64,000 bases of DNA from Sulfitobacter indolifex. GTDB taxonomy: Bacteria > Pseudomonadota > Alphaproteobacteria > Rhodobacterales > Rhodobacteraceae. Location: assembly GCF_022788655.1 (NCBI RefSeq), contig NZ_CP084955.1, positions 96,517 through 160,516 of the forward strand. Direction: 5' to 3'. The notes under the pieces were generated by a model, which saw nothing but the letters and a program-made list of their open reading frames with translations, ran no database searches and was not told the DNA's origin. Position 1 is the first letter of the stretch; each line of letters opens with the position of its first letter. The position numbers were made by a program, and so were the translations under genes. Below, piece by piece: positions 1-64,000 of the stretch.

Positions 1-2
1 AA

Positions 3-518
3 GATCTACTCGACTTCGAACAAGTGTCAGGCGGAGCTTTATCTCTCAACTTGACTCAGACAAATATTATCGAAATTTTAGGAGAGGCGCTGCTGAAGTG
101 CCAACCCGTCATGGATCAGCATAAAAGTTCAGCCCGCATGATCCTACAGGAAAGCGAGATCTTCTGGAAATGCGATCCGGTTCTGTTGGATAAAGCGCTT
201 AGGCACCTGCTCTCAAATGCGGCTAAATTTTCTCCTGATGATACTGAGGTTCGGGTTATAATCGCGAGGGATACAAGCCAATTAAGCATCCGTGTAAAAG
301 ATTCAGGCCCCGGAATTCCCGATAATCTTCAGGAGAAGATATTTCAGCCTTTCTGGCAACAAGACACATCTGACACAAGGGAGCAGCAGGGTATCGGCCT
401 CGGGCTGACCATTTCCCGCCAGGCGATCAGAAAAATGGGCGGTGAGCTTTCAAGCGAGGCCTGTGGTGGGGCTGGGGCTGAGTTTCTCATCACGCTTCCT
501 GCCTGTCCTTCGCAATGA
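3..518 (+). CDS. Sensor histidine kinase, C-terminal part (5' end outside window)
   Basis: The frame is open from the window edge, so only the last 171 residues are present. They hold an HATPase_c domain: an N-box with LLSNAAKFSP, a G1 box DSGPGIPDN and a G2 box GIGLGLTISRQAIRKMGG. The HisKA part and any sensor domain lie outside. An internal GTG at position 24 could be taken as a start but would cut into the kinase core, so a true partial gene is preferred. Such enzymes autophosphorylate with ATP and pass the phosphate to a response regulator. No partner is visible downstream; the next genes run on the other strand. Confidence 0.85.
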   Translation, partial: DLLDFEQVSGGALSLNLTQTNIIEILGEALLKCQPVMDQHKSSARMILQESEIFWKCDPVLLDKALRHLLSNAAKFSPDDTEVRVIIARDTSQLSIRVKDSGPGIPDNLQEKIFQPFWQQDTSDTREQQGIGLGLTISRQAIRKMGGELSSEACGGAGAEFLITLPACPSQ

Positions 519-573
519 ATTTACCTCAGCGAGGAGGGTGACGGGAAGTACCGCCACTTTCGCCCTCTCTGCT

Positions 574-723
574 TCAAAAGGACCCGCCGAAGAAGTGGTG
601 GATCGCAACGTAAAGAGTAAAGGTGCACAGAACTGCCATAGAGGGCATCACGGCCCAGATAAATAGCCGTCGCTGCTTAATCTTATCGCGCTTTTCTTCC
701 TTCTCTAGCTCATCTAGACGCAT
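574..723 (-). CDS. Small single-pass membrane protein (49 aa)
   Basis: This ORF has an ATG start with GGAG about 7 bases upstream. The first 20 residues are strongly charged (LDELEKEEKRDKIKQRR). A hydrophobic segment of about 24 residues follows, then a short tail ending HHFFGGSF. That layout predicts a cytoplasmic charged N-terminus and one membrane helix. It is downstream of trkH on the same strand with a gap of about 110 bases, so it may be the last gene of the kdpDE-trkH unit. I do not recognise a family. A role as an accessory peptide of the K+ channel is only a guess from position. Confidence 0.55.
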   Translation of the reverse strand: MRLDELEKEEKRDKIKQRRLFIWAVMPSMAVLCTFTLYVAIHHFFGGSF

Positions 724-835
724 CGTGTTCTCCGTAGATCAGCAAACAGCGCACAAGGCCGCTTCGCCAAAAAGTTTCTATCTCGTGGAAGGCAATTTCT
801 TGGGGGGAGGCCTCACCAAGTATGACAGGCGCCTC

Positions 836-2254
836 TCACACCAATTCTCTCCAGAACGACGGAGACAGAAGCACAAAGACTGTCAGCATCTCTAGCCGAC
901 CAGCGTACATGCCAAAGGACAGCAGCCATTTTGCCCCATCGGGTAGCGAGGAGAAGTTGCCTGCCGGGCCTATGATGTTGCCTAGACCGGGCCCGACATT
1001 AGCCACTGCGGTGAGGGCGCCGCTAATCGAGGTCGTCATGTCCAAACCGAATGAGTTAAGGGCCACTGCGAGGCCCATTACTGTAGCAGCATAGAGGGTG
1101 AAGAAGGTCATTACCCCGTTGATAACATCATATTCGACCACCCGTCCCTCGTAGCGAGTTGGAAAAACTCCATGAGGCTGATGAATATGCCGCATCTGGG
1201 CGTATACGCTGCGGATCACGACCACCCATCGCATCATTTTTCCGCCTCCCGATGTAGAGCCCGTGCATCCACCCAGGGCCGTGAGGCATAAAAAGGTAGT
1301 CGCTGCAAAGGGTCCCCAAAGCGTATAGTCGGTTGTCGCAAATCCTGTGGTGGTTACAACCGAGACGACATTGAAAGCCACCAGCCGCAGGGTCTCAAGA
1401 AGCGGTGTGGGTGTTGTAATGACACGCCATAGTGTCAGGATGAAAATCGCCGATGACAGAGAGATGAGCAGGGCGCGAATCTGTTCGCTACGGAAGGCGC
1501 CCCTTGTCAGCACGCGGATATACCACGCGAACGGCAGGGCCGCTGTCAGCATAAAAAACGTTCCCATCCATTGCAGGTAAGCGCTTTCGAAAAGGCCGAA
1601 TGAGGAATCTGAGGTAGAGTAGCCGCCGGATGATACGGTCGTGAAGGCGTGTACGAGCGCTTCAAATCCGGTCATGCCGCCGGAAAGGTAGGCGATGGCG
1701 CAAATGAAGGTCAGGGCAAGATAAATCCAGACCGTTGCTGAAGCAAACCGAGCGGCACTGGCGAGTGCCTTCTCCCCTTTTTCTGAGCTTTCTGTTTGAT
1801 AAAGCTGCATGCCACCAACGCGCATGATTGGCAGCAGAGCTATGCCTGCGACAATGAAACCGACCCCGCCGATCCATTGAAGCAGTGCCCGCCAAAGCAA
1901 GATGCCGTGATCCGTGTTGTCGAGACCCGTCATTACGGTTGAGCCGGTGGTGGTAATCCCCGACATGGATTCAAAGAACGCGTCGGAAAAAGACAGCCCC
2001 CAAAGCCACAGAGGAAGGCCCCCTGCCAAAGCCGCGACGAACCATGCGCTGCCGGTGAGAAGGAAGGAATGCCGACGGTCCAATCCTGGGCTGCGACCCA
2101 TAGCGCTGACACAAACACCACCCCCAATGGACATGGTGATCAACGCTGCCTCGAAGAATACCACCCGCGTTGCGGGGAAGATGAGCGCATCGAAGGCCAT
2201 TAGAACGCCAAGGCCGAGCAAAAGTAGGCCGTTGATGAATACCACGATTGCCAT
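836..2254 (-). CDS. trkH: TrkH-family potassium uptake protein
   Basis: The 472-residue length is normal for TrkH (about 480), the K+-translocating membrane subunit of Trk systems. The four pore-loop segments are recognisable: GITTTGSTVM near residue 98, TVSSGGYST near 205, VVTTTGFATTDY near 300 and TAVANVGPGLGNI near 430. These carry the selectivity-filter glycines. About ten hydrophobic helices are present. It begins 6 bases after the KdpE-like gene, so kinase, regulator and transporter form one unit. TrkH normally needs the cytoplasmic NAD-binding TrkA gate; no trkA is visible in this window and it may lie elsewhere. Neighbours suggest control by the KdpDE-like pair rather than constitutive expression (inference). 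Confidence 0.93.
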   Translation of the reverse strand: MAIVVFINGLLLLGLGVLMAFDALIFPATRVVFFEAALITMSIGGGVCVSAMGRSPGLDRRHSFLLTGSAWFVAALAGGLPLWLWGLSFSDAFFESMSGITTTGSTVMTGLDNTDHGILLWRALLQWIGGVGFIVAGIALLPIMRVGGMQLYQTESSEKGEKALASAARFASATVWIYLALTFICAIAYLSGGMTGFEALVHAFTTVSSGGYSTSDSSFGLFESAYLQWMGTFFMLTAALPFAWYIRVLTRGAFRSEQIRALLISLSSAIFILTLWRVITTPTPLLETLRLVAFNVVSVVTTTGFATTDYTLWGPFAATTFLCLTALGGCTGSTSGGGKMMRWVVVIRSVYAQMRHIHQPHGVFPTRYEGRVVEYDVINGVMTFFTLYAATVMGLAVALNSFGLDMTTSISGALTAVANVGPGLGNIIGPAGNFSSLPDGAKWLLSFGMYAGRLEMLTVFVLLSPSFWRELV

Positions 2255-2260
2255 GCCGCC

Positions 2261-2941
2261 CTAGCTCTCGCGGAACCGGTAGCCGATGCCGGGCTCGGTA
2301 AATATCCAGACGGGGTCCGTCGCTTCGTCGCCAAGTTTGGTGCGCAGCTGCCGGATAAATACCCGTAGATACTGGCTGTCTTCGGCGTGAGCCGCGCCCC
2401 AGACCTTTTCGAGCGCCATGCGCTGTGTCACCAGCCGACCGGGATGGGAGGCAAGAAGCCAGAGCAATTGAAACTCTTTGGGCGTCAAACTGAGGGCCTG
2501 GGTGTCCAAATGTGCTGAATGTGCAGCGACATCTAGAATAAGTCCGCCAATCTCAATCCGGGAAATGTCCTGCTGTTCGGTGCCACGGTCCCGAAGCAAG
2601 GCGCGCAACCGCGCAAGCAATTCGCGCGTACCAAAGGGTTTCGCCACATAGTCCTGCGCCCCAAGGTCGAGCGCTGCCACTTTTTCAGTCTCATCGGCGC
2701 GCACTGACAGAACAAGAACCGGCAGATTTGACCAAGTACGAATGTCTCGTAGCACATCTTTTCCGTCCCGATCCGGCAGCCCAAGATCAAGAACCAGCAG
2801 ATCCGGCGCACCTGTGGCGGCCTGCACGATAGCCTCCCGGCCGGTTGCGGCCTCAAGAACAGTATGCCCCTCGGATTCCAGCGCGATCCGCAAAAAGCGT
2901 CGGATCTGATCTTCGTCGTCAATAACAAGAATACGGGCCAT
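2261..2941 (-). CDS. kdpE: KdpE-like response regulator, OmpR/PhoB family
   Basis: The 226-residue protein has an N-terminal receiver (acidic residues IDDED at 7-11, phospho-acceptor D52 in LVLDLGLP, switch Lys in YVAKPFG near 102). A C-terminal winged helix follows (LTPKEFQLLWLLASHPGRLVT, then YLRVFIRQLRTKL). The ATG overlaps the TGA of the kinase gene (TGATG), which implies translational coupling. In the classical system KdpE activates kdpFABC at low K+. No kdpFABC is present, and trkH starts 6 bases downstream, so its likely target is this operon. Receiver and DNA-binding family assignments are firm; the target is inferred. Confidence 0.92.
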   Translation of the reverse strand: MARILVIDDEDQIRRFLRIALESEGHTVLEAATGREAIVQAATGAPDLLVLDLGLPDRDGKDVLRDIRTWSNLPVLVLSVRADETEKVAALDLGAQDYVAKPFGTRELLARLRALLRDRGTEQQDISRIEIGGLILDVAAHSAHLDTQALSLTPKEFQLLWLLASHPGRLVTQRMALEKVWGAAHAEDSQYLRVFIRQLRTKLGDEATDPVWIFTEPGIGYRFRES

Positions 2942-4512
2942 CAGACCCCCTGACCGGCGATCGGCAGGCGAAAGACGATTGTCGTCCCGCTTTCGTCTGG
3001 GTTGGTTGCCTGAACATAGATGTCACCGCCATGCGCATCGACGATGCCGCGCGCGATCGCGAGGCCAAGGCCCGTCCCGGCGCGCTGCGTATCGCCCGCC
3101 GTCACGCGGTAAAACATCTCAAAAACGTCGCTGCGTGCCTGCGCCGGTATGCCAGGCCCCTGATCACTGATTGCAAGTTTCAACCAAGTGCTTTCCGCGT
3201 GCCCGGATAACAAAATTTCAGAATTATCCGGTGCATACTTGGCGGCATTGTCCAGCACATTGACCAAGAGCTGTTCGATCAGGATGGGATCAACATCAAT
3301 TAACGGCATGCTGTCGGGCAGGCTTAGTACAATCTTGTAGGGGGCGAGATTACTGCGGAGCCGCCGCCGGGCATTTCCGATAATCTCGAGCAAATCGGAG
3401 GCCACGCATCGAGGCCGAAGCGCTCCATGGCTCAGACGTGTCATGTCCAGAAGGTTCTGCACATAGCGGTCCAGACGCTCGCCTTCCTCCCGGATCGTCT
3501 CGGCCAAGTCTTGGCGCATTGGTTCAGTGTAGCGGTCGCCCCCTTCTGCTAAAGTAGATGCAGCACCGATAATGCTGACCAAAGGCGTTCGCAGATCATG
3601 GCTGACTGATGATAAAAGTGCCGAGCGCAATTTTTCAGTTTCCGTCGCGAGGCGGGCAGCTTCGAGCGTTTCCGTGAGATCAGTACGTTCAAAAGCCAAT
3701 GCCAACTGGCTTGCAAAAGCTTCCAGCAGACGTCGATCATCGCGTTCGATGGCTCTAGACCGAATACCAAGCGCAGCCAATGTTTCTTCGCCAGCACGCA
3801 CAGGTAAGATCAACCACTCGGGGGAAATTGCTGAATTGCTGGCGACAATGACAGGCTCCCCAGAGGCAATCGTTCGGCCGCAGGCCTCTTTGATACCCTC
3901 GTTCTCAACCGCTAATGCCGGGCTGTAAGCAATCTTTTCGACAGCATCTGCAAAAGTGCGAAACAGCGCCACCTCCACGCCCATTGTGGCGGTGACATGA
4001 TCCACTGCGGCGTGCGCCACAGCCTGCGACGAAGGCGCACGCGCAATCTGCTGAGCGAACTCATGAAGGATCGTGATACGCTCCACACTCCCACGTAGCG
4101 CCATGGCGCGGGTCCGAAGTCGCGCAGCCAAACTGCCGGTGACAATGGAGGCCAGAAGAAACAAGCCAAGGGTTACCAAATCAGCTTCTTGTAGGACACG
4201 GAATGTGAAGCGTGGCTCAGTGAAGAAGTAATTGTATGCAGCGAACCCAGCAAAGGATGCCAGGATTGAAGGCCCGGGACCGCCGAACGATGCAACAACA
4301 ACGACACCAGCCATGAAGACAAGAGTTAACTCGCCAACTGGTAAGGTGGCTTCCAGCACCCTGGCTGCAAACGTGACCATAACCATCACTAGACAGGCGC
4401 CCAGATAGCTGCGGCTTCCTGCATGCGTCCGTGCACGGTGAAGTCTGAATATCGGCATTTGGCGAGGACGGTTGATTGGGTTTACCTCAGAAATCACAGC
4501 ATCTTGGAGCAT
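2941..4512 (-). CDS. Short KdpD-like sensor histidine kinase
   Basis: Domains in order: a DUF4118-type membrane region of about four helices (residues 35-130, with the KdpD-like GGPGPSILASFAGFAAYNYFFTEPR stretch), a GAF-like domain (about 150-275), HisKA with H305 in SSVSHDLRTP, and HATPase_c (DNAAKYAP, DQGPGIP, GTGLGLAIARGIVDAHGG). At 523 residues it is much shorter than E. coli KdpD (about 890). The N-terminal KdpD/universal-stress-like domains of the classical protein are missing. The start is uncertain: a Met at residue 19 just before the membrane region is an alternative. It overlaps kdpE and precedes trkH. The probable role is sensing K+ or envelope state. Confidence 0.88.
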   Translation of the reverse strand: MLQDAVISEVNPINRPRQMPIFRLHRARTHAGSRSYLGACLVMVMVTFAARVLEATLPVGELTLVFMAGVVVVASFGGPGPSILASFAGFAAYNYFFTEPRFTFRVLQEADLVTLGLFLLASIVTGSLAARLRTRAMALRGSVERITILHEFAQQIARAPSSQAVAHAAVDHVTATMGVEVALFRTFADAVEKIAYSPALAVENEGIKEACGRTIASGEPVIVASNSAISPEWLILPVRAGEETLAALGIRSRAIERDDRRLLEAFASQLALAFERTDLTETLEAARLATETEKLRSALLSSVSHDLRTPLVSIIGAASTLAEGGDRYTEPMRQDLAETIREEGERLDRYVQNLLDMTRLSHGALRPRCVASDLLEIIGNARRRLRSNLAPYKIVLSLPDSMPLIDVDPILIEQLLVNVLDNAAKYAPDNSEILLSGHAESTWLKLAISDQGPGIPAQARSDVFEMFYRVTAGDTQRAGTGLGLAIARGIVDAHGGDIYVQATNPDESGTTIVFRLPIAGQGV

Positions 4513-4953
4513 TCAGCGCTACTTTTGCATCGAGAGCACGTAAAGACGCTATGCTTGTTTTCACTAGCTCGTATAAAAAAAGCATAAAAGTTAGGGCTGC
4601 GCGTTGATTAGGAGCGATCGCTGGAGTTGCAGACAGAAGCAGTGATTTCTGGCGATAGTTATCGGTTTTCTCAAGAGCCGCCTTGGGTCCCCGTTGGACG
4701 TGAGCTTCAATGGGGACAAGCATGCTGGAGCAGCAATACGAGGTCTAGTTGAGCACGATCAATGATAAGGAATTCAATCCGTTAAGAACGGAGATTTCCA
4801 ACTAGGTAGGCCAATGTCTTGGGTGGGTGAAAGCAGATTACGGCTAAGTGAAGAGAGGGGCAGTCAGGAGCGATTTACGTGTTTCTAGTGGATCGCGCCC
4901 TAGATGCCCGGAGGCCTGAACTTAAGAGCCGCATGCAATGACAGAAAAATTTA
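4513..4953. other. Intergenic stretch, no gene recognised
   Basis: This lies between the upstream end of the kdpD-like gene and the 3' end of the broken Tad-pilus gene. The promoter of the kdpDE-trkH unit should be near its left end. A 78-codon minus-strand frame at 4487-4723 overlaps the kinase start and shows no family features. I see no convincing small gene, repeat or RNA. Confidence 0.5.
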
Positions 4954-6017
4954 TTAATTTACCATTCTGAAGTATGGAGCTCGATACGCATTCTCCATGC
5001 CAGAGTTCCGGCAAAAGCCCATATCCATGTTGCTTGTTCCGTCAATTTGGCCGTAGGAAATGAACGATGCCCCCTTAACTCCATCTGCATTAGCAGAAAA
5101 GGTAATGTCCCCCATCGCCAAGACTTGTCCATTGTAGACGCTCAGAGAGGAGGCGACCTTGAAACCTCCGAGGGTCATCAGCGAAGCACCGCCACCTTCT
5201 GTGCAATCATCATCACGGCCAATCTGTAAGCCTTGAGGGGAGTTTAAGGATGTTGCTCCCTCATGAGTTGTTGCGATCACCACATCTTCCAAGACAACAC
5301 CATTAGAAAACTTGATCTCGCAATCGGAAATGAAAACAAATTCACTGTAGAGACCAGCGTCCATGGTGATAGAGCCAGAACCACCACAAATCATACGATT
5401 CACTGCATTTTGTTTGAAGTGATAAGAGTTCAGTGAGTTGGTGTTTCCCTTCGGTTCTGGTTCCCCTGGCGGGAGACCGGGGAATTCTCTTAGATCGATG
5501 TCGTAGTAATAGCTAGGGCTGACATACGGCGGCAGATGCTCAGCTTCTGCCGTCCAGAAGCTATCGATGATATCAGGCAATTGATTGAGCAACCGCAGAC
5601 GGTACTTTCCGTTCCGAAGAGCAGTTTGCAGGCCGTCGTTCTTTTCGAAACCAGATCTTGGGATGTCGAGGTCATCGATGTTCGGCATCGATACAACAGT
5701 TCCTGGTTCAAAATAGTTGTTATGATTCATGCTGACGTATTCATTTGAATGAATGCAAAAGCCATTTGAGAAATTGTTGTTTGATTGGACATCCACTACG
5801 CCCTCGGCAACGAAACCTTCGGTAAAGCAGCCTGGATAATATGTAGAATAAACTGACTCGACTCTGACATCGAATGTATCGCGGCCGACTAGGCGGAGTA
5901 GAAAGTTGCGCGAGGCATTATCCCGGGCCTCCTCCATCATTGCGTGAACTTGCACCGCAGACCTAGAATTTGGATCTAGAACGAAGCTCTGTTCCGCAAA
6001 ATCCCATTTCCCAAAAC
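4954..6017 (-). pseudogene. TadG-like Tad-pilus protein, N-terminus lost at IS6 junction
   Basis: The remaining 350 or so residues look like the C-terminal part of TadE/TadG-type proteins of roseobacters. It has a Cys-containing exported region with ITMDAGLYSEFVFIS, a block around VVLEDVVIATTHEG, an acidic DDDCTEGGG segment and the closing MDMGFCRNSGMENAYRAPYFRMV. Intact members begin with a membrane anchor and Tad domain, which are absent. The frame runs without interruption from the left end of the IS6 element (RFGKWDFAEQSF is the first host-coded stretch), so the gene was cut by the element. No other tad genes are nearby. Confidence 0.75.
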
Positions 6018-6824
6018 GGTATTGCCAAGTTGTTGACGCGGTTAGCTAAAGGTATGTGGACCCCATGAATATTCCAATTGATTTGCCACGCCTGAAGGGC
6101 TTTCGTTATCCTCGTGAGATTATTGCTTACGCTGTTTGGGCATACCATCGGTTAGCTCTGAGCACGGCTGATGTTGAAGACCTGTTGGCCGCGCGGAGCG
6201 TGATTGTCAGCCGAGAAGCGATCCGACTTTGGGTCAATCGCTTGGTCAACACTTTGCAAATTGCATTCGCCGGGACCGACCACGGCCGAACAACAAGTGG
6301 CACATGGATGAAGTAGTGATCACGATCCGTGGCAAGAAGCATTGGCTGTGGCGTGCAATCGACGCGGATGGAGACGTCCTCGATATTCTCGTGCAAACAC
6401 GCCGCAACGCCAAATCAGCAAAGCGCTTTTTACAAAGATTAGTTTCACAGTTTGGCGAGCCGAGGGTGGTCATAACTGACAAGTTGCGTAGCTATCTTAA
6501 GCCGGTCAAAACACTGACCCCGAACGCTGACCATCGCGCGCACAAGGGCTTAAACAACGCGATCGAAGTGTCGCACCGGCCGACACGTAAACGAGAGAAG
6601 ATCTTCGGCAAATTCAAATCCCACCGGCAGGCCCATAGGTTTTTGGCCGCACATGACCAGATCAACTTGCTCTTCCGTCCCCGCCGCTATCAACTGAATG
6701 CAACTTCATACCGCCACGCCCGCTCCGATGCTTTCAGCCTTTGGGCAGATTACACCGCAGAAATGGTGGCATGATCCTGCCTTTGCCAAGCTTCGCATGC
6801 TGATGCCAACAACTTGGCATTACC
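6018..6824 (+). mobile_element. IS6-family insertion sequence
   Basis: The ends are imperfect inverted repeats: GGTATTGCCAAGTTGTTGAC at the left and, on the other strand at the right, GGTAATGCCAAGTTGTTGGC (18 of 20 positions agree). The 807-bp size is normal for the family. The 8 bases outside each end differ (CCCAAAAC on the left, GATCAGAT on the right), so there is no target duplication. IS6 elements move replicatively and often delete or fuse adjacent DNA. Here both flanking genes are cut, which fits an IS-mediated deletion rather than a simple insertion. Confidence 0.85.
6056..6774 (+). pseudogene. IS6-family transposase, frameshifted
   Basis: The first frame (from 6056) encodes the N-terminal helix-turn-helix part, with RYPREIIAYAVWAYHRLALSTADVEDLLAARSV and REAIRLWVNR. 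The DDE catalytic part continues in another frame from about 6240: NKWHMDEVVITIRGKKHWLWRAIDADGDVLDILVQ, VVITDKLRSYLK and an HRAHKGLNN segment. Joining the two needs one extra base near 6240, after the codons for VNR. The catalytic Asp and Glu context is preserved, so the frameshift may be recent, or a product could be made by frameshifting. As written the gene is broken. Confidence 0.85.
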
Positions 6825-7967
6825 GATCAGATACAGCAGGCGCTTACATTCGGCTACGGCAGCGGTAAAACCCTCAGTTCTCTGAGACACTGTCGACAGA
6901 CTTTCCGGCCCATCGCACACCGGCTTATCGGAATCGAGAAAACGCGCGGCCTCTCCAACAGTAAGATATCGATGCTTTGCAAATTCCGGAGGGATATCGG
7001 TTTGCCCGATGAATACAGGCGAGAATGGCGCAGAGACCGCCCCCGAAGGTGCGTGCCACAGCATCCTCAATTGGTCTGAGACCGGATCGACCAATGGAAC
7101 GATTTGTCCATAACCAGCCGTATCGCCAGTTAGACGTTCGGTGCGCAACGCCCAGACTACATCCTGAAACTCGATTTTTGAGGTGGTCGAGACTCGATTT
7201 TGAAGTTCTTTTTCAATCCAACACGCGCCGGCCCATACCCCCAGTCCATCGCCATAGATAGCATTGAAATCGAAGTCACCTCCCTTGTACCAGCCCCTCT
7301 CTTTCGCGAATTTTACGAGGTCTGTGGAATAGAGATAATCAGGATGGTCCTTGCTATCTACCGGAATTACGCCGATATATCCCGGCCTACATGCTCTGAT
7401 AGCATCATCAAGCCTTTCTGCCGCCCACAGCCCCTTGCCGCCAGCCGGCTGGATCATAATCCAAGCTTCATTCGAATCCGCAATAATATGCGTATTTCCG
7501 CCATAGGTGCTCTCGCCATAATCCTTCATGATCGCGGCAATGATTTCGACCCCTTCTCGCGCAGTCTTGGCTCGTTCCAATACGAACCCGGCCAAGTCGC
7601 TATAACTTGGACCAGTCTGTGCGTCGGGTGTCATCTCGATCAGTTCTTTACGGGACGGAGACCACACACTGCGCACCGCGATCCCGTATTCGTTTAGCCC
7701 ACCATTGGTCACCGGCGCAGGCACACCTTTGTAATGGGTATAGCTTACCCGGATATTACGAAAGGTCTGAGACGTTTGAGGGATAGAAGACCGAATACCC
7801 GGCAAATCTGCCGCGGGGGTTACACCCACTTCCACAACCGCATTCTCTGGATGGCGTTGCCTGGAGAAAATATCGAGCCAGTGGCTCGATGGTTCGTCGC
7901 CGTATCCAGCTAACCAAGCGTGACCGTCCGCGCTGTGATTTTGCCCGATATATATGCAGTAGCTCAA
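6750..7967 (-). pseudogene. C69-family dipeptidase, 3' end replaced by IS6 sequence
   Basis: The start codon is TTG, chosen because GGAGG sits 5 bases before it and because it places the family's nucleophile at the mature end: Cys4 in SYCIYIGQNHSADGHAW matches the C-x4-G-x5-DG pattern of peptidase C69 (PepD-type Ntn hydrolases). Other family regions include TNGGLNEYGIAVRSVWSPS and GESTYGGNTHIIADSNEAWIMIQ. About 381 residues are host-coded. The last 24 residues (from NAKLLASACEAW) are read out of the IS6 terminal repeat. The enzyme is thus cut near its C-terminus. It may be partly functional since the catalytic core is complete. Confidence 0.75.
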
Positions 7968-8328
7968 TGGTCCTCCAACGTTCCAAAAGGAACACTCAAG
8001 ATGGCAGGCGTTTCTCGGTTACCGGCATAGCCGCGCTGAGTAAAATGGTGATTGAGTACTAACAAAATGATTGACCCTAAACGACAATCCTATTGACTGG
8101 GCTTCAGCAGAGATCAATCTGAGAAACATTGGCAGGCAACGGCTTACCGACCACCCGCTTTTCGGTTAGTAACGAACGCGCTGCCAGCGTCGAATTGGAA
8201 CAATGCGTTGCTTCATTTGTTGTCATTCTAGGTGATCTGTTCACGGAAGTTTTCCGGTTTGCTTGCTTATGTGCGTCGTCGGCAGCATCGACGATGACCA
8301 AACTCGAAATCACGCAGAAAGGCATGTC
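7968..8328. other. Intergenic stretch between divergent genes
   Basis: This holds the promoters of the minus-strand dipeptidase and of the plus-strand DUF2231/dehydrogenase unit. Long frames on both strands here, including one running minus from 8727, show no family features and overlap real genes. I see no repeat, hairpin or RNA gene. Confidence 0.4.
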
Positions 8329-8544
8329 ATGAGTCCGCCGGACGCAAATCTCAAAAAGCAGGAGCGTCGCCACATCGGCCCATTGATCGGAATGGCCGTG
8401 GTGGTGATCTTCGGCATTGGCATCATTGTCTACTGGATGGGTGAGGAAGTCGCCACGGCGCCAGAAGACGAGGGCACCGCAGTTGAGGCACCCGCCGCAG
8501 ATAATGGCGCTTCCAGAGATGTGGATCCCGCACCCGCAGAATGA
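8329..8544 (+). CDS. Small membrane protein (71 aa) with acidic Ala/Pro tail
   Basis: The ATG at this position is chosen over an upstream in-frame start because GAAAGG lies just before it and because residues 1-16 then form a basic leader (KKQERRH). One membrane helix follows at about 17-38 (PLIGMAVVVIFGIGIIVYW). The rest is an acidic, Ala/Pro-rich tail predicted to be periplasmic. It precedes a DUF2231 gene by 36 bases and a sorbosone-dehydrogenase-like gene beyond that, in the same direction, so the three look like one operon. Function unknown. Confidence 0.7.
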   Translation: MSPPDANLKKQERRHIGPLIGMAVVVIFGIGIIVYWMGEEVATAPEDEGTAVEAPAADNGASRDVDPAPAE

Positions 8545-8580
8545 CTGACGCAGCAACTGACAAATGAGGGAATACGCCAA

Positions 8581-9036
8581 ATGGTTTCTCGGAGCCTTAA
8601 TACCACAGCCGCCATCATGGGTCGTCCCATACACGCGATGCTTGTCAGCTTCCCCATTGTGTGTTTCACGCTGGCCCTGCTGACGGATCTCGCCTATTGG
8701 CAAACCGGTATACTGATGTGGCAGCATTTCTCGTCTTGGCTATTGCTGGCCGGTTTGGTGATGGGCGGACTTGCCGCAATCGCGGGTTGCATCGACCTCA
8801 TCGGGAGCGCGCGCATCCGTGCGATCTCTTCTGTCTGGGTGCATGCTGCAGGCAATGTCGTGGTTCTCGCACTCGCCTTAGTCAACAGCCTTGTACATGC
8901 AGGAGATGGCTGGACGGCGGTCGTTCCTTGGGGATTGGCTCTTTCAGCTGCCACGGTTTTAATAATGCTGGTCACAAGCTGGTTGGGCAGCGGCTTGGTG
9001 CACCGACATGGCGTGGGGGTTTCACGCCATGATTGA
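8581..9036 (+). CDS. DUF2231 integral membrane protein
   Basis: The protein has 151 residues and four hydrophobic helices. The family signature is near the N-terminus: GRPIHAMLVSFPIVCFTLALLTDL, where the His is typical of DUF2231. The second half contains WVHAAGNVVVLALALVN. The family is often found beside dehydrogenases or heme/electron-transfer proteins, but no activity is established. The 3' end overlaps the start of the dehydrogenase gene by 8 bases, which supports co-expression. It could anchor the exported dehydrogenase or link it to the respiratory chain (inference from order). Confidence 0.85.
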   Translation: MVSRSLNTTAAIMGRPIHAMLVSFPIVCFTLALLTDLAYWQTGILMWQHFSSWLLLAGLVMGGLAAIAGCIDLIGSARIRAISSVWVHAAGNVVVLALALVNSLVHAGDGWTAVVPWGLALSAATVLIMLVTSWLGSGLVHRHGVGVSRHD

Positions 9037-10675
9037 TTGTTCCGCGACTGACCGCATTCCGGGCTCACTTCCGGCCCCGATTACACTGAGAATGGCCTGC
9101 TTGGTGATAACTATGGCAGTCACAACTTTGCCAATGTCTGTCACTGCGCAGGAGAGCGGATTTGATGTCTCCAGCCAAATTGGCCCGAATCCGGTGCTGC
9201 CAGAACCACGTATGTCGTTCCTGCCCGATATGAAGCTTGCCGAAGTGGTCGGCTGGCAGGAGGACGAAACGCCGACGGTCCCCGACGGGTTCACTGTAAC
9301 GGTCTATGCAAAGGATCTTGTGAATCCGCGCACGGTCCATACCCTTCCCAACGGCGATGTGCTGGTCGTACAAGGACGAGGCCCGTCAGGTAAGCCGCTG
9401 CTTCGGCCCAAGGACTATATCCGGGGTTGGGTGATGAGCCTTGCCAAGGGCGGAGGAGGAGGGCCGAAGAAGGACAGCAATCTGATTACCCTGCTGCGCG
9501 ACACGGATCGTGATGGCGTTGTGGATGAACGTAGTGATCTGCTGACTGACTTGAATTCTCCTTTCGGAGTGGCTTGGATTGATGACACCCTTTATGTCGC
9601 GGCCGCCGATGCCATCCTGTCATATCCTTACAAGTTAGGCACGCCAGAGATCACCGAAGAGGCAGAGATTCTCACGCCCTTGCCCGGCGGGCCGATCAAC
9701 CACCACTGGACCAAGGACCTAGCCCTAAGCCCTGATGGCACGATGCTTTATGCATCCGTCGGGTCGAATTCCAATGCCGCTGAGCGCGGCATGGAAGCCG
9801 AAAAGGGCCGTGCAGCGATTTGGCAGGTCAATCGGGGGACAGGCGCGAGCAAGATATTCGCTTCCGGCCTGCGCAACCCAAATGGGCTGACCTTCGAACC
9901 TGAAACCGGCACGCTTTGGGCGGTCATCAATGAACGCGACGAATTAGGGCCTAACCTCGTGCCGGATTACATGACGTCGATCATTGATGGCGGGTTTTAC
10001 GGCTGGCCTTGGAGCTATTTTGGCGATCACGTGGATCAACGGGTCTACCCTAGGCGCCCAGACATGGTCGAAAAGGCGCTATCGCCTGATTACGCCCTGT
10101 CGAGCCACGTGGCACCGTTGGGCATGATTTTTTCACAGGGTTCCGCGATGCCTGAGCCATACGCCAACGGTGCGTTTGTCGGTGAACACGGCAGTTGGAA
10201 CCGCGATCATTTTAATGGATACAAGGTAAGCTACATTCCCTTCGAGGACGGCAAGCCGGCTGGGAAAGCGGTCGCATTTGTCACCGATTTCCTTTCAGGG
10301 GAGCAAGCGCGGGGTCGGCCGGTCGGCGTTGGCATTGATGGGACCGGTGCATTACTGGTGGCCGATGATGCTGGCAATACGGTCTGGCGGATAGCCCCGT
10401 CGGACGGCACCGTGACGTCCGAGCCTGTCGGATCGGACGGGCAGCGGCTGCTCGCAGACGCTGGCGCGCAAAATGGCGAAGACCCTGCACCGGCAACCAC
10501 GAAGACAGATTCAGAAACCGTAGAGGATCAACAGCAGAAGCCGGAAAACGAAGAGAATGGGAGTGTGGAAGACAGCATCAGCGAGGGCGGCGCTGCTGAC
10601 GCTGTGTCGCCTACGCCACTGACAACTGTCCCCGCGGTCAATCCCGATGCGGATCAAAACTCCGGGCAACAATAG
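9029..10675 (+). CDS. Exported sorbosone dehydrogenase-family (beta-propeller) protein
   Basis: 548 residues. The N-terminus has a signal-peptide-like helix ending in SVTAQES (about residue 40). The body is the soluble PQQ-dependent aldose/sorbosone dehydrogenase type of six-bladed propeller: PDGFTVTVYAKDLVNPRTV, LRDTDRDGVVDE (a DxDxDG calcium-like loop), INHHWTKDLALSPDGTMLY, SGLRNPNGLTFEPETGTLW, GFYGWPWSYFG, GEHGSWNRD and GRPVGVGIDGTGALLVADDAGN. The last 75 residues are an unusual low-complexity acidic tail. The start at 9029 is preferred; a start 21 bases upstream is in frame. Expected to oxidise sugars or aldehydes in the periplasm; substrate and cofactor are not shown. Confidence 0.87.
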   Translation: MIDCSATDRIPGSLPAPITLRMACLVITMAVTTLPMSVTAQESGFDVSSQIGPNPVLPEPRMSFLPDMKLAEVVGWQEDETPTVPDGFTVTVYAKDLVNPRTVHTLPNGDVLVVQGRGPSGKPLLRPKDYIRGWVMSLAKGGGGGPKKDSNLITLLRDTDRDGVVDERSDLLTDLNSPFGVAWIDDTLYVAAADAILSYPYKLGTPEITEEAEILTPLPGGPINHHWTKDLALSPDGTMLYASVGSNSNAAERGMEAEKGRAAIWQVNRGTGASKIFASGLRNPNGLTFEPETGTLWAVINERDELGPNLVPDYMTSIIDGGFYGWPWSYFGDHVDQRVYPRRPDMVEKALSPDYALSSHVAPLGMIFSQGSAMPEPYANGAFVGEHGSWNRDHFNGYKVSYIPFEDGKPAGKAVAFVTDFLSGEQARGRPVGVGIDGTGALLVADDAGNTVWRIAPSDGTVTSEPVGSDGQRLLADAGAQNGEDPAPATTKTDSETVEDQQQKPENEENGSVEDSISEGGAADAVSPTPLTTVPAVNPDADQNSGQQ

Positions 10676-10893
10676 GGAGATTGGTCTTAGCCGACGCCGC
10701 CTAAAGGTACTGGGCTCACTTCTGGTGACCTTACCCCAAGTTTACATGGCGCCGGACCCAAAAACCTTAGGACCCTTTAAGCTCTAATCACCAAGATAGA
10801 GATCCAGTGGAAACCGCGGAAATCGGACCATGCCGTCAGGTGCTGTCTGGTGTCTGGTAAACCCGTATCGACAACTTGACATTGCCCCCCCAT

Positions 10894-11667
10894 TCATAAC
10901 CACCCTGCCCAGTATGGTTGATAGCCATAGTGGGTGTACATCCGTTCTTCATATTCCCGATCTAAAGTCATCGAGGGATCGAACCCAGGCGCGGCCTTGA
11001 CCCTGTACCGGGTGACATCAACGAATATTTTCCTGTCGCTCCAATCGATTTCGCGCAGCCAATGCGGGGAAATCAAAACCATCTTTCCAGGCCACCAGTT
11101 TTTGGTGTCGATCATCAGGTAGCGAATGATCCATTCAGTTTCGTCGATCACGAAATTCTCAATGTGACCAATGCTGCCGTCAGTGGCTTCGACATAGTAA
11201 CCGGTCACCTCACTGATACTGCGAAGGTGGGGATCCCCGTGCTGACTTTTCTCCGTCGCCTCCGGCTTATCAGTGCGAATAGTCTTCTCCGGGACGACTG
11301 CGCCAACAGGCTGCATTCCTCCGACCAGCGCGTAGCCATACCCGCTGTCCCAGTACGGGCTCCACCCGTAGTGGCCATAAATATCGGCCTCAAGTTGATG
11401 GGATACCGGCTCGTCGGTTTCAAGTCCGGGAGCCGCCTCTATCTCATCGAGATTGAGGTCGACAGGATACTCGCGCACGGAAGGGTCCGGGCTCCCAAGC
11501 GCAGATGGAGGCAACAGAACCTTACGGCCCGGAAGCCATTTGCCAGTATCGACAACCATCCACCGAAGAGCAAAGTGCCGATCGTCAAAGAGAAGATCCG
11601 TAATTGAACCGACCGTGCCGTCCTTCGCGCGGAGTTTATATCCAACAATATCATAACTGCGTTGCAT
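10894..11667 (-). CDS. PRC-barrel protein with two barrels
   Basis: A strong ribosome site, AAGGAGGAGTAACC, directly precedes this ATG, which fixes the start; an upstream in-frame Met would bury it. The 257 residues carry two PRC-barrel units. The first is SYDIVGYKLRAKDGTVGSITDLLFDD with RWMVVDTGKWLPGRKVLLPP. The second is SEVTGYYVEATDGSIGHIENFVID with RYLMIDTKNWWPGKMVLISP. A Tyr/Gly-rich linker with HYGWSPYWDSGYGYA lies between, and a similar HYGYQPYW is at the C-terminus. No signal peptide is visible, so it is probably cytoplasmic. The family occurs in ribosome maturation, photosynthetic reaction centres and stress proteins; this arrangement is of unknown function. Confidence 0.85.
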   Translation of the reverse strand: MQRSYDIVGYKLRAKDGTVGSITDLLFDDRHFALRWMVVDTGKWLPGRKVLLPPSALGSPDPSVREYPVDLNLDEIEAAPGLETDEPVSHQLEADIYGHYGWSPYWDSGYGYALVGGMQPVGAVVPEKTIRTDKPEATEKSQHGDPHLRSISEVTGYYVEATDGSIGHIENFVIDETEWIIRYLMIDTKNWWPGKMVLISPHWLREIDWSDRKIFVDVTRYRVKAAPGFDPSMTLDREYEERMYTHYGYQPYWAGWL

Positions 11668-11948
11668 GGTTACTCCTCCTTGTAGGAACAAACACATTGC
11701 CCAGTTTGGGTCAAATATGCCTTTAACGCTTCAGCGTACTTCGCTGTTCTTCCCCGCGTCATCAGGGCTCTTAGAGGCGCAGATTGCGAAAGGCAATTTA
11801 AGTGCGAAACTGGTTCAATTTCGGTTATACGCTAATAGTTTAACTCGGGTTCAGGAGCATGGTTCCGTCCCGCGAATTGTTAAATTCTTTGTTTTGAAGA
11901 CCACGCGGCAGCCTCTGGGTTTGGCGTCAGGGGGCGATCCCGTCAGCG

Positions 11949-12215
11949 ATGAGCAAGACTCTCGCGGAACGCGTCGACGACCGACTGACAATCGTTCAGA
12001 AGCGACTGCCTGCTTCGCCGGATCAACCAACCCGAATTGCAGAGATCCAGACTGCTGCCGCCGCGCGGTCTGTCCTCTGAGCGGCCGTCGCGACCGTATC
12101 CGCACTCGATCAATACCTGCGGCGTGGACGCTACGCCAGCATGCTCCGCTTCGCCCTCTCCATCGCCATCACGATTTGGGGAAGGTACTGGCCCAGAAAG
12201 TTCCTCGCTGGGTAG
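11949..12215 (+). pseudogene. Possible small membrane protein gene with internal stop
   Basis: From an ATG the frame reads SKTLAERVDDRLTIVQKRLP and 23 more residues, meets a TGA at 12078, then continues in the same frame with a helix-like SALDQYLRRGRYASMLRFALSIAITIWG up to a TAG. The product would be 88 residues with an amphipathic N-terminal half and one membrane segment. There is no good ribosome site. I do not recognise a family. It is listed because codons on both sides of the stop look coding, but this could be chance. Confidence 0.3.
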
Positions 12216-12446
12216 AGGAGCACACCATGATCTGTCAACTCCAACTCGGTCCCCACCGAAGATGCGGCACTTTTTTCCGACGCACTCTACCCGCAAACGA
12301 CGACTACCGTTGCGCCAAGAGCGACAATGGCCACCACCGCCCACAACCCCATCTGAAGTCTTGTCATATACCCAAGATACCTCGCAGTTCTGATAGTGCC
12401 CGACGGAATGGTCTAATTTTGCTCTTCCGCTTTGGCTCAACCGCAG

Positions 12447-12690
12447 TTACGGGGCGGCGGTTGTCGCCGGGCCCATGAGGATAGTGTCGCAAATAGTGGC
12501 GACGGTTTCTAGTGTCATGTAGCGCTGTATGATTGCCCACTCATTATTCTGCTGTAACTCAAACATCGGAGCGCCAACCAATCGCGTGAACGCGGCCTCG
12601 TTTGGAAAGATATCCACGGCATTGGCCTAGCGTTTGATTTCGTTGTTTTGGCCCTCTGGACTGGTCCTGTCATAGTTTCGTGCCGCCCCT
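12447..12690 (-). pseudogene. IS256-family transposase remnant (C-terminus)
   Basis: Read on the minus strand this stretch matches the end of Mutator/IS256 transposases: a NNEIKR segment, one in-frame stop, then AVDIFPNEAAFTRLVGAPM and NNEWAIIQRYMTLETVA. The family motif is roughly LNxEIKRR-x5-GIFPNEAAxxRLVGA-x4-QNDEW-x5-RYM. Only about 75 codons remain, with a nonsense codon after EIKR. It shows an old insertion between the PRC-barrel and exonuclease-like genes. Confidence 0.7.
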
Positions 12691-12867
12691 AATGCTCGTT
12701 TAAGCCGCCTTTATTCGAAGACCAATCAAGCCAAAATTCCACACTTACATTCTTAGCAATCGCAAGGCTGGTCAAAATCGCCAACGGCATCATCAAAACG
12801 ACCACCTTGGCTGCTTCAGCCCGCCAAAAACCGGGTTCTGCCACGAAGCCTCGCCAGAGGTAATCTA

Positions 12868-13570
12868 ATGGACACCCTATCTGGCTATGCTGGAACATTT
12901 TTCGCGCAAGACAATAACTTGCGAAGCGAAGTGCATGAACAGTATCGCCATAATCCTCGGCAAAGCCATCAGCCGCACATTTTTGCACTGCAGGAAGTAG
13001 ACTCGCGTCGCCGGACATCGTCCACATCCGAGGCGTTTGACTTTCTAAGCGAGGAACTTGGCGGCAACACCCATGCAACCCGCCTGATCCGGGCTGTGGA
13101 CGGAGACTATGGCCATGCGGTGATAAGTTGCTGGCCGATAGAAGCCGCACGCTTTCATGACATCTCCTACAAGCGGCGCGAACATCGAGTTGCGATCGAA
13201 ACAGTGGTGAATACGCCCCATGGTCCGCTGCAGATTGTGGCAGCACATCTTGGTTTGAGCCTTCGTGAAAGACGCCAACAAGCTGAAAAGCTTGTGGAGA
13301 TCGTCCGGAAGGGTAATGAGTGTTCGGTGCTGATGTGCGATCTGAACGATTGGGATTGCTGGAGGTGCGGTGCGGCGGATACTGGACAGACAATTCCCGG
13401 GGCACAGCCACATGAAGACGTTCCCTGCGTCCCGACCCATTCCCCCGCTGGACCGCCTATATTGCCGGCCCAAGTCGATACTGCACCGATGCTGGACAGA
13501 TCGTACAGCCCGGCTTGCTTCCGACCATCTTCCGGTTGTTGCTGAATTGAACTTGGGAAACTGCCCATAG
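12868..13570 (+). pseudogene. Endonuclease/exonuclease/phosphatase-family gene, decayed
   Basis: The middle is clear EEP sequence: PHIFALQEVDSRRR carries the catalytic Glu of the QEVD motif, then GHAVISCWPIEAARFHD, IVAAHLGLSLRERRQQAEKLV and LMCDLNDW. The reading frame shifts near 13355. The true C-terminus continues in the next frame as RRILDRQFPGHSHMKTFPASRP to ARLASDHLPVVAEL, which includes the SDHLPV catalytic His. The normal N-terminus (TYNIHKG-type motif) is missing, and LMCDLNDW has Cys where Gly is usual. Intact relatives are roseobacter enzymes near phospholipase D-like genes. Broken by 5' loss and one frameshift. Confidence 0.75.
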
Positions 13571-13612
13571 CGCAACAAAATCGTGGCCAAGGTGCCTGAC
13601 ACCAATGTCAGT

Positions 13613-13676
13613 GACCGCATTGCATCCGTCATCCATCTGGCTGTTTATTTTAATTACAGCGATGAGGCGCGTCCCA
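13613..13676 (+). pseudogene. Short remnant of an epimerase-SPW-VKOR gene
   Basis: About 21 codons read RIASVIHLAVYFNYSDEARP. This parallels PIASVIHLAAYFDFSGEDRP in the intact gene at 18577. The DNA is also close: the stretch around ATCCATCTGGCTG is nearly identical in both. The match fades on both sides, so this is a fragment of a third or earlier copy, not a gene. Confidence 0.55.
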
Positions 13677-13894
13677 GCTGGATGTTCATGTTGTTGGAAC
13701 AGTCCGGTCAAGCCTACCGAGCAACATGGCAATGCTGTTTATGGTTTTTAGGGTCATTGAACACCCTTACCGAAAAGGAACGTTTAGCGCCGTTACCGGG
13801 TTTAACCCCATGCGCGGCGCGTTTTCGTTTGGTTGGCTTTCGCCAAATTCTGTGGGCGTGCCCTCAACCCTAAACTCCGGCGGAGGATACGCCA

Positions 13895-14818
13895 ATGCAA
13901 GGATGCAAGCTCATCACAGTCTTTGGTGGCACCGGCTTTCTTGGCAGTCGTGTAGTCCGGCATCTCTTAAGGGATGGCCACCGGGTTCGGATAGCTGCAC
14001 GTCATCCGACCAGCGACCCAGAACTATCGGATAGCGGTCGGGCCGAGACGGCCCGAGCGGATCTGTTCAAACCCAAGACTCTTTCCGCAGCGCTGAACGG
14101 TGCCGATGGCGTGGTCAACGCCACCAGCCTTTATGTCGAAAAGGGTGATCTAACCTATCACGCTGTGCATGTGGATGCTGCCGCGCGGCTCGCCACGCTA
14201 GCAAACCGCGCGGGGATACGCAGCTTCGTGCAGTTGTCCGGGATTGGCTCGGACCCCGATGCCGAGAACAGCTACATTCGTGCCCGCGGACGAGGCGAGA
14301 CAGCCGTGCAAGCGGCGCTGCCAAGCGCAACAGTTATTCGGCCTGCCGTCATGTTCGGTGACAGCGACGCACTGCTGGGCACAATACAGGCCGTAGCGCG
14401 GTCACTGCCGGTCTACCCCCTGTTCGGGGCGGGCGGCACACTGCTGCAACCGGCCTGGGCGCAGGATGTCGCCCGGGCCATTGGAAAGCTGCTTGTGTCC
14501 GATAGCGGTGCGCCCTGCTACGAATTGGTAGGTGCAGACACGCTTACCTACTGCGAACTGGTGGAAGAGGTCGCCCGCGCGTCGGGGCTGCGCACCCACC
14601 CCATACCAGTCCCGTTCCCAATCTGGAAGCGACTAGCCACTATCGCCGAACGGCTGCCCGGCGCCCCGTTGACCCGCGCGCAGGTTGCACTGATGCAGAT
14701 CGATAATGTGGCGTCGGGAGCTTTGCCAGGACTCGCCGATCTCAGCATTACGCCGAAAGGCATCATCGGTTATCTTCATGAGCGGCAAGAAAGCAATTGC
14801 CAGACCTCGAAACGGTAG
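13895..14818 (+). CDS. NAD(P)-binding SDR, complex I NDUFA9-like family
   Basis: GGAGG 8 bases upstream fixes this start. The 307-residue protein opens with an atypical/extended SDR nucleotide site, VFGGTGFLGSRVVRHLL (residues 9-25), followed by RIAARHP, the basic patch after beta-2. Later parts include GADGVVNATSLYVEKG, RSFVQLSGIGSD and an AVMFGDSDALL segment. The Tyr-x3-Lys pair of active SDRs is replaced by YIRARGRGE. That is common in the NDUFA9/NmrA-like group, which binds nucleotide as a structural or sensor protein. It stands alone between decayed genes and a Crp/Fnr gene. Substrate unknown. Confidence 0.82.
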   Translation: MQGCKLITVFGGTGFLGSRVVRHLLRDGHRVRIAARHPTSDPELSDSGRAETARADLFKPKTLSAALNGADGVVNATSLYVEKGDLTYHAVHVDAAARLATLANRAGIRSFVQLSGIGSDPDAENSYIRARGRGETAVQAALPSATVIRPAVMFGDSDALLGTIQAVARSLPVYPLFGAGGTLLQPAWAQDVARAIGKLLVSDSGAPCYELVGADTLTYCELVEEVARASGLRTHPIPVPFPIWKRLATIAERLPGAPLTRAQVALMQIDNVASGALPGLADLSITPKGIIGYLHERQESNCQTSKR

Positions 14819-15175
14819 CGGATGATCAAAACGAAGGGCGCGTTCTCCCGAAGGCGACAGCCCACGAAATAGTAGTACGTAAGCGCGCTCAAGGTAGCAG
14901 AACAGTTTCTCGTTACTACAATCTTGGACGGTGGTGCTCGCCCGTGCGGTTTTACCGAGTTCTGCGTGTGATTAGTTCCTGAGCTGTACCGTGAGCATCA
15001 CCACGACTGCTGCTCATCGACGTTTATTTTACTGAGAAAGACATGCTATGCTAAGTCGTCCTCTACAAATTGATTGATAGGTGGTAATGTAAAGTGCCGG
15101 TGCCATTCCCGCAGGGCGGTCCCGGTTGAGAGACACCGCACGCAGTGCTCTTGCCCCAAAGCGCGAGAGTACTTT
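14819..15175. other. Intergenic stretch before the Crp/Fnr gene
   Basis: No gene is visible. It should contain the promoter of the regulator. An in-frame extension of that gene to 15074 is possible but would add a basic, Cys-containing leader unlike the family. I see no Fnr box that I would defend, and no hairpin. Confidence 0.4.
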
Positions 15176-15925
15176 ATGCCCAAAGCCTTTTCCTGCCCAT
15201 TCAATCACTCCAATCTCATTGCCACCCTATCCGAGGCGGGTCGTGCTCTAGTCGAGCCGCACCTGACGCCGGTAAAAATGGGCGTGGGCATGACGTTGGA
15301 GAAACCCGGCGAACCTATCGAACTCGTCTATTTCCTGAAATCTGGTGTGGGATCGACGGTAGCCTTCAGCAAAAACGGGCGGCGCATCGAAACGGGGCTT
15401 TTCGGCTATGATGGCATGTCGGGAACCGCAGCGGTACTGCAAACCGGGCATGCCTCCCATAAGACTTTCATGCAGGTCGCCGGGGAAGGCATGGTGATTG
15501 AACCTAGCAGGCTGCAGGACCTGATGGAGCAAAGCCCCTCATTTCAAGACCATCTGCTGCGATACGTGCAGGCGATGATGACGCAGACTTCGCAAACTGC
15601 ACTGTCGAACGGGCAGGCCAAACTGGAAGAGCGGCTCGCACGGTGGCTGCTGATGTGTCACGATCGGATCAGCGGCAACGAGATGGACCTGACCCACGAA
15701 TTTCTATCGATTATGCTGGGTGTACGACGCGCTGGCGTGACGGTCGGAACTCATATACTTGAGGGCAAGGGACTTATCCGGGCCAAACGTGGAAAGATTA
15801 TCCTTCTTGATCGCGAAGGCCTGGAAGCCGAAGCGCAGGATTCTTACGGCACGCCGGAAGCAGAATATACGCGTCTAATCGGGTTTCACCCGACCAATTC
15901 CGAAACGTCAAGAGCCGGGGTTTAA
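15176..15925 (+). CDS. Crp/Fnr-family transcriptional regulator
   Basis: 249 residues: a cyclic-nucleotide-binding-like beta barrel (about 25-130, with GEPIELVYFLKSGVGSTVAF and ETGLFGYDGMSGTAAVL), a dimerisation helix, and a Crp-type winged helix (LARWLLMCHDRISG, LTHEFLSIMLGVRRAGVTVGTHILEGKGLI). There is no Fnr N-terminal Cys cluster and no typical cAMP Arg-Ser pair, so the ligand is unknown. The form is typical of alphaproteobacterial Crp-like stress regulators with RRAGVT recognition helices. Its stop overlaps that of the convergent receiver gene by 4 bases in a palindrome. Confidence 0.88.
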   Translation: MPKAFSCPFNHSNLIATLSEAGRALVEPHLTPVKMGVGMTLEKPGEPIELVYFLKSGVGSTVAFSKNGRRIETGLFGYDGMSGTAAVLQTGHASHKTFMQVAGEGMVIEPSRLQDLMEQSPSFQDHLLRYVQAMMTQTSQTALSNGQAKLEERLARWLLMCHDRISGNEMDLTHEFLSIMLGVRRAGVTVGTHILEGKGLIRAKRGKIILLDREGLEAEAQDSYGTPEAEYTRLIGFHPTNSETSRAGV

Positions 15926-16329
15926 ACCCCAGTGCTCGCTTCCTTTCGTTTTGCGGGATGGGTAGGAGTCTGGGCCAAGGTTTTCATAAGCCCTGCAACA
16001 AAATCGGCAACAAATCTGGCATCCTGCGGCTTTGCTAAGCGTGGAACGTCGTGAAATTCCAGGTCGATTTCAGATTTTTCGAAACTGGTGAAGAAAACGA
16101 ACGGAATTTCGAGGGCTTTGAGCCGTTTGGCAACCGGATAGCTGGTGCCATCCTGCAGTTCGACATTCAACAAAGCAAAATCGAGAGAGCTTTCGTCGAT
16201 CACTTTCAGAGCGCTGACAGAAGAGCTGGCTTTTGCCAATACGGTCATTCCTGAATTCTCTAGCTCAGAAGCCAAGTCCGTAGCGACCAGAACATCTTCC
16301 TCCGCTAACAGAACGCGGATTTTACTCAT
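15922..16329 (-). CDS. Receiver-domain protein with Asn at the phospho site
   Basis: The start is chosen for GGAGGAAATCTC just upstream; an earlier in-frame Met would add 20 residues. The 135-residue protein is a single receiver domain: RVLLAEEDVLVATDLASEL, then FALLNVELQDGTSYPVAKRL and PFVFFTSF. The position of the phospho-acceptor Asp is Asn55 (LLNVEL where relatives have LLDVNL), while acidic residues 10-12 remain. It thus should not be phosphorylated in the usual way. The family is the short roseobacter/rhizobial receivers paired with HWE kinases. It may act as a decoy or a constitutive conformer (inference). Confidence 0.82.
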   Translation of the reverse strand: MSKIRVLLAEEDVLVATDLASELENSGMTVLAKASSSVSALKVIDESSLDFALLNVELQDGTSYPVAKRLKALEIPFVFFTSFEKSEIDLEFHDVPRLAKPQDARFVADFVAGLMKTLAQTPTHPAKRKEASTGV

Positions 16330-16945
16330 GAGATTTCCTCCAAACGGGTTGTGCCCTTCGTCTCGCCGACGAAAGACATGACCATTCAACTCTTGTGCCG
16401 TCGCTTGACATCATGGGAATGCTCCGGGCCCCGGTTTTATACAAAGCTGCGGGACGGCGAACTGAATGCCGTTTGCAATTTTATGAACGGCTTTCTTTTT
16501 CTGTGGTTTGGCGGGCGAGATTGAGCTTCTTGCATAGCTTTTCTGCCTCTTTTGGGTTTTCCAGTCATAGTGACGATAAGAAATTCCCCCCGTTTCGGTT
16601 TCCGAGACAGGACGAATCGCGAAAGAGATACAGACACCCTAGCACCAATTTTAGGCAGGCAGCTCTTATTCCGATGCGCCTGTGCGAAATCGTACAATCT
16701 GTTTCGCAATAAGACTGTCAATATATTTAACTATCTAATAAGGTTATAGAAATCTAGGAGCTAGCCGGATTTGTTCACAAACCTCGGCGCGAATACATGG
16801 AACTTCAGGCTGATTAATTTCGTTCTTCTGGCAACTACCATTTTGGGTGAGCCGGTAGCGGCTAAGCATCGCGCTTCCACCGGCTAGAGCTTCTTGAGTA
16901 GAATTCTCCGCCTACACAAATGCGATGCACCAAAGGAGTAATAAC
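16330..16945. other. Long intergenic stretch between divergent genes
   Basis: No recognised gene. A 43-codon minus-strand frame (16437-16568) encodes a very basic peptide starting MTGKPKRGRKAMQEAQSRP, without a clear ribosome site; I would not call it. The right part holds the promoter region of the exported PRC-barrel gene, including a sigma-EcfG-like pair described separately, and a weak 7-bp inverted repeat AGCCGGT/ACCGGCT around 16850-16885. Confidence 0.45.
16799..16824 (+). promoter_or_regulatory. Possible EcfG-type general stress promoter
   Basis: GGAAC is followed after exactly 17 bases by CGTT, the spacing and sequence of alphaproteobacterial EcfG promoters. It points toward the exported PRC-barrel gene whose ATG is 122 bases further on. 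One match of nine fixed bases can occur by chance, and many Rhodobacterales lack the PhyR-EcfG pathway. Confidence 0.3.
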
Positions 16946-17692
16946 ATGACTCGGATGAAATCAGCGTACTTTATGGTTGCAGCTTTGGTTCTCGCAGGGC
17001 CGCTTTTCGCTCAGCAGAGCGCTATTGATGATGCGGCGGTCGTTTCGCTTAGTGATTGGCGCTATGATGATCTCTATACAAACGGCGTAAGTGCTAAGGA
17101 CTTAATTGATAGAGATGTTTACGGACAGACCGGTGACGAAATCGGCGACGTTGAGGATATCCTGATTGGATCGGATGGCCAGGTTCATTCTATCGTCGCA
17201 GAAGTCGGTGGCTTCTGGGATATTGGTGATACGCATGTCAGCATTCCCCTCAACAAGGTGGACATGTCAAATGGTCGGATCATCGTTCCCATCACTGAGG
17301 ATACCGTCGGCGACTACGGTTTCTGGAACGACGAAGCTGTCCAAACCGGTGCGGTCGAATCCGACATCGTAGAAGGCGTTGATGATGAGCCGATCCCACG
17401 TGCTTGGAGAGCGTCCGAATTAATCGGGGACTATGCTCGGCTTCGGAATGGTGATGGCTATGACGATTACGGATATGTCAGCGACCTTATCCTGCGAGAT
17501 AACAAGGTAGCGGCCGTGGTCGTTCAACCTCGCGCAGGATATGGGCCGGGATACCGTGCTTATCCCTATTATGGCTACAGTTCAGGTTGGGATGCTGGCA
17601 GTTCCAATTACGACATGCCTTATACCGAAGATGATATCCGCGACACGGAGCCTCTCGACTATAATCGCTTCGACAACTCAGTTCAGCAATAA
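16946..17692 (+). CDS. Exported PRC-barrel protein
   Basis: AAAGGAG precedes the ATG by 8 bases. The 248-residue product has a signal peptide (KSAYFMVAALVLAGPLFAQQ, cleavage after AQQ or so). It then carries two PRC-barrel units: AKDLIDRDVYGQTGDEIGDVEDILIGSDG with HVSIPLNKVDM, and ASELIGDYARLRNGDGYDDYGYVSDLILRD. The C-terminal 65 residues are rich in Tyr, Gly and Asp (GYGPGYRAYPYYGYSSG). Such proteins are common in the alphaproteobacterial periplasm and often stress-induced; no activity is known. A strong terminator follows, so the gene ends a transcript. Confidence 0.83.
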   Translation: MTRMKSAYFMVAALVLAGPLFAQQSAIDDAAVVSLSDWRYDDLYTNGVSAKDLIDRDVYGQTGDEIGDVEDILIGSDGQVHSIVAEVGGFWDIGDTHVSIPLNKVDMSNGRIIVPITEDTVGDYGFWNDEAVQTGAVESDIVEGVDDEPIPRAWRASELIGDYARLRNGDGYDDYGYVSDLILRDNKVAAVVVQPRAGYGPGYRAYPYYGYSSGWDAGSSNYDMPYTEDDIRDTEPLDYNRFDNSVQQ

Positions 17693-17699
17693 TTCAATC

Positions 17700-17732
17700 A
17701 GCCCGCTCGGCACTATCGAGCGGGCTATTTCA
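17700..17732 (+). terminator. Rho-independent terminator
   Basis: A 10-bp perfect stem, AGCCCGCTCG with CGAGCGGGCT, closes a short loop (GCACTAT) 8 bases after the stop codon and is followed by ATTTC. The T tract is short but the stem is very stable. Confidence 0.8.
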
Positions 17733-17757
17733 GAAAAAGGCCGAAAGGGAGACTTCA

Positions 17758-18185
17758 ATGCATAGATACATCATTGCCGCCGCAGCGCTTATCGCAGCCC
17801 CTGCTGCCGCTCAGGATGCGGCATCGATTAAAGTCGTCGAAAGCGTTAAATATGGTGAATATCTCGCGAACGAAGCCGGGAGACCAGTCTATCTTTTCAC
17901 TGCTGACACCCGCGCTGCGGATGGCAAAGCGGCAGAAATCTCCTGCACAACTGCAGAATGCCTGAATGCGTGGCCTTTGGTGGGGGCACCGGACACGCCA
18001 CAGGACGGTGTCAGGGAAGATATGCTTGGAACAGTGGACTACGAGTTGTGACTTATCACGGGTGACCCCTCTATTACTTTACCCGCGATGAAAATGCGGA
18101 TGCGCCGCAGGGGCAGGATGTCGAATCCTACGGTGATGAATGGTATCTGATTACGCCTGAGGGAGATAAAGTTCACGCCGAATGA
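17758..18185 (+). pseudogene. COG4315-type exported protein, decayed
   Basis: The start is a signal-peptide-bearing ORF (RYIIAAAALIAAPAAAQDA) followed by the family's repeat unit: GEYLANEAGRPVYLFTADTR and CTTAECLNAWPLVGAP. The family has two such Y-x-[FWY]-x2-D units. The second, LYYFTRDENADAPQGQDV and SYGDEWYLITPEGDKVHAE, is present but cut off by an in-frame TGA at 18049 and one missing base near 18064. Both lesions lie within 20 bases, so decay may be recent. The gene follows the terminator of the PRC-barrel gene in the same direction. Function of the family is unknown. Confidence 0.75.
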
Positions 18186-18576
18186 TGGGCATTTTCCAGT
18201 TGAACTGATCAAGCCGCGCGCTGGCCTGCCGCGTGTGCGCGGTCTTTGTCGTATCAGGCCAGGAAGGGCCTCAGACGCTGCAGGCTAAGCTTTCGACACG
18301 CTGTCGTACCTTCAGTCCGGCGGCAGTGGCAAAATCAGCCGCATTTTATCAAGCCATAACCCAAACCGCGAAATATCGCGCCGTGCGGCGGCCGTCCTCA
18401 GTCCCCCCTGCGCTCCCATATTTCCTTTCTCTCAGCTTTTTTCACAGGTGGGGGTGATATTGTGGACTATGGGACTCAACTCAGCACCCTTGGCGATTGC
18501 GTTATTGAGAGTGCTCCGCTGGATCATATCGTTGTGTGAAGAGTTGATAGAATACGCAACAGGGGAGCTCAGAAGC
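18186..18576. other. Intergenic stretch upstream of the first epimerase fusion
   Basis: No gene recognised. GC-rich inverted sequences around 18210-18240 (CCGCGCG near TGCGCGG) could form a terminator for the decayed gene on the left. An in-frame upstream extension of the fusion gene to 18448 exists, but its translation (GVILWTMGLNSAPLA) resembles nothing in the family, so the promoter is placed here. Confidence 0.4.
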
Positions 18577-21045
18577 ATGACAGAGAACAAACCAGTTGTA
18601 GTTGTTACCGGCGCAGCAGGTAACATCGGCAGCAAGCTTAGCAAGGTTCTTGCGCACAAGCATCGAGTGATCGGCCTCGACCTTCCGCAGAACTGCGAAG
18701 GGCGGGAAGGATTGATCGGCTGCGACATCACTGATCCGGGATCGACTGCGCGGGCCATAGAGAAACTGCACGAGGCAACAGCTAACGAACCTATTGCATC
18801 AGTCATCCATCTGGCTGCCTATTTCGATTTCAGCGGCGAAGATCGCCCGCAATACGAGGCGGTTAACGAGGAAGGAACGCGCAACCTGCTGCGCGCCCTG
18901 CAAGATATCGAGGTTGAACAATTCGTCTATTCGGGAACCATGCTTGTACATCAGGCGGGACGCCCGGGTGAACGGATCACCGAGGATACACCGTTGGCCC
19001 CCGGATGGGCCTATCCGCAGTCAAAGGCCCGCACCGAAGAGATTATCCGCGAAGAAGCAGGCGATATACCCACCGTCTTTCTACATCTGGCCGGGCTCTA
19101 TGACGACGAGACCGCAGTACCTACGCTGAGCCACCAGATCGCCCGCATCTATGAGCGCAGCTTCAAGGCGCATGTTTATTCCGGCAATACCGATGCCGGA
19201 CAGGCATTCATTCATCTCGATGACATGTTGGAGCTTTTCGTTCGCGTGGTGAACCGCCGCACCGAGCTGCAAGCCGGAGAGATAATTCTCGCGGGTGAGC
19301 CAGATACGGTGAGCTATGACGCGCTACAAGAACGCATTGGGGAATTGATCCACGGTGAAGACACTTGGAGAACGTTTGTCCTGCCGGCTCCCGTGGCTAA
19401 GTTGGGCGCGAAACTTGAAACAGAGTCCGAGCCGGTGGTGCCCGATACCCTTGATCAAGGGGAAAAGCCATTCATCCGACCCTTCATGATCGACATGGCG
19501 AGCGATCAATACGCGCTCGACATCTCAAAAGCGCGTCATTTGCTGGACTGGGAGCCGGAACGGCGCATCATGGACCGGCTGCCGACGCTGATCAAGGCAT
19601 TGAAGGATAACCCTTTGGGTTGGTACCGCGCAAATGGCATCACGCCGCCGCCCTGGCTTGAAGCGGCAAGCGAGCGGGTAAATGACCCTGAAGCGTTGCG
19701 CGCGCGGCATGAGACGGAATATCGCGATCAACACCGGGCTAACCTTTGGGGCGGCTGGGCTAACGCTGGCCTTGGTCTGTGGTTGCTGACATCTCCACCT
19801 TTGTTGGGCGTAGAGGACCCCGGTATGATCGTCAGCGACGTGATCGCTGGGTTGCTGCTGTTTGCCTTTGGTATGCTATCGCTGTCCTGGCAGATGCCTT
19901 GGGCCCGGTTTGGTGCCGCAGTTCTGGGCTGTTGGATCATGTTTGCGCCGCTGGTCTTCTGGACGGACAATGGCGCCGCTTATCTGAATGGCACCCTCGT
20001 CGGCATGCTCGCCGTGGCCTTCGCGCTATGCCTGTTGCCGGTGCCAGGGGTTTCGCCAGTGGCCGCACAAACCGGGCCGACAATTCCCAAGGGCTGGGAT
20101 TACTCTCCATCTGACTGGTTCCAACGCCTTCCGGTCATCATGTTGGCGGTCGTCGGCCTCCTCGTCTCCCGTTATCTCACAGCCTATCAACTCGAATCCA
20201 TTGGCGGTGTTTGGGAACCGTTTTTTAGCGGCACCTTGGAAGGGAAGAACGGAACCGAACAGATCATCACCTCATCCGTTTCCGAAGCTTGGCCGGTGCC
20301 AGACGCTGGTATCGGTGCGCTGACCTATGCATTGGAAATCATCGTTGGTACAATAGGTTCGGCGCGGCGGTGGCGCACGATGCCATGGCTCGTGGTGCTG
20401 TTCGGCATTATGATCGTGCCGCTGGGCGCAGTGTCGATCTTTTTCATCGTGATCCAGCCTATTGTGATCGGAACCTACTCAACACTAGCCCTGATTGCCG
20501 CCGCCGCGATGGTCTGGCAGATCCCCTATTCGCTGGACGAACTGGTCGCGACCTACCAGTTCCTGCGACGGCGTCACAGGGCTGGCCAGCCTTGGTTGCG
20601 GGTGTTTTTCACAGGCGACACCGATGAAGGCTCCGACGCCCGCACGCTGGACGATTTCGAACGCAGCCCCCAAGTGATCGTAAAAGACATGGTTTCAGGC
20701 GGGATGACCTTTCCCTGGACGCTTATGGCATCACTCGCGCTCGGCCTCGTGCTGATGCTGTCGCCGCTGCTTTTCGGATGGGACAGCGGGACCGCCGCGA
20801 CGAACCATGTCGTGGGCGCACTGGTCATCACCGTGACCGTGGCCGCACTCGCGCCAGTGGCTCGGCTGGGACGTTTTCTAAACGTGCTGATGGGAATAGT
20901 CCTGCTTTTTGCGCCTCTGGTCGTCGGAGCCAGCTGGGAGGCCCTGTTGTTTTCCGCGCTTGTGGGTATTGCGTTGATCGCGCTCAGCATCCCGCGCGGC
21001 ACGGTCAGAAGTACTTACGGAACTTGGGACAGGTTCATTAGGTAG
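18577..21045 (+). CDS. Epimerase-SPW repeat-VKOR-like fusion protein, copy 1 (redox Cys lost)
   Basis: AGGGGAG lies 11 bases before this ATG. The 822-residue protein has three parts. Residues 1-330 are an extended SDR/epimerase with TGAAGNIG (11-18) and the YPQSK active-site pair (Y146, K150). Residues 385-490 are SPW-type membrane repeats (NLWGGWANAGLGLWLLTSPPLL and PWARFGAAVLGCWIMFAPLVFW). Residues 515-670 are VKOR-like (YLTAYQLESIGGVWEPFF, EAWPVPDAGIGALTYALEI). More SPW-like helices complete it. The VKOR redox CxxC is replaced by S635-T-L-A638. The antiporter gene starts 4 bases later. The soluble domain may sense or modify a nucleotide-linked substrate at the membrane (inference). Confidence 0.85.
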   Translation: MTENKPVVVVTGAAGNIGSKLSKVLAHKHRVIGLDLPQNCEGREGLIGCDITDPGSTARAIEKLHEATANEPIASVIHLAAYFDFSGEDRPQYEAVNEEGTRNLLRALQDIEVEQFVYSGTMLVHQAGRPGERITEDTPLAPGWAYPQSKARTEEIIREEAGDIPTVFLHLAGLYDDETAVPTLSHQIARIYERSFKAHVYSGNTDAGQAFIHLDDMLELFVRVVNRRTELQAGEIILAGEPDTVSYDALQERIGELIHGEDTWRTFVLPAPVAKLGAKLETESEPVVPDTLDQGEKPFIRPFMIDMASDQYALDISKARHLLDWEPERRIMDRLPTLIKALKDNPLGWYRANGITPPPWLEAASERVNDPEALRARHETEYRDQHRANLWGGWANAGLGLWLLTSPPLLGVEDPGMIVSDVIAGLLLFAFGMLSLSWQMPWARFGAAVLGCWIMFAPLVFWTDNGAAYLNGTLVGMLAVAFALCLLPVPGVSPVAAQTGPTIPKGWDYSPSDWFQRLPVIMLAVVGLLVSRYLTAYQLESIGGVWEPFFSGTLEGKNGTEQIITSSVSEAWPVPDAGIGALTYALEIIVGTIGSARRWRTMPWLVVLFGIMIVPLGAVSIFFIVIQPIVIGTYSTLALIAAAAMVWQIPYSLDELVATYQFLRRRHRAGQPWLRVFFTGDTDEGSDARTLDDFERSPQVIVKDMVSGGMTFPWTLMASLALGLVLMLSPLLFGWDSGTAATNHVVGALVITVTVAALAPVARLGRFLNVLMGIVLLFAPLVVGASWEALLFSALVGIALIALSIPRGTVRSTYGTWDRFIR

Positions 21046-21049
21046 CATA

Positions 21050-22084
21050 ATGGTTCCATTCAATGATCTCCCTCTAGTTGTTGTTGTCGTAATATTCTGC
21101 ATCGCAGCGGGGGCCGTTTGGTTCGCGGGCATGCGTTTGTCACGCTATGCAGACGGGATCGCGCGTGAATTCGGGGTTGGGCAGGCGGTGCTGGGGGTGA
21201 TCCTGCTGGGCGGGGTCACTTCATTGCCGGAAATCGCCGTGACCGGTACGGCGGCGATCAGCGGCAATGCGGCGCTGGCGGTCAACAACCTGTTAGGCGG
21301 GTTCACGATGCAGGTCACGGTGCTGGCGTTGGCCGATATGGCAATCCGTCGCAACGCCCTCACTGCGACCGTGCCCGACCCTATCGTACTCCTCCAAGGC
21401 GTGCTGGGCATCATCCTCATTGCTGCGACGATCACTGGCATCGGCGTGGGCGATGTTTCCTTCGCCGGGGCAGGCCTCTGGACATGGGGCATTGCCGCTC
21501 TTTTCGTCTATGCGGTGCGTATGGTTGCCCGCACGCAGGACAACCCTGGCTGGGAAGTGATCGGTGAACCGCCCTCTCCCGATATTGACGTGAAAGACCC
21601 CAAAGACGACCTTTCACGTCTACAACTGATGGGTGCGACGGCGGCAGTAGCTCTGGCGATTCTGACCATGGGATATCTTCTGGCCACCAGCGGCGAAGTG
21701 CTGGCTGAACGCACGGGGCTAGGCGACAGCTTTTTCGGCGCAGTATTCATCGCCATTTCGACATCCTTGCCGGAAATCAGCACCGTGCTCGCTGCGGTCA
21801 AACTAGGCCGCCACGTGATGGCAGTGTCGGATATCTTCGGCACCAACTTGTTCGACATTGGCGTGATATTCTTAGTTGATCTGTTCTATCCGGGCGGCGC
21901 GGTCCTAAACGAGGTTGGAATGTTCTCAATTGTCGCTGGACTGACTGGCATTGCGGTCACAGCCGTCTATGTGGTCGGCCTAATCGAGCGGCGCGACCCT
22001 GCTCTTTTTGGGATTGGACTCGATTCCTATGCGGTTACCATTATCTATATCGGAGGAATCGCGCTGTTGTTCACGATGCGATGA
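21050..22084 (+). CDS. Sodium/calcium exchanger-family (CaCA) membrane protein
   Basis: 344 residues with about ten helices. Both alpha repeats are visible: GGVTSLPEIAVTGTAAISGNAALAVNNLLGG (about 55-85) and AISTSLPEISTVLAAVKLGRHVMAVSDIFGTNLFD (about 235-270). Each carries the conserved (S/T)SLPE and Asn/Asp-rich turn that bind the cation. An acidic loop of about 30 residues (PDIDVKDPKDDLS) joins the halves. The family exchanges Ca2+ or other cations for Na+ or H+ across the inner membrane. The close spacing to the upstream fusion gene makes co-translation likely. A small acidic protein follows 24 bases later. Confidence 0.88.
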   Translation: MVPFNDLPLVVVVVIFCIAAGAVWFAGMRLSRYADGIAREFGVGQAVLGVILLGGVTSLPEIAVTGTAAISGNAALAVNNLLGGFTMQVTVLALADMAIRRNALTATVPDPIVLLQGVLGIILIAATITGIGVGDVSFAGAGLWTWGIAALFVYAVRMVARTQDNPGWEVIGEPPSPDIDVKDPKDDLSRLQLMGATAAVALAILTMGYLLATSGEVLAERTGLGDSFFGAVFIAISTSLPEISTVLAAVKLGRHVMAVSDIFGTNLFDIGVIFLVDLFYPGGAVLNEVGMFSIVAGLTGIAVTAVYVVGLIERRDPALFGIGLDSYAVTIIYIGGIALLFTMR

Positions 22085-22108
22085 CGCCCCAGAAAAAAGG
22101 AGGCTGAC

Positions 22109-22375
22109 ATGACCGAACCCGAAAAACCGGCGCAAGATGGCGCGGATCTGCCTGAAATTGGAGAGAACCTGACCCGCAACGAGATCATGGACGTATTAGC
22201 CGATGAGGGCTATCCGGCGGGTGGACGGAAAGGCTGGCTGAAACAGGTTCTGACTCGGTTGGCAATCGAGCAGCGCGAAAGTCCGAACGGCACCCGCGCC
22301 GAACTGGTGGACGAGATCACCGATATTCTAAACGAAAACGTCCCGGGCGACCCCAAAGCGGAAGATAGCTTGTGA
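22109..22375 (+). CDS. Conserved-looking small acidic protein (88 aa), function unknown
   Basis: AAAGGAGG precedes the ATG by 7 bases. The protein is soluble and acidic. Residues 20-80 are predicted helical: NLTRNEIMDVLADEGYPAGGRKGWLKQVLTRL then TRAELVDEITDILNENV. There are no cysteines or membrane segments. It is the third gene of the fusion-antiporter unit. I do not recognise the family. Confidence 0.7.
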   Translation: MTEPEKPAQDGADLPEIGENLTRNEIMDVLADEGYPAGGRKGWLKQVLTRLAIEQRESPNGTRAELVDEITDILNENVPGDPKAEDSL

Positions 22376-22520
22376 GAAGCTGCTTCTGTGGCTCGGCGCG
22401 AAACTTCTCTTTTCAGCGACTTTCGCTTCATTTCTAGGGACCGATATGGGGATCTAAATTCCATACAACGGATGCCACAGCGAGACACATAATCATCGCA
22501 ACACCAACAGGGAGATACCA

Positions 22521-22610
22521 ATGGAACCGAACCAATATGAAGAGAAGCACGATTTTATCCGGCAAGCCAATGAATTTCTTCTTGAACTACGTCAGCGTCC
22601 ACTTGTGTAA
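22521..22610 (+). CDS. 29-residue ORF, perhaps an internally deleted small gene
   Basis: AGGGAG sits 7 bases before the ATG. The peptide reads EPNQYEEK then HDFIRQANEFLLELRQRPL. The 80-residue coiled-coil protein encoded at 28512-28754 begins KQSDFEEK and ends IVHRANEMLIELRQYPI. The two ends match but the coiled-coil middle is absent here, so this looks like a relative with an in-frame internal deletion. The stop is directly followed by IS6 sequence. It may be expressed but probably not functional. Confidence 0.4.
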   Translation: MEPNQYEEKHDFIRQANEFLLELRQRPLV

Positions 22611-22911
22611 ACGAAAATTTAAACTGCGCTTCTATGACGCCGCAAAGCGCGAGATCGCACCCGGCGTTGATCATTGGTCACACAAGGGGTTCAATAACCG
22701 CGCAGAAAACAGCCATCTGCCCATACGGAAACGAGAGCGGGTAATGCAGGGCTTCCGATCACCGGGTGGATTGCAGCGCTTCGTCTCTATGCATTCCACA
22801 ACCCGCAATCGTTTCTCCGTACCTGCCCGCCGTCGTCGTTCCGCTCTCACCATCCGCTACCATCGGATAGAAGCATTAAAAGCGTGGAAATCCGCGGCAT
22901 ATGCCACTTGA
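22611..22911 (+). pseudogene. IS6-family transposase remnant (C-terminus)
   Basis: The last 95 or so residues of an IS6 transposase are present, from about LRFYDAAKREIAPGVDHWSHKGFNN through NSHLPIRKRERVMQGFRSPGGLQRF to the usual Tyr/His-rich end YHRIEALKAWKSAA. The N-terminal helix-turn-helix and first catalytic Asp are missing. It differs in sequence from the element at 6018, so it is another IS6 type. No terminal repeats could be defended. Confidence 0.75.
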
Positions 22912-23011
22912 TCAACGACTGGCATGCCAACTTGAAAACTCGGCGAGTTAACGTGACAACACCACGTGCCATGATATTCACTCATGAATGACCTATGGAG
23001 ATTGTTGCACA

Positions 23012-24796
23012 ATGATCGACGCTGTCGGCTTCAATGCCGCTTATCTGGCGCTTGGGATCCTAGTGCTTCTCTTTGTTGTGCTCACGTTGGAGAAATTCCC
23101 GCCCGAGGTCACTGCGTCGGGAGCGGCGGCCCTATATATCGTGCTGGGACTGGTGCCTCACGATGGGGTGATGAACGTCTTTTCAAACCCGGCCCCCATC
23201 ACGATCGGGGCCATGTTCATCGTTTCGGGCGCGCTGGTGCGCACCGGCGTTTTGGATGCGTTGGCAAATCTGGTGATCAATCGCGCACAAGATCGCCCCC
23301 TGCTGGCCGTGGTGGTGTTCTTGATTTCGGCGGTCGCCGCCTCAGCCTTCATGAACAACACGCCGGTCGTACTGGTTCTCATTCCGGTGGTCATTCGGCT
23401 GGCAAACAATTTGCAACTGGCCCCGACGCGGCTGTTGATTCCGCTCTCTTACATGGCGATCCTTGGCGGTACCTGCACGCTGATCGGAACGTCCACAAAT
23501 ATCATTGTCGATGGCATCGCGCGCAAAAACGGGATGGAACCGTTTTCGATCTTCGAGATCGCGCCCGTCGGGCTGACAGCCACGCTGGTCGGAAGCGTAT
23601 CCCTACTAATTCTCGGACGTTGGCTGCTGCCCCACCGCAAAGCGGATATCGCCGCCGGCGGCGATCGAGAAACCCGGTACCTGTCTGAAATCACGGTTCT
23701 TGAATCCTACCCACATGTCGATGCCCCTCTGGCCAAGATCGCCGATTTTGGCCGTGATGGCGTGCAAGTCAAAGGTGTGAAGCGTGCCGGCAAGATCAAA
23801 AGGAGCGATCTGGAAGATTATGTTCTGCAAAAGGGGGATGTGGTGATCGTTGTGACCACCACATCCGAGCTGTTAACCTTCGTCGAGAAAGCGGGGCTGC
23901 GAGCCGGAATGCAACGCACATCGGATCCCGATCCCGATGAAGTGCTATTAACGGCCGAAGCCATTGTAACTCCAAAACGCCGCTCTGTTGGAAGGAGCAT
24001 TGCCGATCTGGCGCTTGGGCGCAAAGCAGGCGTGCGTGTTTTGGGTGCGTTCCGGCATGGGCATATTGCTGGGCCCGATCTCTCAAGCGTGCGCCTGCGC
24101 GCTGCCGACAAGCTGCTGCTGGAAGGACCCGCCGACGGCTTCCGGTCGCTGGCCGAGGTCGGCGACGTGGCATCGATTACCCAGCCATCAGGTCGTGCAT
24201 TTCGCCGCAAGCAAGCACCGGTCGCTATTATCGCGCTGCTTGGGATTGTGGTCCTCGCGGCGCTGAATGTCATGCCTATCGGTATTCTGGCGCTGGTCGC
24301 CGTGGCCGGGATCCTGCTGCTGCGCTGCATCGACAGCGACGAGGCGTGGCAATCTGTCGACGGCTCGATCCTTGTGCTGATCTTTGCGATGCTGATCATC
24401 GGGACAGGGCTGGAACACACGGGAGCGGTCCAGCTGATCGTCGATATGCTTACCCCGCTACTGTCCGGGCTGCCGCCTTTCTTGACGCTATTGGCGGTTT
24501 ACTTCGTGGCCTCCATTCTAACCGAGAGCGTCACCAACAATGCTGTGGCCGTGGTGTTCACACCCATTGTCATTGCGCTAGCGCCGGAACTGGGCGTCGA
24601 TGCGCGCCCGCTTGCCGTGGCCGTAATGGTCGCCGCGAGCGCCAGCTTTGCAACGCCTATCGGATATCAGACGAACACACTGGTATATGGCGCCGGAAAC
24701 TACCGGTTCACGGATTTTCTCAAGATAGGCATTCCGATGAACGTCATCGTAGGGCTGACCTCGTCCTTCGCGATCAGCATCTTCTTTCCTCTTTGA
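23012..24796 (+). CDS. SLC13-family permease with two TrkA-C domains
   Basis: The start is placed at this ATG (GGAG 14 bases before); one 24 bases upstream is possible. 594 residues: a first membrane half (to about 210, with AFMNNTPVVLVLIPVV and GGTCTLIGTSTNIIVDG, the SLC13/DASS substrate motifs), two cytoplasmic TrkA-C domains (about 225-300 and 310-390), and a second membrane half with TESVTNNAVAVVFTPI and ATPIGYQTNTLVYGAGNYRF. The family moves sulfate, dicarboxylates or similar anions with Na+. TrkA-C domains suggest ligand gating. It stands alone between an IS6 and an IS66 remnant. Confidence 0.88.
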   Translation: MIDAVGFNAAYLALGILVLLFVVLTLEKFPPEVTASGAAALYIVLGLVPHDGVMNVFSNPAPITIGAMFIVSGALVRTGVLDALANLVINRAQDRPLLAVVVFLISAVAASAFMNNTPVVLVLIPVVIRLANNLQLAPTRLLIPLSYMAILGGTCTLIGTSTNIIVDGIARKNGMEPFSIFEIAPVGLTATLVGSVSLLILGRWLLPHRKADIAAGGDRETRYLSEITVLESYPHVDAPLAKIADFGRDGVQVKGVKRAGKIKRSDLEDYVLQKGDVVIVVTTTSELLTFVEKAGLRAGMQRTSDPDPDEVLLTAEAIVTPKRRSVGRSIADLALGRKAGVRVLGAFRHGHIAGPDLSSVRLRAADKLLLEGPADGFRSLAEVGDVASITQPSGRAFRRKQAPVAIIALLGIVVLAALNVMPIGILALVAVAGILLLRCIDSDEAWQSVDGSILVLIFAMLIIGTGLEHTGAVQLIVDMLTPLLSGLPPFLTLLAVYFVASILTESVTNNAVAVVFTPIVIALAPELGVDARPLAVAVMVAASASFATPIGYQTNTLVYGAGNYRFTDFLKIGIPMNVIVGLTSSFAISIFFPL

Positions 24797-25089
24797 AACT
24801 GTGGCTGCGGCAATTGCCGGTATTTCCGTTTCTTGCCGGATGCCCTAAAATCGATGATCCGCTAGCCGTCGATGAGCTGTGTCGTTGTCGACGGCCCCAT
24901 TCCTTCCATTCATCTATTCAAGCGCATCAATGTCCAGAGGCTCGCAACCCGCAAGGTCTGAAATGCTGCAAAACGACAAATGACGAGCAATCTGGCACAG
25001 GGCAGAACGATGCCCCTCTTAAGTTGGCGGGGGGATAGAACAGCATGACCCGCAGGTCATGCACGGCAAGTTTTTGGCTTTTGATTATC

Positions 25090-26484
25090 GCCAACATGTG
25101 GACCAGATGCTGCATCCGGAGATGCTGCCCTTTGTTCTACCGCTGGTCGCTATCCAGCTTATGTGCTTGATCGCAGTGATGACCGACACCGCTCTGGCCG
25201 AAGAAAACGCCCGCCTGAAAGCCCGTTTCCTCGAGAGGCGGCGCTCGTGGATGCGGTCGAGGCTCAGAGGTGGCTGGAAAGCATCGTCAGCGAATTGCGC
25301 CGGGAGAAGTTCGGGCAGAGATCCGAAAAACTCGGCCCGGAGCAGTTCAATCTGCCGCTCGAGGATGTGGAACTGGGACCAGGGCGTTCTGGACGTACCG
25401 CAGGAGAAGGCGCGGCGTGCGCTGAAGGGACAAGATGCTGCTGAGAAGGGCGCCCCCAACCGCAACAGCGGGTCCTGGTCACCCGGCACGGTGATCCAAG
25501 CGCATGCGCCGGAACATGTTGTGCGGCCGCCACTTTCCATTCTACCGCGAAGAGGAAATCTGCACCCGACAGAGGATCACGCTGGACCGAGCGACGCTCG
25601 GCATCTGGTCCGGCGCGCCTGCTTTCACCCGCGCCCGATCGCCCATCACCTGAAGGAGCGCCTGAAAGGCGTGGACCGGATCTTCATGGGCGAAACCCGC
25701 GCCCCGGTTCCGGGAGGGCGAAAAACGAAGACCGGATACTTCTGGGCCATCGTTGGAGACGATCGGGGTCACGGCGCACTGATCCTCCCATAGTGATGTT
25801 CCATTATGCGCCAAGTTGTGGCGCCGTGCATGCGCTCCGCTTCCTCGAAGGCTATCGCGGGAGCTTCGTGCAATGCGACGGCTATGAAGCCCATGACTAA
25901 CTCACCAAGGTCAATCGGACCGAGCGGCCATGGACGCTGGTCCATTGCTGGACCCATGCGCGCCGACACTTCGTGAAGCGTCTGGAAAAGGACGGCCGCC
26001 GGTCGCCGAGGAAGCCCTGCGTCAGATCGCCGAACTCTATTCCGTTGAGAAATCCTTGCCCGCAAGGGGCCCCCAAACCCGGCTTGTCGTCCGACGGGAG
26101 CTGGCCGACCCGATCATCACCGCCATCCGCCCTTGGCTCGAGGCGCAGTTGTCGCGTATTCCGCGTTCGTCAAAGCGGGCTGAGGGCATCTGCTACACTC
26201 TTGCGCGCTGGCCCAGCTTGACACGGTTCCTGAACGACGGGTGTCTGGAACCGGACACCAACCCGGTCGAGAACCAGATCAGGAAGATTGCTCTGATTCG
26301 GAAGAACGCCCTCTTCGTTGGACACGAGGGCGGCGCAGAGAGCTGGGCATTGCTTGCCAGCCTGATCGCGAACTGCAAAATGTGCGACGTCGATCCGGTC
26401 AGTTACCTCTCCGACACGTTGCGCGTATTGCCCGGTTCTGTCGCAAAGTTTTTGCGGTTGGTTGGACTGGCTCGCGCATGGTAG
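25090..26484 (+). pseudogene. IS66-family transposase (TnpC), degenerate
   Basis: Pieces of TnpC appear in several frames: LESIVSELRREKFGQRSEKLGPEQ and LEDVELG near 25270-25375, RIFMGETRAPVPGGRKTKTGYFWAIVGDDRGHG near 25670-25770, and from 25930 a C-terminal part with QTRLVVRRELADPIITAIRPWLEAQL, DGCLEPDTNPVENQIRKIALIRKNALFVGHEGGAESWALLASLI. Several frameshifts and an in-frame stop separate them. It is not the element at 30091. It ends about 110 bases before the aldolase gene, so that gene's promoter may include IS sequence. Confidence 0.75.
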
Positions 26485-26592
26485 GTGCGGGCTTTTGAGC
26501 TTGATAGAGAGTCACCGCGTGACATGTGTTTGAATATATCGCGCCGGTGCGTACGATGCTAAGCCATTGCGAAACCGCGAAAGGATTGCTCG

Positions 26593-27705
26593 ATGATTGA
26601 CGCATACGCCCCCGACACCCCTGCCCTTTTGCTTGATGAAGCGCGGATGCAACGGAACATCGCGCGTCTTGCTGACCATGCGGAAAAGCTTGGCGTCACG
26701 CTGCGGCCGCATCTGAAAACGGCAAAATCCGTCGATGTTGCCCGCCAGCTCACCGGTGGGGCGCCCGGCCCGATTACCGTGTCGACATTGGCCGAAGCCG
26801 AGGTTTTCTTTGCCACAGGCCACAGCGATATTCTCTACGCCGTGGGGATCGCGCCGCAAAAGTTGAAACGCGTACAGGCGCTGCGCCAGAGGGGCTGCGA
26901 TCTAGTCGTGATCCTCGACAACGCAGCCCAAGCGCAGGCCGTGGCGGAGGCCGCCGTCCCCGCTATGATCGAAATCGACTGCGATGGTCACCGCGGCGGG
27001 CTGCGCCCGGATGACCCGGCACTCGTTGAGGTCGGACGCATCCTGTACGCCGTCGAATGCCTGCGCGGTGTGATGACCCATGCGGGCGAAAGTTATACGG
27101 TCCGGGGCCGCGAGGCCCATGCCAACTTCGCAGAACAGGAGCGCAAAGCCGCTGTCACCGCCGCCGAAAACCTGCGCGGCGCGGGCCTCTCCTGCCCCGT
27201 GGTCAGCATCGGCTCGACCCCCACCGCCCATGCCGCGCGCGACCTGACAGGCGTGACCGAACTGCGCGCCGGTGTTTATATGTTCTTCGATCTGGTCATG
27301 GCCGGGATCGACGTCTGCACCCAAGATGACATCGCCCTGAGCGTTCTGACCACGGTCATCGGCCACCAACCCGCAAAGGGGTGGACCATGATCGACGCAG
27401 GCTGGATGGCCATGTCCCGCGACCGGGGCACGGCGGCGCAGGACGTGGACCAAGGCTACGGCCTAGTGTGCGACGAGACTGGTCAAATCCTGACCGACTA
27501 TTTCGTCGTCAGCGCCAATCAGGAACACGGGATCATCGCGCAGCGCGAGGGGGCAAACCCGCCGCCGCTGGACCTTCCCGTCGGCACCCGCCTGAGGATC
27601 CTGCCCAACCACGCCTGTGCCACCGCCGCCCAGCACGACCGCTACCATCTGGTGCGGCAAGACGGCGGTCCGCTTGACGTTTGGCCGCGTTTTAACGGCT
27701 GGTAA
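26593..27705 (+). CDS. D-threonine aldolase / D-serine dehydratase-like PLP enzyme
   Basis: 370 residues, alanine-racemase-type barrel plus beta domain. The PLP lysine is K42 in LRPHLKTAKS. The metal-site pair of the D-threonine aldolase/DSD1 group is H340-x-C342 in LPNHACATA. Other family parts: GPITVSTLAEAEVFFATGHSDILYAV, EIDCDGHRGGL, GVMTHAGESY, GSTPTAHA and ELRAGVYMFFDLVMAG. Expected reaction: PLP- and divalent-metal-dependent cleavage of D-3-hydroxyamino acids or dehydration of D-serine; which one cannot be told. GAAAGGATT lies about 10 bases before the ATG. It is alone, between IS66 debris and a non-coding stretch; GC-rich codon use resembles a chromosomal roseobacter gene. Confidence 0.9.
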   Translation: MIDAYAPDTPALLLDEARMQRNIARLADHAEKLGVTLRPHLKTAKSVDVARQLTGGAPGPITVSTLAEAEVFFATGHSDILYAVGIAPQKLKRVQALRQRGCDLVVILDNAAQAQAVAEAAVPAMIEIDCDGHRGGLRPDDPALVEVGRILYAVECLRGVMTHAGESYTVRGREAHANFAEQERKAAVTAAENLRGAGLSCPVVSIGSTPTAHAARDLTGVTELRAGVYMFFDLVMAGIDVCTQDDIALSVLTTVIGHQPAKGWTMIDAGWMAMSRDRGTAAQDVDQGYGLVCDETGQILTDYFVVSANQEHGIIAQREGANPPPLDLPVGTRLRILPNHACATAAQHDRYHLVRQDGGPLDVWPRFNGW

Positions 27706-28086
27706 GAAGCAGAGCATAACTCGCATCACAGAAGCCCAATCAACCGTAACCGGCACGCCCAAGCTTGTCTTTTCAATCTAGTATTAAGATTGCAGCCTAC
27801 GCATATGGGCCATTACTGCCAAGCTATACTGGAACCGCGTGGATCCGTTGGCCGTGGGGCAGAAATCTCAAAGCAACTTCACGAAAGTCTACGGTGCGTC
27901 CGCAATTTCTCGAATGATCTCCAATTTGCTCAGCCAACTCTTGCGGCAAGTTCCACCAAATAGATGCTTTCACTATTTTTAAGTCACGCCGGGATATATC
28001 AATATTTTTCTACCGATCAAAATTCTCGCAAAAAATCCCGTACGATTGAGGCTTTCTGAAAACCGCATGCAGAATGGCCTCTAAAT
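27706..28086. other. Intergenic stretch after the aldolase gene
   Basis: No gene recognised. It is more AT-rich than the aldolase gene. A minus-strand 80-codon frame (28010-28252) overlaps the DUF488 remnant in another frame and is not coding. No clear terminator or repeat. Confidence 0.4.
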
Positions 28087-28380
28087 TCAGTCTGAAACAT
28101 TCAGCGGAGGATAGACCACGGTGCCGTCTGGACGAAGCTCGGCCGCTTCTGACGGTGTCGCCTTGGTGATTTTCTTTGCTGACATGATGTGCCCGACAGA
28201 ATGACCATGCAGCAGAAGATAATCCGTGATGATCCGCCGGTGACAGCGCCACCAGACTGCCTCAGAGCACATCATTGCGACGATTTTGGTTCGCCCCAGA
28301 TCGACTAACTCTGCGAAGGCTGTCTGGAACGCGTCCCCAAGGGCATAATCCGCGTAGTTTTGGAAACTGCGGACACGCTT
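28087..28380 (-). pseudogene. DUF488-family protein, C-terminal half only
   Basis: The frame reads SFQNYADYALGDAFQTAFAEL, then MMCSEAVWWRCHRRIITDYLLLHGHSVGHIMSAKK and a Pro-rich end DGTVVYPPLNVSD. The CSEAVWWRCHR block is the hallmark of DUF488. A TAG closes the frame just upstream of SFQNYADY, and the N-terminal half (GHSTR and R-S motifs) is absent. Sequence above the break does not resume the family in any frame. An internal Met could start a 62-residue piece, unlikely to be functional. Confidence 0.7.
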
Positions 28381-28511
28381 CTAACTGGCGCGTGGCTCGG
28401 CGCAGATCGGCTAAGTGCATGGTGCATTGGGAGTGCCAACGTGTAGCGTGCTCTTCATCATCGTGACAGTTGAGCACCGTCTCACTCAAAGGCTGATCTA
28501 TCGCTGGGAGT

Positions 28512-28754
28512 TCACGCTATGGGATACTGCCTTAGCTCGATAAGCATTTCATTTGCGCGATGGACAATTTCTTGCTTATTCTCTTCACCATTCGCCCGCT
28601 TTGCGTCATCCAGGAGGGCTTCAATCCTTTTCTGGATATCCAACAGTTTTTGCTCTTCAACTTCTGAAGTTTTTGTCCGTCCAAGTTCAGCTCTACGCTC
28701 GATTAATGCTTTTTCCAGCTCATGAACCTTTTCTTCAAAATCGCTCTGTTTCAC
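28512..28754 (-). CDS. Small coiled-coil protein (80 aa), function unknown
   Basis: The start is GTG, fixed by AAGGAG 8 bases before it. The product is almost entirely helical with heptads: FEEKVHELEKALIERRAELGR and EEQKLLDIQKRIEALLDDAKR, then IVHRANEMLIELRQYPIA. No Cys, signal or membrane segment. The ends resemble the 29-residue ORF at 22521, so it belongs to a small local family. Role unknown; a small dimeric adaptor is possible. Confidence 0.65.
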   Translation of the reverse strand: MKQSDFEEKVHELEKALIERRAELGRTKTSEVEEQKLLDIQKRIEALLDDAKRANGEENKQEIVHRANEMLIELRQYPIA

Positions 28755-29163
28755 CGGTGAGCTCCTTTCCTAGATATAGTAAAACTAAGCTTCCAAACTC
28801 TCATTGCAATCAGCGCAGAGGCGTGCTGCGTATTTTTGCTTATAGAGCTGTCCTCTAGGTCGCTCTGAGTGCTAGGCTTACAATGATCGACAAGCGACGG
28901 CTTCTCAGGCTTCCGAGATAGGGTGGCTATCTTGGGCCCTAATTCAAAGCGCTTCTTGAAGTGCCGCTGACTCCTCTATTAGGCCAATATCCGCGCAAGA
29001 ATCGGCTATAAGTAGGCATTTTATTGCCTCTTCAAATCTGAACGTTGGCAAGACGAAAGTCGGATATTGCGCAATGTCGGGCGTCTTCCTACATCCTGAT
29101 TACTTGCGTTTGCATGCTTATCAGAGCGTTTGAGCGAATGCCCTTCTGTCCGAAAGCCCCCTC
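28755..29163. other. Intergenic stretch upstream of the split kinase gene
   Basis: This should hold the kinase promoter. A minus-strand frame at 28944-29051 reads PTFRFEEAIKCLLIADSCADIG and ends SAALQEAL. It looks protein-like but has only a TTG start and no ribosome site, so it may be the tail of a lost gene. Nothing else recognised. Confidence 0.4.
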
Positions 29164-30082
29164 ATGAATTACGATCATCTAGCTCTATCAGAGTTCGGCA
29201 TACCTCTGTCTGATTTCGACATCCGGTTCGATAAAATCACCCATCTGGCTTCGCGCCTCCTAAGCACACCGGTTTCATTGCTCACTGTCATCGACGATAC
29301 AGCTGATCTCCAGCTTCTAAAGTCGGCAGTAGGTGTCCCGGATGAGCTGCACCAGAATCGTGCAACACCGCTAAGTCATTCTTTCTGCAAGTATGTACGG
29401 GATAGCGGAGCACCGTTGTCTTTAACTGATGCTCGGGCCGACCCAATCCATATGCATAACCCCGCAATAGATGCTTTTGGGGTCGTTAGCTATCTTGGCG
29501 TTCCGTTTCACGGCGAGCGCGGTGAGCCAATTGGTGCACTATGCTGCATGGATATACGCCCTCGAGAATGGGCCGATCAAGATGTTGAGATACTGATGCA
29601 TCTGGCTTCCATCGCGGATGATCAGTTCCAGTTGGCCTCTGCCGTCAGGGATCGTGCAAGAGCTAAACTTTTGGCAGAGCGCGCTGCCCTCGCCCGAAGC
29701 AGCTTTTTGTCTCATGCAAATCACGAAGTACGTACCCCTCTAAGCGCTATTTCGGGGGCCGCACGCCTTCTTAGTGCCGCTTCAACAGACACAAAGACGC
29801 GTAGTCTGGTAGAGGTGATTGATCGAAATACGTTGCGCCTTCGCGCTCTCACAGATGACTTAATCCGTATTGCTGAGTTGGATACGGCCACCGCTTCTAT
29901 AGAGGCGGAGTCTGTTGACCTTATTGAGCTGATCAAGGATATTTTCGCAAAATATGAGGGTGCGGCCCATTCCAAAGGCTTAAACTTGGTCCTCAGTACC
30001 GAGACTATAAATAGCCTAACTTTCTTGTTTGATGCTGCCGTCCTCACCAACGTAATAGATCGTCTCGTATCTAATGCGATCA

Positions 30083-30090
30083 AATTCACT
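30083..30090 (+). repeat. Left copy of IS66 target-site duplication
   Basis: AATTCACT lies directly left of the element and is repeated exactly at 32607-32614. Eight bases is the normal duplication for IS66. Confidence 0.95.
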
Positions 30091-30118
30091 GTAAGCGGTG
30101 TCTGGCCAGCACTTGGGA

Positions 30119-31711
30119 TCAGCTTGACGGCTGGAAATTCCAAGGAAGAAGGTCGTCGATGCGATTGGCAGGATGACCTGACGCAATCGCTTCAAGGGTC
30201 GCTTTGAGGTATGCGAACGGTTCGACATCATTGACCTTCGCGGTGGCGATGAGAGATGCGATGCGGCCCCAGGCGTGACCACCTTCGTCGTGACCGGCAA
30301 AAAGCGCATTTTTTCGCGTCAGGGCAATTGGGCGGATCAAGTTCTCGACGGCATTGGAGTCAATCTCGACCCGACCGTCGTGCAGAAAGGTTTGCAGCCC
30401 GCTCCATTGCCGATGGATATAGGTCAACTTTTCGCCGAGGCGGGACTTCGAGGAGATCCGGCGCCGTTGGTTCTGAAGCCACTCGCCGAACTCTGCAATC
30501 AATGGCGCCGTGCGGGTCTGGCGTGCCGAGAGGCGCTGACCGGGACCCATCCCACGGATCTCGCTTTCAATGCGGTAGAACTCCGCGATCCGACGCAGCC
30601 CTTCTGCGGCGATCTCTGAGCCGTCTCGATCAAAGACTTCTTTCAGCTTGCGACGCGCGTGTGCCCAACAATACGCGACGGAGATCGGCGCGCCGCCTTT
30701 CCGCGACGGGCGCGTCAGCCGATTGTAGCCAGCATAGCCGTCCAGTTGCAGAGTGCCGTCAAAGCCCTGCAAGATCTGTTCTGCATTCTGCCCCGCACGA
30801 CCCGGGGCATAGGTGAAGACAACGCCTGGTGGATCATCTCCACCCCATCCTCGGTCGTCGCGCGCCAGTGCCCAAAGGTATCCGGTCTTCGTGCGGCCTC
30901 GACCTGGGTCCAGGACGGGGGCCGTTGTCTCATCCATAAATAGCTTGCCGGACTTCTTTAGATGCTCAGCCAAGCGGTCCACGACAGGGCCAAGATGGAA
31001 AGCCGCTGTGCCGACCCAATCGGCCAAAGTGCTACGGTGGATATCGACGCCGGAGCGGGCAAGGATTTGGCTTTGGCGATACAACGGCAGGTGGTCTGAG
31101 AATTTGCTGACCAGCACATGTGCGATGGCACCCTCAGTCGGCAACCCGCCTTCGATCAGATACGCAGGAGCCGGGGCCTGCGTGATACCTTCAGCGCAGG
31201 AACGGCAAGCATATTTGGGGCGAACGGTGACGATGACACGCAGCTGCGCTGGAATGATATCCAGCCGCTCGGTGCGGTCTTCGCCTATACGGTGCATCTC
31301 GCCACATCCGCAGGGGCAGTTCAAACTCTGAGGCTCGACCACCCGTTCAACCCGTGGAAGGTCTGCGGGAAGATTGCCACGGTTACGCCGGGCAGCTTTG
31401 CGAGGCCGTGCCTCTGAGAAGGTCTGCTCAGCTTGCTGAGTCTCAACTTCGGCGACGGCCACCTCAAGGTCTTCAAAAGCCAGCTGACGCTCATCCTCGC
31501 TTAACTTCTCCGACCGCTTGCCATGTGTGGCGTTCTTGAGTTCGGCAATAAGGTGCTCCAGACGCTTAACCAAAACTTCCAGCTCAGATGTTTTGGTTTG
31601 CAGCCCGGTCGTCTCTTGCTTCAGCGATTTGTTCTCGCGCAGCACCGCCAAGACAGCTTCACGCTGGCTCTCGGGGATGGCAGATAAATCGATGGGCGGC
31701 AAGTTAGACAT
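30119..31711 (-). CDS. tnpC: IS66 transposase TnpC
   Basis: 530 residues, the normal size. The N-terminal coiled coil (ENKSLKQETTGLQTKTSELEVLVKRLEHL) and the HGKRSEKL motif are followed by a Cys-rich zinc-like region (LNCPCGCGEMHRIGED, CRSC). The DDE core follows: LFMDETTAPVLDPGRGRTKTGYLWALARDDRGWGG, LQLDGYAGYNRL, AYCWAHARRKLKEV, and VENLIRPIALTRKNALFAGHDEGGHAWGRIASLI. It is the last gene of the IS operon. Confidence 0.95.
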   Translation of the reverse strand: MSNLPPIDLSAIPESQREAVLAVLRENKSLKQETTGLQTKTSELEVLVKRLEHLIAELKNATHGKRSEKLSEDERQLAFEDLEVAVAEVETQQAEQTFSEARPRKAARRNRGNLPADLPRVERVVEPQSLNCPCGCGEMHRIGEDRTERLDIIPAQLRVIVTVRPKYACRSCAEGITQAPAPAYLIEGGLPTEGAIAHVLVSKFSDHLPLYRQSQILARSGVDIHRSTLADWVGTAAFHLGPVVDRLAEHLKKSGKLFMDETTAPVLDPGRGRTKTGYLWALARDDRGWGGDDPPGVVFTYAPGRAGQNAEQILQGFDGTLQLDGYAGYNRLTRPSRKGGAPISVAYCWAHARRKLKEVFDRDGSEIAAEGLRRIAEFYRIESEIRGMGPGQRLSARQTRTAPLIAEFGEWLQNQRRRISSKSRLGEKLTYIHRQWSGLQTFLHDGRVEIDSNAVENLIRPIALTRKNALFAGHDEGGHAWGRIASLIATAKVNDVEPFAYLKATLEAIASGHPANRIDDLLPWNFQPSS

Positions 31712-31766
31712 GCCCGGATTATAGCTTGATTTACGCCCAAATGGGCAGGCTTTTTGCGCCCCCGAG

Positions 31767-32120
31767 TCACTCTGCCGCAGCCGGTCTGCGGGGTTCTAAC
31801 GAACGCACCCGGCGCCAGTCCAACCCTGCAAATAACGCCTCGAATTGGGGGCGGTTCAAGGTGATCGCGCCATCTCGAATGGCTGGCCAAATGAAGCTGT
31901 TCTCCTCAAGTCGTTTGTAGGTCATCACGAGCCCGCTCCCGTCCCAGAACAAAATCTTCATCCTGTCAGCCCGCTTGGCGCGGAATACAAAGACTGTTCC
32001 GGTAAAGGGGTCTTGGGCCAATGCCGACTGCACCATCGAAGCCAATCCATCGTGTCCTTTACGGAAGTCCACCGGCCGCGTTGCAACCAATATCCGAATG
32101 CCTTGCGATGGCATCAGCAT
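31767..32120 (-). CDS. tnpB: IS66 accessory protein TnpB
   Basis: 117 residues with the conserved IS66 Orf2 blocks: ILVATRPVDFRKGHDGLASMVQ, DPFTGTVFVFRAKRADRMKILFWDGSGLVMTYKRLE and FIWPAIRDGAITLNRPQFEALFAGLDWRRV. It is required for transposition in studied IS66 elements, by an unknown mechanism. It overlaps tnpA by 7 bases. Confidence 0.95.
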   Translation of the reverse strand: MLMPSQGIRILVATRPVDFRKGHDGLASMVQSALAQDPFTGTVFVFRAKRADRMKILFWDGSGLVMTYKRLEENSFIWPAIRDGAITLNRPQFEALFAGLDWRRVRSLEPRRPAAAE

Positions 32121-32533
32121 GAAGAAGCTTCAAGCGCATGAGCGATCTTTGCAATCCTAACCGCCGGTGTCTGCAACGGCAGCTCGATGGCGATCTGTCC
32201 AAAGATTAATCTGATCGCCTCATTCGGAACAGTCAGAGCTTCTGTGGGCTCTTCCGGCGCAGCAGAAACCACCAACGGAGCGAAGAGTGGCTCGTCAGTC
32301 TCCGGGGCGGGTAACAACAGCTTCCCTTGCTTAGCCTGTCGGCGCCACGCCGATAGCTGGTTCGGAAGGATGCCATACCGCTCAGCGACAGCGTTCACCG
32401 TTGCGCCGACCTCAAGCGTGTCCGCCACCGCCCGCGCCTTTGCGGTATCCGACCAACGGCGGTGGCCGGACGCATAAATCTCAACGCCCAGTGATCTGAG
32501 AAACGAATTTGTAGCGCACATTGCGAAACGCAC
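32114..32533 (-). CDS. tnpA: IS66 accessory protein TnpA (helix-turn-helix)
   Basis: 139 residues. A helix-turn-helix lies at about 20-65: GHRRWSDTAKARAVADTLEVGATVNAVAERYGILPNQLSAWRRQAKQGKL. The C-terminal part is typical IS66 Orf1 (IRLIFGQIAIELPLQTPAVRIAKIAHAL). The first gene of the IS operon, starting about 70 bases inside the right end. Confidence 0.92.
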   Translation of the reverse strand: MRFAMCATNSFLRSLGVEIYASGHRRWSDTAKARAVADTLEVGATVNAVAERYGILPNQLSAWRRQAKQGKLLLPAPETDEPLFAPLVVSAAPEEPTEALTVPNEAIRLIFGQIAIELPLQTPAVRIAKIAHALEASSC

Positions 32534-32606
32534 TCCCCATCATAAGATGGGTTCGTTCTCGCAGTCCTGATCACACCCTACAACGTGCCCTCGGGCCACC
32601 GCTTAC

Positions 32607-32614
32607 AATTCACT
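32607..32614 (+). repeat. Right copy of IS66 target-site duplication
   Basis: AATTCACT, identical to the copy at 30083-30090. The kinase reading frame resumes directly after it. Confidence 0.95.
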
Positions 32615-33191
32615 GCGGTAGGCGACGTCCGGATAACGGTAGAAGAGACCCCCCCAAACGCCTTTGTAATTATTCGCGTAAGCGATACCGGTGTCGGGAT
32701 TGGGCCTAATCTTCAAGGCAAGCTATTTGAAGAATTCGAGGGGCATGACCCCCGAACCGCCCGTGAAGGAGGCGGAACCGGGCTGGGAATGAACATCATA
32801 AAGCGTGAGATTGAGCTGCTAGGCGGCACCATATCTCTAACGAGTCATCTCGGCAAAGGAACCCAATTCGAGGTTTACCTACCGACTGCCGGGAGTTTAG
32901 CAAACAATACACAGTTGGAGAGCGAGCCGCAAAGCGATCCTAGTCAGCTTACTTGCCTCGAATGTGGCGCGAAACTCAGCCTTCTGCGACGTCATCTCAG
33001 GCAAGAACACGGTATGTCCCCTGAAGTGTATCGGGCTAAGTGGGGATTACCAGAAGATTTTGAGCTATCGAGCGGCGCCTATAGAGCAATGCGGGCGGCA
33101 GCTAAGCGCGACAAATGAAATGAGCCTTCGCCTATTAGTGCATCCCAAGATTATCTTTAGCCGTGCACATATAAGGCGCCAAAATCACTAG

Positions 33192-33244
33192 TTTTTGTCG
33201 TCTTTTTCATAATCAACCTGTATGTACTCAAAAAGCGACAAAAA
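33192..33244. repeat. Inverted repeat upstream of a resolvase fragment
   Basis: TTTTTGTCGTCTTTTT (33192-33207) and AAAAAGCGACAAAAA (33230-33244) are inverted copies apart from one base, separated by 22 bases. They end 12 bases before the start codon of a serine-recombinase fragment. Position and symmetry fit a resolution (res) subsite of a Tn3-type resolvase. Confidence 0.6.
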
Positions 33245-33256
33245 CAGGGTGACAGA

Positions 33257-33310
33257 ATGAGTTACGGATATGTGAGGGTTTCGACGGCTGACACGAGCGG
33301 CCCAGAGCAG
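33257..33310 (+). pseudogene. Serine recombinase (resolvase) N-terminal fragment
   Basis: The first codons read SYGYVRVSTAD, the standard start of resolvase/invertase proteins including the catalytic Ser region, with GGGTGAC before the ATG. After about residue 15 the sequence (TSGPEQPFVAQERAS) no longer matches the family. Only the promoter-proximal piece of a lost gene remains. From here to 33549 nothing else is recognised. Confidence 0.6.
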
Positions 33311-33549
33311 CCATTCGTGGCACAAGAGCGTGCGTCGCCCTTATTTGCCCGCTATCCGCCGCGCACAGTAGCTTTCCGCTCATGGTCTCGACCAATGCGT
33401 CCGGCTCAACCGGACTTTCTTCAATCTCGATATACCGCACCGCAGCTATCGAGAAGCAGTCGCCTGGGAGTTAGGCGTTATTCTTAGCCCTAAAACACAC
33501 TCCGAAAATTCGACACGACTACCGTCTGCGAATTCTGGACACTTCGACT

Positions 33550-36105
33550 TTAAACGATATAGCGATCCAAACTGCCATAGTGCTCCGCGCTCCGCTTCCC
33601 ACGCGGCAGGCTGAGCGCTAACAAAGCGATGCCAGAGAGCACACCAATTAGGCTACCCGCGACGGTTCCACCGCCCAGAACCCAAGGTGCCACGATCAGC
33701 CACAGCCCAAGGCCGATGTTCAGGAACCGCAGCGGGCGCGCCACTTCGGCCCAAGCAATGACAGCGGTCGTCAGAACCAATGCGCCCACCAAGTGATCAC
33801 TGCCCGCAAGCGGCATGGCATTGCCAAAGATCGTGCGTGACAGCATCAGGAACAGACCGATGGCGGCGCTCACCCCCAGGGTCCAAGGCACAGTGACGCC
33901 CCGCGCACTTTGCCGGGCAATCTCGCGAGGGGGCGCGTCAAAGCTCATGGTGCCGCCCTTAGTTGAGCCTGGAAGTGCATCGCCCCGGAAAAACGCCCGC
34001 CAGAAGGGGCGTCCGCGCCGGGTGTTCCAGACCATGAACTGCACCATTGCAACGATTTCGTCCAAAGAGAACGGGATCATGATCAGCATCGCTGCCGCGG
34101 CGAGCAGACAGATCGTGCAATAGGTTCCGATTGCGATCGGCTGGATAATGATGAAATAGATGCTGATCACCCCCAAGGGCCCCACCACAATGCCAAAAAG
34201 CGCCACCATCCACGGCATCGTGCGCCAGCGCCGGCGGCTGCCCATAACGCCCATGAGAATCTCAAACATATAACTCATTGCGCCCAAGCCGCCGTCGGCG
34301 ACGGGCCAAGCTTTGGAGACATCAGAGGTGACGATATACTCGCTGCCATTGAGGCCCGTGGGCGAGGAAAAGAACGGCTCCCAAATCCCGTCGACATGCC
34401 CCAGCTGATAGGCCGAGAGAATGCGCGACAATAGGAAGCCCACCAGTCCGAGCGCGATAATTGGCAGACGCTGGACATAAGTCGAGGGGCAATAAGTCCA
34501 TCCTGGCGGGATGTCCCCGTCGTCCATCATACCCTCGCGCGACATACCGGGCATCATCGGGATCAGGATCGTCAGCGCGATCACAAGCGCACCGATCAGC
34601 GTGTCATTGGCATAGACCGCCGGGTCCGGCGTCCAGAACACCAGGGGCGCAGCGAGCAGCCAGACCCCAAGCGCCGCGTTCGCCCATTGCGCCCAGCCGT
34701 TGCCGGGTTTCATCGAGACGAAGGCCAGCGCGGTGATGGCCAGCCCTGTAAACACGTTGTTCCACGCCGTCAGCCAACTGCGCAGTGAGGCCGCCCAAAG
34801 CCCGCGATCTTCGGTCACGCGCAGCACGGCGGCGCTGAACTCGGTTTGGTCAAATGTGCCGAAGACCGACGGCGCGGTGGCGAGCCAGAGGCCCAGTGCC
34901 GCGACCAGCCAATGCACCCAGAGCATCTGGAAATGCATCATGCGCATGTGTTTATCATGTTCGCGCACAGCGCTTTGATGTTCGGCGGCACTCTCGTCTT
35001 TCGCTTCGGCGGCGGCCTTTTCTGCTGCCTGATCCACCTTGGCGGCAGAGACCCGCGCCGCGTTCAGGCCGTTTTCCTCATACCAGTGATAAGGATCGGC
35101 TTTCAGCCTTTGCAGCATATGCGGCATGTCTTGGCGCAGGGCGTGCTCAGGGGTCCAACCCAAATGCTCCTCGGCCTGCGACAGGTTGAGTTCGTAGTGA
35201 TCGCTGGAAATATCCACCATCCAAGTGCGGATGAACGCATCTTCCCCAAAAATGCGGTTCTCGGCCCATGCCCCCAGTTTCGCGGCGGCGGGCGGGACGT
35301 TCCATGTCACCCAATCTTCGCCATGCAGCTCGCGCCCGATCAACCGTTGCAGGTCGCCAAAGGGGATCGGCTCAGCTTCCCCCAGCAGCACGGGGAAGAC
35401 ATCCGGGAGAGTTTGGCGGCGGTCGACGATGCGTTCGATCGCGTCGAGCAGATCGTCGAGATGTAAGAACGCTTGTCCGCGAGAGAGATCACCGGGATAG
35501 ACCTTACCGCTCAGGCGTTTTTCGTAGATGCGGGATATTTGGTGGGCGAGAAAGGTCGAATGCCCCTCGTCATCATAGATGCCAGCGGGGCGCATGAGGA
35601 CGAGTTTCTCATCGCCCTTTTCCTCGCGCAACATCGCCTCGGTGCGGATTTTCGAGGCGCGGTAGGGCAGCTTGGGGTCCAGGGGCGCGTTTTCATCTAT
35701 CAGGTTGCCGGGTGTGGTCGGCGCGTGGACCAGCATCGTTGAGGTGAAAATGAACTGCTCCAGCTCAAAGTCTTGCAGACCTTTCAGCAGCCGCTTACTT
35801 CCCTCCACCGTCACCGCGTCATAGGCCGGATCGTCCTCTCCGCTCAGATCAAAGAACGCCGCGAGGTGGACACATGTAGCGATGCGGTCGCCGTAGGCCA
35901 ACCGCAGCCGCGCCAGGGCTTTATCGACGCTGCCTTGGTCCGTGATGTCAAAACAGATACATTCAGCTTGATGAGGCGGATGCGGCGGCGAACTGCGGTC
36001 CAGCCCGACAACGCGGTATTTCTCATGCAGGCGTTTGACGACCGCCACGCCCAGATAGCCGCTTGATCCGGTAACGACGATGACTGGCTTGTCAGACGAC
36101 TCCAT
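33550..36105 (-). CDS. Epimerase-SPW repeat-VKOR-like fusion protein, copy 2 (CxxC kept)
   Basis: 851 residues, same layout as the protein at 18577. The epimerase domain has TGSSGYLG (12-19) and YRASK (Y148, K152). A linker of about 40 charged residues (AEKAAAEAKDESAAEHQ) follows. SPW repeats are HWLVAALGLWLATAPSVF and GWAQWANAALGVWLLAAPLVFW. The VKOR-like region is 545-695 with YQLGHVDGIWEPFF, AWPVADGGLGAMSYMFEI and IAIGTYCTICLL; C663-x2-C666 is the redox pair expected of VKOR. More SPW-like helices complete it. A 39-residue membrane protein starts the unit 15 bases upstream. Possibly a membrane redox enzyme with a nucleotide-binding sensor domain (inference). Confidence 0.87.
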   Translation of the reverse strand: MESSDKPVIVVTGSSGYLGVAVVKRLHEKYRVVGLDRSSPPHPPHQAECICFDITDQGSVDKALARLRLAYGDRIATCVHLAAFFDLSGEDDPAYDAVTVEGSKRLLKGLQDFELEQFIFTSTMLVHAPTTPGNLIDENAPLDPKLPYRASKIRTEAMLREEKGDEKLVLMRPAGIYDDEGHSTFLAHQISRIYEKRLSGKVYPGDLSRGQAFLHLDDLLDAIERIVDRRQTLPDVFPVLLGEAEPIPFGDLQRLIGRELHGEDWVTWNVPPAAAKLGAWAENRIFGEDAFIRTWMVDISSDHYELNLSQAEEHLGWTPEHALRQDMPHMLQRLKADPYHWYEENGLNAARVSAAKVDQAAEKAAAEAKDESAAEHQSAVREHDKHMRMMHFQMLWVHWLVAALGLWLATAPSVFGTFDQTEFSAAVLRVTEDRGLWAASLRSWLTAWNNVFTGLAITALAFVSMKPGNGWAQWANAALGVWLLAAPLVFWTPDPAVYANDTLIGALVIALTILIPMMPGMSREGMMDDGDIPPGWTYCPSTYVQRLPIIALGLVGFLLSRILSAYQLGHVDGIWEPFFSSPTGLNGSEYIVTSDVSKAWPVADGGLGAMSYMFEILMGVMGSRRRWRTMPWMVALFGIVVGPLGVISIYFIIIQPIAIGTYCTICLLAAAAMLIMIPFSLDEIVAMVQFMVWNTRRGRPFWRAFFRGDALPGSTKGGTMSFDAPPREIARQSARGVTVPWTLGVSAAIGLFLMLSRTIFGNAMPLAGSDHLVGALVLTTAVIAWAEVARPLRFLNIGLGLWLIVAPWVLGGGTVAGSLIGVLSGIALLALSLPRGKRSAEHYGSLDRYIV

Positions 36106-36120
36106 GTCCCACCTCCCGTC

Positions 36121-36240
36121 TTATTTGCGCAGATATTTAACCAATGCTGCGATCGCCAGAACCAAAAGCACGATAACCAGAAGCCAGCCGACCCCCATGC
36201 CAAACATCATGCCGCCGCCCATCATGTCACCGTCCATCAT
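36121..36240 (-). CDS. 39-residue Met-rich membrane peptide
   Basis: The start is a double ATG with GAGGAG 5 bases before it. The N-terminus is MMDGDMMGGGMMFGMG: eight of the first 15 residues are Met. One membrane helix (GWLLVIVLLVLAIAALV) and a basic end KYLRK follow. It ends 15 bases before the ATG of the copy-2 fusion gene, so both are likely co-transcribed. The Met cluster would face the periplasm or the membrane surface by the positive-inside rule and could bind Cu(I) or be oxidised; this is inference. Similar short peptides occur near metal genes. Confidence 0.7.
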   Translation of the reverse strand: MMDGDMMGGGMMFGMGVGWLLVIVLLVLAIAALVKYLRK

Positions 36241-36364
36241 CGCTCTCCTCTTGCCCCTTACAGTTAAAAGATCAGTCTACAGGTATAACCGTCCTCCCGC
36301 GCTGGAAGGTTCCGAAACGGTTTCACCCGATTGCCCCCAGCATTGGGAAGGTTTCCAATAACCA

Positions 36365-37239
36365 CTACGAAAAAGCGCTAAGCTGGCCCGTCATCATCCC
36401 GATCCCCATAAGGACCATGACCCCGCCCGCCACTTGATGCAGACACCGCCCAACCGCACCAATCGCCAACAGCCAAACACCTTTCGATACCGTGGCGCTT
36501 GCCGCACTGGCCGTCAGGATTGCGCCGAGGATCGGTCCGATGCCGTCATAATGAAGGGCATAGACCGCCGCCCCCGTTGTCATTGCAAGGGAGACATGAG
36601 GTAGGATCAGCGCAGAACCAACTGCGGCAAGTATGAGCAAGAGGCAGAATGTGGCAAGGCGAAGCAGCATGCGCATGGCAGAGATATAGGAACCCGACGC
36701 GGTGGTGTGATCAACCCAACGCAGATCGTAAAAGATGATGAGCGTGCCGCCGAAAATCACCGCGACCGAGGCCAGCGCATCTGACAGGTTGTGCAGAAAC
36801 AGCGCCCTGATATTCACGCTGCCCTTCTGCATCGAGTAGGTCAGAAGCGCCGTCAACGTATCGACGACAAGCGCGACCCCGCCCAGAATGACCACCGTCC
36901 AACCCGCCAGCGCAGGCGGATCAATCATGCGCATTCCGCCTTCGTAGATCAGATATATCCCGACAAGATAAGCGTGGTGTAGTTAATCAAAGCCGCAACG
37001 ATTTCGATCCGGCCATAGCAAAAGGTCATCCGCGCATCTGCCGGACGCCGTGCGATTTTACGGGCGACAAAAGCGATGACCAATGAGGCCATGTCCGAAA
37101 AATTATGTAGCGCGTCTGCGATAAGTGCGAGCGACCCCGCAAAGTCACCGCCCACGATCTGGGCCACCGTTAGAAGGGCATTCGCCCAGATGGCCAGTGA
37201 TACTCTGCGATCCCCGCCTTTAGGGTCGGGCGTGATCAT
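36365..37239 (-). pseudogene. Broken CDF metal transporter fused to a CcdA remnant
   Basis: The first frame (37239 down to 36949) is the N-terminal half of a zinc-type cation diffusion facilitator: SLALIADALHNFSDMASLVIAFVARKIARRPADARMTFCYGRIEIVAALINY. A frameshift near 36940 moves to a second frame with MIDPPALAGWTVVILGGVALVVDTLTALLTYSMQKGSVNIRALFLHNLSDALASVAVIFGG, still CDF. After YDLRWVD the match stops. The tail, GIGPILGAILTASAASATVSKGVWLLA and HQVAGGVMVLMGIGMMTGQLSAFS, is CcdA-like (thiol-disulfide membrane reductant carrier) with parts missing. So two genes were fused by deletion. Confidence 0.75.
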
Positions 37240-37333
37240 GTGCCATTGGGGCGTTCCTGAGTCTTTTGAAGTCGTATCAGCGTCTTCAAAGACACTTCGC
37301 CCACAGGCGTAGTCAGCTTCGGTTCAAGCCGGA

Positions 37334-37768
37334 TCAACAGCAGCCCGAGCGTTTTTCGGCGCGTGAAACCTTCTGCACCAGTTCTGCTGTTTCTTTGCCA
37401 TCGGCTTCCCGCGTTACATCGGCCTGAGCGACGATCCCGCAGCACTTCCCAGTGTCGTCGGTCACCACGGCACGCCGCACCTGCTTCTCTTCCATCTTGT
37501 TGCAGCAACTTTCGACATCTTCGTCGGGGGACGCGGTCAGCACGTCTTTCGACATAACATCAGACACGCGTGTATCGGCGCCTTTTCCCTGCGCAACCGC
37601 ACCGCAGCAGATGTCTCGGTCCGTCACGATGCCAACCGGCTCACCGGCGTCATTCACCACCGGAATAGAACCGACCGACTTGTCATCCATCAGCTTCGCT
37701 GCCTCCTGAACCGAGTTGTCGGGGCCGCAGCAGGTGGGGTTGCTCGTCATGATTTCTTGAACTTGCAT
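37334..37768 (-). CDS. CBS-domain pair protein with five Cys-Cys pairs
   Basis: AAGGAG 7 bases before the ATG sets the start; longer frames upstream lack one. The 144 residues form two CBS motifs (MQVQEIMTSNPTCCGPDNSVQEAAKLMDDKSVGSIPVV and VSDVMSKDVLTASPDEDVESCCNKMEEKQVRRAVV). Five CC pairs stand at TCCG, ICCG, SCCN, KCCG and the final GCC. Simple CBS pairs bind adenosine nucleotides as regulators of partner proteins. The cysteine pairs suggest metal or redox control. It lies in the metal island between a broken CDF and the DUF411/ATPase pair. Confidence 0.85.
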   Translation of the reverse strand: MQVQEIMTSNPTCCGPDNSVQEAAKLMDDKSVGSIPVVNDAGEPVGIVTDRDICCGAVAQGKGADTRVSDVMSKDVLTASPDEDVESCCNKMEEKQVRRAVVTDDTGKCCGIVAQADVTREADGKETAELVQKVSRAEKRSGCC

Positions 37769-37862
37769 GATCTTACTCCTTGATTGGGTAACAGGATCAA
37801 AACCCGAAGGCCGACGTGCAAGTTCCGGGGGCACGACGCCAAGCAACTCTCAGCGCATGGCT

Positions 37863-38330
37863 CTATGCAGCGTCATAGCTTGAGAACACCTCACTGCTGC
37901 CATCACGGGCAATCAGATAAACATCATAGGCGTCGCTCTCACTCTCCGGCCCCATCCCCGGCGAGCCATAGGGCATCCCCGGCACGGCAAGACCGATGGC
38001 ATCTGGGCGCTCGGCCAGCAGTTTGCGGATGTCGGCAGGTGGGACGTGACCTTCAATCATATAGCCGTCGATCTTTCCGGTGTGGCAAGAAGCCATTTTC
38101 TGCGGGATGCCGTTGTCTTGTTTGTATTTGATCAAGAGCGTTCCCATGCTGCGTTCGGTCGTCACGGCGAAACCCTCGTTCTCCAGAATCTCGATCCACG
38201 CCGAACAGCAGCCGCAGTTAGGGTCTTTCATCACGTGGATCGCAGGCTTTTCTTTGGCCCAGACGGCGAATGGTGCGGCGGCGGCAAAGCTTGCGGAACA
38301 GGCCAGCAGGCTGCGTCGTGTGAGGGTCAT
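37863..38330 (-). CDS. DUF411 metal-binding protein with Tat signal
   Basis: 155 residues. The N-terminus TRRSLLACSASFAAAAPFAVWA is a twin-arginine-type signal. The DUF411 core begins IHVMKDPNCGCCSAWIEIL, with the C39-G-C41-C42 cluster, then MASCHTGKIDGYMIEGHVPPADIRKLLAERPDAIGLAVPGMPYGSPGM, the family's second metal block. Such proteins are linked to copper or other soft-metal handling in the periplasm. It starts 20 bases after the P-type ATPase gene, in the same direction, and is thus probably under the same MerR operator. Confidence 0.88.
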   Translation of the reverse strand: MTLTRRSLLACSASFAAAAPFAVWAKEKPAIHVMKDPNCGCCSAWIEILENEGFAVTTERSMGTLLIKYKQDNGIPQKMASCHTGKIDGYMIEGHVPPADIRKLLAERPDAIGLAVPGMPYGSPGMGPESESDAYDVYLIARDGSSEVFSSYDAA

Positions 38331-38349
38331 GTGAAATCCTTCCAAAGGT

Positions 38350-40611
38350 TCAAACTGTCGTTTCGTTGGTTGCATGTGTTGTAGGGCGCCGACCGGGGGC
38401 GGCCAACCGCTCGGCGGTGGTTGGCCGGAAAAACAGCAGCCGCAGGGCATTGAGCGTCACCAGAACGGTTGCCCCGGTATCCGCCAAGATCGCGATCCAG
38501 AGGCCGGTGATGCCGAGCACTGTGGTGACAAGGAACACGGCCTTTAGCCCGAGCGCGATAGCGATGTTCTGCCGGATATTGCCCATCGCGGCGCGGGCGA
38601 GGCGGATTTGGCCGGGCACATCTGTCACCCGGTCGCGCAGGATCGCGGCATCGGCGGTCTCGAGTGCCACATCGGTGCCGGAGCCCATTGCGACACCTAC
38701 GTGCGCTGCGGCCAATGCCGGGGCGTCATTGATGCCGTCGCCGATCATCATGACCTTCGCCTCAGCCGTGAGGTTTTGAATGGCCGCAACCTTATCCTCC
38801 GGCATCAATTCAGCGCGGTGGTCGATGCCCAGCCCGTCGGCGATGGCCGCAGCGGTGCGTCGGTTGTCCCCGGTGAGCATCACCGATGAAACGCCAAGGG
38901 CGCGCAACTGCGCCACCGCCTCTGCCGCATCGGCGCGGGGTTCATCGCGCAGTGCAATGAGGCCTTGGGCCTCGTTGTCGCGCAAAACAATCACCACGGT
39001 TTTGCCCTGCGCTTCGAGCGCCTCGACCTGAGCACGCAAAGTCTCTGGCAGCGCCCTGCGCTCTGCCGCCAAACGGGGCGAGCCGACGCAGATGGTCGCT
39101 CCTGCGATCACCGCCTCGGCCCCTTTGCCGGGCAAGGCGCGGGACTGTGTCGCGGCGGCGGGGTCGATGTCGCGTGCCTCAGCCGCACCGCAAATGGCCT
39201 GGCCGAGAGGATGGCTCGCGCCGTTCTCAACTCCGGCGGCAAGGGCCAGAAGATCGGCTTCATTTCCCACAAGCACCTGCACATCGGTCACGCGCGGCTT
39301 GCCATGGGTCAGCGTTCCGGTCTTGTCAAAGGCCACATGGGTGACCCGCGCCGCTGCTTCGATCACCGCGCCGCCCTTCATCAGCAACCCGTTGCGCGCC
39401 CCGGTCGACAGGGCCGAAGTGATCGACGCAGGCACCGAGATCACCAGCGCGCAGGGGCAGCCGATCAGCAGCAAAGCCAGCGCCCGATAGATCCATTCGT
39501 CCCAAGCGCCCCCGAAGGCGAGCGGCGGCCCCACGGCCACCAAAGCGGCCATGCCGACCACGGCGGGCATGTAGACGCGGCTGAACCGATCAATGAAGCG
39601 CTCGGTCGGCGCGCGGGCGCTCTCGGCCTCTTCCACCAGCCGCACAATGCGCGCGATGGTGTTGTCCGCCGCAGCCTTTGTGACTCGGATGCGCAGCAAC
39701 GCTTCTGTGTTGATCGATCCGGCAAAGACATCCACACCCGGCTCCTTAAGACGCGGCACGCTCTCCCCGGTTACGGGGCTTTCATCTACGCCCGAAGTGC
39801 CGCTAACCACCTCGCCGTCACAGGGCACCCGGTCACCGGGGCGCACCTGAACGATCTGGCCGACGCTGAGTGCCTCGGCCGCCACCTCCCGCGTCTTGTT
39901 GCCGACCTCAAGGCGCGCGGTTTTCGGCACCAGCTTGGTCAGCGCACGGATGCTGTTACGCGCCTTCCCGGCGGAAACACCCTCCAGCAATTCGCCCACG
40001 GCAAAGAGAAAGACCACCAGTGCGGCCTCTTCTGGCTCTCCGATCACAAGCGCACCGCTGGCGGCGATGGTCATCAGCATTTCGATGGTAAAGGGCATCC
40101 CCACCCGCGCCATGGCAAAGGCCCGGCGGGCGACGGGGATCAGGCCGATCAGCGTGGCTATGACAAAGGCCCAATGTGAAATCTCAGCCGACAGGAGAAG
40201 CCGCGAGGCCCATGCCGCTGCGAGCAACGCGCCGCTGCCGAGGACCAAGCGGCCTTTCGTGGTTTGATACCAAGCGGGGTCTGGTGTTTCTTCAAGCGCA
40301 GGCTCCTGAGGCACGGCCCCTGCCCCGCCGATCACCGCATCGTCCGGTAGGATGAAACCACCCTTCGGCCTCTCTGCCTTTGCCCCCTTCGGAGAGATAC
40401 CAAAACCGATACCGCGCACTTCTTTCTCGATCCGCTCTGACGAGGTCTCATTCTCGTTCAGCGTCAGGCGCAGGCGTTCGGACATCAGCGCGACGTCGAC
40501 ATCCGCGACCCCCGGCAAGCGCTCCACCGCGCCGCGCACCTTGGCCGCGCAGGCACCGCAGTCCATCCCCGTGACGCGCCATTCCCGTTGTGCTCTGCTG
40601 CCGTCCGCCAT
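38350..40611 (-). CDS. zntA: Zn/Cd/Pb-type heavy-metal P1B ATPase
   Basis: 753 residues from the ATG; a TTG 12 bases upstream is also in frame. Domains: HMA with GMDCGACAAKV (C18, C21), actuator with SPVTGESVP, the membrane metal site CPC in GCPCALVIS, phosphorylation site DKTGTLTHG, ATP-binding TGDNRRTAAAI, and hinge GDGINDAPALAAAHVGVAMG. The last membrane pair has LWIAILADTGATVLVTLNALRLL, whose Asp is the mark of the Zn/Cd/Pb subgroup rather than Cu ATPases. It exports divalent metal. A MerR-type operator lies 42 bases upstream. Confidence 0.92.
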   Translation of the reverse strand: MADGSRAQREWRVTGMDCGACAAKVRGAVERLPGVADVDVALMSERLRLTLNENETSSERIEKEVRGIGFGISPKGAKAERPKGGFILPDDAVIGGAGAVPQEPALEETPDPAWYQTTKGRLVLGSGALLAAAWASRLLLSAEISHWAFVIATLIGLIPVARRAFAMARVGMPFTIEMLMTIAASGALVIGEPEEAALVVFLFAVGELLEGVSAGKARNSIRALTKLVPKTARLEVGNKTREVAAEALSVGQIVQVRPGDRVPCDGEVVSGTSGVDESPVTGESVPRLKEPGVDVFAGSINTEALLRIRVTKAAADNTIARIVRLVEEAESARAPTERFIDRFSRVYMPAVVGMAALVAVGPPLAFGGAWDEWIYRALALLLIGCPCALVISVPASITSALSTGARNGLLMKGGAVIEAAARVTHVAFDKTGTLTHGKPRVTDVQVLVGNEADLLALAAGVENGASHPLGQAICGAAEARDIDPAAATQSRALPGKGAEAVIAGATICVGSPRLAAERRALPETLRAQVEALEAQGKTVVIVLRDNEAQGLIALRDEPRADAAEAVAQLRALGVSSVMLTGDNRRTAAAIADGLGIDHRAELMPEDKVAAIQNLTAEAKVMMIGDGINDAPALAAAHVGVAMGSGTDVALETADAAILRDRVTDVPGQIRLARAAMGNIRQNIAIALGLKAVFLVTTVLGITGLWIAILADTGATVLVTLNALRLLFFRPTTAERLAAPGRRPTTHATNETTV

Positions 40612-40652
40612 GTCTGTTTCCAATCCGATTCACCGTCAGAAGCAGAGATACG

Positions 40653-40671
40653 ACCTACAGCAACTGTAGCT
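40653..40671 (-). promoter_or_regulatory. MerR-family operator in the zntA promoter
   Basis: The dyad ACCTACAG-CAA-CTGTAGCT shares its core with the site beside the MerR gene. On the minus strand it lies between a TTGAAG -35-like and a TATCTC -10-like hexamer separated by 19 bases. That overlong spacer is the mark of MerR-activated promoters. Confidence 0.8.
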
Positions 40672-40693
40672 TCAAGCGCTTTTTGAAGTTTTT

Positions 40694-41497
40694 TTAGCCC
40701 AGCCAAACGTCAAGAAACAACATAAGCACCAGCCCAATCGCCAAACCGAGCGTCGCCTTGTTCTGATGCCCGCTGCGATGAGTTTCGGGAATGATCTCAT
40801 GGCTGATGACGAAAAGCATCGCCCCAGCGGCAAAGGCCAGGCCCCAAGGCAGCAACGGTTCAGACAGCGCGATGATCCCGGCGCCGAGCAGCCCGCCGAT
40901 CGGCTCAACCATCCCGGTCAGGGCTGCAATGCCCCAAGCGCGACCTTTGGAATAGCCTTCGCCCAAGAGTGCCACCGCCACAGCGAGCCCTTCGGGCGCG
41001 TTTTGCAACCCGATGCCGAGCGCCAGTGGCGTGCCGCCCGACAGCCCATCCGCGCCGAAGCCCACACCAACGGCCAGACCTTCGGGGAAGTTGTGAATCG
41101 TGATCGCGATAATGAAAAGCCATACCCGCCGAAGCGATGCAGCCGCCGGCCCCTCGCGGCCCGTCTTGAAGTGCTCATGCGGCAGAAGCTCGTTCATCAG
41201 CGCCACGGCTCCCATGCCGAGCAAGATCGCCACACAAACGATCGCGGCAGGCGTGGCCTCGCTGTCATACCGCAGACCTGCTGCATCCAGTGCCGGGATG
41301 ATGAGCGAAAAGAAAGACGCCGCCAGCATCACCCCCGCGGCAAACCCCAACGACAGGTCGCGCGTTGCCCGCGACGGGGTGCGCCCAAAGAGCACCGGCA
41401 CGGCCCCCACGGCGGTCATGGCCCCCGCAGCCAGGCTGCCAAGAAATCCAAGCATCAGGGGTGACATCGTCTCCAAGGGGGAATCCTTCCTTAACAT
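40694..41497 (-). CDS. ZIP-family divalent metal transporter
   Basis: Up to 267 residues; a Met 21 bases in is an alternative start. Eight helices. The ZIP metal-site helices are IIAITIHNFPEGLAVGVGFG (about 135-155) and GIGLQNAPEGLAVAVALLGEGYSKG (about 165-190), with the HNFPEG and NAPEG motifs. LLPHEHFKTGREG is a His-containing loop. GufA/ZupT-like members import Zn, Mn, Fe or Co. It is divergent from the merR gene and transcribed toward zntA, from a region containing a MerR-type dyad. Import and export genes under one regulator need not respond in the same sense. Confidence 0.9.
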   Translation of the reverse strand: MLRKDSPLETMSPLMLGFLGSLAAGAMTAVGAVPVLFGRTPSRATRDLSLGFAAGVMLAASFFSLIIPALDAAGLRYDSEATPAAIVCVAILLGMGAVALMNELLPHEHFKTGREGPAAASLRRVWLFIIAITIHNFPEGLAVGVGFGADGLSGGTPLALGIGLQNAPEGLAVAVALLGEGYSKGRAWGIAALTGMVEPIGGLLGAGIIALSEPLLPWGLAFAAGAMLFVISHEIIPETHRSGHQNKATLGLAIGLVLMLFLDVWLG

Positions 41498-41594
41498 TAG
41501 CTATCTGCAGCCGCCGACGACGTAGCCCGCCGGGCCAGCGGGCCAAGACTAGGCAAAGGAGAGCGCCTCGTCCACTTGCGCCAGTGCCCCGGAC

Positions 41595-41615
41595 AACCTA
41601 CAGAGACTGTAGGTT
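41595..41615. promoter_or_regulatory. MerR-family operator between the ZIP and merR genes
   Basis: AACCTACAG and CTGTAGGTT form a perfect 9-bp dyad around AGA, 15 bases before the merR ATG. The core CTACAG-n3-CTGTAG recurs in the zntA promoter. The regulator probably represses or tunes itself here and may affect the divergent ZIP gene. Confidence 0.8.
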
Positions 41616-41630
41616 ACAAGAGGCTCAGAT

Positions 41631-42056
41631 ATGCTCGCCATCGGCACACTCGCAAAGCGCACCGGCACCAAAGTGCAGACGATCCGCTATTACGAGCAGA
41701 TCGGTCTAATGCCTGAACCCGGAAGGACCGAAGGCGGCCAGCGGCGCTATGGCGATGCCGAGTTGGACCGCCTCTCCTTCATCCGCCATTCCCGCCAGCT
41801 CGGCTTTTCGCTGGAGGCGATCCGAGAGTTGCTGGACCTTTCAGACACGCCCGACCGATCCTGTGCTGATGTCGATGCCATCGCCCAAAGGCAACTTCGC
41901 CAAGTCGAGGCGCGGCTGGTGCGGCTCCAGGCCCTCCGCGTGGAATTGCAGCGCATGATCGGTGCCTGCAACGCGGATCGGGTGAGCGATTGTCGCATTC
42001 TTGAGGTGCTGCGCGACCATGAGGAATGTCTCGCCGATCACGGGACCACCGCCTGA
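41631..42056 (+). CDS. MerR-family metal regulator (ZntR/CadR-like)
   Basis: 141 residues. The N-terminal winged helix is [50 protein letters not shown], standard for metal-sensing MerR proteins. The dimer helix follows. Cysteines at C78 (DRSCAD), C113 and C121 ([10 protein letters not shown]), with H130 and C133, fit the ZntR/CadR pattern of a Cys at the start of the dimer helix plus a C-terminal Cys loop. With a zntA-type ATPase next door and shared operators, Zn, Cd or Pb is the likely ligand. Its stop overlaps the ynfA start. Confidence 0.9.
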
Positions 42057-42379
42057 TGCCTGCCGCCCTGCTCTATCCGCTTGCGGCATTGGCTGAGATC
42101 GTCGGGTGTTTCGCGGTCTGGACGTGGTGGCGCGGCGCTTCGCCACTTTGGCTGGTGCCGGGGCTGCTCAGCTTGGCGCTGTTTGCGGGATTGTTGGCCT
42201 TGGTTGAGGCAGGCTTCGCCGGGCGCGCTTTTGCGGCCTATGGCGGCATCTATATCGCGGCTTCGCTGGCGTGGATGTGGGCTGTAGAAGGGCAGCGGCC
42301 TGATCTTTGGGATGCTGCCGGGGCGGGCCTCTGCATTCTTGGCGCAGCGGTGATTATTCTTGCGCCCCGCGCCGGATAG
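42056..42379 (+). CDS. ynfA: YnfA/UPF0060-family membrane protein
   Basis: 107 residues, four helices, with the family blocks [44 protein letters not shown] and [20 protein letters not shown]. The Glu in helix 1 is the conserved charged residue of this small-multidrug-resistance-like family. The ATG shares its A with the merR stop (TGATG), so it is translated with the regulator. It is thought to export small cationic compounds; its substrate here is unknown. Confidence 0.9.
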
Positions 42380-42410
42380 GCTGCCGACCCTTCTGAAAGG
42401 ACCGGCAGCC
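42379..42410. terminator. Hairpin between convergent genes
   Basis: GGCTGCCG and CGGCAGCC form an 8-bp perfect stem, with an inner CCTT/AAGG pairing. It lies directly after ynfA and 8 bases after the stop of the convergent anchor gene. There is no good T tract on either side, so strength is uncertain. Confidence 0.5.
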
Positions 42411-42417
42411 ATGTGGT

Positions 42418-43074
42418 TTAGCTGGCGTCTTTGAATTCGTCGTATTCGCCGCGCACCTGAACGGTCACGGTGACCGCTGTCTTGTCACGGTTGCGCCAGA
42501 ACCAGCCGTGTTCACCTGCGAAACCGGCAGTGATTTCGCCCTCATCACCTGTCGAGCCGCGGCCTTTGTAATAGGTCTCGGATTGGCCCGACCCATGACC
42601 GTGCAGGTCAAAGTTCACACGCCCCCCGTCGACCAACATAGCGTATTGCGCGGTTTGGCCTTCTTCCATCACCAACTTCCACTCGGCAGACTCGCCCGGT
42701 GCCAGCGTGAAGGTGATTTCATCGCGCCATTCTTGCACGGCTTCAGACGGCACCTCTTCGGCATGGGCGGCGCCGACGAAGACGCTGAAGATGTCGTTCA
42801 TCAGGCTGGATTGCTCTTGGGTCACAAGCGCGCCCTGCTCTTCCAGCGCTTTGATGCGGTCTGCTTCGGCCTCTGCGGCAAGCTGGCTTTTTATCTCGCC
42901 CATTTCAGCCAGACCGAGCACGCTGCCGATCCCGGTGGGGTCGATGTCGTATTCCGCGGGCAGCACCACGGTCACGAGGATCGCGACAGCGCTGGCCGCT
43001 GCAATGGCGGTGGAGCGGATGAGCTGCGCGGAGGTGGGCAATTCGTTGAGGCTTGGTTTTTCTGCGTTGAACAT
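42418..43074 (-). CDS. Transmembrane anchor protein associated with HupE/UreJ
   Basis: 218 residues: a short cytoplasmic leader, one membrane helix at about 22-42 (AIAAASAVAILVTVVLP), a helical linker, and a C-terminal beta domain (about 110-210) with ITFTLAPGESAEWKLVMEEGQTAQYAMLVDGGRVNFDLHGHGSGQSETYYKG and GFAGEHGWFWRNRDKTAVTVTVQVRGEY. The beta domain should be periplasmic. The type is regularly found beside HupE genes in roseobacters. It starts 17 bases after HupE. It may present metal to the permease (inference); DLHGHGSG offers His ligands. Confidence 0.8.
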   Translation of the reverse strand: MFNAEKPSLNELPTSAQLIRSTAIAAASAVAILVTVVLPAEYDIDPTGIGSVLGLAEMGEIKSQLAAEAEADRIKALEEQGALVTQEQSSLMNDIFSVFVGAAHAEEVPSEAVQEWRDEITFTLAPGESAEWKLVMEEGQTAQYAMLVDGGRVNFDLHGHGSGQSETYYKGRGSTGDEGEITAGFAGEHGWFWRNRDKTAVTVTVQVRGEYDEFKDAS

Positions 43075-43091
43075 GTGGTTCTCCTATTTGC

Positions 43092-43820
43092 TTACGCGGC
43101 TACGAAATAGCCGGTGATTTGAAGGCCCATGAGGATGAACCCCATAGCCATCATGATGACGTTTGCGGTGTAGGCTTGGCGGAAGAAGTTGGGTGATTTC
43201 CGCCAAAAGCCCATGACGATAAGGATGACGGCAAGCGCCATCAGCTGGCCCATCTCAACGCCTACGTTAAACGCCAGAAGGTTGGCCAAAAGGCCGTCCG
43301 AGGCGATCTCGTAGTCGAGAAGCTTGGTGGCCAGACCGGTGCCGTGGAAGAAGCCGAAGATCAGCGTTGCAACCTTGGTATTGGGCTGCACGCCGAACCA
43401 GCGTTGATAGGCGCCAAGGTTATCGAGCGCCTTGTAGACGACCGACAGGCCAATGATGGTGTCAACGATATAGGCGTTGATGCCCCAGCCGAACCAGACA
43501 CCGGCCAGCATCGTGGTCGAATGCCCCAGTGCAAAGATGCTGACATAGATGCCGACGTCTTTCATCTTGTAGAGAAAGAAGACGACGCCGAACAAAAACA
43601 GGATGTGGTCGTAACCCGTCACCATGTGTTTGGCACCGAGATACATGAAGGGAATGATGTTCACCCCCCAGATTTCCTGAATATAGCCGGCATCTCCGGG
43701 CGTGACGTTATGTGCCAAGGCATAGCTTGCGCTCTGAATGAGCAAGGTAACTGTGACAAGGGACAGGATCGCGATCCGGCGTGCGCCAAAATCGGTCCAG
43801 CCCCGTGGGACTGTGTTCAT
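43092..43820 (-). CDS. HupE/UreJ-family metal permease
   Basis: 242 residues with a cleavable-like first helix and six more. Family motif: YLGAKHMVTGYDHILFLFGVVFF (H-x5-DH), then FALGHSTTMLAGVWFG, a second His block, and FGFFHGTGLATKLL. HupE and UreJ proteins are nickel or cobalt permeases; some relatives are linked to copper. It sits between the His-rich exported protein and the anchor protein on the minus strand, divergent from a CsoR-family repressor. Confidence 0.88.
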   Translation of the reverse strand: MNTVPRGWTDFGARRIAILSLVTVTLLIQSASYALAHNVTPGDAGYIQEIWGVNIIPFMYLGAKHMVTGYDHILFLFGVVFFLYKMKDVGIYVSIFALGHSTTMLAGVWFGWGINAYIVDTIIGLSVVYKALDNLGAYQRWFGVQPNTKVATLIFGFFHGTGLATKLLDYEIASDGLLANLLAFNVGVEMGQLMALAVILIVMGFWRKSPNFFRQAYTANVIMMAMGFILMGLQITGYFVAA

Positions 43821-43877
43821 GGATTGAACTCCGCGTATGTGTTTTCTGATGAATGGGAGCGCCAGTGGCGCGGCCAG

Positions 43878-44234
43878 TCACACGCGCGGCGGTCGTTCGA
43901 TCAGGTAGACCCTTGAGGTATTTGCAGAAGCGGCACTGAGCCGCCAAGCGGCCCTGTAGACCTCAACAGGTTGCGCGGCCAGGGCGCGGCCAAACACGAC
44001 GGCTTGGCTATGGTCATGGTCTGCGCTGTCGTGGCTGTGCCCATGCATGGCCCAAGCAAGGTCCTCTTCTAACCCGTGAGAGTGCCCGTGATCCGCGATC
44101 ATCTGTTCATGATCTTGAAGAACATCCAACACCGCAGGAACATGGGAAGAGGTCGGCGCCACGGACCAGACAAGCACGGCCACACAGAGAAGCATCGCAA
44201 AAGCGGCTTGCCCAGTTGTCCGTAGAAAAGTCAT
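43878..44234 (-). CDS. His-rich exported protein (118 aa)
   Basis: The start is set at the Met before a signal-like helix (TFLRTTGQAAFAMLLCVAVLVWSVAP). The rest holds three His clusters: DHEQMIADHGHSHGLEED, MHGHSHDSADHDHS. The C-terminal 40 residues have no known motif. Export and His clusters suggest binding of Ni, Co, Zn or Cu in the periplasm. First gene of the His-rich/HupE/anchor unit, reading away from the repressor gene, with the G-tract operator between. Confidence 0.65.
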   Translation of the reverse strand: MTFLRTTGQAAFAMLLCVAVLVWSVAPTSSHVPAVLDVLQDHEQMIADHGHSHGLEEDLAWAMHGHSHDSADHDHSQAVVFGRALAAQPVEVYRAAWRLSAASANTSRVYLIERPPRV

Positions 44235-44286
44235 CTGCCCTGTCTGCCCTCTCGTCAATTACGCGGCGCTTTTCGCCGTCTTGCTC

Positions 44287-44305
44287 TATCCCCCCTAGGG
44301 GGATA
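44287..44305. promoter_or_regulatory. G-tract operator for a CsoR-family repressor
   Basis: TATCCCCC-CTA-GGGGGATA is a perfect 8-bp dyad. It lies 10 bases before the repressor ATG and about 50 bases from the divergent His-rich gene. AT-flanked G/C tracts are the established operator type of RcnR, DmeR and InrS members of this family. Confidence 0.8.
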
Positions 44306-44315
44306 CGGTCTTAGT

Positions 44316-44576
44316 ATGTCAGACAACCATATTCATGCAAGTCATCCCGCCCTCATTGCCCGGCTGAAACGTGCCGATGGGCATCTGCGTGCGGTGATCG
44401 CGATGTTAGAGGCAGGCAAACCCTGCGTTGACGTGGCGCAGCAGCTGCAGGCCGTTGAGAAGGCCGTGACCAACGCCAAGCGCGTGTTGATCCATGACCA
44501 CATCGACCATTGCCTTGAAGTCGATGGCTCCGAGAGTGACCGCGCCGAGCTCAAAGCTATCACCCGTTACCTCTGA
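44316..44576 (+). CDS. CsoR/RcnR/InrS-family metal-sensing repressor
   Basis: 86 residues, all helical: LIARLKRADGHLRAVIAMLEAGKPCVDVAQQLQAVEKAVTNAKRVLIHDHIDHCLEV. The metal fingerprint is C37, H62, C66, the same spacing as CsoR (Cu) and InrS (Ni), while RcnR has C-H-H. The N-terminus MSDNHIHASH adds histidines that could act as the extra ligand in Ni/Co sensors. With HupE and an MFS exporter next to it, Ni or Co seems likelier than Cu, but sequence does not settle this. Operator: the adjacent G-tract dyad. Confidence 0.88.
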   Translation: MSDNHIHASHPALIARLKRADGHLRAVIAMLEAGKPCVDVAQQLQAVEKAVTNAKRVLIHDHIDHCLEVDGSESDRAELKAITRYL

Positions 44577-44583
44577 GGACATT

Positions 44584-45813
44584 ATGCTGGGTGTTCTTTC
44601 GGATCGAACCTACAGACACCTCTTCCTCGCCCAAGTTGTCGCGCTTCTTGGCACTGGCTTGGCAACGATGGCGCTTGGCCTGTTGGCCTATGATCTGGCC
44701 GGGGATCGGGCCGCCATGGTGCTGGGCACTGTCTTTACGATCAAGATGGTGGCCTATGTCGGCATCGCGCCGATTGCTGGTGCCTTTGCCGAGCGTCTGC
44801 CGCGCCGCGCTCTGTTGGTCACGTTGGACCTGGTGCGGGCGGCGGTGGCCTTGGCTCTCCCCTTCGTGACCGAGGTTTGGCAGATCTATATCCTGATCTT
44901 CTTCCTGCAATCAGCCTCAGCCGCCTTTACGCCGACCTTTCAGGCAACCATCCCTGACGTGCTGCCCGACGAGGCGCGCTATACCAGAGCGCTGTCCTTG
45001 TCCCGTTTGGCCTATGATCTGGAGAACATCATCTCGCCCGCGCTGGCCGCTGTGCTGCTGACGGTGATGAGCTACAACGCTCTTTTCCTTGGGACGGTCG
45101 CAGGTTTTGGGGCCTCGGCGCTGTTGGTGCTGACGGTCGTTCTGCCCGTTCCCAAGGCGACAGTCGCGCGCGGGATTTATGACCGCACCACGCGGGGGCT
45201 TCGGATCTACCTCGCAACACCGCGGTTGCGCGGGCTGCTGGGGCTGAACCTCGCGGTGTCGTCGGCGGGCGCGATGGTTTTGGTGAACTCGGTCGTGCTG
45301 GTGCGGGGGCAACTGGGGCTTGATGATACGGCGCTGGCTTGGTCCATGTTCGCCTACGGGGCTGGCAGCATGGTGGCGGCGCTGGCTCTGCCCAGAGTGC
45401 TGGACAAGTACCCGGACAGACCCGTCATGCTGACAGGGGCTTGGCTGATGATGCTGGCTCTGTTTGGGATCGCAGCGGGCATCATAGGTTTCGGCTTATC
45501 TTGGCCCCTCCTGCTGACGATTTGGCTGCTGATCGGTCTGGGCAATTCTGCGGTTCTGACCCCCTCGGGCCGTCTCTTGCGCCGATCGGCTCAGCCAGAA
45601 GACCGGCCTGCTGTATTTGCAGCGCAATTCGCGCTGTCTCATGCTTGCTGGCTGATCACCTATCCTTTGGCAGGTTGGACCATGACCGCATTCGGAACGG
45701 TTCCAGTGCTGATACTGCTGGGTAGTTTGGCCGTGCTCGGGATCGTAGCAGCCCTGCGCGTTTGGCCCGCTGACGTATCGGATAACACGGGCGCGTCTCA
45801 CACTGAGTTCTGA
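44584..45813 (+). CDS. MFS exporter downstream of the metal repressor
   Basis: 409 residues from this ATG, 7 bases after the repressor stop; longer frames overlap that gene. Twelve helices. The MFS loop 2-3 motif is GAFAERLPRRALLV. Other parts are LARLAYDLENIISPALAAVLL-like (LSRLAYDLENIISPALAAVLL) and LIGLGNSAVLTPSGRLLRRS. Its position fits Ni/Co exporters of the NreB/NrsD type, but the His-rich C-terminal tail of those is absent. Likely metal export, controlled by the preceding repressor; drug export is the alternative. Confidence 0.82.
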   Translation: MLGVLSDRTYRHLFLAQVVALLGTGLATMALGLLAYDLAGDRAAMVLGTVFTIKMVAYVGIAPIAGAFAERLPRRALLVTLDLVRAAVALALPFVTEVWQIYILIFFLQSASAAFTPTFQATIPDVLPDEARYTRALSLSRLAYDLENIISPALAAVLLTVMSYNALFLGTVAGFGASALLVLTVVLPVPKATVARGIYDRTTRGLRIYLATPRLRGLLGLNLAVSSAGAMVLVNSVVLVRGQLGLDDTALAWSMFAYGAGSMVAALALPRVLDKYPDRPVMLTGAWLMMLALFGIAAGIIGFGLSWPLLLTIWLLIGLGNSAVLTPSGRLLRRSAQPEDRPAVFAAQFALSHACWLITYPLAGWTMTAFGTVPVLILLGSLAVLGIVAALRVWPADVSDNTGASHTEF

Positions 45814-46029
45814 ATATGAGGGGCCGCAGCGTAGGGCGTCGCCGCATTGTCCTCCCACATCAGGGGTCTTTGCGACGCCAAGATTTAGACGCGGCTGCGC
45901 TTCCTCGCCCAGCTAAAAAAGGATGAACTCCAATCAGTCGACAGGCTCGTTCGTCGTCACTGGCGGGGGTGCAGCATGGCAGCTTTGACGGCCTTGTCCG
46001 CCCGATAAGTGAAATGGATAAGATCCTGA

Positions 46030-46506
46030 CACACGCGAGTATTCTGCTGCTCGATGCACGCCGGGTCTTGTATCAGCACTTTCTGGAGCTGGCTGGCAGG
46101 TCAAACGCGCGGCCGCCCGGGACGAGGTCTGTCTCCGCATAATGACCGTTCCGGGAGTCGGGCCGATTTCGGCGTTGACCTGCACGGCTGCCGTTGACGA
46201 TCCTGCGCGCTTCAAACGTTCTCGCACTGTTGCCGCCCTTCTTGGTTGACACCAAGGCGCTATCAATCTGGTGAGCATGACAATCCCGACAGGATTTCCA
46301 AAGTCGGAGACTAAGATGTCCGGGCAACGCTTTATGCGGCCGCGAATGCGCACGATGATAGGCTCTTGGATCAAGTCTTGGGGCATGCGACTGGTGCGAA
46401 CCAAAGGACGCCGCCGCGCCGTTGTCGCGGTGGCCAGAGGGTTGGCCGTCCTGCTGCATAGAATGTGGGCAGATGGTACCGAGTTCCGTCCGGCTGAGGT
46501 GGAGGG
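46030..46506 (+). pseudogene. IS110-family transposase remnant
   Basis: Several frames together give the C-terminal transposase: LDARRVLYQHFLELAG, then VKRAAARDEVCLRIMTVPGVGPISALTCTAAVDDPARFKRSRTVAALLG (TVPGVG is the family's helix-hairpin-helix), and SWIKSWGMRLVRTKGRRRAVVAVARGLAVLLHRMWADGTEFR. At least two frameshifts and a TGA break it, and the N-terminal DEDD part is missing. Intervening bases from 45814 to 46030 hold nothing recognised. Confidence 0.75.
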
Positions 46507-46920
46507 TCGGCATGTCCTAATCCGCCACCCTCCAAAGTCGAACGGGAACGTCCCTCACCGGACGAGGTCTGTGGAAAAAGGCCGAAATTGGCTGCTGCGC
46601 ACCAAGAAGCGCGTCCCTTAGCAAGGTTCTCCGCTGCCATCCGACACATGCGTGCACCCATGCCCGAAGGCATCAACCAGACTGCGAAGAGAACGGTGAT
46701 CCAGATGAGTGACAATGATCCACAAGAAAAAGGAAAACGAGCTTGACCCAAACGCCCGTTTAGAGAAGCGGACCTTTGGGCAGACGCGCAACATTTTGAC
46801 AAAACCGAGGTCCGTTCTCCGGAAGAAGCTGCCGTCCCGTCTAAAGAGTGCAATAAGCGCTCGCAGCCCTTTGGCGACATCCGTTTCGGTCGAATGTGGG
46901 ACAAGGCTGGCGCAAAGACA
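46507..46920. other. Stretch with possible decayed coding sequence
   Basis: A plus-strand frame from about 46640 reads MPEGINQTAKRTVIQMSDNDPQEKGKRA, meets a TGA at 46744, then continues with READLWADAQHFDKTEV and DIRFGRMWDKAGAKTLG into the CDF gene on the other strand. Composition looks coding, but I recognise no family and the frame is broken. Long minus-strand frames here are shadows. Confidence 0.3.
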
Positions 46921-47949
46921 TTAGGGATACCTGTGGCGTTCAGCGCACCGCACGGCGCCAGGCCGGAGCGGCAGTGAGCCATCATCCTCGCCATCGACAG
47001 TAAGCGTTTGCTCTATCTTAGCTCGCGGCATGATGGATATGTCGTGCAAGCGCCAATGTAGAGTCAGAAGTTTAGCCTCGGCGGCATCTATCATTTCAGC
47101 AGAAAGACAGTTCTCGTGAGCAACAACATAGATTGTGCCAGTTAAAAAGCGCCCCTCCTCCCGCAAACGAAGCCGACTTTCGCTCACCCATAGGAGCGCC
47201 TCAAAGGTCTTCTGAACCTTGCCAATCAAAGGATCAAACTCCTTGTCGTCAATCGTTCGCGGCATCTCGTCGCTGAGGTCACGGATCGCAGCCCCTGTAT
47301 GTTTGAAACCGTCGTGCAGCACATCGAGCGCGATCACGATGGCCGCGACCGCATCGGCCCACCACCAGCCCATGCCGATCCCAAGGATACCCACAATGCC
47401 AGCAAGGCCCGTCATCCAATCAGCCTTATTCATCATGGCATCTGCGTAGAGCGTCTTGTCGTGCAACATTTGGGCCGGCTTCATCTTCAGGTGACCGAAA
47501 ATGACCGGCATCACGACGCTATAGGCCAGCGCACCGATCATCACCCAGCCAAACCAAATGGTTGCCCCGAAGAGTTCGACACTGCCGATCGTCGGGTGCT
47601 CTTGCTTAATCAAAGCAATAGACGAGTCGACTATGAGAAAAATCCCGACGCCTCCAAGGGCCACTGCACTGATCAAATAGGCAATTGATGTGACGCGGAT
47701 GTATCCAAGAGGGAAACGCCGGTTCGGCTTCCACCCCTCGATCCAAGAGCCGACCAAAAACGCGATAGGTGGGACAAAGCTGAGTAAGTCTTCGATCCAT
47801 GCAGTCTTCATTGCTTGACTGCTGCCCACCGCGAAGTAAATCGCGGTCACGATAGTCGCTAAGACTACAATCCAAATACCTTCCAGCCAGCGTGCGCGTC
47901 GCAGCGCCTTCTTCTGCTTTTCGGGCATAGTGCGGATCGACCGGCTCAT
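46921..47949 (-). CDS. Cation diffusion facilitator (CDF) transporter
   Basis: 342 residues, six helices in the first 220. Helix 2 has AWIEDLLSFVPPIAFLVG with an Glu-Asp pair where YiiP has two Asp. Helix 5 region is LHDKTLYADAMMNKADWMTGLAGI, supplying the second pair. GWWWADAVAAIVIALDVLHDGF is helix 6. The C-terminal domain (about 235-325) is the ferredoxin-like cytoplasmic fold with RLREEGRFLTGTIYVVAHE. It differs from the Zn-type CDF remnant at 36365. Metal unknown. Its ATG overlaps the stop of the solute-binding gene by 4 bases. Confidence 0.85.
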   Translation of the reverse strand: MSRSIRTMPEKQKKALRRARWLEGIWIVVLATIVTAIYFAVGSSQAMKTAWIEDLLSFVPPIAFLVGSWIEGWKPNRRFPLGYIRVTSIAYLISAVALGGVGIFLIVDSSIALIKQEHPTIGSVELFGATIWFGWVMIGALAYSVVMPVIFGHLKMKPAQMLHDKTLYADAMMNKADWMTGLAGIVGILGIGMGWWWADAVAAIVIALDVLHDGFKHTGAAIRDLSDEMPRTIDDKEFDPLIGKVQKTFEALLWVSESRLRLREEGRFLTGTIYVVAHENCLSAEMIDAAEAKLLTLHWRLHDISIMPRAKIEQTLTVDGEDDGSLPLRPGAVRCAERHRYP

Positions 47950-48734
47950 TGCATGATCTCGCGCAGTCGTGCTCCGATGTCTTTTGTTTCGCGCCGGAGG
48001 AACCGCTCAAGCCGCATAAGCCAAGCGCTTTCACCCTGTCGCACGGCCATCACATGTTCTGCCCGATGCAGCTCAATATCAGTTGGAAGAAGGCCTTTAG
48101 TTTCGAGAAGCCAGCGTGGGCCTGCGGCGTAGTCAACGGCATCGGACCACGCCTCAACCGGAATTCCGCCCTTATTTTCGACAATCTTCGTCAGGGGTAG
48201 GTCCTGCGGCACATAGACCTTACGCCCCGCCATATCATCCGAGCCAACAGTTGCTGGCCGAGCGCCAACATCGAACACTTCCTTGAAATAAACGTAGCTT
48301 GGTGCCGCGCCTGCGACTGGCGTCACATCCTTGCGGTCGAAGCCGCCAATTGCGAGGTCGATGTCGCCACGCTCCAGCCCCTCAAGCGCTGAGAATGCGC
48401 CGAGACGCTTCCAATCGATCACGACTCCCAGTTCGTCAGCGAATGCGCGAACCAGATCAACCTCTATTCCCTGCGGCGGTCCTTCGCCGTGAAAGGTTAC
48501 CCAAGGTGAATTGTCCGCGAATGCTACGGTCATTTCCCCGTCGGCAAGAACGGTCTCCAAGGTTTTTTCGGGATCGCGGGGGAAACGTATGTCGTCGCAG
48601 GCTATCAGCATGCTGCAGACCACAAGTAGCGCTACAACCCTTGAATAAAGCAAGCTGGCTCTGATCGTCACGCCATTCAAAGCACCTGTCCGTGCCTGCA
48701 AGCTACAGCTGTTTGCTTTAATGACGTTCCTCAC
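47946..48734 (-). CDS. Solute-binding family 3 lipoprotein
   Basis: Up to 262 residues; GTG starts at the first codon or at codon 22 are both possible. A lipoprotein signal ends in the lipobox LIAC (Cys about 46). The body is a family 3 periplasmic binding protein: GEMTVAFADNSPWVTF, PPQGIEVDLVRAFADELGVVIDWKR, FSALEGLERGDIDLAIGGF, and GRKVYVPQDLPLTKIVE. No ABC permease or ATPase is nearby. Instead the gene is translationally coupled to a CDF transporter (ATGA overlap). It may sense or deliver a ligand for that transporter (inference). Confidence 0.83.
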   Translation of the reverse strand: MRNVIKANSCSLQARTGALNGVTIRASLLYSRVVALLVVCSMLIACDDIRFPRDPEKTLETVLADGEMTVAFADNSPWVTFHGEGPPQGIEVDLVRAFADELGVVIDWKRLGAFSALEGLERGDIDLAIGGFDRKDVTPVAGAAPSYVYFKEVFDVGARPATVGSDDMAGRKVYVPQDLPLTKIVENKGGIPVEAWSDAVDYAAGPRWLLETKGLLPTDIELHRAEHVMAVRQGESAWLMRLERFLRRETKDIGARLREIMQ

Positions 48735-48767
48735 GACCTGCTCCGCTCCGGATCAACAACAAGTCAA

Positions 48768-48956
48768 CTAACTGCCATTCAAGATGTTCCTTGCGGCAGG
48801 TACTACATGGGCTCGGCAGGCAGAGCAGCAAAAGTAGGCGTCTTCTGCTATTAAGCGGATTAACTGCACTACTTGAATACGGCGAAGCCAGTCTATGGTC
48901 AGGCTAAAGTCGCATTCATCCCAAAAACCTGATCTCGAAAGTTGTCCCCGGGTCAT
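48768..48956 (-). other. Possible small protein with CCxxC
   Basis: A minus-strand frame starting inside the 3' end of the kinase gene reads on to LTIDWLRRIQVVQLIRLIAEDAYFCCSACRAHVVPAARNILNGS. The FCCSACRAH part resembles short Zn/metal-binding (YHS- or TRASH-like) motifs. The start overlaps the kinase by 41 bases and has no clear ribosome site. Reported because of the motif only. Confidence 0.25.
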
Positions 48957-50289
48957 TATCCGAAACGACTATTTCAGCGCCATGTAAATCGCAGATCGCT
49001 TTGGCCAGTGGCAAGCCAAGGCCATTCCCGGCGCTGTTTCGGCTCTTCTCGCCCCTAAAGAACCGTCTAAAAATACGCTCTCGATCCTCGCATTCGATTC
49101 CAGGCCCATTGTCGGCAATCTGCAAGGTCGGACCGGCGGGCGTGTTTTCACACGAAACCGAAACGTTAGATCCAGCCGGGCAATGTTTGATCCCGTTTTC
49201 GACAAGGTTCGACAGTAATTGCGTCAGAAGATTTCTATCACCAACAACCTCAAGCTGTTCGCCCGGTATCTTAGTGGTCAACTCAATGCCAGCATCCTCG
49301 GCCGTAGGTTCAAAGACTTCCGTAACATTGGCTATGATTTCACGCAGGTCGTTCCATGCGAACCTTTCGCGACGGTCACTCCCCTCAATCTGAGCGATAC
49401 GCAAAAGGGCGTTAAAGGTCGCTATGATTTCTTCGGTTTGATCGAGACTGGCGGAAATATCGTCCGGGCGGATAATCGGACTATCACGTAGCTTTTCCAA
49501 CCGCTGCCGAAGATGTTGGAGCGGTGTGCGCATATCATGGGCGATGTCATTCGAGATTTGCTCTTGGCTTTCTAGCAGGCGCTTGATCTGACCGAGCATC
49601 GCGTTGATCTCAGTTGAAACCCGCGACAGATCATCGCGCGCGTTTTCGGCGATGGGAATCCGGGGATCAAGGTTGCCAGAAGAGACCTCTGTCAAAGTAT
49701 TGGATATGGCTGCGATGCGCCGCTCGGTGAATCGGCCAATCAGGACACCGACAATAAGGCCGAGGATCACAACCGCCAGATAGCCTGCCACCAAAGCCAT
49801 GCCGAGCGCTTCCAGTATTTCCAAGACGATATGGTCGCCTGCCCCTTGGATGAGGAGATAGGGGCCGACGTCATCCGCGCGCAGCCAATAACCAGTGACT
49901 TCGTCGTGAATTTCTCCGGCAAGGGGCAATTCCTGTGCCGGAAGATAGTCCGGCAATGGGTTTTCGAAGGCCGAAGACAAGTTGCCAGAAACAATCGCGC
50001 CCTCGGCGTTCAGAAGCTGGTAAACCCGGGCATTCTGAAAGCTGACTTCGGCAAGGGCATCGACGCGGTCGACCAGCACCTCATCGCCGCCCAGCTCGAA
50101 GATTTCAACGAGCGTGGCCGCATCGCTGCGCATTTGGTCGAGGACCCAGTCTTGGACTTCGTATTGCGTGAACCAATATGCCAAGGCGAAGACGAGCGCA
50201 GAGAGCACCGAATAGAGAAACGAGTATTGCAAAGACAGCCGTATGGATGTCCGCAACGCTGAAGGGCCTTTGCGCTTAGGCTTATCCAT
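48916..50289 (-). CDS. HAMP-containing sensor histidine kinase
   Basis: 457 residues: helix 1 at about 20-42, a periplasmic domain (45-155), helix 2 (160-185), HAMP (185-238, TERRIAAISNTLTEVSSGNLDPRIP), HisKA with H251 in DIAHDMRTPLQHLRQRLEKLR, and HATPase_c (LSNLVENGIKHCP, IADNGPGIE, GNGLGLPLAKAICDLHG). It overlaps its response regulator by 8 bases. The layout equals PmrB/QseC-type envelope sensors. The unit is divergent from a lipid-modification gene set, the likely target. Confidence 0.9.
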   Translation of the reverse strand: MDKPKRKGPSALRTSIRLSLQYSFLYSVLSALVFALAYWFTQYEVQDWVLDQMRSDAATLVEIFELGGDEVLVDRVDALAEVSFQNARVYQLLNAEGAIVSGNLSSAFENPLPDYLPAQELPLAGEIHDEVTGYWLRADDVGPYLLIQGAGDHIVLEILEALGMALVAGYLAVVILGLIVGVLIGRFTERRIAAISNTLTEVSSGNLDPRIPIAENARDDLSRVSTEINAMLGQIKRLLESQEQISNDIAHDMRTPLQHLRQRLEKLRDSPIIRPDDISASLDQTEEIIATFNALLRIAQIEGSDRRERFAWNDLREIIANVTEVFEPTAEDAGIELTTKIPGEQLEVVGDRNLLTQLLSNLVENGIKHCPAGSNVSVSCENTPAGPTLQIADNGPGIECEDRERIFRRFFRGEKSRNSAGNGLGLPLAKAICDLHGAEIVVSDNDPGTTFEIRFLG

Positions 50290-50953
50290 GAAGACTGTAT
50301 CCCGCGCCTCGAACGGTATGGATCAACGCCCGGTCGAAGGGTTTGTCTATCTTGTTGCGCAGGCGGCTGATATGCGTTTCCACGACATTGGTGTTCGGGT
50401 CGAAGTGAAAATCCCAAACGGCTTCCAGCAACATGGTGCGTGTCACCACCCGCTCGGCGTTCTTCATCAGATAGGATAACAGGCGAAACTCGCGCGGTTG
50501 CACAGCGATCTCTTGGCCCGATCTGCTCACAGTATGGCGGATCAAGTCGACCTCCAGATCGGCCACCTGAAGTCGCGTTTCTTCGGTCTGCATCGGGGGG
50601 CGACGTGCGAGCGCAGTCAGACGCGCAGATAGCTCTGAAAACGCAAAAGGTTTCACAAGGTAGTCGTCTGCCCCGGCCTCCAATCCGTTTACCCGGTCGT
50701 TCAAACCGCCAAGCGCACTCAGGAACAAGATCGGCGTGTCGACATTCGCACTGCGCACTGATTTGACGAGGGTCAACCCATCTAAGCCGGGCAGCATCCG
50801 GTCGACTACGATGACGTCAAAGTCATTGTCCAGCGCATCAAGAAAGCCCTGTTTGCCATCCGACGCATGTTTCGTCACATGACCAAGCGCCTTTAGGCTG
50901 GTGCAGATATACTCAGCCGTCTCGCCATCATCTTCTACAACAAGCACCCGCAT
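50282..50953 (-). CDS. OmpR/PhoB-family response regulator
   Basis: 223 residues. Receiver: VLVVEDDGETAEYI, phospho-acceptor D51 in VIVVDRMLPGLDG, switch Lys in YLVKPFAFSEL. The C-terminal winged helix is VQPREFRLLSYLMKNAERVVTRTMLLEAVWDFHFDPNTNVVETHISRLRNKID, close to the PmrA/QseB/TctD type. First gene of the two-gene unit. Between it and the divergent glycosyltransferase gene lies a 12-bp palindrome that may be its binding site. Confidence 0.92.
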   Translation of the reverse strand: MRVLVVEDDGETAEYICTSLKALGHVTKHASDGKQGFLDALDNDFDVIVVDRMLPGLDGLTLVKSVRSANVDTPILFLSALGGLNDRVNGLEAGADDYLVKPFAFSELSARLTALARRPPMQTEETRLQVADLEVDLIRHTVSRSGQEIAVQPREFRLLSYLMKNAERVVTRTMLLEAVWDFHFDPNTNVVETHISRLRNKIDKPFDRALIHTVRGAGYSLHG

Positions 50954-51014
50954 CTAAGTCTAAGCTCCATAAGGTATTGAGAAAATAGCCTGCTTTGCGG
51001 CTTTGCACCATCTT

Positions 51015-51027
51015 CGTAATATTACGG
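51015..51027. promoter_or_regulatory. Palindrome between regulator and glycosyltransferase genes
   Basis: CGTAATATTACG is a perfect 12-bp palindrome. The sequence TAATATTACGG recurs with one change (TAATGTTACGG) at 54570 upstream of the phosphoesterase gene of the same set. A shared regulator site is possible. Confidence 0.4.
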
Positions 51028-51097
51028 ATCGGTATAGTGCCGACCATCTTTCGCAGACCACCACCGTCTTATGCCCTGAGAAAAAGGACAGGGCATC

Positions 51098-52618
51098 ATG
51101 GTCGCAATAGATCCGAAATTTGATACAGCCGTGCGGCATGAGCCTGCGGGACGCTTTGCCTTAACCCGCGGTGACCAACGGTTCCTGTTGTTTGCGCTCG
51201 GTGCTTTGTTCGCCTTGCGTCTGCTTGCCATGTTCTGGTGGCCTTTCACAGATTCAACAGAAGCCCGTTATGCCGAAATCGCGCGTAAGATGGTCGAGAC
51301 CGGGAACTGGGTCACACCTCAGTTCGACTATGGCGTCCCGTTTTGGGGCAAACCTCCCTTACATACTTGGCTGTCTGCCTTAGGGATGAAGATTTTTGGC
51401 GTTGGAACCTTTGGCGCGCGGGTATTCATCTTTGCTGCCTCATTGGGGGTGCTAAGCCTAATTTTCACTTGGGTGCGCCAGCATCGAGGCGCAGATCAGG
51501 CTCTTGTCGTGACGACGGTGCTCACCTCATCTTTAATGTTTTTCGGCGCGTCGGCCTTCGTGATGACGGACATGGTCATGGTGCTTGGCACTACCTTGAG
51601 CATGATCGGCTTTTATAATTCCCTGTCGCACAGCCCCGCGCGCAACGCCTGGGGGCGGTGGTTCTTTGTTGGAATCGCTATCGGCCTTTTGGCAAAGGGA
51701 CCGGTCGCGCTTGTCATCCTGATGATCGCGCTTGTGCCGTGGCTCGCGCTGACAGGGCGCTGGCGCGAGTTACATGGATTTCCTTGGCTGTCGGGGCTGT
51801 TGATCGCGGCGGCGCTGACCCTTCCATGGTATATCCTGGCCGAGATCAAGACGCCGGGGTTCCTGCGTTACTTTCTTGTCGGAGAGCACTTCCAGCGCTT
51901 TGTCGTGCCGGGCTGGCAGGGGGATCTCTACGGGTCCGGCCATCAGCAGCCCAAAGGCCTGATCTGGCTCTATGCTTCGGCTACGTTTCTGCCGTGGAGC
52001 TTGTTCTTCTTGGCCTTACTTCCCCGGGCGGGTTCTTGCGTCAATGAGATTACCGGCAGTGACCGTGATTGGCACAGCTATCTTGCACTTTGGGTCGTCG
52101 CGCCGCTGATCCTCTTCACGCCCGCCGCAAACATTTTGCCGGCCTATGCTTTGCCCGGGCTTCCCGCCGCAGCGGTTCTCCTGGTCTCGCTTTGGGCTCA
52201 AGTGAGGGGGCAGCCGGGCTGTTGGATTCGAAGAGCGACAGCCGTGGCCATCGGCCTCGTTGGGGCAGCATTCCTAACGGTGACGATTCTGGCGCGCTAC
52301 CAGCCAGAAAGCGTCACCAACCGATCCGAGCGCGCATTGGTAGTTGCGGCGCAAAGTTACGACCTTGATGTGCAGATTACCTATTGGGGCGGTCGCAGCT
52401 TTTCTGCCGAGTTCTATACCCGCGGTCGCGTCAAATTCACCGAACGAACCGCGACATTCGACATTTTCGCTGACAATGGCCTGCGCGACGCGGTGGCCAT
52501 CCCGAGGGCTGTCGCCTCGGAAATCGCTCCCTATTTGGGACCGCGGTTTGGCCCCGCCGGACGGTTCGGGCACCGCATTTTGTTCGTCGAAGATCTGGAT
52601 CAGGGTGAAGCATCATGA
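51098..52618 (+). CDS. ArnT/PMT-like membrane glycosyltransferase (GT39-type)
   Basis: 506 residues, about 11 helices. The catalytic loop after helix 1 is DSTEARYAEIARKMVETGNWVTPQFDYGVPFWGKPPLHTW, with D52 and E55 in place of ArnT's DE-x-RYAEI acidic pair. LLAKGPVALVI and a periplasmic C-terminal part of about 120 residues follow. These enzymes move a sugar from a polyprenyl-phosphate carrier to lipid A or protein at the periplasmic face. The GT2 gene downstream would supply the carrier-linked sugar; its start overlaps this stop by 4 bases. Confidence 0.88.
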   Translation: MVAIDPKFDTAVRHEPAGRFALTRGDQRFLLFALGALFALRLLAMFWWPFTDSTEARYAEIARKMVETGNWVTPQFDYGVPFWGKPPLHTWLSALGMKIFGVGTFGARVFIFAASLGVLSLIFTWVRQHRGADQALVVTTVLTSSLMFFGASAFVMTDMVMVLGTTLSMIGFYNSLSHSPARNAWGRWFFVGIAIGLLAKGPVALVILMIALVPWLALTGRWRELHGFPWLSGLLIAAALTLPWYILAEIKTPGFLRYFLVGEHFQRFVVPGWQGDLYGSGHQQPKGLIWLYASATFLPWSLFFLALLPRAGSCVNEITGSDRDWHSYLALWVVAPLILFTPAANILPAYALPGLPAAAVLLVSLWAQVRGQPGCWIRRATAVAIGLVGAAFLTVTILARYQPESVTNRSERALVVAAQSYDLDVQITYWGGRSFSAEFYTRGRVKFTERTATFDIFADNGLRDAVAIPRAVASEIAPYLGPRFGPAGRFGHRILFVEDLDQGEAS

Positions 52619-53610
52619 ACCGTCGTCCCGAAGGGTTTGTAAAACCCCGGATCGTTCCGCCTGCAAAGCGTGTTCCTGATCTTTCCTTTGTGATCCCCGC
52701 TTTCAATGAGGCGGGCAATATTGCCAGAACGGTGGCCGAGGTAGAGGCGCATGCCCGCAGGCTGGTGCCCAGCTTCGAGATCATCATTGTGGATGACGGC
52801 AGCCTTGATGGAACATTTGAAGAAAGCCGAGAGCTATGCGCCAGATATCCGCTTCGTGTGCTGCGCTTGTCGCGGAATTTCGGCAAGGAACACGCGATCA
52901 TGGCCGGTCTGGAGCGCACGGTGGGTGCAGCGGTGGTTGTCCTCGATGCTGATCTTCAGGAACCCCTTTTTCATCTCGAAACCATGTTGAAACATCGCGC
53001 CGAGGGGTATGAGATGGTCTATGCCGTCCGCGCGCAGCGCCGGGACGAGACATGGCGTAAACGGTTATTCACCCGCGCGTTCTACGCCCTGCTAAATATC
53101 GGCGGCGATACCGCGATACCAGCCAATGCGCGCGATTTTAGGCTCATGGATCGACGGGTTGTCGATGCGCTCTGCGCTTTGCCAGAGCGCAACCGCTTCA
53201 TGAAAGGGCTGTATGGTTGGGTTGGCTTTTGCACCAAGGCTGTGGCGATTGAGTTGGACCCGCGGGCGACCGGGGCCTCTAAATTCGGCTTTGCTGGCTT
53301 GTTTAAGTTAGGTTTGACCGGCCTCACGTCCTTCACTGCTTGGCCGCTGCGGGTCTGGACAGGAGTTGGTATGACAATTGCTGCCTGTTCGATCCTCTAC
53401 GCCCTCTGGATTGCCGTCCGCACCCTGATCTTCGGCATCGACGTGCCGGGTTGGTCGACCCTTGTGGTGGCCGTTATGTTATTGGGCGGGGTGCAGCTTA
53501 TCTCCATCGGTGTGTTGGGCGAATACCTCTCGCGGGTCTTTACCGAGGTCAAAGGCCGTCCTGGCTTTATCATCGCCGAGGATTTTTCCGCAGATTCGGA
53601 GCACCTGTGA
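52615..53610 (+). CDS. Polyprenyl-phosphate glycosyltransferase (GT2, DPM/GtrB-like)
   Basis: 331 residues. The GT-A domain has SFVIPAFNEAGNIARTV, IIIVDDGSLDGTFEES, RNFGKEHAIMAGLERTVG and the metal-site VVVLDADLQEPL. DFRLMDRRVVDAL and RNRFMKGLYGWVGF complete the acceptor side. Two helices (about 235-300) anchor it, followed by LGEYLSRVFTEVKGRPGFI, typical of the GtrB/ArnC group. It should make sugar-P-undecaprenol in the inner leaflet. The gtrA-like ATG shares its A with this stop. Confidence 0.92.
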   Translation: MNRRPEGFVKPRIVPPAKRVPDLSFVIPAFNEAGNIARTVAEVEAHARRLVPSFEIIIVDDGSLDGTFEESRELCARYPLRVLRLSRNFGKEHAIMAGLERTVGAAVVVLDADLQEPLFHLETMLKHRAEGYEMVYAVRAQRRDETWRKRLFTRAFYALLNIGGDTAIPANARDFRLMDRRVVDALCALPERNRFMKGLYGWVGFCTKAVAIELDPRATGASKFGFAGLFKLGLTGLTSFTAWPLRVWTGVGMTIAACSILYALWIAVRTLIFGIDVPGWSTLVVAVMLLGGVQLISIGVLGEYLSRVFTEVKGRPGFIIAEDFSADSEHL

Positions 53611-54038
53611 TGTGGCGCCAGTTGTTGCGGTTCGGGATGGTCGGTCTGCTCGCGACCTTCGTTCACATGATGATCGGCTTTCTGCTGATCCAGTCGACCT
53701 GGCATCCTCTTTTGGCGAACCTGTTCGCCTTCACAATCGCTTTCGTGGTCAGCTTCATCGGCCATCTCGGATTTTCCTTTGCCGATCAGGAAGTCAGCGC
53801 ATCAAGCGCGCTGTGGAAATTTGCGCTTGTCGCCCTGATCGGCTTTGCCTTTAACGAAGTGCTTCTGATCATGTTGCTATCCGAAGGGGATCTATCTGAC
53901 ACAGTGAGCCTGTGGATCTCAACCGGTTCCGCGGCGGTTTTGACTTTTGCACTCAGCAGATTGTGGGCGTTTCGCACCCCGCACAAAGCCGGCGGGCCGG
54001 TCGATGTGGATCCGTCTGCCAATCTAACCAATCAGTAA
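53610..54038 (+). CDS. GtrA-family membrane protein
   Basis: 142 residues, four helices: LLRFGMVGLLATFVHMMIGFLLIQ, NLFAFTIAFVVSFIGHLGFSF, LWKFALVALIGFAFNEVLLIMLL and WISTGSAAVLTFALSRLWAF. GtrA proteins are thought to flip polyprenyl-phosphate sugars. The TGATG junction with the GT2 gene shows coupling. Together GT2, GtrA and the GT39 enzyme form a complete path from cytoplasmic sugar to periplasmic transfer. Confidence 0.9.
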   Translation: MWRQLLRFGMVGLLATFVHMMIGFLLIQSTWHPLLANLFAFTIAFVVSFIGHLGFSFADQEVSASSALWKFALVALIGFAFNEVLLIMLLSEGDLSDTVSLWISTGSAAVLTFALSRLWAFRTPHKAGGPVDVDPSANLTNQ

Positions 54039-54125
54039 TCTGGTGGAGACGTTCCCGGCTACAAGGGTCGGTTATCTCTTAAGGCGAGGCTCCAGTTGGG
54101 GGCCGTGCAAGACAGGAAGACCACG

Positions 54126-54464
54126 ATGAAACATATGATTTCCCTTACAGCAATGATTGTCGCAGGCACCGTCGCAACGACCGGAATGGCTTTGGCTGAG
54201 ACCGATGATGCGAACGAGATGGCGATGTTCTCTGAAGCGCAAATCGACATCCAGAAAGCACTTACGGTTGCTTTGGATGCGATGGATGGAAAGATCGCCT
54301 CAATTGAATTTGAAAGCGAGGATGGCAAGGCGGTCTACGAGGCGGTCGCCGTCGCACCGGACGGGGCTATGACCGAGATTCTGATCGATGTAAATGACGG
54401 CACCGTGATCGCTCAAGGCCCCTATGGGGACGATGATGACGAAGAAGATGACGACAATGACTGA
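54126..54464 (+). CDS. Exported PepSY-like protein
   Basis: The start at this ATG gives a signal peptide KHMISLTAMIVAGTVATTGMALAE; an upstream Met lacks one. 112 residues: a PepSY-like unit (EAQIDIQKALTVALDAMDGKIASIEFESEDGKAVYEAVAVAPDGAMTEILIDVNDGTVI) and a tail of almost only Asp and Glu (DDDDEEDDDND). PepSY proteins are small periplasmic factors often found next to two-component systems that sense cations. The acidic tail could bind divalent cations. Confidence 0.82.
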   Translation: MKHMISLTAMIVAGTVATTGMALAETDDANEMAMFSEAQIDIQKALTVALDAMDGKIASIEFESEDGKAVYEAVAVAPDGAMTEILIDVNDGTVIAQGPYGDDDDEEDDDND

Positions 54465-54569
54465 GTCCACCTCAGCGCGGCACAGCGTCATCGCGGTGCC
54501 GCGCTGGACGTCTTCCCTGCCTACCCTCGCATGCCACACCAACGGTCTCATCGGCGCCTTACCAAATAG

Positions 54570-54580
54570 TAATGTTACGG
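54570..54580 (+). promoter_or_regulatory. Motif shared with the regulator/glycosyltransferase region
   Basis: TAATGTTACGG, 52 bases before the phosphoesterase ATG, repeats TAATATTACGG of the palindrome at 51015 with one change. Candidate site for the response regulator at 50282. Confidence 0.35.
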
Positions 54581-54631
54581 TAAGAGTCTGATCAGTCGGC
54601 AAACTCTACAGCTTCAGTTAAGGAGAGCCCG

Positions 54632-55660
54632 ATGAATAAGACCGTCTTTCGAACCCTGCTGGCGTCAGCAACGGCCCTCGTTCTGATCGGCGGAACCGAA
54701 GGACAGATTTTTTCCATCGCGGGTTCCGGCATCCGGTCACTGGCCAGCCCCTCGCAATCGCAGTTATTCGACAATAACCGGGTCCACAAACTGGATGTGA
54801 CGCTGCCTTTCTCTGTTTTGGCAGCAGGTGACATCGCCTCTTGTGCAGGCAGGGGTTATCTCAGCCGAATGGACAGAAACCTGCGCTATGCGGTTGGTCT
54901 CCCTCGAGCGAAGACGGTGCCGAACGAGGGCATGATAGAAACCACAGCGATCTTGGAGCAATACCCCGAGACGATGGTGCTCGCCCTGGGGGATCTGGTC
55001 TACAGACGCGGCGAAGCCGTGGGCTTTGAAGATTGCTACGACCCTTATTGGGGAGCTGCATGGGCCCGCACATGGCCAACCCCCGGAAACCACGAATACC
55101 AATCACCTTTTGCCTATGCCTATTACGACTACTGGCAAGATCGTGCAGGGCCAGACCGAAACGGCTATTACGCCCTGAAAGCCGGGAACTGGTTGATCCT
55201 GTCGCTGAACAGCGAGATTGATGCGTCCCCAGGGTCTGCACAGGCAGAATGGGTAAAAGAAGTGCTCGCAGCGCACATGGACAGTTGCGCCGCGGCATAT
55301 TTCCACAAACCCGCATATTCGAGCGTGACGCGCAGCCGAACTGACAGTGCGCGGGCGCTGTTCCGGCTTGTCGCTGACGCAGGCGTCCGTTTTGTCTTGC
55401 ATGGCCATAACCACTTCTACGAACGCACTGTGCCACTTAATGCTGATGGCAAGCCGACAAAGGACGGCACGATCGCCTTTGTGGTAGGGGCCGGCGGCAA
55501 GTCGACACGGGGCAACATTGAGCCTGCGGCCTTCTCCGAGCGGCTGATTACAGGGACGATGGGCATGTTGAAGCTGACCTTCAAAGATAAAGCGGCCAGC
55601 TGGACCTACCTCACCGGTTCCGGATCGACGGAAACAGACAGTGGCACGATCCAATGTTGA
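54632..55660 (+). CDS. Exported metallophosphoesterase, purple acid phosphatase-like
   Basis: 342 residues with an N-terminal signal/anchor helix (VFRTLLASATALVLIGGTEG). AAGGAGAG precedes the ATG. The metal-site motifs of calcineurin-like enzymes follow in order: LAAGDIASC (near 66), LALGDLVY, TPGNHEY (His of the NHE motif), FHKPAYS, and FVLHGHNHFYER. The tail HGHNHFYERT with GAGGKSTRG is characteristic of purple acid phosphatase-like phosphodiesterases. It acts outside the inner membrane, perhaps on phosphate groups of lipids or on the polyprenyl-phosphate carrier made by its neighbours (inference). Confidence 0.88.
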   Translation: MNKTVFRTLLASATALVLIGGTEGQIFSIAGSGIRSLASPSQSQLFDNNRVHKLDVTLPFSVLAAGDIASCAGRGYLSRMDRNLRYAVGLPRAKTVPNEGMIETTAILEQYPETMVLALGDLVYRRGEAVGFEDCYDPYWGAAWARTWPTPGNHEYQSPFAYAYYDYWQDRAGPDRNGYYALKAGNWLILSLNSEIDASPGSAQAEWVKEVLAAHMDSCAAAYFHKPAYSSVTRSRTDSARALFRLVADAGVRFVLHGHNHFYERTVPLNADGKPTKDGTIAFVVGAGGKSTRGNIEPAAFSERLITGTMGMLKLTFKDKAASWTYLTGSGSTETDSGTIQC

Positions 55661-55699
55661 TACCCGCAACTCTGCAAAACCTATCAAAAAGGTTCGACT

Positions 55700-56299
55700 A
55701 TGTTTGACTTCATCACCTCGCTACTGGCTTCCATGGGCAGCCTCGGCGTTGCAGCCCTGATGCTGATCGAGAACGTCTTCCCCCCAATCCCTTCGGAAGT
55801 CATCATGCCCTTCGCTGGCTATCTCGCGGCGAGCGGTGATCTCTCTTTCGTCAGCGTCGTTATCGCTGGCACGATCGGTTCAGTGGCCGGAGCATTCCTA
55901 TGGTATTGGATCGGCACATTGGCATCCGAAGCACGATTGCGCAGGTTCATCGCGCGGCACGGCAGGTGGCTGACTATCTCAGAGCGGGACCTCGACCGGT
56001 CCCTTGCGTGGTTTCGGCGCAATGGCGGCATGGCGGTGTTTCTGGGCCGGATGGTGCCGGGGGTCCGAACGCTCATATCCGTCCCCGCTGGTATGACGGG
56101 AATGCCGCTATTGCCGTTTCTTCTCTACACCGGGTTGGGCAGCTTGCTTTGGACGGCCGCCCTCACCGTATCGGGCTATTTGCTTGAGGCACAGTTTGCC
56201 AAGGTTGAGACGTGGATCAATCCAGTGACAAACGTCCTGCTGCTGGGCCTTCTCGCGCTTTATGTTTGGCGGTTGCTTCGTCCCAAGGCAGAAAGATGA
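55700..56299 (+). CDS. DedA-family membrane protein
   Basis: 199 residues. The family motifs are ENVFPPIPSEVIMPFAGYLAASG (residues 24-46, acidic re-entrant loop) and FLGRMVPGVRTLISVPAGMTGMP (about 115-137, the F/Y-x-GR-x2-P-x2-R-x9-AG motif). DedA proteins flip polyprenyl phosphate or phospholipids and are needed for resistance to cationic peptides. Its ATGA overlap with the DUF2127 gene and closeness to the phosphoesterase place it in the envelope-lipid set. Confidence 0.92.
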   Translation: MFDFITSLLASMGSLGVAALMLIENVFPPIPSEVIMPFAGYLAASGDLSFVSVVIAGTIGSVAGAFLWYWIGTLASEARLRRFIARHGRWLTISERDLDRSLAWFRRNGGMAVFLGRMVPGVRTLISVPAGMTGMPLLPFLLYTGLGSLLWTAALTVSGYLLEAQFAKVETWINPVTNVLLLGLLALYVWRLLRPKAER

Positions 56300-56787
56300 C
56301 AGCGTTAAAACAGCATAATTCAAAAAGCCTGAACCACCGATTATTTGCGGTGACCCTTTTTGCAAAAGCAGTCTTGGGCGTTCTTCAATTGGCAATGGCT
56401 GCGGCGATCTTCGCGGGAGCAGTAGATCGCCTTCCTGCTCTCACCCAATGGTACTTTCGCACAGAGCTCGCGGAAGATCCGAACGATTTCCTCGCCACCC
56501 GCGCCTTCTCGCTCGTCGGTGTCATCCCGACATCGGATCTAAATTTCTATACCACCTACTTTCTGGCGCATGGCGGGCTTCATATCGCTATTGTTGCGGC
56601 CCTGCTTTACGGCGCAGCATGGGCGCATCGTGCCGCAGTCTACGTGCTTTGGGCGTTTGTCATCTATCAGTTGTTCGAATAGCTCACTGTTGGCGGCATG
56701 GCTCTGCTGGTTCTGACTGCGATTGATCTGACGGTCATCTATGTCACTGTACGCGAACAGCGCAGCCGTGCGTCGTGGGGGCCCTAA
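56296..56787 (+). pseudogene. DUF2127 membrane protein with in-frame TAG
   Basis: From the ATG overlapping the DedA stop, 128 residues read as DUF2127: HRLFAVTLFAKAVLGVLQLAMAAAIF, SDLNFYTTYFLAHGGLHIAIVAALLYG, WAHRAAVYVLWAFVIYQLFE. A TAG at 56680 interrupts where the family has Trp. The same frame then gives LTVGGMALLVLTAIDLTVIYVTVREQRS to a TAA, which is the usual last helix. One TGG-to-TAG change explains it. The shortened protein lacks the final helix; partial function is possible. Confidence 0.75.
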
Positions 56788-57159
56788 CGTAAAAATTGCA
56801 GCGCTTTCAATGCGCCTGATCTTGACCGGCGAAGCAAATTGTCACCCTGACTAAAGCCTTCAGCCTAACAGAGAAAAATCGTGCATTTCGTTATAGAAAC
56901 CTAACTCTTCGAAGCGTTTCTCGTCGCCCCCTCTGCCGCGCTCACGTCAATCTTTTCTAAGTCGGGATGCGGCACGTCAACTCGAACCTCGCGACATTCA
57001 AACGCACCCTCCTCGTCGTCTTCGCATTGGGTTTGCTGATCTGCCTTCGACGTGGCTCTGGAACAGAACAATGTCTGATGAGTTGGACCCGAGCGTTCTG
57101 TGGGCGCATTCAAAAGGACTGAACGTCGATGGTCAGACCTGATATTAAAAAGGTCCGTT
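56788..57159. other. Intergenic stretch before the polyketide synthase gene
   Basis: Contains the synthase promoter. A 70-codon minus-strand ORF (56901-57113) encodes an acidic Cys-containing peptide with VRVDVPHPDLEKIDVSAAEG; no ribosome site or family is seen, so I do not call it. AAAAAGGTCC just before the synthase ATG is its ribosome site. Confidence 0.4.
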
Positions 57160-58224
57160 ATGTCGATCTATCTTCACAGTCTTGCTACGGCGCTGCCGCC
57201 TTATTGCCTAAACCAATCGGATGTACGCGACCGAGCTGCCCTCATTTTTAGGGACAGATATCCGCAGTTCGGACGGCTTTCTCGCACCTTTGATACGGCC
57301 GGAATCGACCAGCGGCATTCCGTCGTGCCAATGGACTGGTTTTCCCAAGACCACGGCTGGGCCGATCGCAACTCGGCCTTTATGACCGGGGCCAGGCAAA
57401 TGTTCATCGACGCGGCTCAGGGCGCGCTGATTGAGGCTGGGTGGCGCGGTGCAGACGTAGATTGTGTCGTCACCGTCTGCTCGACCGGGATCGCGACCCC
57501 CTCACTCGACGCGCAGGCCCTGACCGAAATGGGCTTTCGCGAGGACATCATGCGCGTACCTGTCTTTGGGCTCGGCTGCGCGGGCGGTGTCTCAGGGCTG
57601 TCCACAGCACAGACGATCGCGGCGGGACTGCCCGGCGCAAAAGTGCTCCTGGTGGTGGTTGAAGCTTGTTCACTGTCATTCCGCGCGGACCGTCTGCAAA
57701 AGGCCGATATCATCGCCACGGTGCTCTTCGGCGACGGTTCGGCGGCGGCCTGCATCAGTGACACGCCCCCCACAACCGGCAAGACTGTCACGGTGTCCCG
57801 TGGTCATCAAAAGACATGGCCTGACACGCTCCAGATCATGGGGTGGAACGTGGATGAGACCGGCTTCGGCGTGGTCTTCGACCGATCAATCCCGGATTTT
57901 GTCAAAACCGAGTTCGCCGCCGCGACCGACAGCGCGCTGAAGGCTGCTAACCTGAACCACGCGCAGATTGACCGATACGTCTGCCATCCGGGCGGTGCCA
58001 AAGTGGTTGATGCCATTGAAGGTGCGTTGCATCTGGACCAAGGCTCTCTGGACGCTGAGCGCAGCACCCTGCGCCGTGCGGGCAACATGTCGGCGCCGAC
58101 GGTGATGTTTGTCATGCAAAAGGTAATTGATGCGGGCCAGAGTGGGCAGATGATGGCCTGCGCGCTTGGCCCGGGGTTCACAGCTTCTTTCTTGCCGTTT
58201 CACGTGTCCAAGCGGGCGGCTTGA
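57160..58224 (+). CDS. Type III polyketide synthase (chalcone/alkylpyrone synthase-like)
   Basis: 354 residues, thiolase fold. The catalytic triad is C140 (PVFGLGCAGGVSGL), H276 (DRYVCHPGGAKV) and N309 (RRAGNMSAPTVMFV). The N-terminal IDQRHSVVPMDWF and the CSTGIATPSLDAQ block are typical of bacterial family members such as ArsB/SrsA-type alkylpyrone or alkylresorcinol synthases. It extends an acyl-CoA with malonyl-CoA units and closes the ring. The next gene, a methyltransferase-like protein overlapping by 1 base, is the usual partner that methylates the product. Confidence 0.92.
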   Translation: MSIYLHSLATALPPYCLNQSDVRDRAALIFRDRYPQFGRLSRTFDTAGIDQRHSVVPMDWFSQDHGWADRNSAFMTGARQMFIDAAQGALIEAGWRGADVDCVVTVCSTGIATPSLDAQALTEMGFREDIMRVPVFGLGCAGGVSGLSTAQTIAAGLPGAKVLLVVVEACSLSFRADRLQKADIIATVLFGDGSAAACISDTPPTTGKTVTVSRGHQKTWPDTLQIMGWNVDETGFGVVFDRSIPDFVKTEFAAATDSALKAANLNHAQIDRYVCHPGGAKVVDAIEGALHLDQGSLDAERSTLRRAGNMSAPTVMFVMQKVIDAGQSGQMMACALGPGFTASFLPFHVSKRAA

Positions 58225-58721
58225 TGGAGTTGGCGACGGCTCTTTTCCTCGCGTTCATCATCCTGCAACGGCTGAGCGAGTTGGTCATTGCGCGGCGCAA
58301 TACGGCGCGATTGCTGGATAGGGGTGCCTACGAGGTGGGGGCGGCGCATTACCCGGTGATGGTCGCGCTGCACAGCGCTTGGGTCGTCTGTCTTATGTTA
58401 TTTGGCTATGATGAGCATCTGTCCTATGGCTGGCTTGCGGCCTTTGCCCTGCTTCAGATCATGCGCCTGTGGATTCTGACCTCGCTTGGCAGCCGCTGGA
58501 CTACCCGGATCATCATCCTCGAAGAGCCGCTGGTGGTGCGCGGCCCGTTCAAATACCTCTCTCACCCGAACTACATGCTTGTTGTGGCCGAGATCATCGT
58601 GGCCCCCATGGTGCTCGGCCTCGTCTGGGTCGCTTTGGTGTTCAGCCTGCTTAACGCGGCGATGCTTTGGGTGCGTATCGGGGTCGAACACAAGGCACTT
58701 GCCCCGCTGCGGGCCGGATAG
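58224..58721 (+). CDS. Isoprenylcysteine carboxyl methyltransferase-like protein
   Basis: 165 residues, four or five helices. Family parts are LQRLSELVIARRNTARLL near the N-terminus and the SAM-site segment GRSRWTTRIIILEE-like (LGSRWTTRIIILEEPLVVRGPFKYLSHPNYMLVVAEI) with RHPNY-type SHPNY, followed by WVRIGVEHKAL. Such proteins beside type III synthases methylate alkylpyrones or resorcinols (BpsB/SrsB-like role). The TGATG junction shows coupling to the synthase. Confidence 0.88.
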   Translation: MELATALFLAFIILQRLSELVIARRNTARLLDRGAYEVGAAHYPVMVALHSAWVVCLMLFGYDEHLSYGWLAAFALLQIMRLWILTSLGSRWTTRIIILEEPLVVRGPFKYLSHPNYMLVVAEIIVAPMVLGLVWVALVFSLLNAAMLWVRIGVEHKALAPLRAG

Positions 58722-58722
58722 A

Positions 58723-58930
58723 GTGTCTCTTGGGATCGGGTTTGGCGCGGAACGCATTGGCCTTCTGGCGCTGAGGCTTCCAAAGGCCGCCACGGTTGTC
58801 TTTATGGCTCTCATGGCATTCATCGCGCTCAGCTTGCCGCGTGTGACTTTTGACGAAGACATCCACCGGGCGTTTCTATCCGACGACGTTGCGCAGGAAC
58901 AGGATTTGAACGGGCTCGCCGCCGCCACGA
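58723..58930 (+). pseudogene. N-terminal fragment of an MMPL/RND-type exporter
   Basis: A GTG just after the methyltransferase stop starts SLGIGFGAERIGLLALRLPKAATVVFMALMAFIALSLPRVTFDEDIHRAFLSDD. This is the first helix and start of the periplasmic domain of MMPL exporters found after such synthase pairs. Within about 15 further residues the match ends and sequence runs into the 3' end of the H-NS-like gene on the other strand. The remaining 700 or so residues are missing, so a deletion or rearrangement end lies near 58900-58940. Confidence 0.7.
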
Positions 58931-58944
58931 GTCCCCAGTTCTCT

Positions 58945-59301
58945 TCAATTTTTTATGCGCATCGCCTCGGGGTCCATGCCGGTTGCAATTTGCTCACGGT
59001 ACCAGTTGGGCTGTCGCCCTTTCCCAGTCCAGGTCTGATTCGTGTCTTCCGGGTTAAAGAAAACCGGCTTTGACTGTTTCTTGGCCGCCTTTGCTTTAGT
59101 TTTCCTTTTCTTGGGAACCAGCGCGGCGGTTTCGGTAATATCGTTTAGCGAAAAACCGAACTCGGCAGCAGCTTTGGTCGCCGCTTTCTTCGCCTCTCTT
59201 TGATCCCGAGCCTGTACAGACGACAATGCTTTCTTGACGTCTGCCAACAGCTTTTCAAGCTCTTTGCGCGACAGGGCTTTCAGCTCGTTTTTATCGAACA
59301 T
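58945..59301 (-). CDS. H-NS/HvrA-family nucleoid protein
   Basis: 118 residues. The N-terminal oligomerising coiled coil is LKALSRKELEKLLADVKKALSSVQARDQREAKKAA. A basic linker (PKKRKTKAKAAKKQSKP) leads to the C-terminal H-NS DNA-binding motif: FFNPEDTNQTWTGKGRQPNWYREQIATGMDPEAM. These proteins bind AT-rich DNA in the minor groove and silence acquired genes; in Rhodobacter HvrA also affects photosynthesis and nitrogen genes. Plasmid-borne copies can silence their own cargo. It lies at the edge of the truncated polyketide cluster. Confidence 0.9.
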   Translation of the reverse strand: MFDKNELKALSRKELEKLLADVKKALSSVQARDQREAKKAATKAAAEFGFSLNDITETAALVPKKRKTKAKAAKKQSKPVFFNPEDTNQTWTGKGRQPNWYREQIATGMDPEAMRIKN

Positions 59302-59451
59302 GCAATTCTTTCATTAGTTTGCTGATCTGAACACTTGAAACGCTTCATATGCCCGATGATTTAACTATTCAATATATTGATGTAGGGCATCTGCCCTAAT
59401 CAGATCAGTTGCCCTGATTTCAGTCGCGCGGAGCGTCCTGAAAATTTTATG

Positions 59452-59829
59452 TCACTCGACGCGAGCCAGCAATGTCTTGGCTTCATAGCGAAGCCTGTCT
59501 GGCTCCATAGGCTTCTCTAAAACCACCACGGCCATTTGCTGAAACGGATTGTACGCACCGAGACTTCTGGCTCTACCGCTCAAGATAATAATCGGCGTCG
59601 TTGCTGTCTCCGAAATTTTACGCAGCTCAAGTATGAACTCGAAGCCGCCCATAGTCGGCATCGCTATATCAACGATGATTAAATCCGGCTTTAGACCTTG
59701 AATGGATGCTAAGGCGTCAAAGGCGTTTTTGACGGATGTAACTGTAACCTCATCATCCTTCTCGAAGGTCGCTCGGACGATATCCAAAATGATTGGGTCG
59801 TCATCCACATGGAGGATTCGTTTAGCCAT
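59452..59829 (-). CDS. Single-domain response regulator
   Basis: 125 residues, receiver only: RILHVDDDPIILDIVRATFEK, phospho-acceptor D54 in LIIVDIAMPTMGG, PIIILSGRA with the Ser switch, and VLEKPMEPDRL with the Lys. No output domain. It could pass phosphate in a relay or bind a partner. The Met four codons into the frame is preferred. No kinase gene adjoins it. Confidence 0.9.
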   Translation of the reverse strand: MAKRILHVDDDPIILDIVRATFEKDDEVTVTSVKNAFDALASIQGLKPDLIIVDIAMPTMGGFEFILELRKISETATTPIIILSGRARSLGAYNPFQQMAVVVLEKPMEPDRLRYEAKTLLARVE

Positions 59830-59951
59830 ATAGGTACGCAAAAATTATCATGGTCGCTCCTGTCTCGGCCTCGCCACTACAGTATCTTTGACGCAAACGC
59901 GACAGCTTTACCTTTTCGATCTGAGTGAACGTTGCAAGGCAGAACTTGGAG

Positions 59952-60542
59952 CTATTGTGCCAAGCCCGCATCCGTCAATTGCTCTTGATCCGGAAGGTCG
60001 CGCAGGCTTTCAAGATCGAACGCGATCAAAAACTGTTCTGTCGTCACAAACGTATAAGGCGCCCCCCTTTGAGGCGCCCGTGGTCCCATTCCAATCAGAT
60101 TGCGCGCATGCAGCCGCCCGATCAGGTCCCGGCTAATCTCTTTGCCAAAAATATCCTTCAACCCGTCTCGGGTAAGAGGCTGATGATATGCGATGGCCGC
60201 CAGCACTGCGACGTCGAATTCATTCAAGTCGAGCAGTTGATCCCCCACGTCGGCCGCCGCGCGGATCGCGGGGGCGTAGGCAGATCGCGTGCGCATCATC
60301 CAGCCACCCGCCACCTCAGCGACTTCAAATGCGCGTCCGTCCAAATCGGAGGCCAGGTCCTCAATGAGCAGATCGACTGCCGCCCCCTGCCCTACAACCC
60401 GCATCAAATCCTCTCGCGGCACAGGTGAGGCAGAGGCAAAAAGCACAGCCTCAATCCTTCGCATCCATTCCCGCCAGCGCAGCTCTGGCAGAAGGTGGGC
60501 AAGCTCACGGTCAAGCTCTGCCTCAGAGCGATCCTTCGCCAT
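59952..60542 (-). CDS. ScpB-like winged-helix protein paired with DUF1403
   Basis: 196 residues starting 1 base after the DUF1403 stop; a longer frame upstream overlaps that gene and is not used. The first winged helix is REWMRRIEAVLFASASPVPREDLMRVVG and AFEVAEVAGGWMMRTRSAYAPAIRAA. The second is LDLNEFDVAVLAAIAYHQPLTRDGLKDIFGKEISRDLIGRLHARNLIG. This is the ScpB fold, the SMC-ScpAB (condensin) kite subunit. No scpA or smc is in the window. Plasmid-type ScpB relatives beside DUF1403 occur in Rhodobacterales and Rhizobiales. Confidence 0.85.
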   Translation of the reverse strand: MAKDRSEAELDRELAHLLPELRWREWMRRIEAVLFASASPVPREDLMRVVGQGAAVDLLIEDLASDLDGRAFEVAEVAGGWMMRTRSAYAPAIRAAADVGDQLLDLNEFDVAVLAAIAYHQPLTRDGLKDIFGKEISRDLIGRLHARNLIGMGPRAPQRGAPYTFVTTEQFLIAFDLESLRDLPDQEQLTDAGLAQ

Positions 60543-60543
60543 G

Positions 60544-61428
60544 TTATACTCCGTAGAGCCGGAACGTGTCGCGGCCGGTGAGTTCGCGCACGGCACCCAG
60601 GTCCACAAGCCTGTCACAAAGGCGCCGTGCCGCGCGAGGCGGCAGAGGCAGCTCTGCTGCTGCGACGGCATCGCGGGTCAAAAACATCTCGACGGCTTCC
60701 CCAGCCCCCTTGGCACGTAGCTTCGGCGCAACGGCGACGAGATGCGCCGTCTTTCGCAATAGGTCAGCTGCCAAACGCGCAGCTTCGATACAGGCGACAC
60801 GTACAGCTTGATGACAGGCACCCTCCAGCTCAGTCCCCAGCTTGCGCAGATCTGCCGGTTTCAAGCCTATCGCGAACAGCGGTGTGATGTGACGCCAACC
60901 GAGCGCCTGTGCCAACGCGGCATCCGCCAAAGCTAAAGCCAACCGCGCTGACCTCGGGGCTACGGCCAAAACCCTTTCTAACACCTGCGCAGCGCGCGCA
61001 ACTGGATTACCTTGCCCTACCGCGCACCACTCGGCGATCTGCCCAGCCTCGTAGGTTGGAAAAGCACGCTGCAATGATTTGAACGTAACTGGCCGCGCCA
61101 CCGCTCTTTGCCAGCTGAGATAGATGTCGCCTGCCGGACCTGCCAAATCCCCGGGGCGCAGAAAATGAATAGCATCGCGCAGGTCCCCAACCCGCTCCGG
61201 ACGTCCGGAAAATTTGACGCAGGCCTCAGCTGCGCGCAACGTTAACCGCGCGCGCATCAGCGTTTGATGCACATCGTCCCGCGCCATCAGGAGGTGCAGG
61301 TGACTCAATGCCGCGCCGGATAAAAAGGCCACATCTTCAAGGTTTTCCGGACGTCCTGAGATGACCCACGACGGCATGCAAGGTATTGTCTTAAAATGAA
61401 CGATGTCGCCAGCGCGGGATAAATCCAT
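60544..61428 (-). CDS. DUF1403 family protein
   Basis: 294 residues, mostly helical and Ala-rich. Family blocks: LEDVAFLSGAALSHLHLLMARDDVHQTLMRARLTLRAAEACVKFSGRPERVGDLRDAIHFLRPGDLAGPAG, ALALADAALAQALGWRHITPLF, and a C-terminal winged-helix-like end LPPRAARRLCDRLVDLGAVRELTGRDTFRLYGV. Function unknown. It is always seen with the ScpB-like gene in such loci, so the two may form a chromosome- or plasmid-maintenance pair. The IS3 element lies 99 bases upstream and may have displaced its promoter. Confidence 0.88.
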   Translation of the reverse strand: MDLSRAGDIVHFKTIPCMPSWVISGRPENLEDVAFLSGAALSHLHLLMARDDVHQTLMRARLTLRAAEACVKFSGRPERVGDLRDAIHFLRPGDLAGPAGDIYLSWQRAVARPVTFKSLQRAFPTYEAGQIAEWCAVGQGNPVARAAQVLERVLAVAPRSARLALALADAALAQALGWRHITPLFAIGLKPADLRKLGTELEGACHQAVRVACIEAARLAADLLRKTAHLVAVAPKLRAKGAGEAVEMFLTRDAVAAAELPLPPRAARRLCDRLVDLGAVRELTGRDTFRLYGV

Positions 61429-61526
61429 TTAATCGCACTACATCAAAACGGCGGTTTAGGCTACAAAATTATGCCCAAACCGCCCCACGTTATCGCTTGT
61501 AGTTAAGTCCAATAAGTTTACCACTT

Positions 61527-63132
61527 GGGGGTGCGGACGAAAAGTTGGACTATCTTGGAGATAGTCCATGTACAGCTACGAAGAACGACTGCGCGCGGTT
61601 AGGCTTTATATCAAGCTCGGCAAGCGCGCGCAGGCCACCATCCGTGAGTTGGGGTATCCAACGAAGAACGCCCTTAAAGGGTGGCATCGAGAATACCAAC
61701 GTCTGCAGGACTTGCCGATACGATCGGCGCCGCGCACGCCTAAGTTTTCGACGGCACAGAAACAGGTGGCGTTAGAGCATTATGCAACCCATGGCCGCTG
61801 CATCTCATGGACGCTGCGTGCTTTAGGCTATCCAGGCCGAGCCACAATGACGGCTTGGGTGCGCGAGGCCTTTCCTGACACGAAGACGACCTCCAATGCG
61901 ACATATGGCCCAGGAAATCACTCTGACGCCGTGAAGCAGGCTGCTGTGGTCGGGCTATATAGCCGTCAAGAAAGTGCCCAGGCTTTGGCCAAAAAGTTCG
62001 GAGTTAGTCGGCCGACGCTCTATGCTTGGAAAACTCAGATCCTTGGCCCGGAGGCTCCTGCCATGATGAAACGCAAGAAGAGCGCCCTTCACCCAGAGTT
62101 TGAAGAGTTGGAGCGTCAGCGCGAAGCCCTGCAACGTGACATTCGCGAGCTCCAGATTGAGCATGATCTGCTCAAGACTGCGAGTGAAATGATAAAAAAG
62201 GAACTTGGCGGCGATCTGCGGAGCCTGAGCAATCGGGAAAAGACTATGCTCATCGTCGCCCTAAAAAACCGGTATAAGACACCAGCGCTGTTGGCTCGGC
62301 TCGGTCTCGCGCGCAGCTCTTACTTTTACCACCGCGCTCGCATGAATCTGGAAGATAAGTATCTTCCCATTCGATACGCCATGAAGGAGGCTTTCGAAAG
62401 CAACCATCGCTGCTACGGGTACCGTCGCCTCAAAGCATATATGACGCGGGAATCCATCTCGATCTCCGAAAAAGTGGTGCGGCGCCTGATGAAACAGGAA
62501 GCTCTGATCGTCCCAAAGCCGAAGCGGCGGCGGTACAGCTCATATCTGGGAGAGATTAGCCCTGCACCGGAGAATATCATCAACCGGGAATTCCAGGCGG
62601 CAGCGCCAAATGAGAAATGGCTAACCGATATCACTGAGTTCCACATCCGAGCAGGTAAAGTCTATCTTTCCCCGATCATTGATTGCTTCGACGGCCTCGT
62701 CATAAGTTGGACCATAGGGACCAGACCGAATGCCGACCTCGTAAATACCATGCTTGATGCAGCGGTAGAGACCATCGCTGACAGCGAAGCGCGGCCCATC
62801 GTCCACAGCGATCGTGGGGGCCACTATCGCTGGCCTGGCTGGCTGGAACGTATTGACGCAGCGAAGCTCGTTCGCTCGATGTCACGAAAAGCGAGCTCGC
62901 AGGACAATGCCGCATGTGAAGGCTTCTTCGGACGCCTGAAGACTGAGTTCTTCTATCCTCGCGATTGGCGAGCCTTCACCGTGGCCCAGTTTATTGACGA
63001 GGTTGACGCCTACATCCATTGGTATAACGAAACGCGCATCAAGATGTCCCTTGGTGGCAGAAGCCCAATCGAGTACCGTAAAAGCCTCGGCCTTATGCCG
63101 TGAAAACAGTCCAAGTTTTTGTCCGCACCCCC
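61527..63132 (+). mobile_element. Complete IS3-family element
   Basis: Terminal inverted repeats start GGGGGTGCGGACGAAAAGTT at the left and GGGGGTGCGGACAAAAACTT at the right on the other strand. A 3-bp target duplication CTT flanks the element (61524-61526 and 63133-63135). The 1606-bp element contains one full-length transposase frame, so it is probably active. Confidence 0.92.
61568..63103 (+). CDS. IS3-family transposase, single frame
   Basis: 511 residues. The N-terminal part has three helix-turn-helix-like units (SYEERLRAVRLYIKLGKRAQATIRELGYPTKNALKGW, a second with LRALGYPGRATMTAW, and KFGVSRPTLYAWK), followed by a leucine-zipper coiled coil (FEELERQREALQRDIRELQIEHDLLKTA). The DDE integrase core has WLTDITEFHI, PIVHSDRGGHY and ENAACEGFFGRLKTE-like DNAACEGFFGRLKTEFFY. 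Most IS3 elements need a -1 frameshift to join OrfA and OrfB; here both are one open frame. Confidence 0.93.
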   Translation: MYSYEERLRAVRLYIKLGKRAQATIRELGYPTKNALKGWHREYQRLQDLPIRSAPRTPKFSTAQKQVALEHYATHGRCISWTLRALGYPGRATMTAWVREAFPDTKTTSNATYGPGNHSDAVKQAAVVGLYSRQESAQALAKKFGVSRPTLYAWKTQILGPEAPAMMKRKKSALHPEFEELERQREALQRDIRELQIEHDLLKTASEMIKKELGGDLRSLSNREKTMLIVALKNRYKTPALLARLGLARSSYFYHRARMNLEDKYLPIRYAMKEAFESNHRCYGYRRLKAYMTRESISISEKVVRRLMKQEALIVPKPKRRRYSSYLGEISPAPENIINREFQAAAPNEKWLTDITEFHIRAGKVYLSPIIDCFDGLVISWTIGTRPNADLVNTMLDAAVETIADSEARPIVHSDRGGHYRWPGWLERIDAAKLVRSMSRKASSQDNAACEGFFGRLKTEFFYPRDWRAFTVAQFIDEVDAYIHWYNETRIKMSLGGRSPIEYRKSLGLMP

Positions 63133-63299
63133 CTTATCGGGCCGTAAAGAATATACTGTAGCACAGTCTTAAACTGAGTGGACCTTTGGAAAATCAAAGG
63201 CGCAGAATGCGATAAATCGACCTCAGTACGCTTTGATAAGTTTGATGGGCTTCGTCAAGTTATCGGCGTTTCTGGCATCGAAAGCGGGGGCGCTAGATC

Positions 63300-63946
63300 T
63301 TATGCCGCCTTCAACTCACGCGTGATGTCGCCCCAAATCCAGTGGGCACCGGCTCTGGTTTGACGATAGGCAGCCGCTGCGGCGCGGACGGAAGATTGTT
63401 GGAACCTCCCCATGACCTTTTCTGGTCGTCGGCTGGGACGGTGCGAACCTTCGGATCTATTTTGATGCCCTTATGGCTGCGATGCTCTATTCCCGGGGCC
63501 AGCTCCTTCAGGGCGGCCCCGTAGCTTTTGAGTTTATCGGTGACGATCACCCGTGGCTCACCGAATGCCTTGAATAATTTACGGAAGAACCGAATGGCGG
63601 CCCGTTTATTGCGCCGGGATTGAATGAGGATGTCCAGCACATCGCCTTTGCTGTCGACGGCGCGGCACAGCCAATACTTCTTAACATTTATCGGAAGGAC
63701 GACTTCGTCCAGATGCCATTTGTCCGCCACTTTAAGTCGACCTCGGCGGATCGCCTTGGCGTATTGTAACCCGAACTTCGCAACCCAAGCGCGGATAGCC
63801 TCGTAGCTGGCCACAACACCGCGTGCGGCTAACAGATCCTCAACATCACGAAAACTCATGGGAAATCGATGATAGGCTCAGACGGCGGATGCGATAATTT
63901 CAGGTAGAAAACGGTGGCATGAAAAGGCACCAGGTTGTTTGGTCAT
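63300..63946 (-). pseudogene. IS6-family transposase, decayed
   Basis: From an ATG at 63946 the frame reads TKQPGAFSCHRFLPEIIASAV, a TGA where Trp is expected, then AYHRFPMSFRDVEDLLAARGVV. The catalytic part is clear: DKWHLDEVVLPINVKKYWLCRAVDSKGDVLDILIQSRRNKRAAIRFFRKL and VIVTDKLKSYGAALKELAPGIEHRSHKG. After HKG the frame shifts: NRSEGSHRPSRRPEKVMGRF and YRQTRAGAHWIWGDITRELKAA lie in another frame with part of the segment between missing. A third IS6 type in this window, also inactive. The last 54 bases of the window and 63136-63299 hold nothing recognised. Confidence 0.8.
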
Positions 63947-64000
63947 GCTCACGCGTACCGGCTTTTGAGATGTCCCCACCGCACCACATCACGCCGCTCC

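Follow-up and report, generated by a model that had tools for sequence, protein, structure and literature searches.

Two-component signalling, as it is taught, relies on a sensing kinase and a separate DNA-binding regulator. A precedent for a DNA-binding sensor kinase is ChiS of Vibrio cholerae, a hybrid sensor kinase that binds DNA via its C-terminal domain (PMC8092284). It is membrane-embedded, and besides HAMP, REC and PAS domains it has a DNA-binding domain of a cryptic helix-turn-helix type. In Ros/MucR proteins the flanks of the finger are basic and important for DNA binding. According to PMC7283297 these proteins oligomerise via their N-terminal half, and PMC13297338 describes S. meliloti MucR2 and MucR3 as binding DNA without bridging, with a tyrosine that may be the fourth zinc ligand. 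No sensor kinase with a Ros/MucR finger was found in our literature search. The sequence-only reading of this DNA, which knew of no described system with such a layout, therefore stands for a fusion of Ros/MucR to a kinase in the literature searched, but not for DNA-binding kinases in general, ChiS being one.

The window analysed here, a stretch of 64,000 nucleotides from Sulfitobacter indolifex, is confirmed to carry a real fusion of GAF, HisKA and HATPase_c domains to a Ros/MucR finger. All four domains were recovered by Pfam where they had first been placed, with matches far beyond chance, and the C-terminal one was assigned to ROS_MUCR at 62 bits in the right half against a cut-off of 25.4. 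H187 and the C-x2-C-x9-H-x4-H spacing are both as first described. The gene halves, 29164-30090 and 32607-33118, are separated by a 2,516-bp IS66 element, as listed below.

29164..30090, forward strand: 5' half of the fusion gene, residues 1-309 (GAF, HisKA and the start of HATPase_c up to SNAIKFT)
29221..29610, forward strand: GAF domain, residues 20-149 (Pfam GAF, 2e-13)
29692..29883, forward strand: HisKA domain, residues 177-240 (Pfam HisKA, 1.5e-13)
29722-29724, forward strand: codon of the phospho-acceptor H187
30083..30090, no strand: 8-bp direct repeat AATTCACT, left of IS66 (read by eye)
30091..32606, reverse strand: IS66-family element, 2,516 bp (94.3% nucleotide identity to an IS66 copy in L007)
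30119..31711, reverse strand: IS66 transposase, 530 aa (Pfam DDE_Tnp_IS66, 9.3e-100)
31767..32120, reverse strand: IS66 Orf2 (TnpB_IS66), 117 aa (Pfam, 1.2e-36)
32114..32533, reverse strand: IS66 Orf1 (HTH_Tnp_1), 139 aa (Pfam, 3.7e-14)
32607..32614, no strand: 8-bp direct repeat AATTCACT, right of IS66 (read by eye)
32607..33118, forward strand: 3' half of the fusion gene, a second allele (rest of HATPase_c, linker, Ros/MucR domain, stop)
32615..32887, forward strand: remainder of HATPase_c with G1, F and G2 boxes (Pfam, 5.9e-19)
32924..33106, forward strand: ROS_MUCR match, profile positions 57-117 of 123, DNA-binding half only (Pfam, 7.2e-17)
32954..33010, forward strand: zinc finger C-x2-C-x9-H-x4-H (read from the sequence)

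The element has the termini GTAAGCG...CGCTTAC (read by eye) and encodes all three IS66 proteins according to Pfam. The 8 bases of the direct repeat, AATTCACT, are also present at the corresponding place in the S. delicatus gene. Compared apart and unjoined, the two halves of the window gene show different relationships to S. delicatus (L008): the left half differs at 15 of 927 bases and the right half at 76 of 512 (Fisher p 3e-22). The corresponding nucleotide identities are 98.4%, extending over 29100-30091, and 85.2%, and those of the proteins 97.1% and 81.7%. No such jump between halves is seen in the control pairs, in which an intact copy of the S. indolifex genome, C8, was compared with S. 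litoralis (209/927 and 99/504 bases differ, left and right) and with S. delicatus (277/927 and 172/504). A single ancestral gene in the window is thereby ruled out. The joined 476-residue protein proposed earlier has the right length and frame, but its halves are two different alleles; it is thus a mosaic, and the two may never have been parts of a single protein. The copy in the window is disrupted, both by IS66 and in being composed of two alleles.

The intact 476-residue copy C8 lies on a 17-kb contig, and intact copies also occur in named Sulfitobacter strains, the gene being often plasmid-borne in those of these marine bacteria that have it. With C8 included, the fusion is found in 25 among the 120 protein clusters listed. 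These copies establish the fusion as a conserved architecture. It had been proposed that the fusion would be a local accident if a search for proteins with both HATPase_c and ROS_MUCR gave no intact orthologue; the orthologues found in the same genome and in other strains rule this out. Within the same clade there are also finger-less relatives (P0025, P0027, P0030, P0031), and in S. faviae a stop in the linker is followed by a decayed finger, so the finger is at times dispensable.

Wider searches were limited by exact words and length. With the C8 finger as query, 16 candidates gave seven matches, all from the same kinase-finger family and none outside the clade; with the canonical MucR DNA-binding region, 143 long proteins were obtained, and HATPase_c (PF02518) was present in none of the 120 listed. 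A survey of the class gave a MucR match in 197 of 289 genomes; it lists the best matches only, and as these are almost entire MucR proteins, fusions of the half-domain could have stayed hidden. Two of its four listed matches in frames of more than 300 residues were read, and both appear by eye to be MucR with an upstream open non-coding stretch.

The finger core has a mean identity of 73%, against 23% for the preceding linker, and its dN/dS is 0.09-0.19, with a constraint similar to that on HisKA (pairs with saturated dS, printed as 0.0, were excluded, and alignments A1, A2 and A3 were made without P0019, a near copy of P0018). For the right half of the window against S. delicatus, dN/dS is 0.154 over 91 codons. 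The four zinc ligands are kept in 24, 24, 24 and 23 of the 24 fusion orthologues, and the arginine pair R434/R435 is invariant in all of them. The one changed fourth ligand, a tyrosine, is in P0026 from Tranquillimonas rosea. The identity contrast, the low dN/dS and the invariant ligands and arginines together indicate that the finger is under selection. A C2H2 finger with 9-residue spacing, a ROS_MUCR domain and a match to 2JSP (E 3.6e-12) are present; the oligomerising half (profile positions 1-56) is absent, the match starting at 57 with the kinase preceding it. Judged from these features, the protein contains a Ros/MucR domain without being a classical MucR. Zinc and DNA binding by the finger are predicted from its ligands and from residues that match the DNA contacts of MucR.

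The catalytic residues of the kinase are intact. All 24 fusion proteins share H187, E188, T191, N304 and the residues of the G1, F and G2 boxes, and H187 is unchanged in all 33 rows of alignment A1. T191 is a position linked to phosphatase activity. The phospho-acceptor histidine together with the N, G1, F and G2 residues identifies a HisKA-type sensor histidine kinase, and HisKA dN/dS is 0.055-0.113 for pairs with finite dS. A fold search gave a match list filled by the kinase core, and so covers the kinase and not the finger. The AF2 model is a monomer (pTM 0.55) that does not fix the relative placement of the domains; modelled by itself, the finger gave a low-confidence structure that lacked its strands (mean pLDDT 58.2, three rows), and this was discarded. 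With Pfam thresholds as loose as E 1, neither the left nor the right half had a Response_reg match, and PF00072 is absent from the precomputed domains of P0001-P0024 and P0026. By 19-residue hydropathy means, no clear membrane segment of a transmembrane or periplasmic part was seen in the C8 copy or S. delicatus: the highest values outside GAF are 1.37 and 1.35, respectively, and the only window above 1.6 (1.69, C8 residues 25-43) falls inside the modelled GAF domain.

REC-domain genes adjoin the fusion gene at four of the nine loci examined, representing about two independent contexts. At the other five, including both copies in the S. indolifex genome, the flanking 5 kb showed no receiver gene; L004 and L007 were judged by eye from open frames, and the plasmid annotation may be incomplete. 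In S. faviae a single-domain receiver lies 6.6 kb from the fusion gene. The S. delicatus receivers also adjoin another kinase; this and the five loci speak against a receiver partner. The neighbouring receivers L008_RR327 and L010_RRadj are 50% identical, and since each is 52-54% identical to a chromosomal receiver of the S. indolifex genome, they are not a tight partner pair; the rows own_C2 and own_C1_3221, which were in the wrong-strand translation, were excluded from this comparison. Pfam placed a GGDEF-like second half in one of the four receivers scanned, at 21.2 bits and under the 23.8 cut-off; alignment to that one suggests the same in the other three. A kinase working without any response regulator, as suggested from the sequence at first, is not favoured, because the catalytic residues are invariant in 24/24 and some copies adjoin receiver genes.

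We lean towards a soluble, DNA-anchored sensor kinase. Dimerisation would come from the kinase part, and each dimer would carry two Ros-type fingers tethering it to AT-rich promoters. A signal received by GAF would act on the kinase core. The altered core could then transfer phosphate differently to a receiver in trans, close to the DNA that is bound, and/or change how the protein holds DNA and thereby affect transcription directly, in the manner of ChiS. In this proposal, the dimeric presentation, the control by GAF and the receiver partner are inferred. A bolder version, possible though we doubt it, would have nucleoid-tethered sensor kinases, often plasmid-borne, use the DNA-binding half of an H-NS-like silencer as two-fingered dimers on AT-rich promoters, the GAF ligand leading to on-the-spot receiver phosphorylation or to lifting of MucR silencing.

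A pure one-component regulator, in which the core does no more than sense and change its conformation, promoters are regulated by the fingers and a receiver is unneeded, is unlikely: the DNA binding of ChiS by its C-terminal domain (PMC8092284) and the five receiver-free loci are in its favor, but invariant H187, E188 and T191 and the low HisKA dN/dS are hard to explain if phosphotransfer is unused.

Quite improbable in our estimate is an ordinary two-component kinase whose finger mainly represses its own promoter and sets the level of an often plasmid-borne kinase. Brucella MucR can repress its own gene, according to PMC5881533, and in the genus survey the fusion gene has a patchy distribution and does not lie on the largest contig. 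That survey (E <= 1e-60) found the finger fusion in 5 of 62 genomes, with every intact match on a contig of 17-337 kb and two of the five genomes being drafts. Four more genomes had a weaker match, and the three that were read, with L022 left out, are all finger-less. At E <= 1e-100, a family survey that scored four candidates per genome, mostly with one genome per genus, matched 1 of 394 genomes, the window's own. The search of a plasmid collection can show plasmids only; the P0026 fusion is on a 4.08-Mb contig.

The finger may instead be a protein-interaction module, for example for partner docking, which we regard as very unlikely. The 20 residues before the finger carry a net negative charge in 21 of 24 proteins, the C-terminal tail is short, and the equivalent of Arg128, the second minor-groove residue of MucR, is seemingly absent. 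It is noted that these features, like the finger-less relatives, speak against the DNA-anchored reading. However, the R434/R435 pair is conserved, as is a basic residue at position 469, and docking on MucR by oligomerisation is unlikely because the N-terminal half that serves it (PMC7283297) is missing. An annotation accident or a decayed, functionless fusion is hardly credible: the broken mosaic in the window and the decayed S. faviae finger fit it, but unbroken frames in other genomes and a constraint on the finger core like that on HisKA largely refute it.

The fusion kinase keeps its catalytic residues along with a domain that is under selection and belongs to an H-NS-like family of DNA-binding silencers; the DNA-binding half of Ros/MucR appears here as a portable module. 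Should it bind DNA, this small and soluble protein could be used to test whether the activity of a kinase can be restricted to particular promoters, and whether MucR silencing can be directly counteracted or mimicked by a sensor.

Like ChiS, the fusion joins a histidine kinase and a C-terminal domain, predicted here to bind DNA, in one chain, but it has a GAF input and a Ros-type zinc finger and lacks a REC match or clear membrane segment. With Ros of Agrobacterium and MucR of Brucella and Sinorhizobium it shares the finger spacing, the zinc ligands, the first two DNA-contact positions and the following helix; in contrast to these regulators, a sensor kinase replaces the oligomerising N-terminal half and the tail is short. 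The tyrosine at the fourth ligand of P0026 resembles S. meliloti MucR2 and MucR3, which are free-standing and without a kinase. MucR DNA-binding domains are joined to other modules as well: among the 120 long MucR proteins listed of 143, ParB (PF02195) occurs in 31, acetyltransferase PF00583 in three (P0123, P0198, P0202) and a PAS domain in one (P0179), with P0144, P0179 and P0198 read individually, whereas HATPase_c occurs in none. Outside the clade, the kinase part is most closely related to the GAF-HisKA-HATPase_c-REC kinases P0032, P0033 and P0034 (31-35% identical over the alignment), which carry a receiver where the Sulfitobacter fusion family has its finger.

The combination of a sensor kinase with a Ros/MucR finger is real and conserved, being found intact on another contig of the same genome (C8) and in other genomes. 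The window is one of three places with ROS_MUCR in its genome; the others are a free-standing MucR on contig C1 and the intact fusion on C8. The last contig, of 17,291 bp, encodes RepC and a relaxase and is thus probably a mobilisable plasmid. The same 17-kb element carries, at 8843-10995 of its locus L004 (G000:C8), an EcoRI-methylase-like protein (1.2e-142) and then a GmrSD_N/HNH protein; the two may form a small restriction-modification or defence pair. The fusion is present in 25 among the best 120 of 1,533 protein matches, and in 5 of 62 genomes of the genus survey. Plasmid records hold it without a stop in DSM 110093 (two plasmids), S. dubius and OXR-159, and broken in S. faviae; the fusion of Tranquillimonas rosea (P0026) is on a 4.08-Mb contig. 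The G+C content of the fusion genes, 50-55% versus 58-60% in three stretches of the largest contig of the window's genome, fits acquisition.

The window copy consists of the following features.

29164-30207: left open frame, GAF and HisKA
30091-32606: IS66 element between both open frames, direct repeats AATTCACT
32585-33118: right open frame, HATPase_c and ROS_MUCR

The sequence-only reading gave H187 and the C2H2 spacing correctly. Its single joined protein is marked by the identity jump at IS66 as a composite of two alleles. Identity to the S. delicatus locus (L008) is 98.4% for window 29100-30091 versus 78.7% for 32607-33291, with the breakpoint at the IS66 element; counted over the gene alone, there are 15 differences in 927 bases left of IS66 and 76 in 512 bases right of it (p 3e-22). 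The intact relative P0008 compared with S. delicatus is without such a jump (90.3% left, 93.4% right). The dN/dS of the right half against S. delicatus is 0.19 for Ros and 0.15 for HATPase, low values which indicate that most of the divergence arose while still under selection. Judged from these alignments, the two sides of IS66 differ in ancestry, which makes the window copy a mosaic as well as a broken gene. Since the S. delicatus gene also has AATTCACT at the insertion place, the repeat alone cannot show which allele IS66 entered. The intact fusion genes of S. litoralis and S. delicatus are likewise followed, at a distance of 1-1.5 kb, by IS66 copies with 92-94% identity to that of the window (L007:12821-15319 and L008:12505-12839, the second truncated by the contig end). 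An intact resolvase (L008:11454-12068, 1.7e-37) follows the S. delicatus fusion gene, and an apparent broken resolvase start is seen by eye at window 33257-33300. Window 33550-36105 encodes an 851-residue protein in which an NAD-dependent epimerase is joined with SPW and VKOR domains.

In a 36-row tree of the kinase part (residues 1-400, without the finger), 24 fusion proteins and four finger-less members form one 28-row clade on a long stem (support 100/100). Outside it are GAF kinases ending in REC instead of the finger (P0032-P0034) or without a further domain. The finger state needs three changes on this tree, at least two of them forced by the starred branches; they may represent one gain and two losses.

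The finger core is about as conserved as HisKA (mean pairwise identity 73% and 74%), with GAF at 66%, HATPase at 61% and the linker at 23%; dN/dS is 0.38-0.48 in the linker versus 0.09-0.19 in the Ros domain (pairs with finite dS). The sequence-inferred zinc ligands are invariant save one Tyr, a residue that may also serve as zinc ligand in S. meliloti MucR2 and MucR3. R434/R435 match MucR Lys91/Arg92 and residue 469 matches Arg126 (register from the 2JSP alignment and our own MucR numbering), all three being modelled DNA contacts. In S. faviae (L013:9120-9420), a linker stop cuts the kinase off from its finger; the latter, annotated as a MucR regulator, is decayed and by eye has lost ligands and frame, as would be expected of a finger no longer in use. 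Against a DNA-binding finger stand the acidic linker of 21 of the 24 fusions and the short C-terminal tail.

HisKA kinases are dimers, so the fusion product is expected to be a dimer, which would display two tethered, putatively DNA-binding fingers. In the AF2 model of the monomer, GAF is predicted with confidence and is accompanied by a long helix (138-206) and a kinase core; past a disordered linker, the C-terminal domain is folded. Of Ros/MucR, the fusion retains the DNA-binding half only; according to PMC7283297 and PMC9779718, oligomerisation is via the N-terminal half, and Ros87 (Ros lacking residues 1-55), a monomer, is the smallest part that binds DNA. REC proteins of ~325 residues (324-327 at L008:7760-9798 and L010:3781-7640) directly adjoin the copies of S. 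delicatus, DSM 110093 and S. dubius; of four receivers scanned, one matches GGDEF weakly over its second half (21.2 bits against a cut-off of 23.8). A similarity search with one S. delicatus receiver found none near either fusion copy of the window's genome; the closest one that it found lies 17 kb from the window copy. The conserved catalytic residues argue for phosphotransfer by the fusion kinase. Taken with REC neighbours at some copies and none found near those of the window's genome, they lead us to favour a DNA-anchored kinase that would signal to a receiver in trans over the chief rival, direct regulation by the fusion protein.

Long proteins with ParB-like and MucR domains are common (31 of 120 among the matches listed); P0144, the only one of them read, has its MucR domain at the C-terminus. 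P0179 (298 residues, MucR then PAS) is a possible sensor-MucR fusion. The words 'kinase' and 'fused' are absent from the main text of a Ros/MucR review (PMC9779718), and search listings of the open-licence literature gave no described kinase-Ros/MucR fusion. The earlier statement that no described system of this layout is known thus stands for the domain combination, as far as searched, and needs qualifying as to function. ChiS, a Vibrio cholerae sensor kinase with its own C-terminal DNA-binding domain, is the closest known system in working, a functional precedent of different make-up.
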